A stretch of 64,000 nt of DNA from Salinigranum halophilum (lineage in GTDB: Archaea; Halobacteriota; Halobacteria; Halobacteriales; Haloferacaceae): contig NZ_ML660182.1 of assembly GCF_007004735.1 (NCBI RefSeq), positions 614,130-678,129 on the forward strand, written 5' to 3'. Made by a program: the position numbers and the translations under genes. This document shows, piece by piece, positions 1 to 64,000 of this stretch; position 1 is the stretch's first letter, and each line of letters starts with the position of its first letter. The notes below the pieces were generated by a model. The model was not told the origin of the DNA and did no database searches. It saw only the letters and a list, made by a program, of their open reading frames with translations.

Positions 1-1486
1 TGTCCATCGCGTCGAGGTCTTTCCGGATGTTCTCGACGCGCTCCATGCGGCGGTCCATCTGGAAGACCCGGTTCTCGGGGTCCTCGCTGATGTGCCCGGC
101 GGGCATATGTTCGTTCCCCGTCGCGAGGAAGCGCCCACCCTTCTGGCCGGGGAGTGAGCGCGGGCTGATTCCCTTCTCGACGTTGTGCTGGAAGCGGTTG
201 TACTTCCCGGAGGGGTCGTGCGGCGCTTCGGCGATCTCCTCCTCGGTGAGGACCGAGCCCAGGTCCGGGTTCGGGGCCTCGTCGAAGTGGCTCGCCGGGA
301 CGTTCACGAGTTCGCCGCCGAGCTTCTGGTCGTAGATGACGATGGCGGGAATCTGGTACTCGTAGGCGAGCTTGAACGCCTGTCGCGTCTGGGTGTACGC
401 TTCCGAGACGGTCGACGGCGCGAAGACGACGCGGTTCGAGTCGCCCTGTGACGTGTAGAGGACGTGCTCTAAGTCGCCCTGTTCGGGCTTCGTCGGCAGC
501 CCCGTCGAGGGACCGGCGCGCATCGCCTCGACGAAGACGACGGGTGTCTCCGTCATCTCGGCCAGGCCGAGCGGTTCGGACATCAGCGCGAAGCCACCAC
601 CGGACGACCCGGACATGGCCTTGACGCCCGCGTGGGAGGCACCGAGCGCGAGCGCGGCCGCGGCGATCTCGTCTTCGACCTGCTCGGAGATGCCGCCGAG
701 TTCGGGGAGGTTCTGCGACATGATGGTGAACACCTCCGTCCACGGCGTCATCGGGTAGCCCGAGATGAAGCGGCAGCCCTCGTCGATGGAGCCGTAGGCG
801 ATGGCGTCAGACCCCGAGAGGAGCACCTGTTCCTCGTCGTGCTCGCCTTCGGGGACGGAGACGTCGTGCGTGTGTTCGCGCTCCATCGCCATCTCGTAGG
901 CCTCGTCGAGAATCTCGAGGTTCGGCTCGAGGATCTTCTCCGGCATGGCCTCGGTCATCAGTTCGATGATCCAGTCGCGGTCGATGCCGGCCAGCGCGCA
1001 GGTCACGCCGACGCCGGCAGTGTTGCGCATGACCTCGCGACCGTGCTCGCGAGCGAGCGAGCGCAAGTCGAACTCGTAGACGTGCCAGTTGTTCTCTTCG
1101 ACCCGCTCGTCGAAGTCCTCGACGGAGTCGGTGTCGACGAGCCCCGAGTCGATGACGATGACGCCACCCTCACGGAGTTCGTCGAGGTTCTCGTACAGCG
1201 GTTTCTGCTCCTCGTCGCCGTAGTACGCACCCTCCGAGGGGTTGCGGGCGAACGAGTCCCCCAGCGTCAGGAGGAAGTTGTAGCCGTCGCCACGCGACTC
1301 GACCGGGTTGGCGGACGCGCGAATCTCCGTGTACGTGTGGCCGCCACGGATGCGCGACGGGTAGTGTCGGTGTGTGAATACGTGCAGCCCCGACCGCATC
1401 AGAGCCTTCGCGAAGTTCTGGCTCGTCGAGGCGATTCCGTCTCCGGAACCCCCCGCGATTCGCCAGATGAGTTCGTCATCAGTCAT
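1..1486 (-). CDS. korA: 2-oxoacid:ferredoxin oxidoreductase, alpha subunit (3' end outside window)
   Basis: Probable alpha subunit of a CoA-dependent 2-oxoacid:ferredoxin oxidoreductase, which oxidatively decarboxylates pyruvate or 2-oxoglutarate in the cytoplasm. About 495 residues are visible; the C-terminus lies beyond base 1. The start ATG is at 1486. A glycine-rich stretch GGSGDGIAS (about residues 12-20) opens a gamma-type domain, and the alpha domain follows from about residue 205 with GYPMTPWTE near residue 241. Gamma-alpha fusion is usual for haloarchaeal and many anaerobe enzymes. The beta subunit would be expected downstream, outside the window. Substrate cannot be decided from sequence; the symbol is provisional. 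Confidence 0.88.
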   Translation of the reverse strand, partial: MTDDELIWRIAGGSGDGIASTSQNFAKALMRSGLHVFTHRHYPSRIRGGHTYTEIRASANPVESRGDGYNFLLTLGDSFARNPSEGAYYGDEEQKPLYENLDELREGGVIVIDSGLVDTDSVEDFDERVEENNWHVYEFDLRSLAREHGREVMRNTAGVGVTCALAGIDRDWIIELMTEAMPEKILEPNLEILDEAYEMAMEREHTHDVSVPEGEHDEEQVLLSGSDAIAYGSIDEGCRFISGYPMTPWTEVFTIMSQNLPELGGISEQVEDEIAAAALALGASHAGVKAMSGSSGGGFALMSEPLGLAEMTETPVVFVEAMRAGPSTGLPTKPEQGDLEHVLYTSQGDSNRVVFAPSTVSEAYTQTRQAFKLAYEYQIPAIVIYDQKLGGELVNVPASHFDEAPNPDLGSVLTEEEIAEAPHDPSGKYNRFQHNVEKGISPRSLPGQKGGRFLATGNEHMPAGHISEDPENRVFQMDRRMERVENIRKDLDAMD

Positions 1487-1679
1487 AGTGTGGTCACGGC
1501 CCCGTGGGCCCTATCGACAAACTTGGCGACGTACTGAATAAAGACTTTGCTATGGATTGACAAGGAAAGATGATGATAGACCTTATATTGTATACCCACA
1601 CACGCGTGAAAAGAGAAGAAATCCACTGACGGATCTCTTCGACTTTCGAAGAGAGAACGACCGCGTCGACGTTCCGGCG

Positions 1680-2831
1680 CTACGAATTGTCAGGAGACGA
1701 GGGGTGGTAGTCGGTGTCGTACTCGCCGACCTCGCCATCCAGGCGGTCGGGGTTGATTCGCCCACCGAGGAGCATGAAGTCGAGGATGGTGAGCGACAGC
1801 ATCGCCTCGACGACCGGGACGGCTCTGGGTGGAAGCACGGGGTCGTGTCGGCCCACGACCTGAATCTCCTTCTCCTCGCCGGTCTCCCAGTCGACCGTCT
1901 TCTGCTGTTTGGGGATTGAGGTCGGCGCGTGCCACGTCGCCTCGCCGTAGATGGGCTGACCGGTCGTGATGCCGCCCTGCAGGCCGCCGTGTTTGTTCCC
2001 TTCCGGGACCGGGTCACCGCTCTCGTCGAACTCCCAGTCCTCGTTTCTGTCGAGCCCGGTCCACTCGCGCGCCTCCTTCCCGAGGCCGTACTCGACGCTC
2101 GTCGTCGCGGGGATGGAGAACATCGCCTGACCCAGACGGGCGGGGAACGAGTCGAACCGCGGCGCGCCCAGTCCACGGGGGACGCCCTGTGCCTCGAAGT
2201 AGATGGAGCCGCCGATGGAGTCGCCCTCCTTCTGGTACTGGTCGATACGCTCGCGCATCCGCTCGGCAGTCTCGGGATGTGCACACCGCACCTCGTTCTC
2301 TTCGGTGTGTTCGAGCATCTCCTCGAACGTGACTGGTGGGGCCTCGATGTCACCGATCTGGTTGACGTGCGCCTTCACTTCGATGCCGTGCTGTTCGAGA
2401 ATCTTCCCCGCGATAGCGCCCGCCGCGACCCAGTTGACCGTCTCACGCGCCGACGAACGCCCGCCGCCGCCCCAGTTCCGGGTCCCGAACTTCGCGGAGT
2501 ACGTGAAGTCGCCGTGGCTCGGCCGCGGTGCCGTCACGTACGGCTCGTACTTGCTCGACCGGGCGTCCTTGTTCTGGATGACCATCCCGATGGGCGTCCC
2601 CGTGGTGTAGCCGTCCTGGACGCCGGAGTTGATGACGACCTCGTCGGGTTCGCCTCTCGACGTGGTGATCATCGACTGCCCCGGCTTGCGTCGGTCGAGT
2701 TCGCGCTGGATGTCCGCCTCCGACAGTTCCAGTCCCGCCGGACAGCCGGAGACGGTGACCCCCATCGCCTCGCCGTGAGACTCGCCGTAGGTCGTCACCT
2801 GGAAGAGACGACCGAATCGGTTTCCGTTCAT
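1680..2831 (-). CDS. aroC: Chorismate synthase
   Basis: Converts 5-enolpyruvylshikimate-3-phosphate to chorismate with reduced FMN, the last common step of aromatic amino-acid synthesis. It has 383 residues, the usual family length. Visible signatures are YGESHGEAMG at residues 15-24, PSHGD in the middle, and the RSSARETV segment of the flavin and substrate site. The start ATG at 2831 has a TATA-like TTGAAATG about 28 nt upstream, suggesting a leaderless mRNA. aroA lies 600 bp away on the same strand, separated by a plus-strand gene, so the two are not a simple operon. Confidence 0.97.
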   Translation of the reverse strand: MNGNRFGRLFQVTTYGESHGEAMGVTVSGCPAGLELSEADIQRELDRRKPGQSMITTSRGEPDEVVINSGVQDGYTTGTPIGMVIQNKDARSSKYEPYVTAPRPSHGDFTYSAKFGTRNWGGGGRSSARETVNWVAAGAIAGKILEQHGIEVKAHVNQIGDIEAPPVTFEEMLEHTEENEVRCAHPETAERMRERIDQYQKEGDSIGGSIYFEAQGVPRGLGAPRFDSFPARLGQAMFSIPATTSVEYGLGKEAREWTGLDRNEDWEFDESGDPVPEGNKHGGLQGGITTGQPIYGEATWHAPTSIPKQQKTVDWETGEEKEIQVVGRHDPVLPPRAVPVVEAMLSLTILDFMLLGGRINPDRLDGEVGEYDTDYHPSSPDNS

Positions 2832-2954
2832 TACGTGGGTGTGGGAAGGGTGGGCATTTCAACGGTGCGGAACGTGCCCGCCTTGCCGGTCAGCCTCGCC
2901 AGAACGTCCGCGTCGGACCGGAACGGTGTTGTCCCCGGCCATCGACAGCGAGGT

Positions 2955-3419
2955 ATGGTCTCCGACAGCCCCTCCCTCCGGAGCCGTCTGCAGGACACCT
3001 TCTGGGAACGCCACGCCAACCCCTGGAGCGCAGGGACGCGCTTTCTGACGATGCCGGCCCTGCTGTACGCGGTGTACACCCGCGACGGGCGACTCCTCCT
3101 CGCGACGCTGGGGTTCACCGTCGTCAACCCCGTCGCCTTCCCCCCGCCGGCGCGGACCGACTCGTGGCTCTCCCGCATCGTCCTCGCCGAGCGCGAGTGG
3201 CTCGGCGAGGGGAAGGGTTCGATGGACCTCGGCTACCCGAACGTCCTCAACCTCCTCAACGTGCCAGCGACGCTGCTGGCGCTGTGGGCCGCCTGGAAGC
3301 GGCGGCCGGCAACGACGGTCGTCGCGTGTCTGGTCGCGATGGGCCTCAAGCTGTGGTGGGTCGACGCCATCGCCCGCCGGACCGAGGCCGGACGGACCGG
3401 CCAGTGGCGCGCGGAGTAG
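2955..3419 (+). CDS. Small membrane protein, DUF6653-like
   Basis: 154-residue protein of unknown function, inserted between aroC and aroA on the opposite strand. It is Arg-rich at the N-terminus and has hydrophobic stretches around residues 30-60 and 95-130, consistent with two to three membrane segments. Sequence features such as WERHANPWSAGTR and a Pro/Asn-rich NPVAFPPP turn match what I recall as DUF6653 of haloarchaea and bacteria; that family name is from memory. The start ATG at 2955 was chosen because upstream reading-frame sequence is only the complement of aroC. Confidence 0.75.
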   Translation: MVSDSPSLRSRLQDTFWERHANPWSAGTRFLTMPALLYAVYTRDGRLLLATLGFTVVNPVAFPPPARTDSWLSRIVLAEREWLGEGKGSMDLGYPNVLNLLNVPATLLALWAAWKRRPATTVVACLVAMGLKLWWVDAIARRTEAGRTGQWRAE

Positions 3420-3429
3420 CGACGCCCCC

Positions 3430-4716
3430 TCACTCACGCCCGACGGTCGCGCCCAGCCCGTCGAGGACGTCGAAGAAGCCGGGGAAGGAGACGTCGACGT
3501 GCTCGCCTCCGGTGATGGTCGTCGTGCCCTCGGCGACGAGACCCGCGACGGCCAGCGACATCACGATGCGGTGGTCGTGGCGGCCATCGACGTCGGCACC
3601 GACGAGGTCCGTGTCGGAGCCGTGAACGGTCAGGACGTCGTGTTCTTCCGTGACCGATGCGCCCATCTTCGTCAGCTCCTCGGCCATCGCGCTCACCCGG
3701 TCGGTCTCTTTGTACCGGACGTGTTCGCAGTTGACGATGCGTGTGTCGCCGTCGGCGACGGCCCCGAGCGTGGCGATGGTGGGCAGGAGGTCCGGTGTGT
3801 CGCCCACGTCGACCTCCACGCCAGACAGCGGGGTCCGGGAGACGTCGATCGTGCCCCCGTCCCGATTCCAGTCGATGTCCGCACCCATCCGTTCGAGGAC
3901 GGAGACGATGGCCGAGTCGCCCTGTGCGCTCGGACGCGCGCCGTGGACCGTCACGCCGTCGTCGCCGGCGACCGCTCCCGCGGCGAGCAGATACGACATC
4001 GACGAGAAGTCGCCCGGGACGCGGTACGTCCCGCCCTCGGCCTCGTAGGACTGCCGACCCGGGACGGAGAAGCCCGCGTCGGTCCGCTCGACCTCGACCC
4101 CGAAGTCGGCGAGTACCTCGACCGTGATGTCGACGTAGGGCGCGGATTTGAGTTCGGTCTCCAGGTCGACGTCGACACCCGATTCGGTGACCGCCCCGGC
4201 CATCAGCAGGGCGGTGATGAACTGCGAGGAGACGTCGCCGGGGATGGAGACCTGTCCCCCGGAAACGTGGCCGCCGACGACGAGCGGGGCCTGGCCGTTC
4301 CCGCGCGTGCTCTCCGCGCGGCCGTCGAGTTGTGCGATGGCGTCGAGGAGCGGGCCGTGCGGACGCGACCGCAGGGAGTCGTCACCCGTCAGCACCGTGA
4401 GGCCGTCGCCGAGCGCCGCACACCCGGTAACGAGCCGCATCGTCGTCCCCGAGTTGGCGCAGTCGATGACGTCGTCCGGGACCGCGGGACGGCCGTCGAA
4501 CCCCTCGACGTCGACCGTGGAGCCGTTGCGGTCGACGGTGCCGCCGAACGCGTCCACGGCACGCATCGTCGCGCGGGTGTCCGCGCTGACCAGCGCGTCC
4601 TCGACGGTCGCCGTCTCGCTGTAGCCCGCAGCGAGGATGGCGCGGTGTGTGTAGCTCTTCGACGGCGGAGCACGTGCGTCCCCCGCGACGGATGAGGGCC
4701 TGATAGAGACGTCCAT
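3430..4716 (-). CDS. aroA: 3-phosphoshikimate 1-carboxyvinyltransferase (EPSP synthase)
   Basis: Transfers the enolpyruvyl group of PEP to shikimate-3-phosphate in the shikimate pathway. It has 428 residues, normal for the family. The N-terminal substrate motif PPSKSYTHR includes Lys20; NSGTTMR lies near residue 87 and YKETDR near 333, both EPSP-synthase signatures. The gene ends 10 bp from the convergent small membrane-protein gene. Together with aroC and the downstream tyrA, aroK and aroQ it makes this part of the chromosome rich in aromatic biosynthesis genes. Confidence 0.97.
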
Positions 4717-4800
4717 ACGCGGGCGTGGAGGAGCGGCGACGAAAGGCTACCGGACCCGGCGAGCGAGGTGTCCGGCGAGTTGGCGTCGGCCGACCCTAGC

Positions 4801-4809
4801 GATTTATCC
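4801..4809 (+). promoter_or_regulatory. TATA-like box of the CBS protein gene
   Basis: GATTTATCC centred about 26 nt before the ATG at 4830, the spacing expected for a leaderless haloarchaeal transcript. Inferred from position and AT content only. Confidence 0.5.
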
Positions 4810-4829
4810 ACCGTCGACGTACGTCCGGT

Positions 4830-5255
4830 ATGGCTATCGAGGATATCGCACACCGCGACGTCGTGACCGTCGACCTCGAGGCGACGCTCACCGACGTCGC
4901 GCACGTCATGCGGGACGAGCGGGTCGGGAGCGTGGTCGTCGTCGACGGCAAAGGGACGGTCGCCGGACTGCTCACCGACCGTGACCTCGTGGTGTCGGGG
5001 CTCGCCGAGGGCCGCCACCCCGACGAGTGCATCGCCAACGACATCCTCTCGACGAACGTCTTCTCCGTCGACCCCGACGACGACGTGGCCGACGTAGCCA
5101 GGCGCATGCGCGAAGAGGGCGTCCGGCGCGTCCCGGTCATGCGCGACCGGGACCTCGTCGGCATCGTGACGCTCGACGACCTGCTCGTCCACCTCGGCGA
5201 GGAGTTCGACAGCCTGGTCTCGGTCATCGAGGGCGAGTTCCCCCACCGGGACTGA
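4830..5255 (+). CDS. CBS domain-containing protein
   Basis: 141-residue cytoplasmic protein made of a tandem pair of CBS domains (about residues 8-65 and 75-130), each with the typical DRDLV segment (LTDRDLV and MRDRDLV). CBS pairs form a Bateman module that binds adenosine nucleotides and senses energy or ligand status. No fused catalytic domain is present, so the target protein is unknown. It lies just upstream of an M24 peptidase on the same strand (42-bp gap), but that gene has its own TATA-like box and joint transcription is uncertain. Confidence 0.9.
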   Translation: MAIEDIAHRDVVTVDLEATLTDVAHVMRDERVGSVVVVDGKGTVAGLLTDRDLVVSGLAEGRHPDECIANDILSTNVFSVDPDDDVADVARRMREEGVRRVPVMRDRDLVGIVTLDDLLVHLGEEFDSLVSVIEGEFPHRD

Positions 5256-5297
5256 GCGGGGGACAACGGTTTTGCCCGCGCTCTCCGAGGGAGGGCT

Positions 5298-6503
5298 ATG
5301 ACCCGCGACCTCAGCGCCCTCGACGACTACCTGGTCGACGCCGGCGTCGACGGCTATCTCGTCGACGCCGACGGGACCGACTCGAACCAGCGGTACCTCT
5401 CGGCGTTCGACGCGCCCGACCCGTTCGTCACGCTCTACGTCCCGAGCGACGCGGACGGCGAGGAAGGGACCGCCGGAGGCGTCCACCTCCTCGTGTCGAG
5501 TCTCGAGTACGGCCGCGCGACGAAGGTCGAGTCAGCCGCCTCCGTCTCGCGGCTCGTCGACTACGACTACCGCGCCCGGGTCGGGGAACACGGCCCCATC
5601 ACGGGCCGCGCGCGGACCGTCGCGACGTTCCTCGCCGACCGCGCGGTCGGGAGCGTCGCCGTGCCCGCGGACTTCCCGCTCGGCGTGGGGGACGCGCTCC
5701 GCGAGGCGGGCGTCGACGTGACGGCCGACCACACCGACGTGGTGGCGGGGATGCGCGCGACCAAATCGAGCGCGGAGGTCGACAACATCCGGGCTGCACA
5801 GCGGGCGAACGAGGCCGCGATGGCCGCCGCGGAGGACCTGCTTCGAGCGGCGACGGTCGACGACGACGGTCGACTCCGCCACGACGACGAGCCCCTGACG
5901 GCCGAGCGGGTGAAAGAGGAGATCGAGGTGACGCTCCTGCGTCACGGCTGCGGCCTCGACGAGACCATCGTCGCCTGCGGCGCGGACGCCGCCGACCCCC
6001 ACAACCGTGGGAGCGGCCCCCTCCGGGCGGGTGAAGCCGTCATCGTCGACATCTTCCCGTGCTCGAAGGAGACGAAGTACCACGCGGACATGACCCGGAC
6101 GTTCGTGAAGGGCGAACCGACCGCGGAGCTCAGACACCGCTTCGACGTGACCGACGAGGCGCGCGAGGCCGCCCTCGCGGCGCTCGAACCCGGCGTAACC
6201 GGCGCTGCCGTCCACGACGCGGTCTGTGACGTCTACGAGGACGCCGGCTACCCGACCCTCCGGTCGGACCCCCACACGGAGGTCGGATTCATCCACTCGA
6301 CGGGCCACGGCGTCGGCCTCGACGTCCACGAGCGCCCGCGGGTGAGCCCCGACGGCGAGGAGCTACGCCCGGGACACGTCGTCACCATCGAGCCCGGCCT
6401 CTACGACCCGTCGGTGGGCGGCGTCCGCATCGAGGACCTCGTCGTCGTGACCGAGACGGGGTACGAGAACCTGACCGACTACCCCGTCGAGTTCGTCGTC
6501 TGA
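5298..6503 (+). CDS. M24-family aminopeptidase (Xaa-Pro peptidase-like)
   Basis: 401-residue cytoplasmic metallopeptidase of the pita-bread fold, probably releasing an N-terminal residue ahead of proline. The N-terminal creatinase-like domain spans about residues 1-150, the catalytic domain 165-401. Metal ligands are visible as Asp in IVDIF (about 251) and HADMTRTF (about 263), His in STGHGVGLD (about 336), Glu in TIEPGL (about 364) and Glu in RIEDL (about 378). A purine-rich GAGGGAGGG sits before the ATG and a TATA-like GGTTTTGCCC is about 26 nt upstream. Its last 25 bp overlap the convergent 163-aa gene. Confidence 0.92.
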   Translation: MTRDLSALDDYLVDAGVDGYLVDADGTDSNQRYLSAFDAPDPFVTLYVPSDADGEEGTAGGVHLLVSSLEYGRATKVESAASVSRLVDYDYRARVGEHGPITGRARTVATFLADRAVGSVAVPADFPLGVGDALREAGVDVTADHTDVVAGMRATKSSAEVDNIRAAQRANEAAMAAAEDLLRAATVDDDGRLRHDDEPLTAERVKEEIEVTLLRHGCGLDETIVACGADAADPHNRGSGPLRAGEAVIVDIFPCSKETKYHADMTRTFVKGEPTAELRHRFDVTDEAREAALAALEPGVTGAAVHDAVCDVYEDAGYPTLRSDPHTEVGFIHSTGHGVGLDVHERPRVSPDGEELRPGHVVTIEPGLYDPSVGGVRIEDLVVVTETGYENLTDYPVEFVV

Positions 6504-6970
6504 CCCGCCTCCGCCGACGGGCGGGCGTCCTCCCAGTCTTCGAGCAGGGTCCGCAACCCGTCGACAGTCGACGAGACGGGGAACCCCGCCGCCTGGCGGA
6601 CGACGTGTTCGTCGTCGAGCAACAGCGCGTAGACGGTGTCCTCGCCGAGGAGGCCGAGCGACTGGCGGAACTGCCGTTTGTTCACCCGGAGGACGAGCAT
6701 CCGGTCGTGCTGGTCGGCCGTGAGCAGGTCCGCCCGACGGGTGCGGCCGATGAGCATCCGGCTCCGCCAGTCGACGACGAGCAACTCGTAGTACTCGAAC
6801 GCGTCGTACCGCGCCGCGAGTTGCTCGGCGACAGAACACCACGGGTCGACGAGTGACCGTTGTTGCCACTGGAAAGAGATGACGAGCAACGTCGGGTCTC
6901 CGTCGAACCCGTCAGGGAGGGAGCGGTGGTCCCCTTCGAGATTCGAACCGGAGACCCGTGGAAACTTCAT
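6479..6970 (-). CDS. Thioredoxin-fold-like protein of unknown function (ATP10-like)
   Basis: 163-residue soluble protein. The N-terminus (KFPRVSGSNLEG, then LPDGFDGD and LLVISFQWQQ) follows the opening of peroxiredoxin-like and ATP10-like thioredoxin-fold proteins, and a later LLLDDEHVVRQAAGF resembles their C-terminal beta-hairpin. There is no CxxC, and the only cysteine (WCSV) is not in a redox motif, so classical thiol chemistry is unlikely. The start ATG has a TATA-like GAGTTATAG about 29 nt upstream. It overlaps the 3' end of the M24 peptidase gene by 25 bp, tail to tail. The fold call is by eye. Confidence 0.7.
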   Translation of the reverse strand: MKFPRVSGSNLEGDHRSLPDGFDGDPTLLVISFQWQQRSLVDPWCSVAEQLAARYDAFEYYELLVVDWRSRMLIGRTRRADLLTADQHDRMLVLRVNKRQFRQSLGLLGEDTVYALLLDDEHVVRQAAGFPVSSTVDGLRTLLEDWEDARPSAEAGQTTNSTG

Positions 6971-7018
6971 CGTCCGAGACTGTCTGTGTTACCGGCTATA
7001 ACTCATCGCCTCTTATTA

Positions 7019-7042
7019 TCAGACGAGATTATCAGCGTCTGA
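7019..7042. promoter_or_regulatory. Inverted repeat upstream of the thioredoxin-fold gene
   Basis: TCAGACG (7019-7025) and its exact complement CGTCTGA (7036-7042) with a 10-nt AT-rich spacer containing a second TTATCAG copy. It lies about 50-70 bp upstream of the ATG at 6970, just beyond the expected TATA/BRE. Candidate operator; no known regulator assigned. Confidence 0.3.
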
Positions 7043-7155
7043 CGCACGGCTGACGCGGTCCTTCCGACTCGTGGACGTGTCTGCATCTCGAGACGAACCG
7101 CGGGTGCACGACGGCGGCCGGCATCCTCTTTTCCGTCCGGTCCCTCTGCGGAGCC

Positions 7156-7665
7156 GTGTCTCTGGTGGACCGACTCGCCCGGCTGTTCCGTGAACCGACC
7201 GACGACGAGGAGCCACCCGCTCGACGGGCGGACCGCGCGCCCGACACGTATCGCAGCGACGGCGGCGAGAGCGGGACGAACGCCGACGGCGACGCCGAGG
7301 CGGAGACGGGACCGGACGCGGGGTCGGGACGGGACGCTCGGCGCGTCGCTGTCGTCGTGCAGGCTCCGCCGGCCGGCGTCCGGCGGTACGAACTCACCCT
7401 CCGGGCAGCGGCCGCCGTCGAGACTGTCGAACCGGGCCTTCTGACGCGTCTCTTCGAGACGTTCGACGACGGGTCGGGAGTCGTCCGCGCCCGCGCGGTC
7501 GACGTCGACGGGAACGGCAAGACGGTCGACGCGGCGACGCCGCTCTTCACGGTCCACTTCGAAGCGCCCGTCGACCCGGAGACCGTCTCGGTCGACGGGA
7601 CGCTCACCGGTCACGACGAAGCGCCCGTCCCGTGGTCACGGGTCCGGCTCACGCCGGTCGACTGA
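7156..7665 (+). CDS. Hypothetical acidic protein
   Basis: 169-residue protein that I do not recognise. It starts with GTG at 7156, about 25 nt after a TATA-like CCTCTTTTCC. An N-terminal amphipathic segment (SLVDRLARLFRE) leads into a low-complexity Asp/Glu/Arg/Gly linker (residues 15-65). A folded C-terminal half has alternating beta-like strands such as RRYELTLRAAAAVETV and TPLFTVHFEAPV. There is no signal peptide, membrane segment or cysteine motif. It lies 56 bp ahead of tyrA on the same strand, but tyrA has its own promoter-like element. Confidence 0.6.
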   Translation: MSLVDRLARLFREPTDDEEPPARRADRAPDTYRSDGGESGTNADGDAEAETGPDAGSGRDARRVAVVVQAPPAGVRRYELTLRAAAAVETVEPGLLTRLFETFDDGSGVVRARAVDVDGNGKTVDAATPLFTVHFEAPVDPETVSVDGTLTGHDEAPVPWSRVRLTPVD

Positions 7666-7721
7666 GGCGGGTGACGAGTGGTTCCGAAGCCTTTTGCGAC
7701 GGCCCGAGTTACGGTGGGTCG

Positions 7722-8489
7722 ATGAAACTGCTCGTCGTCGGCGCAGGGTCGATGGGTCGGTGGTTCGCCGACACCGTCGCGGAGAACGTTCCGGGAGCGG
7801 TCGACGTCGCGTTCGCCGACGCGGACCCGACCGTCGCCGCCGCCGCCGCGGAGGCGCTCGGCGGTCGGCAGGTCCCCCTCGACGACGACGAGCGCTTCGA
7901 CGCAGTCTGCGTCGCGGTCCCCATCTCGGCCGTCGAGACGAGCGTCGCGACGCAGGCGCCGCGCGCACGGACGGCGCTCGTCGACGTCTCGGGCGTGATG
8001 GCCGCGCCGGTCGAGGCGATGCGCCACGCGGCCCCGGACCACGAACGAATCAGCTTCCATCCGCTGTTCGCCCCGGCGAACGCCCCCGGGACGGTCGCGA
8101 GCGTCGTCGACGCCGCAGGACCGACGACGGACCGCGTCCGCGCCGCCCTCGAAGAGGCGGGGAACACCGTGTTCGAGACGACCCCCGCAGAGCACGACCG
8201 GGCGATGGAGACGGTGCAAGCCAGCGCCCACGCGGCCGTCCTCGCGTTCGCGCTCGCCGCTCGTGCGGTCCGCCCGGAGTTCCACACACCGGTATCGGCT
8301 GCCCTCACCGAGGCCGTCGGGATGGTCACGGGGGGCACGCCGCGCGTCTACCGTGAGATTCAGGAGACGTTCGAGGGGGCCGAGCGGGTCGCCGAGGCGG
8401 CCGCCCGAGTCGCGGCCGCCGACGGCGACGAGTTCGAGGCGCTCTACCACGAGGCGAGCGGTGGCGACGCGAGCGGGGGAGAGCGATGA
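7722..8489 (+). CDS. tyrA: Prephenate dehydrogenase
   Basis: 255-residue NAD(P)-dependent enzyme converting prephenate to 4-hydroxyphenylpyruvate for tyrosine synthesis. The Rossmann motif GAGSMG is at residues 7-12. A second segment, ISFHPLFAP, matches the conserved H-P-M/L-F substrate region of the family. There is no ACT or chorismate-mutase domain, so chorismate mutase must be supplied separately, as by the 96-aa gene at 19458. The ATG at 7722 is preceded by AGCCTTTTGC about 28 nt upstream. Its stop overlaps the next start (ATGA), indicating translational coupling. Confidence 0.92.
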   Translation: MKLLVVGAGSMGRWFADTVAENVPGAVDVAFADADPTVAAAAAEALGGRQVPLDDDERFDAVCVAVPISAVETSVATQAPRARTALVDVSGVMAAPVEAMRHAAPDHERISFHPLFAPANAPGTVASVVDAAGPTTDRVRAALEEAGNTVFETTPAEHDRAMETVQASAHAAVLAFALAARAVRPEFHTPVSAALTEAVGMVTGGTPRVYREIQETFEGAERVAEAAARVAAADGDEFEALYHEASGGDASGGER

Positions 8490-9907
8490 CGACGACCGAC
8501 CGCGACGGCATCGTCGCCAACGCGAAGTACCTCCGCAACGTCCGCCCCGTCGACCCCGAGGAGATACACGAGTACGTCGAGGGGACGCCGCACCCCGCCG
8601 TCGTCAGGCAGGTCCTCCGCGAGGAAGCCGTCGACCTCGGCCTCGTCGAGCGGGACGACGGGACGTTCGTCCCCGCGCCCGAGCGGGTGGTCACCGGCGG
8701 GTGGTCGCCGGAGGCGTTCCCCGAGCGGTACGCACACGCCTTCGAGGACCTCCTGGTCGAGCGGTACGGCCTCGACTGGCACGAGGGGGAGTCGGCGGCG
8801 CGCCTGCGCGAGACCATCCGTCGGCTGAAAGAACAGTACTACCGTCAACACCCCGTCGAGTACGACGAGGAGGTCGCCGCCGCCTACGGCATCTACCACC
8901 TCCCAGACTACTACGCGACGGTTGGCTACGTCCTCGACACGCTGACCGAGCGCGACCTGCTGACGACGCCGATTCGCGTCCTGGACGTCGGTGCGGGCAC
9001 GGGCGGGCCGGCGCTCGGCCTCCACGACTTTCTCGCCCGGCACGCCGAGGACGCGCTGGTCGACTACCACGCCGTCGAACCGAGTGACGCCGCCGCAGTG
9101 CTCGACCACCTCCTCGCGGAGACCGGCCGGAACTTCCACCACACGGTCCACCGCTCGCGGGTCGAGGACCTCGACCTGGGTGCGCTCTGTACAGACCCGT
9201 TCGACCTCGTCTTGTTCTCGAACGTGCTCAGCGAGCTAGACGACCCCGTCGCAGTCGTCGAGTCCTCGCTCGACGCGCTCGGTCCGGAGGGGTCGGTCGT
9301 GGCGCTCGAACCGGCGGACCTCAACACCGCGACCGCCCTCCGAACGGTCGAACGCGAGGTGGTGTCTCGGACCGGCGTGACCGTGTACGCGCCGACGCTC
9401 CGCCTGTGGCCCGACACGGAGCCGTCCGACCGGGGCTGGTCGTTCGACGTCAGAGCCGACCTCGAGGTGCCGCCGTTCCAGTCGCGGCTCGCTGCGGGTG
9501 TGGGCGACGCGGACGCGTTCGTCAACACCACCGTACAGTTCGCGTACGCCGTGTTGCGGCCCGACGGGACGCGGCGTAGCGACCTCCGGGCGAACCCGAC
9601 GCGTCACGCGAAGATGGCCGACCTCGACAGACACGTCACCGAGCGCATCGACCTCCTCGCCGTGAAGCTGAGCCACGACCTGACCGACGACGCCGACGCC
9701 AACCCGCTGTTCAAGCTCGGCGACGGGAGCGAGGAGACGGGCGTCTTCGGCGTCCTCACGCGGCGAACCTCGCTCAACGAGGCGCTCGCGACCGCGCCGT
9801 ACGGTTCCGTGCTCCGACTCGAACAGGTGCTCGCGCTCTGGAACGACGACGAGGAGGCGTACAACCTCGTCGTCGACGACGGCACCATCGTCGACTTCCT
9901 CGGCTGA
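8486..9907 (+). CDS. SAM-dependent methyltransferase, Rsm22-like
   Basis: 473-residue class I methyltransferase. An N-terminal region (about 20-75) looks like a winged helix (HPAVVRQVLREEAVDLGLVE). The SAM-binding motif LDVGAGTGG is near residues 165-173, followed by VEPSD and LFSNVLSEL. A C-terminal domain of about 150 residues has no assigned role. The overall arrangement resembles haloarchaeal proteins annotated as small ribosomal subunit Rsm22 family, but the cysteine cluster of mitochondrial Rsm22 is absent, as only one or two cysteines are seen. It overlaps tyrA by 4 bp, so both are co-translated. The substrate is unknown. Confidence 0.75.
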   Translation: MTTTDRDGIVANAKYLRNVRPVDPEEIHEYVEGTPHPAVVRQVLREEAVDLGLVERDDGTFVPAPERVVTGGWSPEAFPERYAHAFEDLLVERYGLDWHEGESAARLRETIRRLKEQYYRQHPVEYDEEVAAAYGIYHLPDYYATVGYVLDTLTERDLLTTPIRVLDVGAGTGGPALGLHDFLARHAEDALVDYHAVEPSDAAAVLDHLLAETGRNFHHTVHRSRVEDLDLGALCTDPFDLVLFSNVLSELDDPVAVVESSLDALGPEGSVVALEPADLNTATALRTVEREVVSRTGVTVYAPTLRLWPDTEPSDRGWSFDVRADLEVPPFQSRLAAGVGDADAFVNTTVQFAYAVLRPDGTRRSDLRANPTRHAKMADLDRHVTERIDLLAVKLSHDLTDDADANPLFKLGDGSEETGVFGVLTRRTSLNEALATAPYGSVLRLEQVLALWNDDEEAYNLVVDDGTIVDFLG

Positions 9908-10045
9908 GTCGTTCGCACGCGTGCGAATCACCGCCGTTTCGTCGGTCCCGATGGACGACTGGGTGGGTTCGACGCGGTGTCCGCACGTTATCATTCGAGA
10001 TAAGATTGCCGACAGCGTTAACCATCCCCGGCGAGCACAGCGGGT

Positions 10046-11056
10046 ATGCACCGGCGTGCGCTCCTCCTCGCTGTCGCCGGACTCTCCGGCTGTACCAGTC
10101 TCGTCGGACGTCCCCTCGGCGGCGGCTCCGACCAGGCTGGCGGGTCGAGCGGCTCCGACAGCGGGTCGACCGGGACCGAATCGACGGGAGACGGTGGCAC
10201 CGGAGCGGAGGCCGACGAGGCCGCGGCCCCCGCCTCGGAGCCGCAGACGCCCTCGCCCGCGGAGCTCCGTCGCATGAGCGTGCCGGACCTCCTGGCACTG
10301 TCGCGCGACAACCTCTCGCGCGCCGTCGAGACGTACGCCGACGCCGGGGGCGACGACTCGCTCACCGCCGTCACGGCCGCGACAGACGCGTTCGACCCTG
10401 GTCCGGTCGTCGACTACCTCTACGGCGCGCGGCGAGCGTACGAGGCGGCCGACAGGCAGGGGGTGTCGACCGCCGACCGAGCGGAGATCGACCGACTCGG
10501 TCGCGTCGAGGAGTTCCTCCGGCTCAGTATCGACGCGCAGGTCCTGCTCATCGAGGCGCACAACGACCTCGAGGGAGTCGTCACGGCCATCGAGTACGTC
10601 GACCCCGAGACGGCCCGCTCGCTCACCGACCGGGCGGGGGCCCGACAGGAACGGGCGAGCGGAGCGGTCACCGACCTCTCGAACAGTCGGTACGAACGGT
10701 CGATACGCGTGGTCGACACGCTCTCGCGGGACGAGTATCGGGACAAACGCGACCAGCTCAAGGCGGAGACGGCCGTCCTCGGGGACGTACACGAGGCCCT
10801 GGCGTCGGTCGTCGAGGGCGTCCGGCTCTTCGCGCGAGCGCGCGGCCGCCGTCGGAGCGGAGCGCCGTACGCCGCCGCCGACCTTGGCCGGGACGCCGCC
10901 ACCGCGTTCGACCGTGGCGGCAAGGCGCTCAGGGACGTCGGCAGCCGTATTCCCCGGCAGGCACAAGGGTTCGACAGCGTCGTGGCGTCGCTGCGCGCTG
11001 CGACCGCCGACGGCGGGACCGAGGCCCGGGCGTTCTACCGGGACATCGAAGCGTAG
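10046..11056 (+). CDS. Predicted lipoprotein, unknown function
   Basis: 336-residue exported protein. It begins with an RR pair and a short hydrophobic stretch ending in lipobox LSGC (Cys16), suggesting Tat or Sec export and lipid anchoring to the outer face of the cell membrane. A Ser/Gly/Thr-rich low-complexity spacer follows (residues 25-75), typical of haloarchaeal lipoproteins. The rest is mainly alpha-helical and Arg/Asp/Ala-rich with no domain I recognise. A TATA-like GCGTTAACC lies about 27 nt before the ATG. The surE gene follows after 60 bp with its own promoter-like element. Confidence 0.75.
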   Translation: MHRRALLLAVAGLSGCTSLVGRPLGGGSDQAGGSSGSDSGSTGTESTGDGGTGAEADEAAAPASEPQTPSPAELRRMSVPDLLALSRDNLSRAVETYADAGGDDSLTAVTAATDAFDPGPVVDYLYGARRAYEAADRQGVSTADRAEIDRLGRVEEFLRLSIDAQVLLIEAHNDLEGVVTAIEYVDPETARSLTDRAGARQERASGAVTDLSNSRYERSIRVVDTLSRDEYRDKRDQLKAETAVLGDVHEALASVVEGVRLFARARGRRRSGAPYAAADLGRDAATAFDRGGKALRDVGSRIPRQAQGFDSVVASLRAATADGGTEARAFYRDIEA

Positions 11057-11116
11057 GCCCCGACGCGCGAGTGTCGCAAGCGGTGCGTTTTTGCTCGGCC
11101 CATCGCTGTGTGGGGT

Positions 11117-11893
11117 ATGAACCTCCTCCTGACGAACGACGACGGCATCGACAGCGTCGGGTTTCGAGCGCTGTACGACGCGCTCTCGTCGGTCGCGGAC
11201 GTGACCGCGGTGGCCCCGGCCGAGGACAAGAGTGCGGTCGGCCGACAGATGTCGGCGGACGTGCTCGTCGAGGAGCATCCGCTCGGCTACGCCATCCACG
11301 GGACGCCCGCCGACTGTACGGTGGTCGGGTTAGAGTCGCTCTGTCCCGACGTCGATATGGTCGTCGCGGGCTGTAACAAGGGTGCGAACCTCGGTGCGTA
11401 CGTCCTCGGCCGCTCGGGGACCGTCTCCGCCGCGGTCGAAGCGGCCTTCTTCGACGTGCCCGCCATCGCGGTCTCGCTGTACGTCCCCGGTGGCGACGCG
11501 CCGTGGGAAGAACTCGCGACGGCGGTCGAGGACTTCCGGCCGGCGACCGATGCCGCGACGTATCTTGTCGAACACGCCTCCGAGGCGGGCGTTTTCGAGG
11601 AGGCGGAGTACCTGAACGTCAACGCCCCGCTCGATGCCACCGAGGACGCCGAGATGCGGATCACCGAGCCGTCGACGCTGTACGACATGACCGCCCGCCC
11701 GGACGGTGACGACCGGATTACCCTCCACGACGGCGTGTGGGAGCGGATGCGCGAAGGTGACCTGCCGGACCCGGAGGGGACCGACCGCCGCGCCGTCGTG
11801 GAGGGCCACGTGAGCGTCTCGCCGCTTCTCGCGCCACACCCGACTATGCACCACGAGGCGCTCGACGGCCTCGCGGCGGCCTACCGCGACTGA
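11117..11893 (+). CDS. surE: 5'/3'-nucleotidase SurE
   Basis: 258-residue metal-dependent nucleoside monophosphate phosphatase acting in the cytoplasm. The acidic metal site is visible as TNDDGID (Asp8, Asp9), with GCNKGANLG (about residues 86-94) supplying further ligands. The ATG at 11117 gives the canonical MNLLLTNDDG start; an upstream in-frame GTG at 11108 is less likely. CGTTTTTGCT about 27 nt before the ATG serves as a TATA-like element. The last 13 bp overlap, tail to tail, with the large surface-protein gene. Confidence 0.95.
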   Translation: MNLLLTNDDGIDSVGFRALYDALSSVADVTAVAPAEDKSAVGRQMSADVLVEEHPLGYAIHGTPADCTVVGLESLCPDVDMVVAGCNKGANLGAYVLGRSGTVSAAVEAAFFDVPAIAVSLYVPGGDAPWEELATAVEDFRPATDAATYLVEHASEAGVFEEAEYLNVNAPLDATEDAEMRITEPSTLYDMTARPDGDDRITLHDGVWERMREGDLPDPEGTDRRAVVEGHVSVSPLLAPHPTMHHEALDGLAAAYRD

Positions 11894-14800
11894 CGGCGGC
11901 GACCGACCGCGGCTGCGACCGAGAGGAGTGCGATGAGCGCCACGAGTGCGCCGAACCCGGGGAACGTCGTCCGTGTCGCCGGGGTGTCGGTCGCAGGCGC
12001 ACTCCCCGTGGCGTCGCGTTCGGCCGGCGTCGCCGCGACACCCGTCGGCGGTTCGGAGCCTCGCTCTGCTGGCGACGGCGACGCGGTTCCGACGGTCTCG
12101 GCGACGGCCGTCGGCACGGCCGTCGGCGTCGTCGCCGCGTCCGAGTCCGCCCGTTCGATACTGCCGCCACCTGCCCGACTCACGCCGTCAGCGGAGTCGT
12201 CCGACGTCTCGCGCGCGTCCGCGGCTGCCCCGTCCGTCCCGACCACGAAGACCGACAGTCCGGGCGAGGTGGCCTCGAAGACGTACTCGCTCGCCGTCGT
12301 CCGGACGAAGGCGGTCGGAAGGGCCGTGGGCGTTCCGTCGACGTAACGGTACAGCGTGACCTCGCTGGCGGTGACTCCCTCGCTCGCCAACCGCGTCCGG
12401 GTCACGCGGAACCGGAAGTCGACCTCGTCGATGTTCTCATCGGGGACCGAGTGCTCGACGGTGAGGTACCCGAGCGACGCGCCCGACGAGAGCGCGCCGG
12501 TCCCGCTGGGCGGTGAGTCGCTCCCGGTGAAGTTCAGCGTGAAGTCGCCGCCGTCTGTCGTCAGCAGGGTGCTCTCGAACGTCGTGTCGCTCGCGTTCGA
12601 GAGGCCCTGGCTCCCGCCGTCGACGAGGACCGGCGTCCCCGACCCGGCGTTCGACACGGACGCGTCGAAGCGGTCGCCGACTCTCGCCTGCTGGACGACC
12701 GAGCCCTCGACCGTGACAGTGTACCACGCCGAGGAGTTGCTCACTGTGCCGTTGCGCGTGTCGCTGGTCGCGTTCACCCGGTAGTCGTACGCCCCATCGA
12801 CGACTGGCGCGGTCAACGTCTCGGTCTTCGACCGGACGTCACCCGGAGCGATGGTGTGGCCTGCACCGAACATCGTCGTTCTCGTCTCCGGGTCGTCCAC
12901 GTCGTAGTCTCTGTACACCTCGTCGTCGCCGTTCCACAGTTCGTAGCGGACGGCCACGTCGTCCCCGGGGCCGACGGTCACGGCGTCTTCGTCGTCGGGG
13001 AAGGTACAACTGTCCGCGTCGGTGGGGTCCCGACAGGTCGACAGCGCCTGTACCGACACGTCGAGGAGCATTCCGGCCTCCGGGAGCCACTGGTCGTTGA
13101 AGAAATTCCCCTCGCCAGCGGTGGTGTCCATCCGCTTCGACGCTGCGTAGCGCCGCGCGTCCCGGTACCACATCGAGGCGTACTCGCCTGTCGGGTCGGT
13201 GAAGTACAGGCGGGTCGTCACCGTCGAGGACCCCGGCGGTGGCGGGACCTGGAACTCGTAGTAGCCGAACGCGTCCGTCGTCGTCGTCGTGGCGAAGGGT
13301 TCGAAGCCTCCCGTCCCGTCGTACCGGTAGACCGTCACCCGTATGCCTTCGAGCGCGTCGTTGTTCTCCGTACTCCGGACGACGCCCGAGACCTGCGTCG
13401 TGGGGGCCGCCGTGAGCTGCGTGCCGATGAGGTCTTCGTAGTCGCCGATCGTGCCGTTTCTGGCTTCAGCCGTCGCCCGACTGGTCTCGTCGCGTTCCCA
13501 CTGTTCGAGATAGTTGCCGTCCTCGTCACGGTAACGAATCTTCACCGAGACGTTCTCCGCTCCCGCTGGCGGGTACACGGCCGCTTCCCAGTAGCCGTTC
13601 TCGTCGGTCTGGCGGTTCGTCCACTCGCGATAGGTGCCCGTCCCATCGTCGCGGAAGACCGTTACCCGGATGTCCTCCAGCACCTCGTTGTCCTGGTTGA
13701 ACACGCTCCCGAAGTACGTGACAGCTACCTCGTCGCGACGCGACAGCGTCACCCGGACGTTCGGGAGTGTCCAGCCCGCGTCGGCGTCGAAGGCGTCGGC
13801 GGTCGTAACCGTCCGGGCGTCCCGCCAGAACGTGTCCGCGTACTCGTCGTCGGGGTCGACGAAGCCGACTTTCAGGTCGACCGTCGTCTCTCCGTCCCGG
13901 ACGGGTACCTCCGTCTCGTAGTCGCCGAACTCGTCGGTGTACGTCGTCCCGGGCTGATATGATTCGAAGCTCCCGTCTGCTTCCTTGCGGTACGGGACGA
14001 CCAGGATGCCCTCCAGGCCGTCGAGGTCCTCGTTCCGAGCGTCGCCGCTCATGATGACGACGTTGCGCTCTAACACCTCGTTCCTGTACCGCTCGCCACC
14101 GACGAGCGAGTCGACCTTGACGGCGTCGTCTATCGTCCGAGCGTTCCGGTAGTCGGTGTTGTTCCACTCCTGAGCGTACTCCCACGTCGGGTCGGTGAAG
14201 CGGAGCTTCACGGAGACGCGTCTGTCGGTTTCGTTCACGGGTTCGACGTCGATGTCGTACCGGCCCTGGGTGTCGGTCGACTCGGTCGTCCACTCGCGGT
14301 AGGTGCCGGTTCCGTCGTCACGGAAGACCGTCACGTCGACGTCGGAGAGCGGGTCGCCCGACTCGTTCGTCACGGTGCCTGCGAAACCGGCCGTGACGTC
14401 GTCCTCTCTGGGCAACGTCTCGCTGACGAACTGGGTCTCGCCACCGGGGACGGTTACGGCAGTGGCGTCGGCCAACGCCAGGGCGTCGTCGTAGTATCGC
14501 GACGCGTAGACCTCGTCGGGGTCGGCGAACAGCACCTTCACGTCGACGTCGGTCTCGCCCGCCGGCACGTCCACCTCGGCGACGTATCGGCCGGTAGCGT
14601 CGGTTCCGACGCCGGGTAGTTGTCTGTACACCCCCGTTTCGTCGGTGGCGTAGGGGACGACCAGGAGCCCGTCGAGCGGTGTGCCCGAGTCGTTCGTGAC
14701 CCACCCGGAGACACCGGCGGTGTCGGCCGCTGGGGCCGTGTCGTCGACGAGTGTCGCGTTCAGGTCGCCGAGTTCGGCCGATACCAGCCCCGCGGCCACG

Positions 14801-17064
14801 TCGGCGTTCGCCTCGCTCGCCCCGTCGTACCACAGTTCGGTGTACTGCCCGCTCGGGTCGCGGAAGCGGAGTTTGACGCGGACAAGCGCGTTGTCCGGGT
14901 TCGGCGGCCGGACGTCGATGTCGAACGCACCGTTCGCGTCGGTGGATTCGGTCGTCCACTCGCGGAAGGTCCCGGTGCCGTCGTCGCGGAAGACCGTGAC
15001 GTCGACGTTCGAGAGCGGACTCCCGCTCTCGTCGGTCACCGTGCCCGAGAAGCCGGCCGTGACGTCGTCCTCTCTCGGGAGGGTCTCGCTGACGAGCACG
15101 CGCTCGCCGGCGGGGACAGTCAGTTCTGCCGCCGCCGCGAGCGTCATCGCGTCGTCGTAGTAGCGGGAGGCGTACTCGTCGTCAGGGTCGGCGAACAACA
15201 CCTTGACCGTCGCACTGGTCGCCCCCGCCGGGACGGCCAGCTCGTAGGCGTAGTAGCCCGTCGTGTTCGTCTCGATACCGGGCTGCTGTCTCAGCACGCC
15301 GGTGGTATCCTCGCGGTACGGCACGACCAGTATCCCTTCGAGAGAGTCGCCGCTCTCGTTTCGGACCCAGCCACGGACGGTGACGACGTTGTCGCTCAGT
15401 TCGGCGTCGGCGGTCGCCGACGCACCGACGGCGACGTCGAGGACGTCGGCACTCGCCTCGTCACGCCGGTCGTCGTACCACTCGGTCGCGTACGCTCCCG
15501 TGGAGTCGTCGAACCGGAGTTTGAGTCGGGCGGTGGTCTCGGACGCAGGTGCGTCGACCGACGCGTTGTACTGGCCTGTCGCGTTCGTCGTGACCGTCTC
15601 TTCGAGGAGGAACACACCCGACCCGTCGTCGCGGTAGACGTCCACCTCGACGCCGCTCAGGGCGTCTCCCGAACTGTTCGTCACGGTCCCCGTGACAGTG
15701 GCCTGTCTCTGTGGCGCGTTCGTGCCCGGTTCGACCGACAGCGGCGACCCACAGTCGACGTTGCCGACGCACTGGTTGTCGATGGGGCCTCCCGGTTGGC
15801 CCCACCAGTTGTCGGTGGCGTCGCCGACGGGGCGGCCGTCTCTCCCCTTCGTCGCGTTGATGCCACCGTTGACGTTGCCGGTGATGGTGGTGTTGTTGAT
15901 GGCCCACGACCCGAGCGTCCACTCCGCGTTGATGCCGAAGTTCTCGTAGCCGTCCCAGGTGTTCCCGTTGTTCTCGACCCGTGAGTCGTCGATGCGCCAG
16001 TTCCCTTCTGCGTTGGTCACCGCGATTCCACCAACCGTGTTGTCGCGTACCGTGACGTTCTCGATGCGGAAGTCGCCCGGGTTGTTCGGAACGTACAGCC
16101 CCCAGTCGTCGTTCCCCGCGACCACCGAGTCACGGACGGTCCAGTCGCCGCTGCTCCCGAACCCACCGCCGATGCCGTCGCCGTAGTTGTCCGTGACGGT
16201 CGCGTTGTGGATGGTCCAGTCGCCCTGGAAGTTCCCGATAGGATGGATGCCGAAGTCGCTGTTCCCCGAGGCGGTGTGGTTCCCGATGACCCACGCGCTG
16301 TCCTCACCGGTGGTGTAGACGCCGGACCCCCCGTTGTCGTTGGTCGTCGAATCCAGCAGTCGCCACCGCCCCATCGAACTGCTCGTGTACACGCCGTGGT
16401 CGCCGTTGTCGGACGCGTTGCTCTCCCGAATCGTCCAGCCGACGGCGTTCGGGTTCGGATTCGTGTCGACCTCGATGCCGTCGTCGCCGTTGCCGACGGC
16501 GGCGACGCGAGTCATCGTCCACGGGGTGCCGTCGACCTCCCCGACGTCGATGCCGTCCTCGGTGTTGTTCCGGGCCGTGACGTCGCGGATGGTCCACCCG
16601 CCCGTGATGGTCGACTCGCCGTCGTTCTGGTAGCTCTCCTCGGCAGACGCACCGACCGTGATGCCGTCGGTGTACCGCTCGACGGTGAAGCCCTCGACGG
16701 TCAGCCCCGACGAGAGACTCGGGGCGACGGCGATACCGACCGTCCCCGCACCGAAAGACGGCTCCGGTACCGTCGACCCGTTCAGCGTCGCCCCGTTCGG
16801 TGCGACGAGCGTCACGTCCGTTTCGACGCTGACCGCCTCCCGGTAGACGCCCGGCCGGACCTCGACGGTGTCGCCGTCGCTCGATGCGTCGAGCGCCGCC
16901 TGAATCGTCGTGTAGTCTCCAGCCCCGCTCGCGTCGACGACGTGTGTCGTCCCCACCGCGCGCGTCGGTTCGACGGCCACTAAGGCCCCGACGGTGCCGA
17001 CGACCATCACGACCGTGAACACCACCGCGAGAACCCGACGAGCCCCCTGGCGCTGAGACGTCAC
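11881..17064 (-). CDS. Giant cell-surface protein: beta-helix, eight Ig-like repeats, PGF-CTERM anchor
   Basis: About 1727 residues. The N-terminus is a Sec-type signal (Arg-rich, then a strongly hydrophobic segment at residues 10-32). Residues about 40-450 are a right-handed parallel beta-helix with an opening like pectate-lyase or nitrous-oxide accessory folds (DYTTIQAALDAS) and many short Asn/Gly coils. Residues about 454-1335 hold eight carboxypeptidase-regulatory-like repeats of 106-114 residues. A PGF-pre-PGF-like domain spans about 1455-1615, then a Thr/Ala/Pro stretch. PGF near residue 1702 leads into a transmembrane helix and an Arg-rich tail, the archaeosortase A target. GTG at 17064 is preferred because a TATA-like ATAATATG lies over the alternative GTG at 17127. 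Role: probable surface adhesin or polysaccharide-binding protein (inference). Confidence 0.88.
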   Translation of the reverse strand: MTSQRQGARRVLAVVFTVVMVVGTVGALVAVEPTRAVGTTHVVDASGAGDYTTIQAALDASSDGDTVEVRPGVYREAVSVETDVTLVAPNGATLNGSTVPEPSFGAGTVGIAVAPSLSSGLTVEGFTVERYTDGITVGASAEESYQNDGESTITGGWTIRDVTARNNTEDGIDVGEVDGTPWTMTRVAAVGNGDDGIEVDTNPNPNAVGWTIRESNASDNGDHGVYTSSSMGRWRLLDSTTNDNGGSGVYTTGEDSAWVIGNHTASGNSDFGIHPIGNFQGDWTIHNATVTDNYGDGIGGGFGSSGDWTVRDSVVAGNDDWGLYVPNNPGDFRIENVTVRDNTVGGIAVTNAEGNWRIDDSRVENNGNTWDGYENFGINAEWTLGSWAINNTTITGNVNGGINATKGRDGRPVGDATDNWWGQPGGPIDNQCVGNVDCGSPLSVEPGTNAPQRQATVTGTVTNSSGDALSGVEVDVYRDDGSGVFLLEETVTTNATGQYNASVDAPASETTARLKLRFDDSTGAYATEWYDDRRDEASADVLDVAVGASATADAELSDNVVTVRGWVRNESGDSLEGILVVPYREDTTGVLRQQPGIETNTTGYYAYELAVPAGATSATVKVLFADPDDEYASRYYDDAMTLAAAAELTVPAGERVLVSETLPREDDVTAGFSGTVTDESGSPLSNVDVTVFRDDGTGTFREWTTESTDANGAFDIDVRPPNPDNALVRVKLRFRDPSGQYTELWYDGASEANADVAAGLVSAELGDLNATLVDDTAPAADTAGVSGWVTNDSGTPLDGLLVVPYATDETGVYRQLPGVGTDATGRYVAEVDVPAGETDVDVKVLFADPDEVYASRYYDDALALADATAVTVPGGETQFVSETLPREDDVTAGFAGTVTNESGDPLSDVDVTVFRDDGTGTYREWTTESTDTQGRYDIDVEPVNETDRRVSVKLRFTDPTWEYAQEWNNTDYRNARTIDDAVKVDSLVGGERYRNEVLERNVVIMSGDARNEDLDGLEGILVVPYRKEADGSFESYQPGTTYTDEFGDYETEVPVRDGETTVDLKVGFVDPDDEYADTFWRDARTVTTADAFDADAGWTLPNVRVTLSRRDEVAVTYFGSVFNQDNEVLEDIRVTVFRDDGTGTYREWTNRQTDENGYWEAAVYPPAGAENVSVKIRYRDEDGNYLEQWERDETSRATAEARNGTIGDYEDLIGTQLTAAPTTQVSGVVRSTENNDALEGIRVTVYRYDGTGGFEPFATTTTTDAFGYYEFQVPPPPGSSTVTTRLYFTDPTGEYASMWYRDARRYAASKRMDTTAGEGNFFNDQWLPEAGMLLDVSVQALSTCRDPTDADSCTFPDDEDAVTVGPGDDVAVRYELWNGDDEVYRDYDVDDPETRTTMFGAGHTIAPGDVRSKTETLTAPVVDGAYDYRVNATSDTRNGTVSNSSAWYTVTVEGSVVQQARVGDRFDASVSNAGSGTPVLVDGGSQGLSNASDTTFESTLLTTDGGDFTLNFTGSDSPPSGTGALSSGASLGYLTVEHSVPDENIDEVDFRFRVTRTRLASEGVTASEVTLYRYVDGTPTALPTAFVRTTASEYVFEATSPGLSVFVVGTDGAAADARETSDDSADGVSRAGGGSIERADSDAATTPTAVPTAVAETVGTASPSPAERGSEPPTGVAATPAERDATGSAPATDTPATRTTFPGFGALVALIALLSVAAAVGRRRQSR
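12990..15704 (-). repeat. Eight tandem protein repeats in two alternating types
   Basis: Coding repeats within the surface protein, starting near residues 454, 560, 668, 782, 889, 1001, 1113 and 1223. Type A carries a signature like VTVFRDDGTGTYREWT (copies 1, 3, 5, 7, with 8 a divergent A). Type B carries GILVVPYRED and a VLFADPDDEYASRYYDDA-like end (copies 2, 4, 6). Some copies are nearly identical at DNA level, for example around 14290-14340 and 14950-15002, indicating recent duplication of an A-B unit. Confidence 0.85.
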
Positions 17065-17125
17065 GGTCGGGCTCCGACGGGTGTCGCGTCTCGCCGCCGC
17101 GTTCTGCCCCCTGTGGCCGCTGAGC

Positions 17126-17133
17126 ACATATTA
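17126..17133 (-). promoter_or_regulatory. TATA-like box of the surface-protein gene
   Basis: ATAATATG on the minus strand, which would place the transcription start near 17100. The GTG at 17064 would then have a leader of about 35-40 nt. This box overlaps the longer alternative start at 17127 and argues against it. Confidence 0.45.
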
Positions 17134-17200
17134 TCTCTCGTGATAGTCCGGTTTCCAATCATGTACGACGTTCCGAAACGACTCGCTTAGTTCTATCCCA

Positions 17201-17224
17201 TGAACAGCTGTTCACGGCGTGAAC
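17201..17224. promoter_or_regulatory. Operator-like cluster of TGAAC half-sites
   Basis: Perfect palindrome TGAACAGCTGTTCA (17201-17214) overlapping a second inverted repeat GTTCAC-ggc-GTGAAC (17210-17224), giving three adjoining half-sites. It sits about 70-95 bp upstream of the TATA-like box of the surface-protein gene and downstream of the regulator gene at 17300. Candidate binding site for a dimeric regulator; the neighbouring FilR1-like protein is an obvious but untested candidate. Confidence 0.5.
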
Positions 17225-17299
17225 ACTCATCGTGGACGTCGCGGTGGTCACCCTCGCCCGGTGCGTCTCACCGTCGACTGGTGCGTCGGTTCACCGCTC

Positions 17300-18082
17300 T
17301 CACGCGTCGTCGACGGGTGTCGCCCGGGCCACGAGGTCGTCCAGCGTCCGCTCGGCCCAGGCCACGACAGCCTCGCTCGTCGATTCGACGACGCCGGTGG
17401 GGACGCCTCGCTCGTCCGCCACGCCGATGAAACAGCGCCCATCGAACAGCCCGACGAACGGGACCGACAACGGTTCCGCGACGGTTCCGACGAACGCCGA
17501 ACACTCGACGAGACCACTCACCTCGTCCCAGAGGGCCTCGTCGGCGCGTGCGGCCGTCAGTGCGTCGCCCGTCAGGACGAGTTCGAGCGTCTGTCCGCGC
17601 TCGGAGACGGCGGTGCGGTGGATCACGCTCGCCTCCCTGGTCACGCCCTGTGTGTACATCCGGGCCACCTCCGCGCGCTCGCCGGCGGCACCGATGCGAC
17701 GGTGGTGGCGGTTCGGTTCGGCCTGCGTCGGCACGGTCACGGTCGCGTCGTCGAACGCCGTCAGCGGGACGTCGAGGCGGTCGACGGCGAACGACGACAG
17801 CACCGGGTCGAGTCGCTCGATGGCTCGCAGTCTGTCGAGGAACGCGCTCAGTTCGCGGGCGAGCAGTCGCCCCCGCGTCGTCGGCTCGTACGCCGGCCCG
17901 GACCGCTCGACCCACTCACGCACCGCGAAGTCGTGGAGGATGCGGCCGATAGTGACCCGAGACGCGGGTGTCTCGTCGACGAGGTCGTCCCGCGAACGCG
18001 GGCCGTCGGCGAGCGCCTTCAGCACCGCCACACGGTTCGGCGACCGCACGAGGAAAGCGACGTCGTCGACTGGCGGTGGCAT
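17300..18082 (-). CDS. wHTH transcriptional regulator, FilR1/MarR-like architecture
   Basis: 260-residue predicted DNA-binding regulator. The N-terminal winged helix (about residues 8-70) reads SPNRVAVLKALADGPRSRDDL and then RVTIGRILHDF as recognition helix. The C-terminal ~150 residues resemble the middle and ligand domain of haloarchaeal and methanogen regulators described as FilR1-like (assignment from memory). A TATA-like GATATATC is about 25-30 nt upstream of the ATG. It is transcribed toward the surface-protein gene, with 235 bp between coding regions that contain an inverted-repeat cluster. The ligand is unknown. Confidence 0.82.
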   Translation of the reverse strand: MPPPVDDVAFLVRSPNRVAVLKALADGPRSRDDLVDETPASRVTIGRILHDFAVREWVERSGPAYEPTTRGRLLARELSAFLDRLRAIERLDPVLSSFAVDRLDVPLTAFDDATVTVPTQAEPNRHHRRIGAAGERAEVARMYTQGVTREASVIHRTAVSERGQTLELVLTGDALTAARADEALWDEVSGLVECSAFVGTVAEPLSVPFVGLFDGRCFIGVADERGVPTGVVESTSEAVVAWAERTLDDLVARATPVDDA

Positions 18083-18235
18083 CTATGTTGAATTCTCTGG
18101 CGTACGTGATATATCCATCTCTCGGGACGACTGCGGTGTCCTGGAGGGGGGGGTTGCCGCTCCCGGTCGGCCCGTGTCGGCGGCCACCACTCGGCGAACC
18201 GCGGTACTTACCTCGCCGTGTCGCCCGCTCTGGAC

Positions 18236-18805
18236 ATGGACGCGACACTCCGACTGGCGCACCCGGACGACGCCGCGGCGGTACGGCGCATCTACGCGCC
18301 GTACGTCGAGGAGACGGCGGTCACGTTCGCCACCACTCCACCCTCAGTCGACGAACTCGAGACGAAGCTGACGAAGACGCTCGAACAGTATCCGTGGCTC
18401 GTCTGCGAGCGCGGGGGCGAGGTCGTCGGCTACGCCTACGCGGGGCCGCTGCGGGAACGCGACGCGTACCAGTGGACGACCGAACTCTCGGTCTACGTCG
18501 ACGCGGACGCGCAGGGTGTGGGTCTCGGTCGACGGCTGTACGAAGCGCTCCTCACCGTGCTCGACCGCCAGGGGTACGCGAGCGCGTACGGCGTCGTCAC
18601 GCTCCCCAACCCGGCGAGCGTCGCGCTCCACGAGCGACTGGGGTTCGAGCGGGTCGGCCTGTTCGACGACGTCGGCTACAAGCACGGGGCGTGGCACGAC
18701 GTCGGCTGGTGGCGACGCCGACTCACGGACCCGGCCGCACCCGACCCGCCCCGACCCGTGACCGCTCTCTCGGAAGACCAGACCGACGACGCGCTCTCGC
18801 GGTGA
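18236..18805 (+). CDS. GNAT N-acetyltransferase, phosphinothricin acetyltransferase-like
   Basis: 189-residue GNAT-fold enzyme using acetyl-CoA. The RLAHPDDAAAVRRIY opening and YAPYVEETAVTF are typical of the Pat/YncA branch that acetylates methionine sulfoximine, phosphinothricin or related amines. The acetyl-CoA loop QGVGLGRRL lies near residues 93-101, and the C-terminal GYKHGAWHDVGWW matches the same subfamily. The ATG at 18236 was chosen over an upstream GTG because the fold starts directly after it and GTACTTACC lies about 29 nt upstream. The natural substrate in a haloarchaeon is unknown. Confidence 0.88.
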   Translation: MDATLRLAHPDDAAAVRRIYAPYVEETAVTFATTPPSVDELETKLTKTLEQYPWLVCERGGEVVGYAYAGPLRERDAYQWTTELSVYVDADAQGVGLGRRLYEALLTVLDRQGYASAYGVVTLPNPASVALHERLGFERVGLFDDVGYKHGAWHDVGWWRRRLTDPAAPDPPRPVTALSEDQTDDALSR

Positions 18806-18821
18806 GCGGGCGGCCCAGGGC

Positions 18822-19379
18822 TCAGTCGAGTTCTTTGACCACGTCCGCGGGGTTCCCCTGGACGACCACGTCGCTCGGCACGTCCTCCGTGACGACGGCA
18901 CCCGAGGCGACGATGGCGCGGTCGCCGACCGTCACACCGGGGTTGACGACGGCCCGGCCGCCGACCCAGACGTCGTCGCCGATGGAGACGGGCTTCCCGT
19001 ACTCCGGCCCCTCGATTCGGGTCGCGGCGTCGAGCGGATGTGTCGCGGTGTAGACGTGGACGCCGGGACCCAGCAGACAGTTCCGGCCGACGGTTATCTC
19101 ACACACGTCAAGGAAGACGCAGCCGAAGTTCGCGTAGAAGCCGTCGTCGACGTGGATGTTGTACCCGTAATCACAGCGAAACGGCGGTTCGACGGCGACG
19201 TCCTCCCCGACAGTTCCGAAGAGCTCTCCGATGAGTGTCTCCCGTCGGTCCGCCTGGTCCGGCCCGGTCTCGTTGTACCATCGGGTGAGTGCCCGGGCGC
19301 TCTCGCGGTCGGCGACGAGTTCCGGGTCCGCGGCGTCGTACAGCTCCCCGGCGAGCATCTTTTCTTTCTCGCTCTGCAC
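18822..19379 (-). CDS. Sugar O-acetyltransferase, maltose/galactoside acetyltransferase family
   Basis: 185-residue left-handed beta-helix (hexapeptide-repeat) acetyltransferase. The N-terminal helical region (SEKEKMLAGELYDAADPELV) is the conserved Maa/LacA start; the hexapeptide coils lie in about residues 75-175, including NPGVTVGDRAIVASGAVV. The active-site His is in the THPLDAATR region. It would transfer acetyl from acetyl-CoA to a sugar hydroxyl in the cytoplasm. Translation may start at GTG 19379 or at the internal ATG eight codons on. It is convergent with the GNAT gene, 16 bp apart. Confidence 0.92.
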   Translation of the reverse strand: MQSEKEKMLAGELYDAADPELVADRESARALTRWYNETGPDQADRRETLIGELFGTVGEDVAVEPPFRCDYGYNIHVDDGFYANFGCVFLDVCEITVGRNCLLGPGVHVYTATHPLDAATRIEGPEYGKPVSIGDDVWVGGRAVVNPGVTVGDRAIVASGAVVTEDVPSDVVVQGNPADVVKELD

Positions 19380-19457
19380 GGCCTCGGAGACTCACGGCGG
19401 GGGTAAATAATCGCCGACGCAGTCGTCTCCCGACCCATCATCGCGCGGAGCCGTCCG

Positions 19458-19748
19458 TCAGCGTGACCGTCGCTGTTCGGCCTTGTTCAACTCGATGAGC
19501 AGTCTGAAGACCGCCTTCACGAGGTTGGCGTCGACCTCGAACCGCTCGGCGTTCTCGGCGGCGCGCTCCATCACGCGCTCTTCTTGGGATTCGTCGGTCG
19601 TCGGGAGGTCGCGCTCGGCTTTCACATCGGCGATGGTGTCGGCCACGTAGGTGCGTCGGGCGACGAGTTCGACGATCTCGCGGTCGATGTCTTCGATCTC
19701 TGTGCGCAGTTCGTCCAGGTCCATGTCCTCGGGGTGTGTCTCTGTCAT
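19458..19748 (-). CDS. aroQ: Chorismate mutase (AroQ type)
   Basis: 96-residue all-helical chorismate mutase converting chorismate to prephenate. The family pattern is clear: LDELRTEIEDIDREIVELVARR, then KAERDLPTTDESQEERVMER and a final FRLLIELNKAEQ. Single-domain, so the prephenate dehydrogenase (7722) and an as yet unseen prephenate dehydratase are separate proteins. It is 34 bp downstream of the shikimate kinase gene on the same strand, most likely one operon. Confidence 0.95.
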   Translation of the reverse strand: MTETHPEDMDLDELRTEIEDIDREIVELVARRTYVADTIADVKAERDLPTTDESQEERVMERAAENAERFEVDANLVKAVFRLLIELNKAEQRRSR

Positions 19749-19782
19749 GATGTGGTGTCGTCGGATGGTGATGATATCGGGG

Positions 19783-20658
19783 TTAGAGGACGCGTGCGCC
19801 GTCGGTTCGCGTCGTCGTCAGTCGGGTCGTCCCGTCACGCTCGCCCCACATAGCCGCGACGGTTTCCAGTTCGTCCCGGTGGCCGACGGCGACGACGCTC
19901 GGTCCCGTCCCCGAGAGGGAGACACCGTCCGCGTGAGGCATGGCTTCGACCGCCGGGTCCGTGGGAAAGCCGAGCGCGGCCGAGAAGGCGAGGCCGTTGA
20001 CTGTCATGCCCGCTGCGTACCGTCCCTCCGAGGCGAGGTCGGCGACGAGTCGTGCCATCGGCGCGACGCGCTCACAGCGGGAGACGTCGGCGTCGGCGCT
20101 GTAGGCGCGCTCGGGGGGCGTCCAGACGAGGACGTCCCAGTCGCGTTCGTCTCTCGCGAGCAGGTCGTCGCGCGTGTTGTCGGTGAGGGTGACGCCGCCG
20201 AGCATCGACGCGGAGGCGTCGTCGAACGCGCCGGTGACGGTCACGCCCGCGTCGCGAGCGGCCTCGACGCCGAGTCGACACGCGTCGAGGCGGGTCACGC
20301 GCCCGCCCGAGTCAGCGTCACCGACGTCGACACCGAGCGCCGACAGCGTCGCCAGCACCGTCGCGTTCGCGGCCGCGCTCGACGATTTGAGGCCTGCGGC
20401 CATCGGCACCTCGCTCTCGGTACGGACGCGTCCGCCCGTCTCACCGGAGCCGTAGCGCTCGACGGTCAGTTCGACACAGCGCTCGATGAGTCGCGTGTCC
20501 GCGTCGGGCGCGCCGTCGACGTCGCCGCGCACCTCGCCGGAGTCGTCGAGTTCGACCGTCGCCGTCGTCTCGGCGTCGATGGCGAACGCCGACCCGACGC
20601 CGGTTGCGAGCGCGTTCAACACCGTGCCGGCACCCAGCGCGACTGCGCGACCCTTCAT
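19783..20658 (-). CDS. aroK: Shikimate kinase, archaeal GHMP type
   Basis: 291-residue GHMP-family kinase phosphorylating shikimate with ATP; archaea use this fold instead of the bacterial P-loop shikimate kinase. The GHMP ATP motif MAAGLKSSSAAAN is near residues 86-98 and the C-terminal LSGTGPSVVAVG motif near residue 250. The ATG at 20658 begins MKGRAVALGAGT, the conserved start; an extension to 20712 is possible but unneeded. Cotranscribed with aroQ in all likelihood. Confidence 0.94.
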   Translation of the reverse strand: MKGRAVALGAGTVLNALATGVGSAFAIDAETTATVELDDSGEVRGDVDGAPDADTRLIERCVELTVERYGSGETGGRVRTESEVPMAAGLKSSSAAANATVLATLSALGVDVGDADSGGRVTRLDACRLGVEAARDAGVTVTGAFDDASASMLGGVTLTDNTRDDLLARDERDWDVLVWTPPERAYSADADVSRCERVAPMARLVADLASEGRYAAGMTVNGLAFSAALGFPTDPAVEAMPHADGVSLSGTGPSVVAVGHRDELETVAAMWGERDGTTRLTTTRTDGARVL

Positions 20659-20793
20659 ACTCTCGTGGTGTGTGAACGCCTCGTTTAGGTGTGACGGTTC
20701 GGACGGTCCCACACCACTGTTTCCTCGGTCTCCGGGGTGCGCCCGAGCAGTCGAACCCAGCCCCTCTTTAGTTCCCGACGACTACCGTCGAGT

Positions 20794-21240
20794 ATGAGCG
20801 CGCATCACCGGACCGACGTCGCACCGAGCACCCTCTCGATCACCCTGCTCGACGAGGGCGTCGAGGTGGAGTACACCGACGGCCGGACGACGCTCTACCG
20901 CGGCGTCCCCGAGAAGGTGTCGACACTCACGACCAAACCCGGCCGCGACCTGCACGTCCTCGTCACCGACCCCACGGAGGCAGAGGGTGTCCTCGTGTAC
21001 GTCAACGACCTCAAGACGCACGACGACATCCTCGAATCGACGGGCGTCGGCCGCGTCATCCTCGACCTGGACGAAGAGTCGGAACTCTTCCCCGGCGTGG
21101 TCGTCCGCCGCCTCGGCGAACTCCGATACGAGGTCGAAGCCGACCCGGAGGTCGCTCGCGGCCGCGTGTTCGCCTTCGTCGAGGACGACTGGGGCGAAGA
21201 CTCCTACGAGTTCGTGAACGAGGCGGACGCAGGGGAGTGA
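20794..21240 (+). CDS. Conserved haloarchaeal protein, DUF5796 family
   Basis: 148-residue soluble acidic protein without membrane or signal segments. The sequence is predominantly beta-strand (SITLLDEGVEVEYTDGRTT, LHVLVTDPTEAEGVLVYVND) and ends in a Glu/Asp-rich tail. It matches my memory of DUF5796, widespread in Halobacteria with unknown function. CCTCTTTAG lies about 26 nt before the ATG. A 77-aa gene begins one base after its stop region (2-bp spacing), so both are one transcription unit. Confidence 0.85.
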   Translation: MSAHHRTDVAPSTLSITLLDEGVEVEYTDGRTTLYRGVPEKVSTLTTKPGRDLHVLVTDPTEAEGVLVYVNDLKTHDDILESTGVGRVILDLDEESELFPGVVVRRLGELRYEVEADPEVARGRVFAFVEDDWGEDSYEFVNEADAGE

Positions 21241-21241
21241 G

Positions 21242-21475
21242 ATGAGCCTCCGCAAACCCTGGAATCCGCTGACGACAGAGACGCTCCGGAGCGTCCCCGA
21301 CCGCTACGGCGTGTACGAACTCGGCGACGAGGAGGGTGCCTCCCTCGGTGTCGACGCCGGCCCGCTCCAGGACGACCTCAAGGAGGCGCTGGCGTACGGC
21401 GACGGCGAGCAAGTCCGCTGGCAGGTCGCCACCTCCCGCGAACACGCGGAGTCGATGCTCAAGTCCCACCGCTGA
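21242..21475 (+). CDS. Small protein with GIY-YIG-like signature (DUF7508-like)
   Basis: 77-residue protein. The central motif VPDRYGVYELGDEEG resembles the first strand pair of GIY-YIG nucleases (IPxxxGVYxLxD), and a following LQDDLKEAL resembles their Arg-bearing helix, but the catalytic Arg is Lys or Asp here and the Glu of the nuclease is not evident. It is therefore probably a catalytically inactive or divergent GIY-YIG-like domain. I recall it as DUF7508 (unverified). Directly downstream of the DUF5796 gene and presumably coexpressed. Confidence 0.75.
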   Translation: MSLRKPWNPLTTETLRSVPDRYGVYELGDEEGASLGVDAGPLQDDLKEALAYGDGEQVRWQVATSREHAESMLKSHR

Positions 21476-21511
21476 GCGGCCACTGCCGGCTCGCGTCTCA
21501 CCGGCCCCCGC

Positions 21512-21646
21512 TCACTGCAGATACGACGGCGAATCGGTGTCGCAATGTCCCTCGTGTGCCTTCGCGTCCCCCTCCGACTCGAACAGCATCCCGCAGTCTT
21601 CGCACTCGTACCACGTCCCGTCCTCGCGGCGGGTCGTCGTGACCAT
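21512..21646 (-). CDS. 44-aa zinc-finger protein (DUF7128-like)
   Basis: Very short protein with a single C2HC-type zinc knuckle: Cys15 and Cys18 (YECEDCGMLF), His31 and Cys35 (AHEGHCD). The length and the C-terminal PSYLQ agree with a conserved haloarchaeal family I remember as DUF7128. It is convergent with the DUF7508-like gene and divergent from the Cdc48-type ATPase gene. The start ATG at 21646 gives an MVTTT N-terminus. Likely a nucleic-acid or protein-interaction module. Confidence 0.8.
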   Translation of the reverse strand: MVTTTRREDGTWYECEDCGMLFESEGDAKAHEGHCDTDSPSYLQ

Positions 21647-21728
21647 GCCGTGCGGTATGGTGTCTAGTGACAAAACGGTTTCTGCGGTAGTCCCCGTCCG
21701 CGTCGCCGTCGCGCGGAAAGCTAAGTAG

Positions 21729-23951
<2,223 letters not shown>

Positions 23952-24002
23952 CCCGGCCGGCGTCCTGTCCGAACACCTGACAGTCGTCATGGCTGTCTGT
24001 CA

Positions 24003-24011
24003 CGGTTATGC
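24003..24011 (+). promoter_or_regulatory. TATA-like box before a 17-codon micro-ORF
   Basis: CGGTTATGC centred about 27 nt before the ATG at 24034, the normal leaderless spacing. It points at the micro-ORF rather than at the GTG of the 101-aa gene at 24084. Confidence 0.35.
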
Positions 24012-24033
24012 TCTCCGCGCGCGATTCTCGCGT

Positions 24034-24087
24034 ATGCCCGACAATCCAGACAGTGTCGACACGCGGCCGGGGCGGCGGTTCCCGTGA
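24034..24087 (+). CDS. Putative 17-codon leader ORF
   Basis: ATG-initiated micro-ORF encoding MPDNPDSVDTRPGRRFP. Its stop TGA (24085-24087) overlaps the GTG start (24084) of the membrane-protein gene, a GTGA junction. It could couple translation of the downstream gene, or be a chance reading frame in a 5' leader. Too short for composition tests. Confidence 0.3.
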   Translation: MPDNPDSVDTRPGRRFP

Positions 24088-24389
24088 GGACGCCGTGGCC
24101 GACCAAGGTACGGCGGGAGTGGGCGCTGCTCACCGGCGGCCCCGTCTCGCTGTCGCTGTGGCTCTTCCGGGCGACTGGACGCGTCGCGTTCACGGTCGCC
24201 CTCTTCGGTGTCGTGGGACTGCTGTACGTCGACCCGCCGATGCTGACTGGTGTCCTCGACGGCTCGACGTCGCCGCTGGCGCTCGTCGTGTGGGTCCTCA
24301 CGACGCCGACGTTCGTCGGGTTCTTGGCGTTCGTCGCCGTCGTCGCGTTCGTCCTGCCGTTCCTGCCCGACCGCGACCCCACCAGGTGA
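24084..24389 (+). CDS. Small membrane protein, unknown function
   Basis: 101-residue protein with a basic N-terminus (RTPWPTKVRREW), two or three hydrophobic segments (about 25-50 and 62-95, including VAFTVALFGVVGLLYV) and a charged C-terminus. No family recognised. GTG start, overlapping the stop of the 17-codon upstream reading frame. It is in tandem with the 135-aa gene, 95 bp downstream. Confidence 0.55.
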   Translation: MRTPWPTKVRREWALLTGGPVSLSLWLFRATGRVAFTVALFGVVGLLYVDPPMLTGVLDGSTSPLALVVWVLTTPTFVGFLAFVAVVAFVLPFLPDRDPTR

Positions 24390-24484
24390 GGTTCCCGGAC
24401 CTCCCGTCGCCCCCGTGTCGTCGGTCGGATACCGACTTCGCCGCCGCCCCCACCTTCTTGTACTCGGGGCGCGGTCACTCGGCC

Positions 24485-24892
24485 ATGAGCGACGACACCC
24501 CGACGGACGTGGAACTGCTTCCGGACGAGGCACAGGAGCACCTCGCGACGACGTGTCGGACCGCCGCAGGCGACAGCGTTCGCTCTGTCATCTACTTCTC
24601 CCGCACCGACTACGAGCAGGTCTACTTGCGGGGTGATCTCGAGCGCGACGCCGACCTCGACACGTTCGTCGGCAGCGAGTGGCAGGACTTCAACATCACA
24701 CAGGACGCCTACCAGGGCTCCGAACTCGGCGACTACCGCTACACGATTCGGGTGTTCGAGAACGGCTTCCTCGTGCGCGTCACGACGGCGAACCACGGCG
24801 TCATCATCACTACCGACAACGTCACGCTCCGCGACTTCGAGGAGCTGGCGACCGCCGTGGGTCACCTGTTCGACGAGTGGAACCTGGACTGA
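24485..24892 (+). CDS. Conserved haloarchaeal protein, DUF7522-like
   Basis: 135-residue soluble acidic protein of alternating helices and strands. Characteristic stretches are SVIYFSRTDYEQVYLRGDLE, GDYRYTIRVFENGFLVRVT and FEELATAVGHLFDEW. This matches a haloarchaeal family I recall as DUF7522, function unknown. The ATG at 24485 is preceded by TCTTGTACT about 27 nt upstream. No catalytic motif seen. Confidence 0.75.
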   Translation: MSDDTPTDVELLPDEAQEHLATTCRTAAGDSVRSVIYFSRTDYEQVYLRGDLERDADLDTFVGSEWQDFNITQDAYQGSELGDYRYTIRVFENGFLVRVTTANHGVIITTDNVTLRDFEELATAVGHLFDEWNLD

Positions 24893-24919
24893 GCGGGTCG
24901 AAACGCGAGGCGGCGCTCG

Positions 24920-25369
24920 TCACTCGCCGTCCGTGAGGCCGAGTTGCGCGAAGACGTCCAGTCGGTCGAAGTAGACCCGATGTTCCTCGAGTTCGTCGTC
25001 CCCGACGAGGTACGTGGACATCAGCCGGAACCTCGCGTCCCGTCCCGTCGGGGACATCCCGTCGAACTCCCCCTCGTGTGTCATCGTGACCTCCGCCTCG
25101 TACATCACGACGTCGTCGCGAGAGAGGGTGTCGAGCACTCGCACGTGAAAGTCGGGGAACCCGGCGATGACGCCGCGGATGAAGCGCGCGACGGCGTCGG
25201 GTCCGTGCGCTTCGCCCCGCGGCCCGGCGATCCCCTCCTCGGGCACCGCCGGGTCGTACAGGACGAACGACTCCGACACTACCTCCGGGATGTGCTGATA
25301 CGCCCGTTCGTTCCACACGTCCACGTACGCGGACACGAGCTGCTCCGGCGTTCTCGTTCGGTGAGACAT
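24920..25369 (-). CDS. SnoaL-like / ester cyclase family protein
   Basis: 149-residue NTF2-fold protein. The sequence follows the SnoaL-like polyketide cyclase pattern: an N-terminal helix with VSAYVDVWNER, a Pro-rich VLYDPAVPEEGIAGPRGE, then AVARFIRGVIAGFPDFHV and alternating strands to a final EHRVYFDRLDVFAQLG. Related proteins include ester cyclases and limonene-epoxide-hydrolase-like enzymes as well as non-enzymatic binders. No polyketide genes are nearby, so the substrate is unknown. Confidence 0.82.
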   Translation of the reverse strand: MSHRTRTPEQLVSAYVDVWNERAYQHIPEVVSESFVLYDPAVPEEGIAGPRGEAHGPDAVARFIRGVIAGFPDFHVRVLDTLSRDDVVMYEAEVTMTHEGEFDGMSPTGRDARFRLMSTYLVGDDELEEHRVYFDRLDVFAQLGLTDGE

Positions 25370-25459
25370 CTGATTGCTCCCCCCGGCCGACGTACGTCAT
25401 GAGATGTCATATCACTATCTGTTGCGTGCACGGAGAGACCCGTCGCGCGGCCGACCGTC

Positions 25460-28309
25460 TCAGTCCCAGAACGACTGCGTCCGCGCGTACTGACGCTCCT
25501 GTTCGAGGATGTCCCGGTAGAAGTCGTCCTCGTCCTCCCGCAGTTTGGAGATGATGCGCGCCGCGTTGTGCGGGCCGACGCCGCGGGCCGCCATCGCGAC
25601 GACGGCCTGCTTGCCGTGTGCCTGCACGAGACTCGCCGAGCGGTACGCACGCTCTGTCAACCGCTCCTGTTCGTCGTCCTTGTCCGGCGCGCGGACGGCC
25701 TTCACCGCCTCCTCGTCCCACGGGTTCAGCGCAGCGATTCGCGTCGCCCCGCACTCGGGACACTCGGGTCGGTCGCGCACCCGTCGCACCTTGGTCTTGC
25801 GCCGCCACTCCTGACAGTGCAGACAGAAGAGGATGACCCGGTCGTTCTGGATTCGCTCGCGCACCGCGTCGATGACGCTCGCGTCGGCGTTCTCGGGCAC
25901 GAGGAGTTCTCTCCCGGAGGACTGTCCGCCCGTCCCGAGCGGCGTACGCTCGCGAGCGACCGCGATTTCGATGTCGCCCTCGTCGACCCGGCCGAGTACC
26001 GCTGTCGTCGCGTCGACGGCGAGGTCACGGTGGAACACCTCCCGGACCGCCTCGTCGAACACGGGGGTGTCCGAGAGCGCCGCGAGGAGTCGGTCGCCGC
26101 CGAAGCGTCCCCGACCCTGGTAGCGCTTCAGGGTCCCGAACTTCGCGGCGACCTGCGCCAGCGTGAACTTGAGCGTGTCCGAGTTCTTCAGCGCGAGTTC
26201 ACAGATAGCCTCGACGTGGTCTGGGTCGGTCTCTTCGAGGGTGGAGACGAACGCCGAGGCGCGCGTCTTCGCCGGCACCTCGAACTCGATGCGGTAGGGG
26301 TCGACCTCCATCCCGACCGAGGAGCCGGTTCGCTGGCCGACGAGCGCCGCGAGCATCCGCCCCAGGGTCTCGTTCACCTGGTGGCCGTTGGTCGAGTTCA
26401 CCACGACCTGTCGAGCACTGGCTTCGACGACGAGCCGGTCGTCCGTCGGCAGGGGGTGGTCGGCCTCGACGTGGCGGGAGACGGGGGCGAGCGCCTGCTT
26501 CACCGTCTCCACGTCGGCGGGGTAGCGGGCACACAGGTCCCGCGCGACCGAGTCGAGGTCCGCGCCGCGCTCCAACTGCGTCCCCGCGACGCCCCGGAGT
26601 TCGCCGACCTCCTGCGCGACGGCCTGTGGCACCGGAATCTCCTGGCCGACCCACGAGGGAATCTCTCCCGTCGGGTCCTGGATGGGGCTGACGTTCACCC
26701 GACTCTCGTCGTCGTCGATGTCGTCGATACGCCACATCTCGCCGCGCTGGATGAACGACGCCCCGGGCTCGGCGAAGTTGACGACGAACCGCTCGTCGAG
26801 GGTGCCGACCTGTTTTCGCGAGGATAGGTCGTACACCTCGTAGGTCTCCTCGTCGGGGATCATCGAGAGGTTGGCGTAGAAGTACTGCCACGTGCCTCCC
26901 GACTTCTCCAGTCGGTCCGCGTCCTCGTCGAGCCACACGAGCCGGTTCTTCGACAGCTCTCGCACGACTGCTTTGAACTGTTCCTCGCTCAGGTCGCGGA
27001 AGGGGTACGCCCGGGTGACGAGTTCGTACGCGTCCGGGGCGCGGACCTCGCCGACGTCCATCAACAGGCCGACGAGCTGGTTGGCGACGACGTCGAGGCT
27101 CCCGTGGTGGATGGCCGCAGGTTCGACCTCCCCTTCCCGACCGCGCCGGGCGATGACGAGCGCCTCCAGCGCGTCGTCCGGATGCCCGACGACGACTGTT
27201 CCCTCCGAGACGAGGTCCTGACGGTGTCCGGCGCGGCCGACCCGTTGCAGGAGGCGTGCCACCTCCCGTGGACTGCCGTACTGGACCACGTGGTCGACGC
27301 GTCCCACGTCGATGCCGAGTTCCATCGACGACGTACAGACGAGGCCGTCTATCTCGCCGGCCTTGAACCGGTCTTCGACCTCGACGCGCGCCTCCCGCGA
27401 GAGCGACCCGTGGTGGACCCCGATGGGCTCGTCGAGCTTGGTGAAGAGCGCCCCGAGCGCCTCCGCGGTCTGTCGGGTGTTGACGAATATTAGGGTCGAC
27501 TCGTGCTCGCGCACGAGGTCACGGATGAAGCGGACGTGCGTCGCCATCTCCTCGTCGCACGCCAGTTCCCCGGCGAGGAGGCGGTCCTCGTCTCGTTTTT
27601 CGGGCCAGTGGACGTCGAACGCGACGCGGTTACCGACGTCGACTTCGACGACGGTGAAGTCGCGGTCGCCCGTGAGGAACTTCCCCACCTCCTCGGGCGA
27701 GCCGACCGTCGCGGAGAGGCCGATGCGCTGGAACCGCCCCGAGAGCAGTCCGAGTCGCTCCAGTCCGACCGAGAGCTGTGCGCCCCGCTTCGACGAGGCG
27801 AGTTCGTGGACCTCGTCGACGACCACGTGCGAGACGTCCGAGAGTGCCCGTCGGAGTTTCTCCCCCGTCAGCATCGCCTGCAGCGTCTCAGGCGTCGTCA
27901 CCAGCACGTCCGGCGGGTCGTTCGCCTGCTTCGTCCGCTGGTACCGCGTGGTGTCGCCGTGGCGGACGTCGACCGCCACCCCCAGCTTCTCGCCCCACCA
28001 CTCCAGCCGGTCGCGCATGTCGCGGTTCAGGGCTCTCAGGGGCGTGATGTACAGTGCCGAGATGCCCTCGCGTTCCTCCTCACTCATCGCACAGATGTCC
28101 GAGAACACCGGCAGCATCGCCGTCTCGGTCTTCCCCGTGCCGGTGGGCGCGATGACGAGGGCGTTCCGTCCCGAAGCCAGTGGGGGAATCGCCCGCCGCT
28201 GTGGCTCCGTCGGCGTCGTGAACCCCCGCTCGGAGAGTGCGCTCCGCACCTGCGCGTGGAGGTGGGTGAACGCGTCGAGTCCCTCGCTCTCGGCCGGGGG
28301 ACTGGTCAT
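25460..28309 (-). CDS. lhr: Lhr-type superfamily 2 DNA helicase
   Basis: 949-residue ATP-dependent 3'-5' helicase acting on branched or damaged DNA. Walker A is APTGTGKTE (54-62), the DEAD-type motif II is DEVH (165-168), and SATVGSPEE is motif III. RecA2, the winged helix and the Lhr-core C-terminal domains follow. Residues about 825-855 hold two CxxC pairs (CLHC, CPEC), a zinc ribbon near the C-terminus. Known Lhr-core proteins are involved in DNA repair and replication-fork handling. It is divergent from a small membrane-protein gene. Confidence 0.93.
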   Translation of the reverse strand: MTSPPAESEGLDAFTHLHAQVRSALSERGFTTPTEPQRRAIPPLASGRNALVIAPTGTGKTETAMLPVFSDICAMSEEEREGISALYITPLRALNRDMRDRLEWWGEKLGVAVDVRHGDTTRYQRTKQANDPPDVLVTTPETLQAMLTGEKLRRALSDVSHVVVDEVHELASSKRGAQLSVGLERLGLLSGRFQRIGLSATVGSPEEVGKFLTGDRDFTVVEVDVGNRVAFDVHWPEKRDEDRLLAGELACDEEMATHVRFIRDLVREHESTLIFVNTRQTAEALGALFTKLDEPIGVHHGSLSREARVEVEDRFKAGEIDGLVCTSSMELGIDVGRVDHVVQYGSPREVARLLQRVGRAGHRQDLVSEGTVVVGHPDDALEALVIARRGREGEVEPAAIHHGSLDVVANQLVGLLMDVGEVRAPDAYELVTRAYPFRDLSEEQFKAVVRELSKNRLVWLDEDADRLEKSGGTWQYFYANLSMIPDEETYEVYDLSSRKQVGTLDERFVVNFAEPGASFIQRGEMWRIDDIDDDESRVNVSPIQDPTGEIPSWVGQEIPVPQAVAQEVGELRGVAGTQLERGADLDSVARDLCARYPADVETVKQALAPVSRHVEADHPLPTDDRLVVEASARQVVVNSTNGHQVNETLGRMLAALVGQRTGSSVGMEVDPYRIEFEVPAKTRASAFVSTLEETDPDHVEAICELALKNSDTLKFTLAQVAAKFGTLKRYQGRGRFGGDRLLAALSDTPVFDEAVREVFHRDLAVDATTAVLGRVDEGDIEIAVARERTPLGTGGQSSGRELLVPENADASVIDAVRERIQNDRVILFCLHCQEWRRKTKVRRVRDRPECPECGATRIAALNPWDEEAVKAVRAPDKDDEQERLTERAYRSASLVQAHGKQAVVAMAARGVGPHNAARIISKLREDEDDFYRDILEQERQYARTQSFWD

Positions 28310-28415
28310 GGCTCGGCTAGCGACGCGAGTGGATTAAGCGACTCGCTTTCGCCACTCACGCCCCCGACACGGGCGCAGACGGTGGGCTCTTGACCCTCCC
28401 TGTCGAGTGCGACGT

Positions 28416-28691
28416 ATGGACGTCGAGGTCGACTACCCGCGACTGTACTGGCTCTCGTTCGCCGTCGCCGGACTTGTCACGCTCCTCCGGGCCGTCGTCA
28501 TGGGACTCTCGCAGGTGACGCTCCAGACGCTCGTCCTGCTCGTCGTCGGGATGGTCGTCCTCGGGACGGCCGTACGCGGACTGAAAGACCCCGCCGCGTC
28601 CGGGGCACCGACGGAGCCGACGCCGCTGCTCGTCGTCGCCGTGCTCGCCGCGACGGTCTACTCGCTGTTCACGCTGGCGACGATCCTCTAG
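28416..28691 (+). CDS. Small membrane protein, three hydrophobic segments
   Basis: 91-residue protein with hydrophobic stretches at about 12-30 (WLSFAVAGLVTLLRAVV), 34-55 and 72-90, so probably three transmembrane helices and an acidic N-terminus. Family not recognised; similar unassigned proteins are common next to DNA repair loci in haloarchaea, but I see no specific link. The ATG at 28416 was chosen over an upstream in-frame start because CTCTTGACC lies at the usual leaderless distance. It converges with the phosphoesterase gene with 1 bp between them. Confidence 0.7.
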   Translation: MDVEVDYPRLYWLSFAVAGLVTLLRAVVMGLSQVTLQTLVLLVVGMVVLGTAVRGLKDPAASGAPTEPTPLLVVAVLAATVYSLFTLATIL

Positions 28692-28692
28692 G

Positions 28693-29484
28693 TCACACCC
28701 GACGGTAGTGTCCCAGCCGCGTCCCGTCGAGCAGGTACAGTTCGCCGTCGGGGAGCGCCTCGGGGAGGAACGGCGAGAGGAAGTCCTGCCCGTCGACGTT
28801 GACCCACGTGCCGCCCGAGCGGTCGTTGAACGCCGGGACGACGACGAGTTCGGTCGCTCCGTGTCCCGCCCCCGTGTCGGCGTCGACATCGACGTCGACG
28901 TGGCCCGTGAACGCGGTGGGGTCGAGACGACCACGAAGCCAGGCCCGCTCGACTCTGCTCCCGCCGACCTCGTCCGCCAGTTTCACCGTGGGGTGTTCGT
29001 GGGCCGTGCAGACCACGTCCGCGCGCAGGACGTCGCTCGCCGGCCAGGTGTGGCCGTGGACGAACCCGACCGGGCCGAGCCGAACGCCGCCCGAGCCGAC
29101 GACTTCCAGGTCGACCCCCCGCCTCGCGACCGTGTCGGCGACGCCGCCGTCGTGGTTGCCGGGGACGAGCGTCATCGGAACCCGGTCGGTCACCCGGTCG
29201 ACGACCGTCACGAGTTCGTCGACTTCGTCACCGTCGGGTGGGCCGATGCGGTGGACGAGGTCACCCAGCACGAGGAGTCTGTCGGGCCGCGTCCGGTCGA
29301 GCAGTCGCTCCAGTCGGGCCAGGCGGACGTCCGCCGCGCTCTCCAGTTCGACGCCGCGCTCGTAGCGCAGGCCGACCTCGATGCCGGCGTGGTAGTCGGC
29401 GACGACGAGGACGCGCTCCCCGTCGGTTCGCGCGACCGCTGCCGGTTCGCCGGGAACCGGTTCGACGCGCGCCCGCCGAGACAT
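28693..29484 (-). CDS. rpe: RPA-operon metallophosphoesterase (COG1407 type)
   Basis: 263-residue calcineurin-like phosphoesterase. Metal motifs are D-x-H in DYHAGIEVG (about residue 31), GDLVHRIG, PGNHDGG and a final VHGHTW. In Haloferax volcanii a gene of this type follows the RPA and RPA-associated genes of one rpa operon and is called rpe. Here its ATG directly follows the TGA of the RPA-associated gene, so it is the third gene of the same operon. Its substrate is unknown; a nuclease role in replication or repair is inferred from the association. Confidence 0.88.
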   Translation of the reverse strand: MSRRARVEPVPGEPAAVARTDGERVLVVADYHAGIEVGLRYERGVELESAADVRLARLERLLDRTRPDRLLVLGDLVHRIGPPDGDEVDELVTVVDRVTDRVPMTLVPGNHDGGVADTVARRGVDLEVVGSGGVRLGPVGFVHGHTWPASDVLRADVVCTAHEHPTVKLADEVGGSRVERAWLRGRLDPTAFTGHVDVDVDADTGAGHGATELVVVPAFNDRSGGTWVNVDGQDFLSPFLPEALPDGELYLLDGTRLGHYRRV

Positions 29485-31371
29485 TCAGATGGCCTTCAGC
29501 GAGTCTTCGGTCGGCTCGTAACACTGCCCGCTCATCAGCGCGCTCTGGATGGCGTCCTCGACTGCCTCGGGGTCCGCCCCGTACTCGTCGACCACGTGCG
29601 CCACGACGGCCTCCCGGGAGGCCCCGTCGCCGTCGTCGAGGGCGTCCATCGCCTCGACGGCGACGGCCTCGAGGTCGACATCGGCACCCGCCTCGTCGTC
29701 GCCGGCGTCGACTGCTTCCGTCTCGTCCGCGGCGGCGTCCGTCTCGCCGGCCACGGTCGCAGGGTCGGGTTCGCTCGCCTCTGGCGCGGCGGCGTCCGTC
29801 GCCGCCTCGCTCGGTGATGCTGCTTCGCTCGGGGCGCTCTCGTCGCGTTCGGCCTCCAGTTCGTCGACGGAGGGGACGTCGATGTCCGCTTCGCCCGCCG
29901 GGGCGACCTCGCTCCCCGTCGCGAACTCGGTGCCGAACTCCGCTTCGATCTGTGCGCGTTCCTCCGCGTCGAGTTCGTACATCCCGTCGTCGCCCGCCTC
30001 GCCAGCGTCACCACCGTCGTCGGTCCCGTCGGTGCCGGACTCTGATTCGACCGTCAGGTCGTCTGTAGCGTCGGTGTCTCCCGTCTGTGTCTCGGCCGTC
30101 TCCGTCGGGGGAGCCGTCGCTCCTGCGTCGAAGTCACCGAGTTCGTCCGTGGAGGGACCGGTCTCGTCGGTGCCGCCCGCATCGAAATCGCCGAGTTCGT
30201 CGTCGGTCGACGCCCCCGATTCGGTCGGTGCCGTCGGCTCGGACGACGCAGCAGCCTCGCTCGACACTGTCGACGTCGGAGCGTCCGTCTCCGACGTGGC
30301 GGTCTCGGCTTCGGGGTCGCTCGACGGCTCCTCGCTGGCACTCGTCTCTGTGGTCGAGGCCGGCGACGCGGTCGACGTCGTCTCCGGTTCACGGGTGTCG
30401 GTCGTGTCGGCCGCGTCGACAGTCGGTTCGGCCGTCTCGGGAGCGGCCGCTGTCGCAGACGGCTCCTCGTCGAACTCGGGGATCGACTCGGCCTCCTCTG
30501 CGGCGTCCGGCGCGGCTGCGGTCTGCTCGTCGGTCGCGTCGACCTGGGCCGGCTCCGCGGTGTCTGTGTCCGACGCCGCGGCCTCCGGACTCGCGGGTGC
30601 TGCCGCGTCGTCCTCGTCGGACACAGCGAGGTCGAGGTCGGCAGCCAGGTCGCCGAGGTCGACGTCCGCACCGGTGTCACCGGGTTCGACTCCGAGTGCG
30701 CGGACGCTGTCGCGGTCGTCCGCCACGACTTCGAGGGCGTCGAGCGCGAGTCGACGGAGTGCGGCGAGGTAGCCCGGCGTGGTCCCGTAGTGGTCGATGG
30801 CGAGCGGAACGCCCTTCGCGAGCGCCTCGTCGACGCCCGCACCGAGGAGCGCCTCGCTGAGGTCGCCCCCGCGCAGGCCCGACCGAAGCGCGGCAGCCAT
30901 GACGCCGACCCGGTCGAGCGTCGCCTCGGCGGTCGAGACGGTCCACCGGTCGCGCGTGTCGGCGTCGACGCGGCTCATCGACTCCGGGCGGACGGAGGTG
31001 AAGACGCGGTCGGAGTCGTCCGGCTGAAACGTCCGGGCTTTCCCCGAGAGCGCGACGAACGCCGGTGGCGACGCCCGGTCGAGGAACGCCATCTCGTCGG
31101 GCTGGTACTGTCCGGCGTAGCTGACGAACGCGCCCGTCGGGTCGACGATTCGCCCCCGAAGGACGTCGTCGTTGACCGGTTCGACCTCGGTCAGGACGCC
31201 GACGGCGAACAGCCGGTTGACCCGCGCCCCGGTCGGCGTCACGACGTAGTTCGGCGCGCGCTCCTCGTCGGATTCGGAGTACGAGAAGGAGGCGTCGTCG
31301 AACTCGGCGGCGAACAGTCGGTAGGCGATCTCGCGGCTCGGCCGGCTCTCGTCGGCCTCGTTCGCGCTCAT
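29485..31371 (-). CDS. RPA-associated protein (COG3390 family) with long acidic linker
   Basis: 628-residue partner of the single-stranded DNA-binding protein RPA. Residues 1-~232 are the conserved domain, starting AYRLFAAEFDD and including an OB-like core (RGRIVDPTGAFVSYAGQY). Residues ~235-560 are a Glu/Asp/Ser/Thr/Ala-rich, apparently disordered linker holding two DELGDFDAG motifs (about 392 and 408). The last ~60 residues look like a winged helix ending YEPTEDSLKAI, reminiscent of the C-terminus of eukaryotic RPA32. The start ATGA overlaps the rpa stop by 4 bp. Partner of the downstream phosphoesterase and upstream RPA. Confidence 0.88.
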   Translation of the reverse strand: MSANEADESRPSREIAYRLFAAEFDDASFSYSESDEERAPNYVVTPTGARVNRLFAVGVLTEVEPVNDDVLRGRIVDPTGAFVSYAGQYQPDEMAFLDRASPPAFVALSGKARTFQPDDSDRVFTSVRPESMSRVDADTRDRWTVSTAEATLDRVGVMAAALRSGLRGGDLSEALLGAGVDEALAKGVPLAIDHYGTTPGYLAALRRLALDALEVVADDRDSVRALGVEPGDTGADVDLGDLAADLDLAVSDEDDAAAPASPEAAASDTDTAEPAQVDATDEQTAAAPDAAEEAESIPEFDEEPSATAAAPETAEPTVDAADTTDTREPETTSTASPASTTETSASEEPSSDPEAETATSETDAPTSTVSSEAAASSEPTAPTESGASTDDELGDFDAGGTDETGPSTDELGDFDAGATAPPTETAETQTGDTDATDDLTVESESGTDGTDDGGDAGEAGDDGMYELDAEERAQIEAEFGTEFATGSEVAPAGEADIDVPSVDELEAERDESAPSEAASPSEAATDAAAPEASEPDPATVAGETDAAADETEAVDAGDDEAGADVDLEAVAVEAMDALDDGDGASREAVVAHVVDEYGADPEAVEDAIQSALMSGQCYEPTEDSLKAI

Positions 31372-32669
31372 GCGGACACCTCCTCGGGGTCGTCGTCGAC
31401 CGCATCCAGCACGTCGCGCGCCCGCGTCGCCGGGTCGTCGGCGGACTCGGCGAACTCGTCGGCGTCGAGGTTGGCACCGTAGTCGTCCACCGAGAGGTTC
31501 CCGCGGACCCGGTACTCCCTGCCGACGAGGCGGTCGCGGATGCGGTCGGCGACGACTTCCTTGTCCATCGCCTCGCGGGCCTGTTCGCGCGCCTCGGCCA
31601 TCGTCCCACCGTACACCTCCTCGGTGAGGTCACGGTCGAGCACGACGGTGACGGTGCCGCTCCCGTCGTCGAGGATGGCCTTCACCCGCATGTCGTCCTC
31701 GCCGTCGACGTCGCCGTGCGTGCGACACTGGCCGTTCTGGACGACCCGGCCACACTCGGGACAGCGCTCGATGAGACCCGAGCCGTCGCGCACTTCGAGG
31801 AGGTTGCCGACGACCTCGACGTCGAACATCCCGCCGGAGGTGACGGCCTCACGAACCGATAGCTGTGGGGCCGAATCGCGAACCGAGACCGGCTCCGAGA
31901 GCGGCGTCACGGTCGTGAACTCGGAGAGGTTCACCGAGGGGACGCCCCGGAACTCGCGGACGTAGACGCCCTCGATTCGGACGCTCGCCCCCTCGGAGAG
32001 CCCCTCGCGCGGCTCCCAGTCGGTGAAGGGCAGGCGTCCCGACGCGTCGCCGAGGACGCCCGAGAGGATGTCTGTCTCGCCGTTGCGGCCGTTGATCGTC
32101 TTCGACTCGACCTCGACGACGCGCACCTCGACGGTCCGGCCGCGGTCGCCGGGTTCGAGGTCGGCGAGGGCGGCCTCGCCGCCGATGTCGTCGTCGTAGG
32201 GGGTCTCGACGGTCTCGTTCGCCATCGCCACCGTCGTCGAACTCCCCAGGTTGAGTTCGGGCTTGCCGTCCCACTCGCGGACGCCCGCGTTGCCGACGGT
32301 GACGGAGTCCCCGGGCTCGAAGCCGAAGTCCTCCCACGAGGTGTACGATATCGTCCCGGTCGCGTCCGCGAGTTCTCCCTCGCGGATGACCTGTTCGTCG
32401 CCCTGATACTGAATCGAGCGCGTCCCGACAGTGAGCACGCGGGCGGTGACCGTCACGTTCCCGTCCTCGGTCGTGATCGACCCGACCTCTTTCGTCGACG
32501 GGGCCGACGGAGAACTCCCGGTGTCGCCGCCGTGTTTCCGCCGGACGCTCTGTTTCGCTTCCTCGATGGGGACGCTGTACTGGAGCAGGTTCTGCAGGTC
32601 CGCTTTGACCTCCGCTTTGTCGACGCCGAGGGCGGAGGCGAGCTCCTCGGCATGGTCGTCGATGTTCAT
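31368..32669 (-). CDS. rpa: Replication protein A (single-stranded DNA-binding)
   Basis: 433-residue single-stranded DNA-binding protein with multiple OB folds and a zinc finger. OB folds are visible at about residues 65-160, 165-265 and 270-400. A CPECGRVVQNGQCRTHG motif (about 305-322) gives a C2CH-type zinc site as in eukaryotic RPA70 and archaeal RPA. It protects ssDNA in replication and repair. It is the first gene of an operon with the associated protein (4-bp overlap) and the phosphoesterase, the arrangement of Haloferax rpaA1-rpaB1-rpe. Confidence 0.93.
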   Translation of the reverse strand: MNIDDHAEELASALGVDKAEVKADLQNLLQYSVPIEEAKQSVRRKHGGDTGSSPSAPSTKEVGSITTEDGNVTVTARVLTVGTRSIQYQGDEQVIREGELADATGTISYTSWEDFGFEPGDSVTVGNAGVREWDGKPELNLGSSTTVAMANETVETPYDDDIGGEAALADLEPGDRGRTVEVRVVEVESKTINGRNGETDILSGVLGDASGRLPFTDWEPREGLSEGASVRIEGVYVREFRGVPSVNLSEFTTVTPLSEPVSVRDSAPQLSVREAVTSGGMFDVEVVGNLLEVRDGSGLIERCPECGRVVQNGQCRTHGDVDGEDDMRVKAILDDGSGTVTVVLDRDLTEEVYGGTMAEAREQAREAMDKEVVADRIRDRLVGREYRVRGNLSVDDYGANLDADEFAESADDPATRARDVLDAVDDDPEEVSA

Positions 32670-32726
32670 CGGGAAGAGGTATGGGCGGGCTGGCTTAAAA
32701 GCGTTCGACGCGTTCGGCGTGAGCGG

Positions 32727-33245
32727 TCAACAGGTCGGCGGCGGGTCGACCGTCTGCCGCATCGTTCGAATCGTCACCGCGTCGGTGTCCTCGACGTACA
32801 CCTGGAGGTACTCGACACTCTCGCAGTTCGTCACCTGCCACTCCCGTTCGGCCCGCTCTCGGCCGTCGACGGTCGCGACGACCGAGTACACACCCTGCGT
32901 CTCGATGGGGTTGTCGACGTCCGCCGCGGCACCGGGACCGAGGTCACGCCGCTCGTCGACGAGCACCTCCCCGTCGCGACTGACGGTGATACCGACCCGG
33001 TGTCGCTCGTCGCCGTCGTTCCACAGGACGAACCAGCCGAGGTGCGGGGCGGGCGCCGGGCCCTGTGCCGACGGCGTCTCCCCGTGGGTCGTCGTCGCTG
33101 TCGGACTGTGCGGACTCCGACGCTGCGTCTCGCGTCGGCCGTCCGTCGTCGTCGCTGTCGCCGACGCTCCCGGGACGTTGCGGCTGCATCCTGCTACGAC
33201 AGCGAGCACGCCGGCACACAGCGCGAGGTTGTCGCGTCGTCGCAT
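32727..33245 (-). CDS. Predicted lipoprotein
   Basis: 172-residue exported protein. Arg-rich start (MRRRDN), hydrophobic segment and lipobox VAGC (Cys20), followed by a Thr/Ser/Arg-rich spacer and a beta-sandwich-like domain (HLGWFVLWNDGDERHRV, VSRDGEVLVDERRDLG). There is a further C-terminal cysteine pair. The domain could be an extracellular carbohydrate- or peptide-binding Ig fold, but I do not recognise it. It lies immediately upstream of rpa on the same strand (57-bp gap) with no evident functional link. Confidence 0.75.
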   Translation of the reverse strand: MRRRDNLALCAGVLAVVAGCSRNVPGASATATTTDGRRETQRRSPHSPTATTTHGETPSAQGPAPAPHLGWFVLWNDGDERHRVGITVSRDGEVLVDERRDLGPGAAADVDNPIETQGVYSVVATVDGRERAEREWQVTNCESVEYLQVYVEDTDAVTIRTMRQTVDPPPTC

Positions 33246-33353
33246 GTGGGTCAAAAGACAACTGAGAGACAAGTCACTGTCGCCGTGTGCCGACCCGAGT
33301 GCGCTCCACACCGGTCGTCCGTATGGCGCTGCGGCTCGCTTTCCGGACCCGAT

Positions 33354-33363
33354 AGTTAAGTAC
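33354..33363 (+). promoter_or_regulatory. TATA-like box of the 27-bp-repeat gene
   Basis: AGTTAAGTAC centred about 27 nt before the ATG at 33385; leaderless spacing. Confidence 0.45.
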
Positions 33364-33384
33364 TGGGCCCACGCACCGAACGCT

Positions 33385-33768
33385 ATGACAGACGAAGACG
33401 TCGAGTTCACGGTGGAGATCGTCGACGGCGAGACGCTGATCGAGATGACGGGCGACCGTGACACGGCCGTCGTCGTCTACTCCGACTCGGGCGAGCGTAT
33501 CTACCTCCCGCCGGAGGACTTCGAGCGCCCGCCGGAGACGAGCGACAGTCCGTACCGGTCCGCACGCAGCGACAGTCCGTATCAGGCCGCACGCAACGAC
33601 AGCCCGTATCAGTCCGCGCGCAACGACAGCCCCTACCAGTCTGCCCGCGACGACAGCCCGTATCAGTCCGCGCGTCAGCAGTTCCCCGAGGAGGGCATGC
33701 GGTCGACCCGAGACGGCTACGCCATCCGCCACCCCGAGGCCGTCACGGACGTTCGGGTTCTGCGGTAA
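33385..33768 (+). CDS. Conserved haloarchaeal protein with DSPYQSAR repeats
   Basis: 127-residue protein. The N-terminal domain (residues 1-50) is beta-rich and acidic (VEFTVEIVDGETLIEMTGDRDTAVVVYS, IYLPPEDFE). Residues 53-97 are five 9-residue repeats of consensus (S/N/D)DSPY(Q/R)(S/A)AR, encoded by five 27-bp units. A conserved tail (GYAIRHPEAVTDVRVLR) follows. The fold and function are unknown; I recall related proteins as DUF7510 (unverified). The Tyr/Ser/Arg repeats resemble low-complexity interaction tracts. Confidence 0.8.
   Translation: MTDEDVEFTVEIVDGETLIEMTGDRDTAVVVYSDSGERIYLPPEDFERPPETSDSPYRSARSDSPYQAARNDSPYQSARNDSPYQSARDDSPYQSARQQFPEEGMRSTRDGYAIRHPEAVTDVRVLR
33541..33675 (+). repeat. 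Five tandem 27-bp coding repeats
   Basis: Exactly 135 bp = 5 x 27 bp, each encoding (S/N/D)DSPY(Q/R)(S/A)AR. The units differ mainly at synonymous third positions, so they have been held in register for some time. Repeat number is likely to vary between strains. Confidence 0.9.
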
Positions 33769-33878
33769 CACCGGCATCTTCTCCGGCCTCCTCGCTCACG
33801 ACTCCGCGTCGGTCACACGAACGGCGTCGTTCTGGTCGCCTGTCGTCGGTGCGGTCCGCCACCGGTTCGACGACCGTC

Positions 33879-34922
33879 TCAGGCGATGCGCTCGTAGAAG
33901 TCGAGGTGTTCGTCGACGACAGTGTCCCAGGTCCGCGGCTCGTACTCGAGCGGCCCGTCGAGCGACAGGCCGTGCTCGATCGCGTCGGCGAGCGAGCCCG
34001 AGTCGACCTCGGCGGGGACGACGCAGGACTCGGGGATGACCTCCGCGGCCCCGCACTCGGTGGCGACGACACGCGTCCCCACTGAGAGCGCCTCGGTGAT
34101 GGTGATGCCGAACGGCTCCGACAGCGACGGGGAGACGAACAGGTCAGCCGAGGCGTAGTAGTCGCCGAGGTACTGCTCTTCGACGAAGCCCGCCCACTCG
34201 ATCTGGTCTTCGACGCCGAGGAGTTCGGCGAACTTCTTCAACTGGTCGGTGAGGTGGCCGCTCCCGCCCATCACGAGCGTGACGTCGTCCCGGCGGAGCT
34301 TGTCCATCGCGTAGATGAGGTGTGAGAGCCCCTTCTGGTCGGTGTGTCGTCCCACGTAGAAGAGCATCTTCCCGTCGATGCCCAGCTCGTCTTTGATGTC
34401 GCGACCCGTCGGCTCGACGGTCGAGAAGCCGTTGTGGATGACCTCCGACTCGCCGCCGTACTCGGCTTGTACCTTGCGGGCGGTGATGTGGCTCACGGCG
34501 ATGAGTTCGTCACAGCGCTCGACGACGCGCCGTTCGGTCTCGACCTCGCGCTGCGGCGGGTCGATGTTTCGGTCCGACGAGAGTGAGTGGAACGTCGTCA
34601 CCCACGTCGCGTCGGTGTTGTTCATCGCACGCGACCCCGGCCCGTAGCCGAACCAGTCGTGGGTGTGGATGATGTCTTTCCCCTCGGCGCGGTTGGCGAA
34701 CTCGGCGGAGAGGCGGCCGATGCGGGTGATGATGTCGCCGTCGCCCGTCGGGACGCCGATGATGTTGTCACGTCCCTCGGGCGCGTACTCCCCGGGCAGG
34801 ACGAGTTCGATGTCTACGCCTCGGTCGAGGAAGCGCTCGAACATCTCGCCGACGAACGTGTCGAGGCCGCCGGTCACGTTTGGCGGGTACCCCCAGCCGA
34901 GCCAGAGTACTTTGAGCGACAT
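33879..34922 (-). CDS. Glycosyltransferase family 4
   Basis: 347-residue GT-B retaining glycosyltransferase, similar to glycogen-synthase-like GT4 enzymes. The N-terminal GWGYPPNVTGGLDTF loop binds the acceptor; HTHDWFGY and the C-terminal SEPFGITITEALS (E-x7-E) region bind the nucleotide-sugar donor. No signal peptide, so it acts in the cytoplasm, perhaps on a lipid-linked or polysaccharide acceptor. The ATG at 34922 gives the usual MSLKVLWLGWGYPP start. A strong TATA-like ATTATATAC is about 30 nt upstream. It stands alone, with no other glycan genes next to it. Confidence 0.9.
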   Translation of the reverse strand: MSLKVLWLGWGYPPNVTGGLDTFVGEMFERFLDRGVDIELVLPGEYAPEGRDNIIGVPTGDGDIITRIGRLSAEFANRAEGKDIIHTHDWFGYGPGSRAMNNTDATWVTTFHSLSSDRNIDPPQREVETERRVVERCDELIAVSHITARKVQAEYGGESEVIHNGFSTVEPTGRDIKDELGIDGKMLFYVGRHTDQKGLSHLIYAMDKLRRDDVTLVMGGSGHLTDQLKKFAELLGVEDQIEWAGFVEEQYLGDYYASADLFVSPSLSEPFGITITEALSVGTRVVATECGAAEVIPESCVVPAEVDSGSLADAIEHGLSLDGPLEYEPRTWDTVVDEHLDFYERIA

Positions 34923-34948
34923 GATTGCCACAACCTTCCGGGAGCCAG

Positions 34949-34957
34949 TATATAATT
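34949..34957 (-). promoter_or_regulatory. TATA box of the GT4 gene
   Basis: GTATATAAT on the plus strand (minus-strand ATTATATAC) centred about 31 nt upstream of the ATG at 34922. One of the best-matching TATA boxes in the window. Confidence 0.55.
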
Positions 34958-34959
34958 CA

Positions 34960-35390
34960 TGGCGGTGGGTACGGCCGTGAGTAGTGGCCCGGCTGAGAGA
35001 CGGGAAAGAGCGACCGAAGCGTTCGAAACGCTCCGCCACTGGTTTCGTTCCTCGTGCTGGGCTGGCAGGTGGACGAGGTGTCTCGCCGACCGAGTGAGTG
35101 GTCTCTTTCGAAGCTACGGTCGTCACTCGGCTGCGGACCCGAACCGCACGGGGACCGACTCGGCGCCAGGGTGGTGAGACCGCGAGCCTCCCCAGCCGAT
35201 TCGCTCCCTCCCGGCGGTCGCCCATCCCTCGCGCGTGCGTCGCGCGGACAGAGCCGCACGACGTCACGCACCACCGCACCGGGCCGACCCGTGATAGCCG
35301 GGACGGGACGGGGCCGTGGGTCGTCGCGTCCCGTGTCGACCGACGGCCGTTCGACGAAAAGTAGTTCACGCCCCCCCGACACTCGACGGT
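34960..35390. other. Non-coding stretch of about 430 bp
   Basis: No reading frame here has a plausible protein composition; those that exist are Arg/Pro/Ser-rich chance frames. It contains the perfect hairpin AGCGTT-cga-AACGCT (35018-35032) and several GC-rich runs. I see no SRP RNA or RNase P RNA signature. It may hold a leader, a small RNA or simply a degenerate remnant. Confidence 0.5.
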
Positions 35391-36068
35391 ATGGACGTCG
35401 TCGTCAACGCCGCGATGAGCGTCGACGGGAAGCTCTCCACCCGACGGCGCGAACAGCTGAAGATCAGCGGTGAGGCAGACTTCGACCGTGTCGACCGCCT
35501 CCGCGCCGCCGCCGACGCGGTCATGGTCGGCGTCGGGACCGTACTCGCGGACGACCCACACCTCACGCTGGACGACGACGACCGACGCGTGCACCGGCTT
35601 CGGAACGGTCGCCCCGGAAACCCCGCCCGAGTCGTGGCCGACTCGCGTGGTCGAACGCCGCTCGATGCGCGCATCCTCGACGACGCAGCCGGGACGCACC
35701 TCCTCGTGACCGACGCCGCCAGCGAGTCACGGCGGGAGGCGCTCGCCGGCGTGGGCGACCACGTGCGCGTGCACCGCGTCGACGAAGACGAGTCGGGACA
35801 TGTCGACCTCGGTGTCGGTCTCGCGGCCCTCGAATCGGCGGGCATCGACCGGCTCATGGTCGAAGGCGGCGGCGAACTCATCTCGTCGCTCTTCGGTGCC
35901 TCGCTAGTCGACGAACTCTCGGTCTACGTCGGGTCACTCGTGGTGGGCGGACGGGACGCGCCGACGCTCGTCGACGGCGAGGGGTTCGTCGACGCGTTCC
36001 CACGCCTCGACCTCCGGGACGTCGAACGGCTCGACGACGGTGTGGTGCTGCGGTACGACGTGGTGTGA
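35391..36068 (+). CDS. arfC: 2,5-diamino-6-(ribosylamino)-4(3H)-pyrimidinone 5'-phosphate reductase
   Basis: 225-residue NADPH-dependent reductase of the riboflavin and F420 precursor pathway, the archaeal counterpart of the RibD C-terminal domain. The substrate segment MSVDGKLS (residues 9-16) is family-defining, as are VMVGVGTVLADDP and the MVEGGGELIS loop near residue 155. It acts on the product of the archaeal GTP cyclohydrolase and the ArfB deformylase. The ATG at 35391 has GAAAAGTAG about 30 nt upstream. A creatininase-family ArfB candidate lies at 62882. Confidence 0.92.
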   Translation: MDVVVNAAMSVDGKLSTRRREQLKISGEADFDRVDRLRAAADAVMVGVGTVLADDPHLTLDDDDRRVHRLRNGRPGNPARVVADSRGRTPLDARILDDAAGTHLLVTDAASESRREALAGVGDHVRVHRVDEDESGHVDLGVGLAALESAGIDRLMVEGGGELISSLFGASLVDELSVYVGSLVVGGRDAPTLVDGEGFVDAFPRLDLRDVERLDDGVVLRYDVV

Positions 36069-36130
36069 GAGAAGGCGACACCCGAACCCGACGCTCGCGG
36101 CTGTGCGGTCGCACGACACGCCGTCTCAAC

Positions 36131-36140
36131 TGTTAAGAAG
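36131..36140 (+). promoter_or_regulatory. TATA-like box of thioredoxin gene
   Basis: TGTTAAGAAG centred about 26 nt before the ATG at 36161. Confidence 0.45.
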
Positions 36141-36160
36141 GTCGCGCCGCAACTGGGGAT

Positions 36161-36493
36161 ATGAGTACTGCACAGCCCAGCGAGCCGATCCACGTGAAGA
36201 GCAAAGCACACCTCGACGAACTCGTCGCTGAACACGACGTCGTCCTCGCGGACTTCTACGCCGACTGGTGCGGCCCGTGCAAGATGCTCGAACCGACCGT
36301 CGCGGAGATCGCGGCCGAGACCGAGGTGGCCGTGGTGAAGGTAGACATCGACGAACTGCAGGACCTCGCCCGCGACGCCGGGGTGCGGAGCGTCCCGACG
36401 CTCCAGTTCTACGCCCACGGGGAGGAGGCGAAGCGGCTCATCGGCGTGCAGGACAAAGACGCCCTGCTCGACGTCATCGCGGAACTCGCGTAA
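36161..36493 (+). CDS. trxA: Thioredoxin
   Basis: 110-residue redox protein with the classical active site WCGPC (Cys37, Cys40) and the cis-Pro loop SVPTLQFY. Cytoplasmic disulfide reductase for ribonucleotide reductase or stress targets. It is preceded by the riboflavin-pathway reductase on the same strand (92 bp) but has its own TATA-like box, so it is likely monocistronic. Haloarchaea often have several thioredoxins; which reductase serves this one is unknown. Confidence 0.97.
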   Translation: MSTAQPSEPIHVKSKAHLDELVAEHDVVLADFYADWCGPCKMLEPTVAEIAAETEVAVVKVDIDELQDLARDAGVRSVPTLQFYAHGEEAKRLIGVQDKDALLDVIAELA

Positions 36494-36537
36494 GTTGATT
36501 CTGCGGTCGGCCCCGCTCGTCACGTGTTAGTGACGAC

Positions 36538-36687
36538 TCACTGAATCCGTGCGTAGCGTGTCTGGTGGTCCGCCTCGGTGGCGTGTGCCTGAGAGAGCCG
36601 ACGGGCCTCCGCGTTCGTCTGCGTGAGCGATTCGAACGCACAGTCGTGGCAGACGACGTGGTAGGTCTGTCGTTCCTGAGAGAGCAT
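36538..36687 (-). CDS. 49-aa protein with CxxC motif
   Basis: Small protein too short for most gene finders. It begins MLSQERQTYHVVCHDCAFES: one CxxC pair (Cys13, Cys16), and later His residues (AQAH-type AHATEADHQT) could complete a zinc site. The remainder is Gln/Ala/Arg-rich and predicted helical. The start ATG at 36687 has a good TATA-like GTACTTAACA about 28 nt upstream, supporting real expression. The exact family is not recognised; haloarchaea encode many such zinc microproteins. Confidence 0.7.
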   Translation of the reverse strand: MLSQERQTYHVVCHDCAFESLTQTNAEARRLSQAHATEADHQTRYARIQ

Positions 36688-36710
36688 GTCTCCACGCAGA
36701 CACGCCAACC

Positions 36711-36720
36711 TGTTAAGTAC
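36711..36720 (-). promoter_or_regulatory. TATA-like box of the 49-aa gene
   Basis: Minus-strand GTACTTAACA centred about 28 nt before the ATG at 36687. Confidence 0.45.
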
Positions 36721-36779
36721 GCGGAGCGTTCGCGAGCTAAACCACCGGATTCAGCGGCTTAACCGGCCACTAAAGGGGT

Positions 36780-37082
36780 TCAGAACGGGACGTCGGAGAG
36801 GTCCGGCCGCTCCGTGTCGTCGAACCCGTACCCGGTCGAAGCGTGGACCTCGCTGAGTTCGTCGAACTCCATCACCATCCGCGACTTGAGCGCCTGGATG
36901 GTCATCGGCGAGATTCCGCAGCCGGAGCACGCGCCGGCGAGCGTAATCCACACCTCGCCGGTGTCCTCGTCGAGCGCGTCGATACCGGCCGTGCCACCGT
37001 GCATCGCGATCTGTGGGAAGTTCCGGTTCATGAACCGCTCGAGCCGTCGTTCGAGCGGCTCCGCGTCAGCGGTGGAGTCCAT
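36780..37082 (-). CDS. NifU C-terminal-domain (Nfu-type) iron-sulfur scaffold
   Basis: 100-residue protein with the Nfu domain: the cluster-binding motif CSGC (Cys52, Cys55) in LAGACSGCGISPMTIQ. Nfu proteins carry 4Fe-4S clusters from the scaffold to client enzymes. A TATA-like GCGCTATATCC lies about 28 nt upstream of the ATG at 37082. It is divergent from SBDS. No sulfur-mobilising suf genes are visible in the window. Confidence 0.9.
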   Translation of the reverse strand: MDSTADAEPLERRLERFMNRNFPQIAMHGGTAGIDALDEDTGEVWITLAGACSGCGISPMTIQALKSRMVMEFDELSEVHASTGYGFDDTERPDLSDVPF

Positions 37083-37152
37083 GCCGCATTACGGGGGTGC
37101 AGAGGATATAGCGCTTACTCGTCCCGCCGCTCGCACGCCGTGGCAGCGAGGG

Positions 37153-37161
37153 CTTTTAAAT
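37153..37161 (+). promoter_or_regulatory. TATA box of SBDS gene
   Basis: CTTTTAAAT centred about 26 nt before the ATG at 37183. Confidence 0.55.
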
Positions 37162-37182
37162 TCGGAGGTGGTACGCCTCGCT

Positions 37183-37908
37183 ATGATATCACTCGACGAA
37201 GCGGTCACAGCTCGCCTCGAATCCCACGGCGCGCGGTTCGAGGTCCTCATCGACCCCGACGCCGCCCTCGCCATCAAGCGCGGGGAGTTCGACGGCGACC
37301 TCGAGGAGGTCATCGCCGCCGAGGACGTCTTCGAGGACGCCTCACGCGGTGACCGCCCGGCGGAGGCGGACCTGAAGAAGGTGTTCGAGACGACAGACCC
37401 GATGAGCATCATCCCCGAAGTCGTCAAACGCGGGGAGATCCAGATCACGGCCGACCAGCGCCGAGAGATGCAAGAGCAGAAGCGTCGCCAGCTCATCGAC
37501 CGCATCGCGCGCAACGCGGTCAACCCTCAGATGGACGACGCGCCGCACCCGCCGGACCGCATCGAACGCGCCCTCGAAGAGGCCGGCTTCCGCGTCGACC
37601 CGATGGAGCCCATCGAGACCCAGGTCGACGACGCCCTGGAGGCGCTCCGGCCGGTGATTCCCATCCGATTCTCGGAGGTCACCATCGCCGTCCAGGTCCC
37701 CGCGGACAGGGCGGGGAGCGCACAGGCGCGCATCCGGCAGTTCGGCGACCTCGAACGCGAGGAGTGGCAGAGCGACGGGTCGTGGGTCGGCGTCCTCACG
37801 TTCCCCGCCGGGATGCAGAACGACTTCTACGACCTCGTGAACGACGTCACGAGCGGCGAGGCCGAGACACGCATCGTCAAGGACAAAGACGACCTGAACG
37901 TCCGCTGA
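37183..37908 (+). CDS. Ribosome assembly factor SBDS
   Basis: 241-residue homologue of eukaryotic SBDS/Sdo1, which with EF-2-like GTPase releases eIF6 from the 60S or archaeal 50S subunit. The three-domain organisation is visible: FYSH domain (1-90, with FEVLIDPDAALAIKRGEF), central helical domain (QITADQRREMQEQKRRQLI) and ferredoxin-like C-terminal domain (IRFSEVTIAVQVPADRAGSAQARI). In many archaea SBDS sits beside exosome genes, but here the neighbours are Nfu and FUN14. Confidence 0.95.
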   Translation: MISLDEAVTARLESHGARFEVLIDPDAALAIKRGEFDGDLEEVIAAEDVFEDASRGDRPAEADLKKVFETTDPMSIIPEVVKRGEIQITADQRREMQEQKRRQLIDRIARNAVNPQMDDAPHPPDRIERALEEAGFRVDPMEPIETQVDDALEALRPVIPIRFSEVTIAVQVPADRAGSAQARIRQFGDLEREEWQSDGSWVGVLTFPAGMQNDFYDLVNDVTSGEAETRIVKDKDDLNVR

Positions 37909-37924
37909 GACGCCGCACGGACGG

Positions 37925-38242
37925 CTATCCCTTCTTGAAGCCGACGAGGAAGCCACCGGTGAAGCCCGCCGACACCGACAGCGTCGACAGGATGGTCATC
38001 GCCCAGTCCGGCGGTGTCCCCGACGTCGCGGCCTCCCCCGTACTGAGCATCCCCGCGGTCAGCCGTTCCCAGTCCACGGTGATAATCTGCCGCGACTCGA
38101 GGAACTTGAACAGAGCGAGTTCGAGACCGATGATGATGGCGATGACCTTCGCGACCTTCTTGGCCGCGAAGCCGATGATGCCGCCGACGAGCGCCCCGCT
38201 CCCCAGTTCGAGCCCGAGTTGCTGGAGGTTGATGTCGACCAT
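37925..38242 (-). CDS. FUN14-domain membrane protein
   Basis: 105-residue small membrane protein of the FUN14 family. Gly-rich segment GSGALVGGIIGFAAKKVAK, a hydrophobic helix around residues 33-50 and another at 83-103 (GFTGGFLVGFKKG). Eukaryotic FUNDC1 acts in mitophagy; archaeal members are of unknown function. Start ATG at 38242 with GACTTATGCC about 26 nt upstream. It converges on SBDS with 16 bp between. Confidence 0.85.
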   Translation of the reverse strand: MVDINLQQLGLELGSGALVGGIIGFAAKKVAKVIAIIIGLELALFKFLESRQIITVDWERLTAGMLSTGEAATSGTPPDWAMTILSTLSVSAGFTGGFLVGFKKG

Positions 38243-38400
38243 AGCGCCACATCGCGCGGGTCGGCATAAGTCGTTTGTGGAGACCTGTCTGTAGGCGTAT
38301 ATTTCTTCCACCCTCTCTCTGACACGAGGTAACATACAATACCGCCGAGCATCAACACGCGGGCATGGAGGTGTGACCGACCCATCACGTTCGCCCGCCC

Positions 38401-38409
38401 GCTTAAGCC
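38401..38409 (+). promoter_or_regulatory. TATA-like box upstream of hflX
   Basis: GCTTAAGCC, 55-60 nt before the HflX ATG but 30 nt before the GTG of a 10-codon micro-ORF (38435). Its spacing fits a leaderless start at that micro-ORF. Confidence 0.35.
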
Positions 38410-38434
38410 GTTCGACGGCCAATCCCCGATAACA

Positions 38435-38467
38435 GTGCTGGAACACACCGTGGAGGCTGTGCGATGA
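38435..38467 (+). CDS. Putative 10-codon leader ORF of hflX
   Basis: GTG-initiated reading frame MLEHTVEAVR ending in TGA at 38465-38467, which overlaps the ATG of hflX (38464), an ATGA junction. A GTGGAGG sequence inside it could act as Shine-Dalgarno for hflX. Real translation is unproven; it is recorded because the geometry matches a translationally coupled leader. Confidence 0.3.
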   Translation: MLEHTVEAVR

Positions 38468-39765
38468 GCCGGGACGCCATCGTCGCCAAACGCGTGGATA
38501 CGGGGACAGCCGACCTCACCGAGATCTGCGACCTCGCGCGCGCGGCTGGCTACGACGTCGTCGGCGAACTCACGCAGTCACGCGAGGAGGACGCCGCGTA
38601 CATGTTCGGCGAGGGGAAGGTCGACGAACTCGCCGCGCTCGTCGTCGAGACGGGTGCCGACGTGGTCGTCGTCGACAACCGAGTCGGACCGTATCAGCTG
38701 TACAACATCGGCTCGAAGCTCCCGGACGAGGTCGAGGTCGTCGACCGGTTCACGCTCATCCTCGACATCTTCGGGCAGCGTGCCCACACCAAGAAGGCGC
38801 AGTTGCAGGTCGAACTCGCCGAACTCCGGTACGAACTCCCCCGGGCGGAGGCGAAAGCCTCGCTCGCAAAGCGCGACGAGCGGCCCGGGTTCATGGGGCT
38901 CGGCGAGTACGACGAGAGCCGAGAGCAGGACATCAAGGCCCAGATCGCCCGCATCAAACGCGAACTGGACGCCATCGCGGAGAAAGAAGAGACCCGACGC
39001 GAGGAGCGCCGCGAGTCCGGCTTCGACCTCGTCGCACTCGCGGGCTACACCAACGCGGGGAAGTCGACGCTGATGCGGCAACTCGCCGCGGACCTCTCGG
39101 TCGACGAGAACGAGGACCTCCACCCGGACCTCGACCCCACCGCGGAGTCGGAAGACAGGCTGTTCACCACCCTCGGAACCACCACTCGTCGAGCCGACAC
39201 GGGGACGAGGGACGTCCTCTTGACCGACACGGTCGGGTTCATATCGAACCTCCCCCACTGGCTCGTCGAGTCGTTCAAGTCGACGCTCGATTCCGTGTAT
39301 CGAGCCGACCTCGTCCTGCTCGTCGTCGACGCCTCCGAGTCGACTGAGGAGATGCGCGAGAAGCTCGTCACCTGTCACGACACGCTGTACGAGCGCAACG
39401 AGGCCCCCATCGTCACCGTGTTGAACAAGGTCGACAAGGTCGACGAGAGCGAGTTAGAAGAGAAGAAGCGCGCCCTCTCGGCGCTCGCGCCAAACCCCGT
39501 CGTCGTCTCGGGATTGACCGGCGAGAACATCGGCGAACTGACGGCGAGAATCGAGGCCGAACTCCCCGACTGGCAGCACGAGCGCCTCCTCCTCCCGATG
39601 ACCGACGACACGATGAGCCTCGTCTCGTGGGTCCACGACCACGGCCACGTCGAGCGCGAGGAGTACGACGGCGACTCCGTCACGCTGGAGTTCGAGGCGC
39701 GCCCCGCCGTCGTCGAGAAGGCGCGGGCGAAAGCCGGCGACCTCGCCGCAGTCGAGTCGGCCTGA
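38464..39765 (+). CDS. hflX: Ribosome-associated GTPase HflX
   Basis: 433-residue GTPase that splits stalled or stressed ribosomes. N-terminal HflX domain (residues 1-~190, with AEYMFGEGKVDEL-like and IFGQRAHTKKAQLQVELAEL) and G domain with P-loop GYTNAGKST (194-202), DTVGFI, LNKVD. Position of the ATG at 38464 is preceded by GGAGG, unusual for haloarchaea, where many genes are leaderless. It is followed by convergent moaC. Confidence 0.93.
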   Translation: MSRDAIVAKRVDTGTADLTEICDLARAAGYDVVGELTQSREEDAAYMFGEGKVDELAALVVETGADVVVVDNRVGPYQLYNIGSKLPDEVEVVDRFTLILDIFGQRAHTKKAQLQVELAELRYELPRAEAKASLAKRDERPGFMGLGEYDESREQDIKAQIARIKRELDAIAEKEETRREERRESGFDLVALAGYTNAGKSTLMRQLAADLSVDENEDLHPDLDPTAESEDRLFTTLGTTTRRADTGTRDVLLTDTVGFISNLPHWLVESFKSTLDSVYRADLVLLVVDASESTEEMREKLVTCHDTLYERNEAPIVTVLNKVDKVDESELEEKKRALSALAPNPVVVSGLTGENIGELTARIEAELPDWQHERLLLPMTDDTMSLVSWVHDHGHVEREEYDGDSVTLEFEARPAVVEKARAKAGDLAAVESA

Positions 39766-39886
39766 CCCGTTCTCGCGCCCTCGGTCGCTCACTGTGAGAG
39801 TCGGGCGTCGCCGCTCGCTGGCAGCACCCGGCCCGGTCACCAGGTCGAGGTGCGGCGTGTTCTCCCTCACGCTCCCGCTCGACCAC

Positions 39887-40420
39887 TCACTCGTCGCGTT
39901 CTCGTTTCTCCTTCTGGACCACGTGGACGTCCGTGATGTGCGTGTCGGGGTACTGTCCTGCCTCGTTCTTCTCTGCGGCCTTCACCATATCCCAGACGAC
40001 GTTCAGTCCCGTCGTCACGCCCTCCAGCGCCTCCATCTCACAGCCGGTCTTCCCGGTGGTCTCGACGGCGACGGTGAGCACGATTCGGTCCGTCTCCACC
40101 CGGAAGTCGGTGTCGACGTTCGTGATCGGGATCTGATGGCACATCGGGATGGTCTCCCAGGTGTGTTTCACCGCCTGGACCGCCCCCACGCGAGCCGTCG
40201 CGAGGACGTCGCCCTTCCCGATGTCGTCGGCGCGGACGGCGTCGAGAGTCGACGGCTGGAGGTGGATCGTCCCCCGTGCGACCGCACGTCTGTCCGAGTC
40301 GGGCTTCGAGCCGACGTCGACCATCTGGACGTTACCCTCCTCGTCGGTGTGCGTGAGTTCCTCGCCCGTGTCGGTCGCCCGGGGGTCCTCACCGGTCGGG
40401 GCGTCGTCCGGGTCACTCAT
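39887..40420 (-). CDS. moaC: Cyclic pyranopterin monophosphate synthase MoaC
   Basis: 177-residue enzyme of molybdenum-cofactor synthesis, converting the MoaA product to cPMP. Signatures: MCHQIPITNVD and MEALEGVTTGLNVVWDMVK near residues 110 and 140. The N-terminal ~25 residues are acidic and low-complexity. The ATG at 40420 lies 8 bp inside the end of the upstream nnrD gene, so the two are translationally coupled. No moaA is visible in the window. Confidence 0.95.
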   Translation of the reverse strand: MSDPDDAPTGEDPRATDTGEELTHTDEEGNVQMVDVGSKPDSDRRAVARGTIHLQPSTLDAVRADDIGKGDVLATARVGAVQAVKHTWETIPMCHQIPITNVDTDFRVETDRIVLTVAVETTGKTGCEMEALEGVTTGLNVVWDMVKAAEKNEAGQYPDTHITDVHVVQKEKRERDE

Positions 40421-41867
40421 CTCGCCCACCCCACATCGCCGCAGGGACCGCAGCGAGGAGGTCCGTCGCGACCAGGCCGAACCCGTTGTCCTCGACGACC
40501 CGGTCGCCGGCCAGCCCGTTCACGTAAGCGGCGATGGCCGCCGCGTCGAGCGGGCCCTGCGTACAGCAGAGCGCCCCCGTGACGCCCGCCAGGACGTCAC
40601 CGGTCCCCCCGACGGTCATCCCTGGGTTGCCCGTTCGGTTGACCCTGGTCTCGGAGCCGTCGCTGACGACGTCGTACGCGCCCTTCACCAGCAGCGTGTG
40701 ACCGAGTTCGCCGGCGAACGATTCCACGAGCGCGCGCCGTTCGCGCCAGTCCTCCGAAGTCGAACCACCCATCTCCCGTAACTCGCCCTGGTGGGGGGTA
40801 CAGACGAGCGTCGCCGCCGTGTCCACGTCGGGAACGACCTGCAACGCGTCGGCGTCGACGACGGCCCGGCCGTCGTATCTCGCGAGAAAATCCCCGACCG
40901 CATCGAGCGTCCGCTCGTCGGAGCCGAGGCCCGGCCCGAAGACGACGACGTCGTGTTCGGCTGCCCGCCGGAGCAGTCCGTCGACGTGGTCCGGCTCGAG
41001 CACCTGTCCCTCGAAGGGGACGAGGATGAAGTTCTCGCTGTACGCCTGAATCTCGCGGGCGACTGCCTCGGGACAGGCCACGCGGACGAGGTCCGCGCCC
41101 GCGCGGAGCGCCGCGCCCGCGGCGAGGGCCGGCGCGCCGGTGTAGGGGCCGCCACCGACGACCAGTACCTCGCCGTGGTCCCCCTTGTGCGACTGGGGGT
41201 CGCGAGAGAGTGCGAGCAGGTCACCCGGCCCGGTGAACGTCTCGGCGGCGGCGGGGATACCGATGTCCGCGACGTGTACCTTGGCATCGAGGCTCGACAG
41301 CCCGGGCTTCTCGTCGTGGAACGTGACGACGTGGTCGGCGTCGACGGCGATTCCCGCTGCGTCACCGGTATCCGCATCGACGCCGGACGGAACGTCGACG
41401 GCGACGACCGTCGCGTCGGTCGCGTTTATCGCCTCGGCCGCGGCTGCCTCGGGTTCGCGCAACGCGCCGGTCACACCCGTCCCGAGCATGGCGTCGACGA
41501 CCACGTCGGGGTCGTCGAGGTCGAGGGCTCGGGAGTCGCTCACCGTCTCGACGTCGTACTCGGCCTCGACGAGCGCCTCGTAGTTCTCGCGGGCGATGTC
41601 GGTCGAGATGGTCTCGGGGCGACCGAGGAGGTGGGTCCGGGTGTCGAACCCGTCGAGGAAACGCACGGCCACGAACGCGTCGCCGCCGTTGTTCCCGCGG
41701 CCAGCGACGACGGCGACCTCGGTTGCGTCGTCGGCATCTGCGCCGCCGGCGACCTCGCGGACGACGCGGGCGACCGCGTTCCCACTCGACTCCATCAACT
41801 GCTTCCGCGGGACGCCGAGGGCGGCCGCGTTCGCGTCGACGGCAGCCATCCGTCTTGCGGTTATCAT
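40413..41867 (-). CDS. nnrD: Bifunctional NAD(P)H-hydrate epimerase / ADP-dependent NAD(P)H-hydrate dehydratase
   Basis: 484-residue metabolite-repair enzyme restoring NAD(P)H from its hydrate. Residues 1-~210 are the epimerase (YjeF_N) domain, with GRGNNGGDAFVA; residues ~220-484 are the ribokinase-like dehydratase with the final NPGMTVGGTGDVLAGV. ATG at 41867 was chosen as it begins the conserved MITARRMAAVD. It is coupled to moaC by an 8-bp overlap. Divergent from the MFS gene. Confidence 0.94.
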   Translation of the reverse strand: MITARRMAAVDANAAALGVPRKQLMESSGNAVARVVREVAGGADADDATEVAVVAGRGNNGGDAFVAVRFLDGFDTRTHLLGRPETISTDIARENYEALVEAEYDVETVSDSRALDLDDPDVVVDAMLGTGVTGALREPEAAAAEAINATDATVVAVDVPSGVDADTGDAAGIAVDADHVVTFHDEKPGLSSLDAKVHVADIGIPAAAETFTGPGDLLALSRDPQSHKGDHGEVLVVGGGPYTGAPALAAGAALRAGADLVRVACPEAVAREIQAYSENFILVPFEGQVLEPDHVDGLLRRAAEHDVVVFGPGLGSDERTLDAVGDFLARYDGRAVVDADALQVVPDVDTAATLVCTPHQGELREMGGSTSEDWRERRALVESFAGELGHTLLVKGAYDVVSDGSETRVNRTGNPGMTVGGTGDVLAGVTGALCCTQGPLDAAAIAAYVNGLAGDRVVEDNGFGLVATDLLAAVPAAMWGGRDE

Positions 41868-41993
41868 GCGTCGCGCTTCGGTCGGGTCGTACCTAAATGG
41901 CGGTGTCACCGGCTCCACCCCGCCGGCGGCCGCCGTCCGTGAGGCAGCGAGACGGAACGCAACGCTTTACCGCGGACCGAAGGCACTCCCGCT

Positions 41994-43154
41994 GTGACCC
42001 GCCGCCTCTTCGGCTCGCTGCTCGGGCTGGTCTTTCTCGTCAACTTCGGGCGGACCGCCTTCGCTCCCCTCCTCCCGGAGCTCCAGGCGTCGTTCGGCGT
42101 CGGCCCGGCCGCCGTCGGCCTCGTCGCCTCCCTGGTCTGGCTCGGGACGGGTGCCGTGCGGTTCCCCGTCGGGTACCTCCTGACGCGGACGCCTCGACGG
42201 GGCGTCGTCGTCCTCGCCGGACTCCTGCTCGGAGTCGCGGCTGGCTTCACCGCGGCGTCCCCGTCTATCGGTGCGCTCCAGCTCGGCTCGCTGCTCGTCG
42301 GGCTGGCGTCCGGCGCGTACTTCGCCGCCGCCGTCCCGCTCATCAGCGACCTCTTCCCGGAGGGCGTCGGGCGGGCCATCGGAATCCACGGCACCGCGGC
42401 GCAACTCGCCGCCGTCGTCGCGCCGACGGCCGTCGTCGTCGTGCTCGGGGTGGCCACCTGGCGCGCGGTGTTCTGGCTGCTCGCGACCGGCTGTATCCTC
42501 GTGACCGGCGTGCTCGTCGTCACCACCCGCGACGACGCCGTCTCCGGGGATAGCGCGGACCGCTCGTTCCGCGCCGCGCTCGCGAACTGGCGCGTCATGG
42601 GGGTCGGTATTTTGATGATCGCGACGGCCGGGTTCGTCTGGCAGGGACTGTTCAACTTCTACGTCGTCTACCTCACGACCGCCAGAGGGCTCGACGCCGG
42701 GACGGCGAGCACGCTCCTCACGCTGATCTTCGCGGCCGGCGTCCCCGCGTTCTGGCTCGGTGGTCGCCTCGCCGACCGCCTCCCGAGCGTCCCCTACATC
42801 GTCGGCCTGCTCGTGTGTTTCACCGCCGGCGTGTTCGCGCTCACCGTCACGCGGGGGCTGGTCGGCCTCGTCGCCGTCTCCCTGCTCGTCGGCTACGTCA
42901 TCCACAGCCTCTTTCCGGCGCTCGACGTGTACGTCCTCGGCGCGCTCCCCGCGGACACCCGCGGAAGCACCTACGCCGTCTTCAGCGGGCTCTCGCTCCT
43001 CGTCGAGGCGACGGGGAGCGGCGTCGTCGGTCTCCTCGTGGAGGCCGGCTACCCGTTCGACGTCGTCTTCCGCGCCTTCGCCGCGGGGATGGTGGTCGTC
43101 GTGGCCGTGCTCGTCTCGCTCTGGCTCGCGGGGCGACTGCCCGAGCCGCAGTGA
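41994..43154 (+). CDS. MFS transporter
   Basis: 386-residue major facilitator with 12 predicted transmembrane helices. The first helix begins RLFGSLLGLVFLVNFGRTAFAPLLPELQASF and the loop between helices 2 and 3 carries RFPVGYLLTRTPRRG, the family motif A variant. No specificity can be read from the sequence; the family includes sugar and drug exporters. It starts with GTG at 41994, with ACGCTTTACCG about 27 nt upstream, typical leaderless. Divergent from nnrD. Confidence 0.9.
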   Translation: MTRRLFGSLLGLVFLVNFGRTAFAPLLPELQASFGVGPAAVGLVASLVWLGTGAVRFPVGYLLTRTPRRGVVVLAGLLLGVAAGFTAASPSIGALQLGSLLVGLASGAYFAAAVPLISDLFPEGVGRAIGIHGTAAQLAAVVAPTAVVVVLGVATWRAVFWLLATGCILVTGVLVVTTRDDAVSGDSADRSFRAALANWRVMGVGILMIATAGFVWQGLFNFYVVYLTTARGLDAGTASTLLTLIFAAGVPAFWLGGRLADRLPSVPYIVGLLVCFTAGVFALTVTRGLVGLVAVSLLVGYVIHSLFPALDVYVLGALPADTRGSTYAVFSGLSLLVEATGSGVVGLLVEAGYPFDVVFRAFAAGMVVVVAVLVSLWLAGRLPEPQ

Positions 43155-43306
43155 CGGTCGATACGTGAGGGGCCCGACCCGTCACGCGAGGGAGCCGCCG
43201 CGCTCCTGTCGGGGCCGTTGTGGGTGCTCGTCGCCGGCGGCTTCGTCGTCTCCACGAACCCCTCGCCGCCGTGGCCCGCGGCGCGAGCCGTTGTACCTGC
43301 CGGGCC

Positions 43307-43630
43307 TCACAACACCCGGAGTCGGTAGCCGTCGGCGTCGGTCGCATCGGCGAGTCGGTCGGTCTCTGCCGCCGTGTCGAGCACCGCCGCGACGAAGGAC
43401 TTCGGGACCTCGACACCGATGAAGTCGTTGTCGCCGGGCACGGTCAGCCGCGCCATCGTCTTCTGGGTCCCGTGGTCGTTGTAGATGCTGCCGACCTTCT
43501 CACCGTCGCGGAGGAAGTGTAGCGTGACGTCCGTCGCCGCCAGGGTGTCGAAGTTGACCTCGAACACCATGTGGTCGTCTTCGATCCGCGCGAGCAGTCG
43601 GCCGTCGTGTTCGACGATCTTCGTGTTCAC
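43307..43630 (-). CDS. Conserved haloarchaeal protein, unknown function
   Basis: 107-residue soluble protein starting with GTG at 43630. Characteristic: NTKIVEHDGRLLARIEDDHMVFEV, TDVTLHFLRDGEKVGSIYNDHGTQ, GDNDFIGVEVPKSFVAAVLDTA. Mixed alpha/beta, no cysteine, no signal, no family I can name. It is divergent from the XPD-like helicase, the two starts being 84 bp apart, so their promoters share this interval. Confidence 0.7.
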   Translation of the reverse strand: MNTKIVEHDGRLLARIEDDHMVFEVNFDTLAATDVTLHFLRDGEKVGSIYNDHGTQKTMARLTVPGDNDFIGVEVPKSFVAAVLDTAAETDRLADATDADGYRLRVL

Positions 43631-43683
43631 GGGACCGCTAGCGACCGTGGCGGCATAGCGTCGGCGGTGACGGGGTCCCCGAG

Positions 43684-43692
43684 GTTCAAATA
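43684..43692 (+). promoter_or_regulatory. TATA-like box of the XPD-like helicase
   Basis: GTTCAAATA centred about 27 nt before the GTG at 43715, supporting that start over the upstream in-frame ATG at 43571. Confidence 0.45.
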
Positions 43693-43714
43693 CGAGACCG
43701 CCACAGCTCTCACC

Positions 43715-46081
43715 GTGACGACAGAGGGCGACACCGCTTTGTGTGCCGGGCAGCGAGAGGCGGGCGTGCAGTGGGAGGAGGTGTTCGGCCACGACTCGCC
43801 GTACCCCGAGCAGGTCGACGGCATCGAGACCGCCATCGAGGTGGGCCACCGAGGCGGGTTCACCGTCGTCGAGGGCGCTTGCGGGACGGGCAAGACGATG
43901 CTGGCGCTCACCGCCGGTATCGAACTCGTCCGTGACCCCGAGAGCACGTACGAGCGCGTCCTGGTGCTGACGAGCGTCAAACAGCAACTGCGCCAGTTCG
44001 AAGCCGACATCGAGACCATCAACGCGGGGCTCCCCGACGAGTGGCGGCCCGTTTCGGCGCTCACGCTCGTCGGCAAGGCGGACGTCTGTCCGTACGCCCG
44101 CGAGCGACGGGGACGGGTCGACACGTCGAACGTCTACGAGCGCTGTGAGGGGCTCCGCGAGCGGACCCGCAACCTCTCGGGCGAGAACGGTCCGACGACC
44201 GCCGGCGCACTCGCCAGCGAGGCGCGGCGGGCGCAGACCGGCCTCGCCGACTCGGGGGCGAGCGGCGTCAGCTATCTCGAGACCGCCGGTGATTCGACGC
44301 CCTACCTCCCCGAGATGCCCGAGTACGACGGGACGGAGTTTTGCCCGTTCTACGCGCAGTACCTCGACGACCTCCCCGATGAGGGCGAACCTGCCGAGGC
44401 CATCCCGTTCGCGTTCGAAGACCGCGGTCTCATCGACACCGAGACGCTCGTGGGACTGGCCGCCTCACACGGGAGCTGTCCACACTCGGTGATGGGCGCG
44501 CTCCTCCCCGAGGTGGAAGTCGTCATCGGCAACTACTACCACGCGTTCGACCCGACGACGGCGGCGACGTTCACGGGCGCGCTCGTGGACGAGTCGACGT
44601 TCGTCGTCTGCGACGAGGCGCACATGGTCGAACCGCGCGTGCGAGACCTGGTGAGCGACGGTGTCGCCGATGTGACGCTCAGAGACGCGGTGAACGAGCT
44701 GAACCGCATCGTCACGCCGCTGGAGTTCGACGACGCCGGCCACGAGACCGACGACGCGCGACTCGTTCGCGAGGAGTTCGCGGACGCCGACGTGACGCTC
44801 GAAGAGGTCACGGCGGTCCGAGACGCCATCGTCGCGCTCCGCGAGGAATTGAGCCGCCGGGTCGAGACGTACCTCGACCGCGAGCGCCCGGACTGGCGCG
44901 CCTCGCTCGCCGACCGTCCAGAGACGTACGACGACCACGAACTGCCCCTCCGAGACCCCACGTCGACCGAGGAGGACGAACTCACCCGGTGGGCGCGGGA
45001 GGCGGGCCATCTCGACGCGTGGACGCGCGCCGAGGCCGTCGGAGCAGTCGTCGCCCGCGTCCTGAACGAACTCGACGACGAGGACCAGACGCGCGCGGTG
45101 ACCGCCGCTGGTCGGACACTCACGGCGTGGCGCGCGCTCGACCACGGCACCTTCTTCCGCGAAATCGAACTCGAGCGCACGTGGGACGAGACGGCGAGCG
45201 AGTGGCGCCGGGGGTACAACGCGCGGCTCGCGCTCCACAACTGTCTCCCCGGCGAGGCCATCGCCGACCGCCTCTCGGAGTTCGGTGGCGGCGTCCTGAT
45301 GAGCGCGACGCTCGAACCGATGGACGTCTTCCGGCAGGTCACGGGCCTCGACGCGCTCGCAGACGGCGGTCGACCGGTCGTCGAGCGGACGTACGGGCTC
45401 GGGTTCCCCGAAGCGCACCGCGCGAGCTTCGCCGTCGACGCGCCCAAGTACACCTACGAGAACCGCGGCTCCGTGGGGACCGACTCGGAGACGCGAGCGG
45501 TGTACGTCGACGCCGTCTGCGAGGTGGCCCGCTCGCCCGGGAACGTCCTCGTCGGGATGCCCAGCTACGCCGAGGCGCGGTGGATGGCCGAACGACTCGA
45601 CGAGACCGTCGAGAAGGCTGTCCTCGTCGACGAGGCGTCGGGTGACGACGCGACGGAGTCGCTGAAGAGCGAGTTCTTCGCCGGTTCCGGCAAGGTGCTC
45701 GTGACGAGTCTCCGCGGGACACTGACCGAGGGCGTCGACTACCGCGGCGACCGGCTCTCGGCGGCCGTCGTCTGCGGGGTCCCCATCGTCGACACGTCGA
45801 GCCCCCGCACGAAGGCTGTTCGAGCGGCGTACGACCGGGAGTTCGGCGACGGCTTTCGGACGGCGTTGCTCGTTCCCGCCGTGAGAAAAGCCCGGCAGGC
45901 GCTCGGCCGCGTCATCCGGGGCACCGACGAGCGAGGGGTCCGCGTCCTCGTCGACGAACGCTACGCCCGCGACTCGTGGGACAGCGTCCGCGGGTTCTTC
46001 CCCGAGACCGAACGCGAGGAGTTCCGGCCCGTCAGCGCCGACATGCTCTCGTTTGGCCTCGACCGGTTCTGGTCGGAGTGA
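43715..46081 (+). CDS. XPD/DinG-type iron-sulfur DNA helicase
   Basis: 788-residue superfamily 2 helicase with 5'-3' polarity in characterised relatives. Walker A is GACGTGKT (54-61), and the DEAH box is CDEAHMVE. The Fe-S domain has four cysteines, at residues 125, 144, 210 and 255 (VCPYAR, RCEG, FCPFYA, SCPHSVM), more widely spaced than in canonical XPD. GTG at 43715 matches the start of the family and has a TATA-like box at the right distance. Probable role in excision repair or transcription-linked repair. Divergent from the 107-aa gene. Confidence 0.9.
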   Translation: MTTEGDTALCAGQREAGVQWEEVFGHDSPYPEQVDGIETAIEVGHRGGFTVVEGACGTGKTMLALTAGIELVRDPESTYERVLVLTSVKQQLRQFEADIETINAGLPDEWRPVSALTLVGKADVCPYARERRGRVDTSNVYERCEGLRERTRNLSGENGPTTAGALASEARRAQTGLADSGASGVSYLETAGDSTPYLPEMPEYDGTEFCPFYAQYLDDLPDEGEPAEAIPFAFEDRGLIDTETLVGLAASHGSCPHSVMGALLPEVEVVIGNYYHAFDPTTAATFTGALVDESTFVVCDEAHMVEPRVRDLVSDGVADVTLRDAVNELNRIVTPLEFDDAGHETDDARLVREEFADADVTLEEVTAVRDAIVALREELSRRVETYLDRERPDWRASLADRPETYDDHELPLRDPTSTEEDELTRWAREAGHLDAWTRAEAVGAVVARVLNELDDEDQTRAVTAAGRTLTAWRALDHGTFFREIELERTWDETASEWRRGYNARLALHNCLPGEAIADRLSEFGGGVLMSATLEPMDVFRQVTGLDALADGGRPVVERTYGLGFPEAHRASFAVDAPKYTYENRGSVGTDSETRAVYVDAVCEVARSPGNVLVGMPSYAEARWMAERLDETVEKAVLVDEASGDDATESLKSEFFAGSGKVLVTSLRGTLTEGVDYRGDRLSAAVVCGVPIVDTSSPRTKAVRAAYDREFGDGFRTALLVPAVRKARQALGRVIRGTDERGVRVLVDERYARDSWDSVRGFFPETEREEFRPVSADMLSFGLDRFWSE

Positions 46082-46084
46082 GCG

Positions 46085-46279
46085 TCAGACCCGTTCGCTG
46101 TCGTCCCACGCTTCGCGACACGCCGGGCTACAGAAGTGTCGAACCTGCATCTGTCCGGCGTCGATCCACGTGACGACGTGGTGGTCCGGGTCGCGGATGA
46201 GCTTCGTCTCGCAGATCGCACAGGCCGGCGCGTTGCTCTCGTCGACGTCCTCGTCGAGGTCGGAGGTCGGGTCAACCAT
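46085..46279 (-). CDS. Small zinc-binding protein (DUF7576-like)
   Basis: 64-residue protein with a TRASH/YHS-like zinc pattern: CAIC (Cys20, Cys23), then HFCSPAC with two further cysteines. The N-terminus is acidic and probably disordered. This combination I recall as DUF7576 of haloarchaea. TATA-like GATTGAAGT lies about 28 nt upstream of the ATG. It converges on the Fe-S helicase, 3 bp apart. Confidence 0.82.
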   Translation of the reverse strand: MVDPTSDLDEDVDESNAPACAICETKLIRDPDHHVVTWIDAGQMQVRHFCSPACREAWDDSERV

Positions 46280-46412
46280 CTCACGGAGAGAGGCCCGTCC
46301 GGCTACTTCAATCTGCCACTTTCGTCGGAGGGCCGTGGTCGACCCGACAGGAGACAGTCACTGACCCGACCCACAGCGACCCCTGACGCCGGAAGATAAA
46401 TATTTCTTTTCT

Positions 46413-46429
46413 AGTCTATATATCAGACT
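46413..46429. promoter_or_regulatory. Inverted repeat over the TATA box of the DUF7511-like gene
   Basis: AGTCT-atatatc-AGACT (46413-46429) enclosing the TATA-like CTATATAT (46415-46422), 26-30 nt before the GTG at 46448. A protein binding here would block TBP. An AT-rich stretch with AAATATTT lies just upstream. Confidence 0.35.
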
Positions 46430-46447
46430 TAGCAGGGTTCATGCCCG

Positions 46448-46660
46448 GTGACAGCGAGTCGGCAGGCGATGGCCGTCCACTCCGACACGACGGATGCCGC
46501 GGAGACCCGCTCGTTCGACCTCCACAGCGTCGTCGTCAGCTACGAACATCGGACGGACCGCTGTACCATCTACCCGCGGGGGCGCGCTCACTCCGAGCGA
46601 CTCGAGACGTGGCTCTCGGCGGACGTGGACGCGTTCGTCTCTCTGTGTGAGATGCGGTGA
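46448..46660 (+). CDS. DUF7511-like small protein
   Basis: 70-residue protein. The core SVVVSYEHRTDRCTIYPRG and WLSADVDAFVSLCEMR fits a family I recall as DUF7511, common in haloarchaea and of unknown function. Start GTG at 46448 is supported by a TATA-like box about 30 nt upstream; ATG at 46469 is an alternative. The last 73 bp overlap the convergent DUF1059-like gene. Confidence 0.75.
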   Translation: MTASRQAMAVHSDTTDAAETRSFDLHSVVVSYEHRTDRCTIYPRGRAHSERLETWLSADVDAFVSLCEMR

Positions 46661-46824
46661 CTCGGGCGGACCATCTCGCGCACGTCGAGCGGGTCGACCT
46701 GGAGACGATGTTCTTCCCACATGTGTGTCGTCATCTCCTCGACGACCGCCAGTTCGTCTCGGGACTCGACTTCGTACTCGCAGTCGGGCACACAGCCGAC
46801 GGAGAGGAGGGGACCTGTATTCAC
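46588..46824 (-). CDS. DUF1059-like small protein
   Basis: 78-residue protein with the DUF1059 pattern: VGCVPDCEYEVESRDELAVVEEM, then His residues in THMWEEH, likely a zinc site formed by Cys and His. GTG at 46824 is preferred over TTG at 46836 because a TATA-like TATTAAAGC (minus-strand GCTTTAATA) lies about 27 nt upstream. Overlaps the 3' end of the DUF7511-like gene by 73 bp. Confidence 0.75.
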   Translation of the reverse strand: MNTGPLLSVGCVPDCEYEVESRDELAVVEEMTTHMWEEHRLQVDPLDVREMVRPSHRISHRETNASTSAESHVSSRSE

Positions 46825-46846
46825 AGTACCACTCAATAGCCGTACG

Positions 46847-46855
46847 TATTAAAGC
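46847..46855 (-). promoter_or_regulatory. TATA box of the DUF1059-like gene
   Basis: Minus-strand GCTTTAATA, centred about 27 nt before the GTG at 46824. Confidence 0.5.
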
Positions 46856-46965
46856 CTTCGTGAATCTATAACACGAATGCGGTCCGTTTTTCGGAATAAA
46901 CTGATGAAAATACAGTTAACACTCGTTTTACACCCGATACTGTTCGCTCTGACGGTAAACACTGG

Positions 46966-48690
46966 TCACTTCGACCATCGTGCATCCGAGAGCGTCTGTT
47001 GGACGGCTTCCTCGCCGACCGCCGCCGCGAGCGCCTCGAACCCCTGTCGTTCCGTACGGTCGCGGGCGTTCGCCACCAGCCGCGAGACGATGAACTCCGG
47101 CGTCGACGTACCGATCTGGCCGAACCGCGGCTGGTAATCCACCTCGAGTTCCAGGTCGGGTGTGAGCCCCTCCGCGAAGATGCCGTCGGTGCGTGCCTCG
47201 TCGGGGAGCGGCGAGAGGTCGTCGGCGAGGTGGGTGACGTACACGCCGAGCGCGTCGCGGTCGACGGTGAGCGACACGAGGCCGTTGAGGAGGTCCGCCG
47301 CGCGCCCGGGTTCGGTGATGGCCTCGAACTCGTCGACGAGCATCAGCGTCCGCCCCTCGCGCGACAGCGGCGGGACGATGGTCTTCAGCGTCGATTCGAG
47401 GACGCCCGCGTTGAACGAGGCGTGTCGCCGGTGGAAGACGACGGCGTCGAACCGGCCGACCGCTGCGCGTTCGGCCGGCACCGGGAGCCCCATCGACGCG
47501 AGGAGGGCGACCTGACAGAGCGTCTCCAGCAGCGTCGTCTTCCCCCCGCTGTTGGCACCGGTGAGGACGGCGACCCTGTCCGAAGACGGCGCGGTGAGCG
47601 AGTGGTCCCCGATGCCGTACGAGACCGGCTGTGGGTCCGACAGGCCGAGGTTCCGCGCCCGGTCGACCGCGAGGCCGTCCTTGACGAGCGTGGGTCTGGT
47701 GAGGTCGTTCGTGTCGGCGAACCGTCCCAGCGAGAGCGCGACGGCGATGTCGTCGACTGCCGACACCGCCCGTTCGACGTCGTCGCGGACCTCGTCGACG
47801 GCCGCCTCCAACTCGGTGCGGACCGTCGTCTCCCGCTCGTCGACCCGTGCGCGACGGTCGGCGACCAGCGCTCGAAGCGAACTCGAGACGAAGTCCGCGG
47901 CGTCGACGGCGTCGTCGGCAGTCGCGGCGGTCACCGTCCCTCGCGTCAGGTCGGTCTCCGCGGCGACGTACTCGACGAACGCGTGGCGGAATTCGGAGAG
48001 GTCGCGGACACCGCGCTCGCGGATGCTGTCGATGAGGTCGAACGCGCTCCCCTCAAGTTCCTCGGCGGCCGCCAACTGCGTCCGTAGTCGGTCGAGTTCG
48101 GCGTCTGCGCCCATCGCCACCTGCTCGTCCGCGTCGAGTGCCTCCAGCGCGTCGGCTGCGTCCGCGAGTCGGTCCTCGTCGATGTCCTCGAGCGCCGCGA
48201 ACGTCTCACCGCCGAGTCCCGCCTCGCGGAGCGCGAGCGCCGCACGGACGGCGGCCGGTTTCGTCACCTCCGCGTCGTCGTACGCCTCGAACGCGTCGAT
48301 GACACGGGTGCGGCCCCCCTCGTCGAGCGCACGCCACGCGTCACGAGCGGCGAGCACCTCGTCGAGCCGGGCCTCCTGTTCGGCCCGGTCGGTCAGCGGG
48401 GTGAGGACGCGGATTCGGTCGGCCGCGTGCGCCGTGACCGCGTGGGCAGCCGCCCGCGTGACCAGGTCGTCGTAGACCTTCCGGACGTCACGTGTCGCCA
48501 GCAGGTCCATCCCGGCCTCCCCCTGCGCCCGCCTGAGGATGCGTGTGGCCCGTCCACGGGTCACGCCAGCCCCGACGAGCCGTCGGACGTCCGCGGACTC
48601 GATGGCGTCGACGGCTTCCACCTCCCCGAGCGAGTCGCGGAGTCGTTCGGCCGTCTTCGGTCCGACGCCCCAGAATTCCTCGAGTCGCAT
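46966..48690 (-). CDS. HhH-MutS-like DNA-repair ATPase
   Basis: 574-residue protein. The N-terminus is a helix-hairpin-helix DNA-binding domain (EEFWGVGPKTAERLRDSLG, residues 4-23), the middle a long helical, coiled-coil-like lever region (about 90-330), and the C-terminus a MutS-type ABC ATPase: Walker A GANSGGKTT (379-387), Walker B LMLVDEFE. No mismatch-recognition or Smr domain is present. This architecture is known in archaea as MutS2/MutS3-like; the precise role, perhaps recombination or mismatch-independent repair, is unproven. AT-rich intergenic DNA follows its 3' end. Confidence 0.88.
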   Translation of the reverse strand: MRLEEFWGVGPKTAERLRDSLGEVEAVDAIESADVRRLVGAGVTRGRATRILRRAQGEAGMDLLATRDVRKVYDDLVTRAAAHAVTAHAADRIRVLTPLTDRAEQEARLDEVLAARDAWRALDEGGRTRVIDAFEAYDDAEVTKPAAVRAALALREAGLGGETFAALEDIDEDRLADAADALEALDADEQVAMGADAELDRLRTQLAAAEELEGSAFDLIDSIRERGVRDLSEFRHAFVEYVAAETDLTRGTVTAATADDAVDAADFVSSSLRALVADRRARVDERETTVRTELEAAVDEVRDDVERAVSAVDDIAVALSLGRFADTNDLTRPTLVKDGLAVDRARNLGLSDPQPVSYGIGDHSLTAPSSDRVAVLTGANSGGKTTLLETLCQVALLASMGLPVPAERAAVGRFDAVVFHRRHASFNAGVLESTLKTIVPPLSREGRTLMLVDEFEAITEPGRAADLLNGLVSLTVDRDALGVYVTHLADDLSPLPDEARTDGIFAEGLTPDLELEVDYQPRFGQIGTSTPEFIVSRLVANARDRTERQGFEALAAAVGEEAVQQTLSDARWSK

Positions 48691-48739
48691 ACCCGTGGCT
48701 ACGCTGGGCGGCCCTTAGTGGTTTGTCGAATCGCTCCGG

Positions 48740-48988
48740 TCAGCGGGTCGCGGCGTCTTCGACCGACTGGACCTCGAGCCGGGGGGTCCCCGAGAGTTCC
48801 GCGAGCGTCCGCGCGAGGACGAGCGTCGCGGCCTCGTGGTCGGCACGCGAGCGCCTGAGTGCCATCGGTGTCGTCCGGAGGGCGCGATACGCCGAGAAGT
48901 CGTCGCTGGTCGCGACGCCCCACCCGGCGTACTCCTCGGCCACCCGGACCAGGAGGGTGTGGAGGTGGACGAGTTCGTTCTTGTTCAC
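48740..48988 (-). CDS. UPF0058 family protein
   Basis: 82-residue small protein starting with GTG at 48988. Sequence NKNELVHLHTLLVRVAEEYAGWG is the UPF0058 N-terminal helix with conserved His residues, a possible metal site. Its function is unknown although members are widespread in Euryarchaeota. TATA-like CCTATTTATC lies about 24 nt upstream. It is 49 bp upstream of the MutS-like gene on the same strand and could be its operon partner. Confidence 0.85.
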   Translation of the reverse strand: MNKNELVHLHTLLVRVAEEYAGWGVATSDDFSAYRALRTTPMALRRSRADHEAATLVLARTLAELSGTPRLEVQSVEDAATR

Positions 48989-49058
48989 AACGGGATAAAT
49001 AGGGGCTCAGCGTTCCTAAGTGAACCGGTGAGATAGGTGGTACCGAGGCGCGTGAAAC

Positions 49059-49457
49059 TCAGTCGGCCGTCGCCGGTTCCAGCTCGTCGTCGTACTTGTC
49101 GCGAAACTCCTGGATGAGCTGGCCCATCTTGGCGTACCAGTCGTTGAGCATCCGCTGCATGTCCTCGGTGACCTCCTCGGCGCTGACCGGCCGGTAGACG
49201 TGGTAGTACCCGCCCTGCTCGTAGTTGACCTGTTCCTTCTGGACGAGCCCTGCTTGCAGCAGCCGTTGGACGCTCCGGTACGCCGTCGAGCGTTCCCGTT
49301 CGACGCGCTCGGCGATCTCGTCGACGGTCAACCGCTCCTCCGCGTCGACGAGCGACTGGAAGACCTCTCGGTCGAGCTCTTTGAGCCCGTGGAAACACTC
49401 GAGGAGGCCCTCGCACTCCATATCTGCCCGCAGGTACTCGGCCATCGAACTCGGCAT
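49059..49457 (-). CDS. wHTH transcriptional regulator
   Basis: 132-residue DNA-binding protein. N-terminal Cys-containing helix (MECEGLLECFHGLKELDR), then winged helix LTVDEIAERVERERSTAYRSVQRLLQAGL (about residues 43-75) and a wing with Gly/Tyr (YEQGGYYHVYR). A C-terminal helix (MLNDWYAKMGQLIQEFRDKY) probably dimerises. Resembles PadR/TrmB-like one-domain haloarchaeal regulators. The start may be MPSS at 49457 or Met five codons later. Neighbouring genes on the same strand include UPF0058 and a lactonase-like hydrolase. Confidence 0.85.
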   Translation of the reverse strand: MPSSMAEYLRADMECEGLLECFHGLKELDREVFQSLVDAEERLTVDEIAERVERERSTAYRSVQRLLQAGLVQKEQVNYEQGGYYHVYRPVSAEEVTEDMQRMLNDWYAKMGQLIQEFRDKYDDELEPATAD

Positions 49458-49532
49458 TGATGCTCAGATACGAGGCCTGCACCTAAAAGAATTTGTCCTC
49501 GGTGCGCACGACTGGCACCAGCCGGGCGGTCG

Positions 49533-50342
49533 TCACCGGTTCCAGCCGCCGTCGAACGATTCGAACCGTTCGAGGTCGTGACCGTACAGCACGTCGACCG
49601 GCCCGTCCGTCTGTCGGACCTCCTCTTTCAGGAGGTGGAGGCTGTCGAGCCAGTCACGCTCGCTCCAGAGGAGCCCCGGCCCCAGCGGGGCTTCCTCGGT
49701 GAAGTTGGCGTCGACGTAGCACTCGTCGCCGGCGACGAGCACGGTCTCGTCGGGGAGGTCGATGCGAGCCCCGAGGACGCCGGGCGTGTGGCCCGGAAGG
49801 TGGACGAGTTCGAAGTCCGTCGCCAGGGTGTGCCTGTCACGGTGGACGACCTCCCAGGCGAGGTCGTGGTCGAAGTCGGACGCGAGGTACGCCATCGAGC
49901 CCTCCGTCGTCTTCGCCGAGTAGTACGCGAACTTCAGCTCCTCCTCGTGGACGTAGATGGGCGTGTCCGTCCCCGCGAAGGCCGCGAGCCCGCCGGCGTG
50001 GTCGAGGTGGAGGTGACTCATCACGACGGCGTCGATGTCGTCGAGGCCGAACCCGGCCTCGTCGAGGTCCGACTCGAGGTCGTGGTCGGCGGCATCGACG
50101 TGCTGGAACGCAGCGTACAGCGGTTCGGGCCAGTAGCCGTCGCCCGCCTCGGGGTGAGAGCCAGTATCCCACAGCGCGGTGCAGTCGGGGTGGTCGACGA
50201 CGGCGTTCCACACCACGAACTCCGCGATGTCGTGGTCGGGGTTCGGCTCCTGGGCGGTGCCCATCGTGTAGCCGTCGACGACGAACCCTCTGTCGGCGTG
50301 GACACGACCACGGTCGATGAGGTGGACAGATGCGTCTACCAT
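49533..50342 (-). CDS. MBL-fold hydrolase, N-acyl homoserine lactonase-like
   Basis: 269-residue zinc metallo-beta-lactamase-fold enzyme. Metal-binding motif HLHLDH (His110, His112, Asp114, His115) sits after VVMSH, with LPGHTPG and VAGDECYV downstream. Closest to AHL-lactonase-like enzymes that open lactone rings. No quorum-sensing genes are visible; a sugar-lactone or other ester substrate is equally possible. It lies upstream in transcription order of none but downstream of DapA-family aldolase on the same strand, 236 bp away. Confidence 0.88.
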   Translation of the reverse strand: MVDASVHLIDRGRVHADRGFVVDGYTMGTAQEPNPDHDIAEFVVWNAVVDHPDCTALWDTGSHPEAGDGYWPEPLYAAFQHVDAADHDLESDLDEAGFGLDDIDAVVMSHLHLDHAGGLAAFAGTDTPIYVHEEELKFAYYSAKTTEGSMAYLASDFDHDLAWEVVHRDRHTLATDFELVHLPGHTPGVLGARIDLPDETVLVAGDECYVDANFTEEAPLGPGLLWSERDWLDSLHLLKEEVRQTDGPVDVLYGHDLERFESFDGGWNR

Positions 50343-50500
50343 AGCCAGAGGTAGGTCCGAGCGTGGATAAGTGTACAGCTCGATGTCAGGAGGAGCGCGT
50401 CACTCGTCCGTGAGACAGAGCAGAGGGAGAGACGACCATGGGGCGAACAGGCGACACCGGTGAGAGACACGGGGTAGTGTGCCGCACAACCGCTGGACGC

Positions 50501-50525
50501 CCCGTGACTGGTCTCAGGTCACGGG
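50501..50525. terminator. Hairpin downstream of the DapA-family gene
   Basis: CCCGTGAC-tggtctcag-GTCACGGG: perfect 8-bp stem and 9-nt loop, 54 nt beyond the aldolase stop and 160 nt before the lactonase start. No long T-run follows, so it may be an operator of the lactonase gene instead of a terminator. Confidence 0.35.
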
Positions 50526-50578
50526 ACCACTGGCCGCGTCATCGTACCTAAACCCTCTGTCGCAAGAGTCAGAACGAG

Positions 50579-51472
50579 TCAGTCCACGTCGACGACCGCC
50601 AGCGCCTCGTCGACGGCGTCGGCGACGTCTCCCCGTGCGCCCTCGTCGAGGTCGACGAGCGGCGGCCGAACCGCCGTCGAGTCGAGGAACCCGCGGGCGG
50701 CCGCACCGACCTTCGTCGCCGGCGCGAACCCGTGAGCGGCACACTGCTCGAACAGCGGGGCAATCGCCATCTGTGAGAGGTGGACGGCTCGTTCGATTTC
50801 GCCCTCCGCGAGTGCCACAGTCGCCGCGTCGAACACTTCCGGGACGACGTTCGCGAGCGCGTTGATTCCGCCAGTCGCCCCGCTGGTGAGTGCGGGCACG
50901 AGGACGCTGTCGTAGCCACAGAACAGCTCGAAGTCGTCGGGCGTCGACCGGTCGAGCGAGAGCGAGTAGTCGAGGTCGCCGCTGGAGTCTTTGATGCCCG
51001 CGACCAGCCCCGCCTCGGCGAGCGCGCTCACCGTCCGCGAGTCGAGTCGGTCACCGACGTACACCGGGATGTTGTAGAGGTACACCGGGAGGGGCGCGTC
51101 CGTGACGGCCGCCCGCAGGAACGACTCGGTTCCACCCGCCGCGTTCTCGGTGTGGAAGTACGGCCCCGTCACGAGCACCGCGTCACAGCCCGCGTCGGCG
51201 GCGGTTTCGACCTTCGACCGGACGCCCGCGACGCTCGTATCGGCGACACCCGCGACCACACGGCCGCTCGCCGTGTCGGCCGTCGTCTCGACGACCGTCT
51301 CGTACTCCGCCTCGGTGAGGCTGGCGAACTCGCCGGTGGTGCCACAGGGGACGACGCCGTCGACGCCGCGGGATTCGACGGCGTCGACGAGCGCGGCGAG
51401 CGCGTCGACGTCGACCTCGTTGGACGCGGTGAACGGTGTGACGAGCGGCGGATACACGGGAGGTGTGGCCAT
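50579..51472 (-). CDS. DapA-family aldolase / dihydrodipicolinate synthase-like
   Basis: 297-residue class I aldolase (TIM barrel). The family marks are GTTGE (44-48), Tyr133 in YLYNIPVYVG and the Schiff-base Lys161 in GIKDSSG. Members include dihydrodipicolinate synthase, KDG aldolase and N-acetylneuraminate lyase; context with an SDR, an MFS permease and a lactonase-like hydrolase favours a catabolic 2-oxo-acid aldolase, but the substrate is unproven. Same strand and 51 bp after the SDR. Confidence 0.85.
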   Translation of the reverse strand: MATPPVYPPLVTPFTASNEVDVDALAALVDAVESRGVDGVVPCGTTGEFASLTEAEYETVVETTADTASGRVVAGVADTSVAGVRSKVETAADAGCDAVLVTGPYFHTENAAGGTESFLRAAVTDAPLPVYLYNIPVYVGDRLDSRTVSALAEAGLVAGIKDSSGDLDYSLSLDRSTPDDFELFCGYDSVLVPALTSGATGGINALANVVPEVFDAATVALAEGEIERAVHLSQMAIAPLFEQCAAHGFAPATKVGAAARGFLDSTAVRPPLVDLDEGARGDVADAVDEALAVVDVD

Positions 51473-51523
51473 GGTCGAGACACCGAGTGCCGGATGAAAA
51501 ACGTTGGGTGCGTCGTCCGACCG

Positions 51524-52336
51524 TCAGATGACGTTCTGGGTGATGCCGCCGTCGACCTTGACCGCCTCGCCGGTGACGTTCCGGTTCGTGGCGAAGAAGA
51601 CCGCCAGCCGGCCCATGTCTTCCGGCGTCTGGTCGCGTCCGAGGGGCATCACGTCCTCGATTATCTCCTCGTAATCGCCGCCCATCGCCGGCGTGAGCAC
51701 CTTCGACCACATCGGCGTGTTCACGATGCCCGGACAGATGGCGTTGACCGTGACGTCGTCCGGCGCGAGTTCCAGCGCGAGACACTTCGTCAGCCCCATC
51801 ACGGCGTGTTTGGAGGCGACGTAGTGTCCGAGCCCCGCGGCACCGATTTCACCCGCGATAGAGGCCGTGTTTATCATCGTCCCGTTGCTCCGCTTGAGTT
51901 CGGGAATCGCCGCTTTCGCACAGAGGAACACCCCCTTCGCGTTGACGTCCATGACCGCGTCCCACTCGGCCTCCTCCAGTTCCTCGACGTTCGAGAGCGT
52001 GATGATGCCGGCGTTGTTCACCATGATGTCGAGGCCGCCGAACTCCTCGACCGTCCGGTCGATCATCGCGTCGACCTGGTCCGCCTTGGTCACGTCGCAC
52101 TCGACCACCATCGACTGCCGCCCCATCGTCTCGATGTCGTCGGCGAGCCTGTGGGCCGTCTCCGCCCCGTGCATCTCCTCGCTCGCCTGCTGGTTGTAGG
52201 CCGTATCGAGGACGTCCACGTCCGCGAGTACCACGTCGCTCCCGGCTTTCGCCAACTCACGCGCGATGCCGCCGCCGATCTGTCCACCCGCCCCGGTCAC
52301 GATTGCCGTCTTGCCGTCGAGTTCGGTTGTCGACAT
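51524..52336 (-). CDS. SDR-family NAD(P)-dependent oxidoreductase
   Basis: 270-residue short-chain dehydrogenase. Cofactor motif TGAGGQIGGG near residues 14-23, NNAG, catalytic Ser in INTASIAG and Y-x3-K as YVASKH. Many relatives oxidise sugars or sugar alcohols or reduce 3-oxoacyl thioesters. ATG at 52336 was chosen (MSTTELDG) over an upstream start. It precedes the aldolase by 51 bp and follows the MFS permease by 57 bp, so the three are probably one operon. Confidence 0.9.
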   Translation of the reverse strand: MSTTELDGKTAIVTGAGGQIGGGIARELAKAGSDVVLADVDVLDTAYNQQASEEMHGAETAHRLADDIETMGRQSMVVECDVTKADQVDAMIDRTVEEFGGLDIMVNNAGIITLSNVEELEEAEWDAVMDVNAKGVFLCAKAAIPELKRSNGTMINTASIAGEIGAAGLGHYVASKHAVMGLTKCLALELAPDDVTVNAICPGIVNTPMWSKVLTPAMGGDYEEIIEDVMPLGRDQTPEDMGRLAVFFATNRNVTGEAVKVDGGITQNVI

Positions 52337-52393
52337 AGCCGCCTTCTCCTCGTCGTGTGGTAACAAATACCATTTTGAAGGCGTTCGTGAATG

Positions 52394-53620
52394 TCACGTT
52401 CGCGCGGCATCCACGGCGTCCGCGGGTTCGGGCGCTCGCCACGCCACCGCGACGCCCACCGCGCCGACGAGGCCCGCGACGAGGAACGTCGTCTGGTAGC
52501 CCACGCGCTCGATAAGTCCGCCCGCGACCACGGGGGCGAGACCGGCACCGGCCAGTCCAGCCGCGGTCAACAGTGAGACGGCCGTCGTGCGGACCTCGCT
52601 GGCGACCACCTCCGTCACGTACGAGAACAACAGCCCGATGGCGAGTTGCACTCCCAGCCCCGCGACGACGACGAGACCGACGACCGTCCCGACGTGTCTC
52701 GTCACCACGAGGCCGAGAACGCCGGGTGTCGCGACGGCGAACGCGAGCACGGCGACCGGCCGACGGTGGCCGTCGAACAGCCGGTCGGAGAGCACGCCCC
52801 CACCGGTGCGTGCGACGACGCCCACCGCGGGGAACACTGCCGTCAGGAGACCGCTCAGCGCCAGTCCGACGCCGAGCCCCTCCGAGAGGTAGCTGGGCAA
52901 CCAGCTGTTCAAGACGAGATAGAGGTCGAACGCGATGAAACAGAGCAGGCAGAGCGTCCAGACCCCCCGGTCGGTGAAGAGGGAGACGAGCGCCGCCCTG
53001 TCTGGAACCTCCGCCGACACCGAGAACTCGTAGCCGTGGGTCGTGACGAGGAAGATGACCATCCCGACGACGGCGAGCCCCGCGAACGTGGGCAGGACGG
53101 CCGGCCACCCCGCGACGGCAGCGATGCGCGGCCCGCCGAACTGCCCGAGGGCGAACCCGAGCGGGGCGCTCGCGGTGAAGACGCCGACGGCCGTCGCGCG
53201 GCGCTGCGGCGTGACCGCCTCACCGACGAGGTTGGCGCCGGCGTTCCAGAGCACGACGTACGCCAGTCCGCCGAGAACGCGCGAGGCGACGACCCACCAG
53301 TACGCGCCCGCGACGCTGGCGGCGTACCCCCACGCGCCCGCGACGAGCAGCGCGACACCGGCGGCCACGACGCTCCGGACGACACCCACGCGGTCGAGCG
53401 CGATGCCGGCGGGGACGCTCGCGACGACGGACGTCGCGTACATCACGGTCACGAGCAGTCCGGCCGCGGCCGCGCCGATACCGAGCGAGTCACGGATGAG
53501 GGGGGTCACGCTCGCGGGGACGATTTCGTACGCCGCCGCGGCCGCCGAGAGCGTGAACAGCCCGGCGAGGAGTCCAGCGGTTCGGACCTGTGCGCCGCTC
53601 GGCGCCGTCCGCGCCTTCAT
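52394..53620 (-). CDS. MFS transporter
   Basis: 408-residue, 12-helix major facilitator of the drug/organic-acid or sugar type. The N-terminal helix reads LLAGLFTLSAAAAAYEIVPASVTPLI and loop 2-3 has ALDRVGVVRSV. ATG at 53620 is used instead of an upstream GTG. The position between SDR/aldolase and fatty-acid genes makes it a plausible importer for the aldolase pathway, an inference only. Confidence 0.88.
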   Translation of the reverse strand: MKARTAPSGAQVRTAGLLAGLFTLSAAAAAYEIVPASVTPLIRDSLGIGAAAAGLLVTVMYATSVVASVPAGIALDRVGVVRSVVAAGVALLVAGAWGYAASVAGAYWWVVASRVLGGLAYVVLWNAGANLVGEAVTPQRRATAVGVFTASAPLGFALGQFGGPRIAAVAGWPAVLPTFAGLAVVGMVIFLVTTHGYEFSVSAEVPDRAALVSLFTDRGVWTLCLLCFIAFDLYLVLNSWLPSYLSEGLGVGLALSGLLTAVFPAVGVVARTGGGVLSDRLFDGHRRPVAVLAFAVATPGVLGLVVTRHVGTVVGLVVVAGLGVQLAIGLLFSYVTEVVASEVRTTAVSLLTAAGLAGAGLAPVVAGGLIERVGYQTTFLVAGLVGAVGVAVAWRAPEPADAVDAART

Positions 53621-53663
53621 CGGCACTGTGCCCCGGCTCTCGATGTGTGTCGCGCCTCGCCGC

Positions 53664-54812
53664 TCATCCCGACTGTCGGTAGACGAGGTCTCGCTGTATC
53701 TCGTTCGCGCCCTCGTAGATGACCGGGATGCGCACGTCGCGGTACACCCGCGAGATGCGGTTCTCCGCGAAGACGGAGCGGCCGCCGTGCAGTTGCATGC
53801 TGCGCTCGGCGCAGTCGTTCGCCACTTCGGTCGCCTTCAGCTTCGCCATCGCGGCCCACAGCCCCGGCTCCTCCCCGGCGTGGACCTGCTCGGCCGCTCG
53901 CCAGGTGAGCGCCCGCGCCGCCTCGAACTCCGTCCGCATGTCGGCGAGGATGTGCTGGACCGCCTGGAACTCGTTGACGGAACGGTCGAACGCCTCCCGC
54001 TCGTGGACGAACGTCCACGCCTCCTCGAGCGCCGCGGCCGCGAGTCCGAGGCCGTGGCCGCCGACGATGACACGGCCCTTGTTGAAGAAGTCCGCGAGCA
54101 TCCGGAAGCCGTTCCCCCGTTCCCCGACGAGGTTCGCCGCCGGGACGAAACAGTCGTCGAGGACGATGTGTCCCTGCTTCGACGCCCGCATACCGATCTT
54201 CTCGGGGATGTGCTCGGCGTGATACCCCTCGGCGTCGGTGGGGACGATGAACAGCGAGTAGTTGTCGTGTGGCTTCTCGTGGTCGTCCGTCTTCGCGTAG
54301 AGGGTGAGCCAGTCGGCTTCGACGGCGTTGCCGACCCAGTACTTCTCGCCGTTCAACAGCCAGCCGTCGTCGGTCCGCTCGGCCGCTGTCGTCATCCCCG
54401 CCATGTCGCTCCCGGTGTCGGGCTCCGAAACCGCGAGCCCCGAGACCTGGTCGTGTGCGGCCACGGGCTCTAACCACTCTTCCGCCTGCGCTTCCGTCCC
54501 GTAGTCCTCGACGATGCTGCAGCCGAAGCTCGTCAGCTGGAGGGTGAGTGCGATGCCCGCGTCGGCGCGGAAGAGCTCCTCGGCGATGGCCAGCTGTTCG
54601 AGGAGGTCGTATCCGTTCCCGCCCCACGCTTCGCCGATGTCGCCCGCGACGAGGCCGGCTTCCATCCCGGCCTCGAGCACGTCCCACGGGTACTCGCCGG
54701 TGGAGTGGTAGTCGGCCGCCATGGGTTCGATGTGGTCGGCTGCGAACGCCCGCGCTCGCTCCTTGACGGGGCGAGCGTGCTCGGGGACGACACTGTCGTC
54801 GAGGAGGTCCAT
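53664..54812 (-). CDS. Acyl-CoA dehydrogenase
   Basis: 382-residue FAD-dependent acyl-CoA dehydrogenase, introducing the 2,3 double bond in beta-oxidation. Signatures: LAVSEPDTGSDMAGM, GNGFRMLADFFNKGR, and a catalytic Glu in IYEGANEIQRDL near residue 370. The chain length preferred is unknown. Followed on the same strand by MFS and preceded by an acyl-CoA ligase at 77 bp. Confidence 0.94.
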   Translation of the reverse strand: MDLLDDSVVPEHARPVKERARAFAADHIEPMAADYHSTGEYPWDVLEAGMEAGLVAGDIGEAWGGNGYDLLEQLAIAEELFRADAGIALTLQLTSFGCSIVEDYGTEAQAEEWLEPVAAHDQVSGLAVSEPDTGSDMAGMTTAAERTDDGWLLNGEKYWVGNAVEADWLTLYAKTDDHEKPHDNYSLFIVPTDAEGYHAEHIPEKIGMRASKQGHIVLDDCFVPAANLVGERGNGFRMLADFFNKGRVIVGGHGLGLAAAALEEAWTFVHEREAFDRSVNEFQAVQHILADMRTEFEAARALTWRAAEQVHAGEEPGLWAAMAKLKATEVANDCAERSMQLHGGRSVFAENRISRVYRDVRIPVIYEGANEIQRDLVYRQSG

Positions 54813-54889
54813 GCTTCGGCGTTAGTGGGGACCGTGAAAATAGTTCGTGAACGTCTCCGCGTGTGCTGGGCTGTCTGGGTCGCCGGCCG

Positions 54890-56542
<1,653 letters not shown>

Positions 56543-56600
56543 ACGAACCCGTGACACGGAATCGTAATCATTGTTCCTCCGAGAAGACGGCGGGGCCGGG

Positions 56601-58610
56601 TCAGGGCGACGGACTCGTCTCGTCGTCACCGACGTCGGCTTCCCGCTCCTCGGGTTCCTCCTCGTCTACGCTCGCGCCCCCGTCCTCGTCCTCGTCGGCG
56701 GCGTCTCCGTTCGGCTCGACCGACACGTCGTCGACCGCTTCCGCCGACTGGTCGTCCGAGAGGACCTCGCGGACGAAGTCCGGCGTCTCGGGCGCTTCCG
56801 CGGGCTGTTCGCCGTCGTCAGCGGTTGCCGGGTCGGGGTCGTCGGTACCGTCCTCGTCCGGGAGGGGGTCGCCTGGACGCCAGTCGGACCCACCGATGAG
56901 GAACGTCTCGGCCGCCTCGTCGGCGGTCGTCTCCCGAGCGCCGTCGGGTGTCCCTGTCGCGGTCGGTCCCGTCACGTCACCCGTGTCCCCCCCGGCCGCG
57001 TCGCTGCGAGCGCCCCCCGTCGCGTCGGACTCGTCGCCGGTCCGCGTCGTGGGGTCGCCCGTCTCGGTCGACTCCGGGACCAGGTCCGCGTCGACGCCGA
57101 TGTCGATGTCGGGTCCGACGTCGGACTCGGTCATCCCCTCGACCAGGCGGTCACGGACCGTCTCCCGCTCCACGGTCCCCGAGGCCGTCCGCGGGAGCGC
57201 TTCGGCGAACGAGATGACGCGCGGGAGTTTGAACCCCGCGAGGCGTTCGCGGCAGTACCCTTCGAGGTCGTCGACGGTCAGTTCGTCGGCGTCCCCGACG
57301 ACGAGCGCGCCGACCAGTTCGCCCCACTCGTCGTCGGGGACGCCGACGACGACGACGTCGTCGACCTGTGGGTGCTCTCGAAGGACGTCGACGACCTCCC
57401 GAGGGTGGACGTTCTCCCCGCCGGTGATGATTTGGTCGTCGACTCGCCCGAGAACGAACAGCCTCCCGTGTTCGTCCAGATAGCCGACGTCGCCCGTTCG
57501 GAGCCCGTGGGGGCCGAACGCGGCGCCCGTCGCGTCGGGGTTCTCGTAGTACCCCGGCGAGACCGTCGGCCCGTCGACGACCAGTTCGCCCGACTCGCCG
57601 GGGTCGACTGTGGCCCCGTCGCCGTCGCGGACGGTGACGTCGGTCCAAAAGAGCGGTCGCCCGACCGTCCCGACGTCGTCGAACGCCTCTCTCGGCGTCG
57701 CCGTCGCGACCTGCGAGGACGTCTCCGTCATCCCGTAGGTGGGGTAGACGGGGACCGAGAAGTCCCGACAGCGTTCGACGAGGGTGTCCGGGGCGGGCGC
57801 GCCGCCGAGTAAGACCACCCGAAGCGAGTCCGCCAGCGTCCCCCGAAGGTCGAGCATTCGCTTCAGCATCGTCGGGACGAGCGAGACGCACGTGACGTCC
57901 TGGCTGGCGATGTCGTCGGCCGTCCGCCCGGGGTCGAACGACTCCTGCAGGACGACAGTCATCCCGTAGAGCGGCATCCGGAGGACGGGCGAGAGCCCTC
58001 CCATGTGGTGCAAGGAGAGACAGACCAGCCAGCGGTCGTCGGCGTGGAGACCGAGGCGGAAGGCCGACGCGACGGCGCTCCACAGGAGGTTCCCCTGGGT
58101 GAGTCGGACGGCCTTCGGGTCGCCGGTCGTGCCGGACGTGAAAAGCAGGAGTCGGGTGTCGTCGAGCGCCCACTCGGTGGGACCGACGGGTTCGGGCGTG
58201 GCGTCGGCGAGCGACGCCACGGCGTCGCGGTCGGGGTCGTCGACGGAGCAGACGGGGCCTTCGAACGCCTCGACGGCCGTCGCCTCCGTCTCCGCGGAGC
58301 AGACGAGCGTCGTGACGTCGGCCGCCGCGAGCTGGTCGGCCAGTTCGACGGGCGTGAGGGTGTCCCCGAGCGGCACGAAGACCGCGCCCAGCCGCTCGGC
58401 CGCGTGGACGGTACAGACCGCGGCCAGACGGGTCCCCATCACCATCCCGAGGTGGTCGCCGTCCTCGACGCCGAGCGCCGCGAGGCGACCGGCGAGGTCG
58501 TCGACCATCGCGTCGAGGCCCGCGAAGTCGAGTGTTTCGCCGGTCGATGCGCGCACGAGCGCCGTGCGGTTCGGTGTCGCCCGTACGCGGTGAGAGAGCC
58601 AGTCCTGCAT
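56601..58610 (-). CDS. Acyl-CoA ligase / MenE-like protein with acidic C-terminal tail
   Basis: 669-residue ANL-family protein. Residues 1-~490 form the ligase: P-loop FTSGTTGDPKAVRLT, YGMTETSSQ, and GRVDDQIITGGENVHP. In the A10 motif (LPRTASGTVERE) the usual Lys is Thr479. Residues ~492-669 are a Glu/Asp/Thr/Ala-rich, apparently disordered tail ending DDETSPSP. Closest in my memory to haloarchaeal MenE-like (o-succinylbenzoate-CoA ligase-like) proteins. Context, next to methylmalonyl-CoA epimerase and acyl-CoA dehydrogenase, suggests organic-acid activation. ATG at 58610. Confidence 0.82.
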   Translation of the reverse strand: MQDWLSHRVRATPNRTALVRASTGETLDFAGLDAMVDDLAGRLAALGVEDGDHLGMVMGTRLAAVCTVHAAERLGAVFVPLGDTLTPVELADQLAAADVTTLVCSAETEATAVEAFEGPVCSVDDPDRDAVASLADATPEPVGPTEWALDDTRLLLFTSGTTGDPKAVRLTQGNLLWSAVASAFRLGLHADDRWLVCLSLHHMGGLSPVLRMPLYGMTVVLQESFDPGRTADDIASQDVTCVSLVPTMLKRMLDLRGTLADSLRVVLLGGAPAPDTLVERCRDFSVPVYPTYGMTETSSQVATATPREAFDDVGTVGRPLFWTDVTVRDGDGATVDPGESGELVVDGPTVSPGYYENPDATGAAFGPHGLRTGDVGYLDEHGRLFVLGRVDDQIITGGENVHPREVVDVLREHPQVDDVVVVGVPDDEWGELVGALVVGDADELTVDDLEGYCRERLAGFKLPRVISFAEALPRTASGTVERETVRDRLVEGMTESDVGPDIDIGVDADLVPESTETGDPTTRTGDESDATGGARSDAAGGDTGDVTGPTATGTPDGARETTADEAAETFLIGGSDWRPGDPLPDEDGTDDPDPATADDGEQPAEAPETPDFVREVLSDDQSAEAVDDVSVEPNGDAADEDEDGGASVDEEEPEEREADVGDDETSPSP

Positions 58611-58759
58611 CCGTAGCGTCCCTGTCTGCGCGCGCCCACTACTGTCTTTCTTTCGGGCCACGCGGACACGTCGTCGACGGTGCCGTGTCGTACTCGCTGC
58701 GTCGTGACTCGTGGCGGGGCTCGGCGAGGCCGGTGTGGGGCCGGAGAGTGCGACCGGGC

Positions 58760-59143
58760 TCAGTGCTCGACGAACTCGACCAGCACGCCGCCGGTCGACT
58801 TCGGATGCAAGAACGCGACGGTGTGGCCCCACGCGCCCAGCCGCGGCTCCTCGTCGACGAGGGCGATGTCGAGGTCGCGGGCGCGGTCGAGCGCCGCGTG
58901 AACGTCCTCGGTCACGAACGCGACGTGGTGGATGCCCGGCCCGTTCGTGTCGAGGTATCGCGAGATGGTTCCGTCCTCCTGCGGTTCGAGCAGTTCGAAG
59001 TAGCCGTTCCCCATGTCGAGGAAGACGACGTGCATCCCGTCGAACACCTCCTCGTGAACGACGCTCGTCCCCAGGAGGTCGGCGTACAGTCCAGCTAGCC
59101 CGGAGGCGTCGGTGGTGGCGACCCCGACGTGGTCGAGTTCCAT
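58760..59143 (-). CDS. mce: Methylmalonyl-CoA epimerase
   Basis: 127-residue glyoxalase-fold enzyme interconverting (R)- and (S)-methylmalonyl-CoA. Metal ligands: His in LDHVGVAT (about residue 5), Glu in GYFELLEP and final His in HHVAFVTED and Glu in GVLVEFVEH. The ATG at 59143 starts MELDHVGVAT; GTTTATGC about 26 nt upstream fits a leaderless mRNA. It works with the mutase gene at 59519. Confidence 0.93.
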   Translation of the reverse strand: MELDHVGVATTDASGLAGLYADLLGTSVVHEEVFDGMHVVFLDMGNGYFELLEPQEDGTISRYLDTNGPGIHHVAFVTEDVHAALDRARDLDIALVDEEPRLGAWGHTVAFLHPKSTGGVLVEFVEH

Positions 59144-59254
59144 ACCCACAAGACCCGCTCGCGACGCATAAACAGTGCCCCGCCGGTCCAACCGACTCTC
59201 GACTGGGTGACCGATACCTATTTGAGGTCCGCACCCAGTATATCATTAACAACC

Positions 59255-59437
59255 ATGAAGGATACGACACAGTGTCCGATGTGCGCGCGGCGGTTCGCCG
59301 ACCGGACCGACCTGCGAGTCCATCTGATGTGTGACCACCGCAAGAGCTCCATCACCGAGGAGTTGCTCGCGACCGTCGAGACGCGCGACGACCGGTCGAT
59401 GCGCGAGCGACAGCCGATTCCCGTCGGCGACTCGTGA
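59255..59437 (+). CDS. Small C2H2 zinc-finger protein
   Basis: 60-residue protein with one classical zinc finger: Cys7, Cys10, His23, His28 (CPMC-x12-HLMCDH). The C-terminal half is Arg/Glu/Ser-rich and probably disordered. Haloarchaea encode many such single-finger proteins, possibly DNA- or RNA-binding. It is divergent from mce and convergent with mut. The upstream AT-rich region has CCTATTTGAG and CAGTATATC; either could be the TATA box. Confidence 0.8.
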   Translation: MKDTTQCPMCARRFADRTDLRVHLMCDHRKSSITEELLATVETRDDRSMRERQPIPVGDS

Positions 59438-59518
59438 GACGCTCGTTCGAGGTGGTGTCTCGCCCCCAGCGAGTGTGAGCTTCGCGCGGCGGTGTCGCGA
59501 CCGACCGCCGATGGCCCC

Positions 59519-61198
59519 TCAGAGCGCGCTGCCCGGCTGATACTCGCCGAACTCCTCGCGCAGGACGTTGCAGACCTCGCCGACCGTCACACGTGCTTTC
59601 ACCGCGTCGATGATGTACGGGACGAGGTTGTCGTCGCCGCGGGCCGCCTCCCGCAGGGCCGCGGTGGTCTCCTCGACGGTCGCCCCGTCGCGCTCCGCTC
59701 GGGCGTCCTGCAACTTCTCGACCTGCCGCGCCTCGTCCTCCTCGGACACCTCCTCGATGTCGACCTCCGGCTCCTCGTCGACGCGGTACTCGTTGACGCC
59801 GACGATGACGCGCTCGCCGGTCTCGATCTCGCGCTGGCGCTCGAAGGCGACGTCCTGTATCTGTTTCTGCACCCACTGGTTCTTCACGCAGTCGAGCATC
59901 CCACCGCGGTCGTCGACCTCCTGGAGGATCTCGAACGCCTCCGCTTCGACCTCGTCCGTGAGCGACTCCACGTAGTACGACCCCGCGAGCGGGTCGATGG
60001 TGTCGGCCGCCCCCGACTCGTGGGCGAGTATCTGCTGGGTTCTGAGTGCCGTCCGGACGGACTTTTCGGTGGGGAGCGAGAGCGCCTCGTCCTTCCCGTT
60101 GGTGTGGAGGCTCTGTGTCCCGCCGAGGACGGCCGCGAGCGCCTGGTACGACACCCGGACGATGTTGTTCTCGACCTGCTGGGCGGTCAGGGTGGAGCCG
60201 CCGGTCTGGGTGTGGAACTTCAGCTGCTTCGATTTGGGCGCTTCCGCCCCGAAGCGTTCCTCCATGATCGTCGCCCACATCCGCCGGGCCGCGCGGAACT
60301 TGGCGACCTCTTCGAGGATGTTGTTGTGGGCGTTGAAGAAGAACGACAGCTGCGGGGCGAAGGAGTCGACGTCCAGCCCCGCATCCACGGCCGCCTGGAC
60401 GTACTCGATGCCGTTACCGAGGGTGAACGCGACCTCCTGGGCCGCCGTCGAGCCGGCCTCGCGGATGTGGTACCCCGAGATGGAGATGGTGTTGAACTTC
60501 GGCGTCTCGGCCGCGCAGAACTCGAAGATGTCCGTAATCAGCCGCATCGACGGCTCCGGCGGGTAGATGTAGAGGTTCCGCGCGACGTACTCCTTCATGA
60601 TGTCGTTCTGGATGGTCCCTCTGAGCTTCTCGCGGTCGACACCCTGTTCGTCGCCGACGGCGATGTACATCGCCAGGAGGACGGCTGCGGGCGCGTTGAT
60701 GGTCATCGACGTCGAGACCTCGTCCAGCGGGATTCCCTCGAACACGGTCCGCATGTCGTCGATGGTGTCGATGGCGACGCCGGATTTCCCGACCTCGCCC
60801 GCGGCCATCTCCGCGTCGGAGTCGTAGCCCATCTGTGTCGGCAGGTCGAACGCCAGCGAGAGCCCCGAGGAGCCGTTGTCGATGAGGTAGCGGAAGCGTT
60901 CGTTCGTCTCGCGGGCCGTCCCGAAGCCGGCGTACTGTCGCATCGTCCACAGCCGACCGCGGTGCATCGTCGGGTACACCCCGCGCGTGTAGGGCTCTTG
61001 GCCCGGGAAGCCGAGGTCCTCCCGGTAGTCGGTCTCGACGTCAGCGGGCGTGTACAGCGGCTCGACTTCCTGGCCTCCGGTGTCCGTGGTGAACTGCTCC
61101 TCGCGTTCGCCGAATCGCTCTACGGTCGGGTCGAGCGTCTCCGCTTCCCACTCGGCTTTCGCCTCGCGGATGCGCTCGAGTTCGTCGGTGTCGTACAT
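59519..61198 (-). CDS. mutA: Methylmalonyl-CoA mutase, large (catalytic) subunit
   Basis: 559-residue catalytic subunit converting (R)-methylmalonyl-CoA to succinyl-CoA. Family motifs include [26 protein letters not shown] (substrate and cobalamin-facing) and [15 protein letters not shown]. It lacks the B12-binding domain, which haloarchaea carry on a separate small subunit, not present in this window. Start ATG at 61198; CGGTTAAGTC about 30 nt upstream. Downstream are the epimerase and acyl-CoA ligases. Confidence 0.94.
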
Positions 61199-61315
61199 TG
61201 ACTACCGTGAGGGTCGGGGGCGACTTAACCGTGGTCGTTGGCGTGAAGAAACGAGGACGTGAGCGGGGGCGGCGAGCGGTCGTGATTCGAGACTCCGACG
61301 GCGCTGCAGTCGGTC

Positions 61316-61444
61316 CTACGCGCGGCCCGTCGACGGCGACCGGTCGTCGCCGCCGTTCAGGATCCGGTCGAGGATCTCGTCGAAGTCCGGTAGGTACGGC
61401 TCTGGCGCTGGGTCGTCGTCGGGGTCGTACGGGGCGATGGGCAT
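61316..61444 (-). CDS. Putative 42-aa acidic protein
   Basis: Reading frame MPIAPYDPDDDPAPEPYLPD and then a helical FDEILDRILNGG and basic tail. Composition (Asp, Pro, Glu) is typical of a real haloarchaeal microprotein. Upstream on the same strand are purine-rich GAGGTGA and GGAGGA sequences and a TATA-like CTGTTATGA 45-50 nt from the ATG. It lies 118 bp upstream of the mutase gene on the same strand and could be in the same transcript. Function unknown. Confidence 0.5.
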   Translation of the reverse strand: MPIAPYDPDDDPAPEPYLPDFDEILDRILNGGDDRSPSTGRA

Positions 61445-61661
61445 CTCCGTTGGCTCCTCCGTTCACCTCTCGACAACTCACCATCAGGTCATAACAGTTG
61501 TTCTTCCGAGTTGGTCTGTTCGTCCCTCCCGAGGGTCGGGTTCGCACGACTGTCGTCCGTCGCGGTCAGTCGCGGCCGTCGGGTGAGGGGTGCGGAGCGA
61601 CCGGCGGAGACGCGACCGAGCGGAGGTACAGTTAACCGCTGTCCGGCGCGACCACGGACAC

Positions 61662-62336
61662 ATGATGCAGGCGATAGACGCACTCCTCGAGGCGGTGGGG
61701 CCGACCCACGACGACCGACAGTCGGCGATGCTCGAACACGCCGTCGCCGAGGGGTTCCCGACCGTCGGTCCCGGCGCTGGACGGGTGCTTCGGCTTCTCG
61801 CGCGACTCGCCGACGCGCGCGAGGTGTTCGAATTCGGCTCCGGCTTCGGCTACTCTGCCTCGTGGTTCGCCCGCGGGATGAGCGACGGCCGAATCGTCCT
61901 CACCGAGTACGACGAGGACGAACTCGCCCTCGCCCGGGAGTTCCTCGACGACGCCTACGACGTGACGTTCGCCTTCGAGTCCGGCGACGCGATGGCGGCC
62001 GTCGAGCGATACGACGGCCCCTTCGACGTCGTGCTCTTAGACCACGAGGCCGCGCGGTACGCTCCGGCGCTCGCTCGCGTCCGCTCGAAGCTCCGGCCCG
62101 GCGGGGTCGTCGTCGCGGACAACGTCGCCTCGGGCCCCGTCGACACCGAGGCGCTCGTCGCGATGTTGGGCGCGGAGTCCGACCCCGAGACACACCGCCG
62201 GGAGGCGTCGTGGGACGTCGACACGACGACCGAGGGGGCCGCGGCGTACCTCGGCCTCGTCCGGGCCGACCCCGGCTTCGAGACGACGCTACTCCCGGTC
62301 GAAGAAGGGCTCGCCGTGAGCGTCCGCGTCGAGTGA
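61662..62336 (+). CDS. SAM-dependent O-methyltransferase family protein
   Basis: 224-residue class I methyltransferase resembling catechol/caffeoyl-CoA O-methyltransferases. SAM motif FEFGSGFGYSASWFARG (about residues 57-73), acidic EYDEDEL and VVVADNVASG downstream. The substrate cannot be deduced. The ATG at 61662 was chosen because the MMQAIDALLEAVGPTHDDRQ start is typical and GCAGTTAACC-like AACC lies about 29 nt upstream. Confidence 0.85.
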   Translation: MMQAIDALLEAVGPTHDDRQSAMLEHAVAEGFPTVGPGAGRVLRLLARLADAREVFEFGSGFGYSASWFARGMSDGRIVLTEYDEDELALAREFLDDAYDVTFAFESGDAMAAVERYDGPFDVVLLDHEAARYAPALARVRSKLRPGGVVVADNVASGPVDTEALVAMLGAESDPETHRREASWDVDTTTEGAAAYLGLVRADPGFETTLLPVEEGLAVSVRVE

Positions 62337-62395
62337 GCGGAGTTGGCGTGCGCCAGCCCAACAGTCTATGTTCCGTCGCTGTCGACAGATACCCG

Positions 62396-62779
62396 ATGTC
62401 TGGGTCATCCGCCACCGCACGCACCCGACCGCTGTTGAGCCTCCCGTCGAACCCCGTCGTGTACGTCGCCGTCGTCGGCGCGCTCGTCTCCGCCGGAATC
62501 CACCTGCTCCTCGCGCCGCGGGTGATGGGCTTCAGCCAGACGATGGGGATACTCTTCTACCTCAACGGGCTCGGGTTCGTCGGTGGGGTGGCCCTCCTCC
62601 TGAGCCGGTACTGGCGGCGCGAACTCTACCTCGTCGCCGCCGGCTACGCGCTCGTGACCGTCGTCGCCTTCTTCGTGATGAGCGGCCGGGTCAACGCGCT
62701 GTCCGTCGCCTCGAAGGTCGCCGAAGTCGTCGTCGCCGTCGTCGCGGTCTCCCTCTACACCGCCGACGGCGGCTCCTGA
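62396..62779 (+). CDS. Four-helix membrane protein, DUF7475-like
   Basis: 127-residue integral membrane protein. Hydrophobic segments are near residues 17-40, 48-70, 77-98 and 105-122, indicating four helices. The short charged loops contain RYWRRE. It fits a haloarchaeal family I recall as DUF7475 of unknown function. ATG at 62396 follows the GTCTATGTT TATA-like box by about 28 nt. Confidence 0.8.
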   Translation: MSGSSATARTRPLLSLPSNPVVYVAVVGALVSAGIHLLLAPRVMGFSQTMGILFYLNGLGFVGGVALLLSRYWRRELYLVAAGYALVTVVAFFVMSGRVNALSVASKVAEVVVAVVAVSLYTADGGS

Positions 62780-62849
62780 GCGTCTCGCTGGCGGCGACCT
62801 GAGACCACCGCGCTCCCCCGCGGAGCCGACCCGGCCTCGCTCGGGCCAA

Positions 62850-62858
62850 CTTATACTT
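62850..62858 (+). promoter_or_regulatory. TATA box of the creatininase-family gene
   Basis: CTTATACTT centred about 28 nt before the ATG at 62882. Confidence 0.5.
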
Positions 62859-62881
62859 ACCCGACGGCAGATATCTACTCG

Positions 62882-63655
62882 ATGTATCTCGCAGACGAGG
62901 CGTGGCCCGACCTCGAGACGTACTTCGACGAGGAGTCTCTGGCCCTCGTCCCGCTCGGCTCGACAGAACAGCACGGCCCCCACCTCCCCGAGGGAACCGA
63001 CCACCTCATCGCCGAGGCGTTCGCCCGCGAGGCCGCCGAGCGCACCGGCTACCTCTGTACGCCGACCATCACCGTCGGTGTCAGCCCTCACCACCGGCAG
63101 TTCGACGGCACCATGTGGGCCGACGCGCCCGTGTTCAGAGACTACGTCGAGTCCATCAGTCGGAACCTGACGTACCACGGAATCGACCGAATCGTCTACG
63201 TCAACGCCCACGGCGGCAACATCGAACACCTCCGAGAGGTTGGCCGTCGCCTTCGCGACTCGCGGACGGCGTACGCGATCGAGTGGATGTGGAACGACTC
63301 AATCCCGGACCTCGTCGAGGAGGTCTTCGCCCAGCCCGGTCCCCACGGCGGCCCGAAGGAGACGTCGCTCATCCAGCACCTCCACCCACACCTCGTCCAC
63401 GACGACCGCCTCGAGGCGGCGCGAGACGGCGGCCTCGTCGACTGGGAGAACCACCCGGGTGCGGTGCAGAACGGCGCACGGACCTTCTACGACGCCATCG
63501 ACAACACCGACAACGGCGTGTTGGGCGACCAGACCGACGCCTCCGCCGAGAAGGGCGAACGGCTGTTCGAGGCCGCCACGGACCAGCTCGTCCAGCTCTG
63601 TGAGTGGCTCGCAACGCGGGAGTTCGCGGCGCTCATGCCGAAAGACCACGTCTGA
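62882..63655 (+). CDS. Creatininase-family hydrolase, candidate ArfB
   Basis: 257-residue zinc hydrolase. Metal-binding motif STEQHGPHLPEGTDH (about residues 27-41), NAHGGN near 109 and Glu in EWMWNDS. In methanogens a creatininase paralogue is the ArfB formamide hydrolase of riboflavin and F420 synthesis; haloarchaea lack another obvious ArfB. The window also holds ArfC at 35391, so ArfB is plausible. Creatinine amidohydrolase and mycofactocin-linked functions are alternatives. TATA box at leaderless distance. Confidence 0.82.
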   Translation: MYLADEAWPDLETYFDEESLALVPLGSTEQHGPHLPEGTDHLIAEAFAREAAERTGYLCTPTITVGVSPHHRQFDGTMWADAPVFRDYVESISRNLTYHGIDRIVYVNAHGGNIEHLREVGRRLRDSRTAYAIEWMWNDSIPDLVEEVFAQPGPHGGPKETSLIQHLHPHLVHDDRLEAARDGGLVDWENHPGAVQNGARTFYDAIDNTDNGVLGDQTDASAEKGERLFEAATDQLVQLCEWLATREFAALMPKDHV

Positions 63656-63739
63656 ACACTCGTCGTCGCGTGTGTGGGCGACAGACACAGACTCCGGTCG
63701 TTCGCCACGCTTTTGCCGGCCCACACCTTCTCGCCAGGT

Positions 63740-64000
63740 ATGTTTGGAGGCGGCGGCATGAACCCGCGGAAGATGCAGCAGATGATGAAGCAGATGGGTA
63801 TCGACGTCACCGATATCGACGCCGAGGAGGTCATCATCCGGACCGAAGACGAAGAGCTCGTCTTCTCGGACGCACAGGTCACCCGGATGGACGCCCAGGG
63901 CACCCAGACCTACCAGGTCGTCGGCGAGCCCGAGACGCGCGAGCGCGGGGCGAGCGAGGAGAGCGCGTCCGAAGATACCGACGCCGACACCGACACGGAC
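63740..64000 (+). CDS. nac: Archaeal nascent polypeptide-associated complex protein (3' end outside window)
   Basis: First 87 codons of the archaeal NAC homodimer that binds ribosomes and emerging chains. N-terminus [20 protein letters not shown] followed by the NAC beta-barrel ([32 protein letters not shown]). An acidic linker ([14 protein letters not shown]) precedes the expected UBA domain outside the window. TATA-like CGCTTTTGCC about 28 nt upstream. Confidence 0.95.

Follow-up and report, generated by a model that had tools for sequence, protein, structure and literature searches.

Locus and Gene Neighborhood

The rpap1 gene lies on the minus strand of the window, by which we mean the whole 64-kb stretch of DNA that was analyzed. 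Its open reading frame starts with ATG, encodes 628 residues, and ends in YEPTEDSLKAI. The gene and its same-strand neighbors are the following:

25460–28309, minus strand: Lhr-type helicase, 949 aa (Pfam DEAD, DEAD_assoc, and WH_Lhr), the next same-strand gene after rpe and a neighbor only
28693–29484, minus strand: rpe, calcineurin-like phosphoesterase (Pfam Metallophos, 6.5e-10), abutting rpap1 immediately downstream
29485–31371, minus strand: rpap1 (COG3390; orthologue of HVO_1337/RpaA2/Rfa7), archaeal Rpa2/RPA32-type subunit, 628 aa
31368–32669, minus strand: rpa1, 433 aa (NCBIfam PRK07218, E 6e-197), immediately upstream of rpap1 with a 4-base overlap

The arrangement with rpa1 upstream and rpe downstream, both immediately adjacent to rpap1 and on the same strand, is found at 78 of 78 orthologous loci. 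It agrees with the association of this family with Rpa1 that had been supposed in an earlier note on this DNA, and an Rpa1–Rpap1 association is published for H. volcanii, as cited in PMC7776575 and PMC8329085. The same window also contains an XPD/Rad3-like helicase (DEAD_2, Helicase_C_2; 43571–46081) and a further DNA-repair gene, encoding a helix-hairpin-helix and MutS_V protein (46966–48690). The recruitment of the Lhr and XPD-like helicases, which the earlier note had envisaged, is without support: the Lhr gene is a neighbor with one gene in between, and nothing in the analysis connects either helicase to RPAP1. A scan of viral sequences did not find relatives of the RPAP proteins.

Domain Architecture and Identity of RPAP1

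A structural model of RPAP1 was built by AF2 with 55 orthologues. It consists of an OB fold, a long helix, a helix-turn-helix extending to residue 216, a disordered stretch interrupted by one helix, and a winged helix (WH). Together with the sequence comparisons described below, it delimits the following features:

30922–31371, minus strand: N-terminal OB fold, residues ~1–150, of the RPA32 DBD-D / P. abyssi OB-3 type, AF2 strands at 53–134
30697–30921, minus strand: helical extension, residues ~151–225, with the end of helix 137–164 and then the helix-turn-helix; AF2 pLDDT about 82–95
29689–30696, minus strand: acidic low-complexity linker, residues 226–561, net charge −99
30121–30213, minus strand: two DELGDFDAG copies within the linker, residues 387–417, from the count of the LG[DE]F[DE] motif
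29863–29994, minus strand: conserved island within the linker, residues 460–503, ~45 residues, DDGMYELDAEERAQIEAEFGTEFATGSEVAPAGEADIDVPSVDE, with a short helix at 469–479
29488–29688, minus strand: C-terminal winged helix, residues 562–628, from the AF2 fold and a profile match to P. abyssi RPA32

When the full model is submitted to Foldseek, ranks 1–3 are occupied by chains of P. abyssi Rpa2 (E 4.7e-7 to 5e-6), the next matches being unrelated OB folds at E 1.7e-4. VIA-align superimposes the model on 8aas_B, also P. abyssi Rpa2, with Z 12.6 over 166 residues (model 19–195), the post-OB helices included; the OB matches that come after it include Stn1 and human RPA32. By both programs the OB fold is thus of the Rpa2 (DBD-D / OB-3) type. 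The long helix 137–164 stands where Rpa2 has its trimerization helix and, with the helices 168–177, 182–195, and 199–216 behind it, provides the trimerization helix and helix-turn-helix of the post-OB layout described for P. abyssi Rpa2 (PMC10122647). A single-sequence, full-length phmmer search of the PDB places both ends of the protein colinearly on P. abyssi RPA32, with E 0.03, which is weak alone. The pN/pS ratio is 0.17 for the OB fold and 0.40 for the helical region.

As the OB fold, the post-OB helix, the helix-turn-helix, and the winged helix follow in the same order as in archaeal Rpa2, RPAP1 is a homologue of archaeal Rpa2/RPA32 and not merely an analogue. The earlier note had spoken of a functional RPA32 analogue; the likeness to RPA32 stands, the domains and their order matching those of archaeal Rpa2, whereas the term analogue is too weak. 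This identity is not new. MacNeill 2021 (PMC8329085) gives an OB fold at 1–155 and a wH at 561–623 for H. volcanii Rpap1, counts the RPA-associated proteins among the RPA2 orthologues, and traces the first suggestion of the wH to Makarova & Koonin 2013. The haloarchaeal RPA32 homologue was worked out between 2013 and 2021, and the corresponding claim of the earlier note therefore adds little, having reached from sequence alone the view of the protein that is already published.

C-Terminal Winged Helix

The last ~67 residues form a winged helix with the H-H-H-E-E topology, for which the AF2 mean pLDDT is 85 when modeled alone and 96–98 in the full model. Compared with RPA32C, as the earlier note had proposed, the domain superimposes on human 4mqv with a VIA-align Z of 8.8 (61 residues, 1.7 Å), and on the winged helix of P. 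abyssi Rpa2 (9f27) with Z 9.3–10.0. The best PDB match of a profile made from 55 winged helices is P. abyssi RPA32 (E 0.005), and hhalign aligns the domain with the winged helix of an RPAP1 homologue outside the order at E 1.7e-6. The profile, VIA-align, and hhalign results all point to a C-terminal winged helix of the RPA32 type. Of 80 orthologous loci, 78 have it, the exceptions being one truncated by a contig end and one with a frame that stops early, and it is present in 64 of 64 good-quality genomes sampled from the order; its pN/pS is 0.43. Pfam matches to PqqD and linker histone are below the cut-off, and a match of the winged-helix profile to gyrase A in the organism's own genome (L096, E 0.4) is due to chance.

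We have also considered that the domain might be a DNA-binding or MCM-type winged helix instead of a protein-binding one of the RPA32 type. When the domain is aligned alone, the archaeal MCM winged helix 2ma3 is the best structural match by Z (11.0, above Rpa2), and the Pfam family MCM_WH_arc reaches 14.0 bits. Many other winged-helix folds match as well, so that the fold alone leaves the subfamily unsettled, and it is the sequence and the domain order that settle it. The Pfam score, however, is below the cut-off of 26.1 and the protein contains no AAA+ domain, which excludes it from the MCM family, while RPA32 is the best sequence match and the domain is placed behind an Rpa2-type OB fold. 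The net charge of −16, together with the D/S residues that helix 3 has where the organism's own MCM winged helix has K, argues against contact with DNA. We consider this assignment very improbable. The organism's own genome has two MCM-like genes (L115 and L116), the L116 copy having a weaker winged-helix match; the L115 frame seems to hold an intein end, with VVLHN just ahead of the resumed MCM core.

Acidic Linker and Its Conserved Island

The two ends of the protein are joined by a linker of 336 residues, close to the ~330 Glu/Asp/Ser/Thr-rich residues that the earlier note had placed between a conserved N-terminal domain and the winged helix. It is composed of 30% D/E and about 1% K/R, with D/E/S/T/A/P/G making up 88%, and the AF2 pLDDT is below 50 across most of it. 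The longest acidic low-complexity run covers 264 residues, the next longest among the likely genes of the window, which served as the comparison set, being 120 residues. Across 79 orthologues the linker length varies between 206 and 405 residues, with a median of 281. The description of the linker as acidic and of low complexity is hence confirmed, but it is not uniform or featureless, residues ~460–503 being as conserved as the domains.

This island emerged when the window protein was scored, 12-mer by 12-mer from residue 141 onward, against 77 orthologues as well as shuffled linkers. The z values reach 8.6 at residues ~460–503, comparable to the folded domains, and are near 0 for most of the linker. 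The island is conserved in nearly all of the 78 orthologues, with the consensus (M/E)-(Y/F)-E-L-D-x-E-E-R-E-E-I-E-x-E-(F/Y)-G-T-(E/D)-F-S-T-G-x-E-V-x-x-P-G-E-A-D-I-D-V-P. In 79 sequences there is no variation at motif positions 16 (E), 21 (F), and 27 (V), the latter two corresponding to F483 and V489, and the conserved aromatics stand in an acidic context (net charge −13). The pN/pS of the island is 0.36, near the values of the helical region and the winged helix, whereas the flanking linker gives 0.78 on one side and 0.81 on the other, values that are only rough because the alignment of the linker is uncertain. The island evolves like a folded domain. Its position is variable, 131–277 residues after the helical region and 23–101 before the winged helix; being conserved but variably placed, it behaves as expected of a docking motif carried by a flexible tether. 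In the AF2 single-chain model it contains only the short helix 469–479, at moderate confidence.

With a profile of the island, 59 of 60 genomes of the family give a match, the sole miss being a 56%-complete genome. A sample of the phylum yields it in 24 genomes belonging to the family and the order, and no same-order genome among those listed lacks it; two weak matches in other genomes of the phylum lie outside the RPAP1 gene and were taken as chance. Searching the organism's own genome with the island gives no other site (best chance match E 0.43), and a search of the PDB returns a single weak low-complexity match, pTAC6, at E 0.03. From these searches the island appears to be unique to RPAP1 and to occur almost always as a single copy in a haloarchaeal genome. 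Within the family, genome G046 has it twice (C2:12543–12701 and C1:2256029–2256187), in frames of 365 and 578 aa, which possibly reflects an additional RPAP1 on a different replicon. The accounts of haloarchaeal Rpap1 consulted do not mention the island, an earlier mention in Stroud 2012 or Skowyra & MacNeill 2012 being possible, and it is apparently the one new point on RPAP1.

A further motif in the linker, LG(D/E)F(D/E), is weaker. Outside the island, LG[DE]F[DE] occurs 43 times in 37 of 79 orthologue linkers against 0.06 expected after shuffling, in a tally that counts related sequences more than once. In Haloarcula-like genomes a GDF(D/E)PG version directly precedes the island, so the two motifs may act together.

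Two alternative explanations bear on the linker. Acidic low-complexity sequence builds up in haloarchaeal linkers, and the long linker could be a by-product of halophilic adaptation that does no more than tether the domains and keep the protein soluble, its length and content being of no particular functional importance; we see the chances of this as evenly balanced. It would account for most of the linker having only shuffle-level similarity between orthologues with pN/pS about 0.8, for the wide range of lengths, for the comparable acidic stretch in a putative GINS gene beside PriS (L114), and for the presence of just ~13 residues at the linker position in a relative outside the order. However, it leaves the island and the LGDFD-type motif unexplained, and it probably holds for the linker apart from these two elements. 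The other alternative concerns the island itself, which might act intramolecularly, binding the OB folds of Rpa1 and Rpap1 when no DNA is present, by auto-inhibition or DNA mimicry, instead of binding an external partner. The acidic tips of bacterial SSB offer an analogy. The net charge, the invariant F483 and V489, and the conserved aromatics would all fit such a role, as would the restriction of the island to haloarchaeal RPAP1, a constant companion of rpa1. The AF2 single chain, on the other hand, gives just the short helix of moderate confidence, and we regard intramolecular binding as doubtful. To us the island is probably a haloarchaea-specific docking motif that recruits a partner of its own in replication or repair, or a regulator of the Rpa1 OB folds; the sequence patterns would then describe a two-site arm with the winged helix at the tip, the island part-way, and the LGDFD-type motif as an accessory. 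If this is true, the island would be the first interaction motif to be defined in the RPA arm of haloarchaea.

Ahead of its C-terminal domain the probable GINS, assigned by neighborhood and having no Pfam hit (L114, 325–1257), has a long stretch rich in D/E/S/T/A/G. Expanded linkers may be a common feature of haloarchaeal replication proteins.

Origin of the Tether and Related Proteins

Outside the order but in the same phylum, an RPAP1 homologue of 293 aa (L118, 1492–2373) adjoins an rpa1 gene. It has 45% identity over the OB fold and helices, followed by about 13 acidic residues and then the winged helix, and it probably shows the ancestral short form. Among basal members of the order there are three complete frames of 428–556 residues and a fourth cut by a contig end; in the basal families (L126–L129) the island is kept in the form W-D-E-x-x-R-E-x-V-x-E-E-F-G-x-x-F, the remaining linker being unalignable by eye. 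Since the joint between OB fold and winged helix is only ~13 residues in this relative outside the order, it appears that an RPA2 already containing both domains gained the long tether and the island in the haloarchaeal lineage. This provides a clear example of a growing tether, from 13 to ~280 residues, that acquires a new constrained element.

The organism's own RPAP3 (L090, 1501–2106, 201 aa) resembles RPAP1 in being 58% identical to it over residues 6–156 and in having its partner gene, rpa3, just upstream. Unlike RPAP1, it has neither a long linker nor an island, and only ~45 residues extend beyond the shared part, which is too short for a complete winged helix. In a hand alignment in PMC8329085 the tail of H. 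volcanii Rpap3 is treated as a winged helix; we find no similarity between the RPAP3 tail and the RPAP1 winged helix (z ≤ 1). For the pair outside the order (L118/L120), the RPAP3 tail matches the RPAP1 helix-turn-helix with z 4.5, the haloarchaeal pair being not significant. That the tail corresponds to the helix-turn-helix rather than to the winged helix is only a suggestion from these alignments.

Proposed Mechanism and Partners

RPA is the hub via which repair and replication enzymes locate single-stranded DNA. We propose, with a probability of roughly 0.85, that RPAP1 is the Rpa2/RPA32 subunit of a haloarchaeal Rpa1–Rpap1 complex and forms a recruitment arm tipped by the winged helix, with a second docking motif embedded in it. 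The OB fold and the helices that follow would attach RPAP1 to Rpa1 and help to cover single-stranded DNA. The winged helix, on a disordered acidic tether of roughly 280 residues (336 here), would serve as bait for replication or repair enzymes, as in P. abyssi Rpa2. Part-way along the tether, the island would most likely be a further docking site, used by a partner enzyme or, in the DNA-free state, by the OB folds of RPA itself. Both the recruitment by the haloarchaeal winged helix and any role of the island are what we infer from these comparisons.

In P. abyssi, the Rpa2 winged helix binds PriSL and PolD, and the acidic linker that joins it to the OB core contributes to primase stimulation (PMC11686378). 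The PolD contacts of the P. abyssi winged helix, K229, Y230, and K233, correspond to E, A, and A in the window protein. The primase contacts keep their charge in part: in most orthologues E250 is replaced by D/S, E259 is E, E261 is D/T, and K266 is K, and in the window protein two of the four equivalents are S and T. The organism's own PriS is without most of the primase contact residues (R105, K239, E244, and R317) according to a pairwise alignment. With the PolD contacts not kept and the PriS residues mostly missing, the partners known from P. abyssi cannot simply be transferred. RPA1 is, moreover, non-essential in H. volcanii, and its deletion causes no damage sensitivity (PMC7776575), so any recruitment role must be dispensable or redundant.

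Comparison with Known Systems

Human RPA32 and STN1 likewise combine an OB fold with a C-terminal winged helix, and both match structurally with Z 8–9. Human RPA32 differs in its longer N-terminus before the OB fold and its far shorter linker, and different partners are expected. The long phospho-regulatory N-terminal tail of eukaryotic RPA32 is absent here, model residue 19 aligning with human RPA32 residue 49, so that at most 18 residues precede the aligned fold.

The closer likeness is to P. abyssi Rpa2 (PDB 8aaj, 8aas, 9f26, and 9f27), in which the OB fold, post-OB helix, helix-turn-helix, acidic linker, and winged helix follow in the same order. Its linker, however, has about 20 Glu-rich residues compared with 336 in the window protein, and the haloarchaeal winged helix has kept the primase contacts in part and the PolD contacts for the most part not. 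Further, P. abyssi Rpa2 belongs to a heterotrimer that includes Rpa3; for H. volcanii it is reported that Rpa1, Rpa2, and Rpa3 do not come together in a single complex.

H. volcanii Rpap1 (HVO_1337, 623 aa) and Halobacterium Rfa7 (COG3390) are encoded in the same rpa1-rpap1-rpe operon, and the H. volcanii protein is of near-identical length and likewise has the N-terminal OB fold and the C-terminal wH (PMC8329085, PMC5924565). Nothing distinguishes the window orthologue from it, and the island is common to the whole order.
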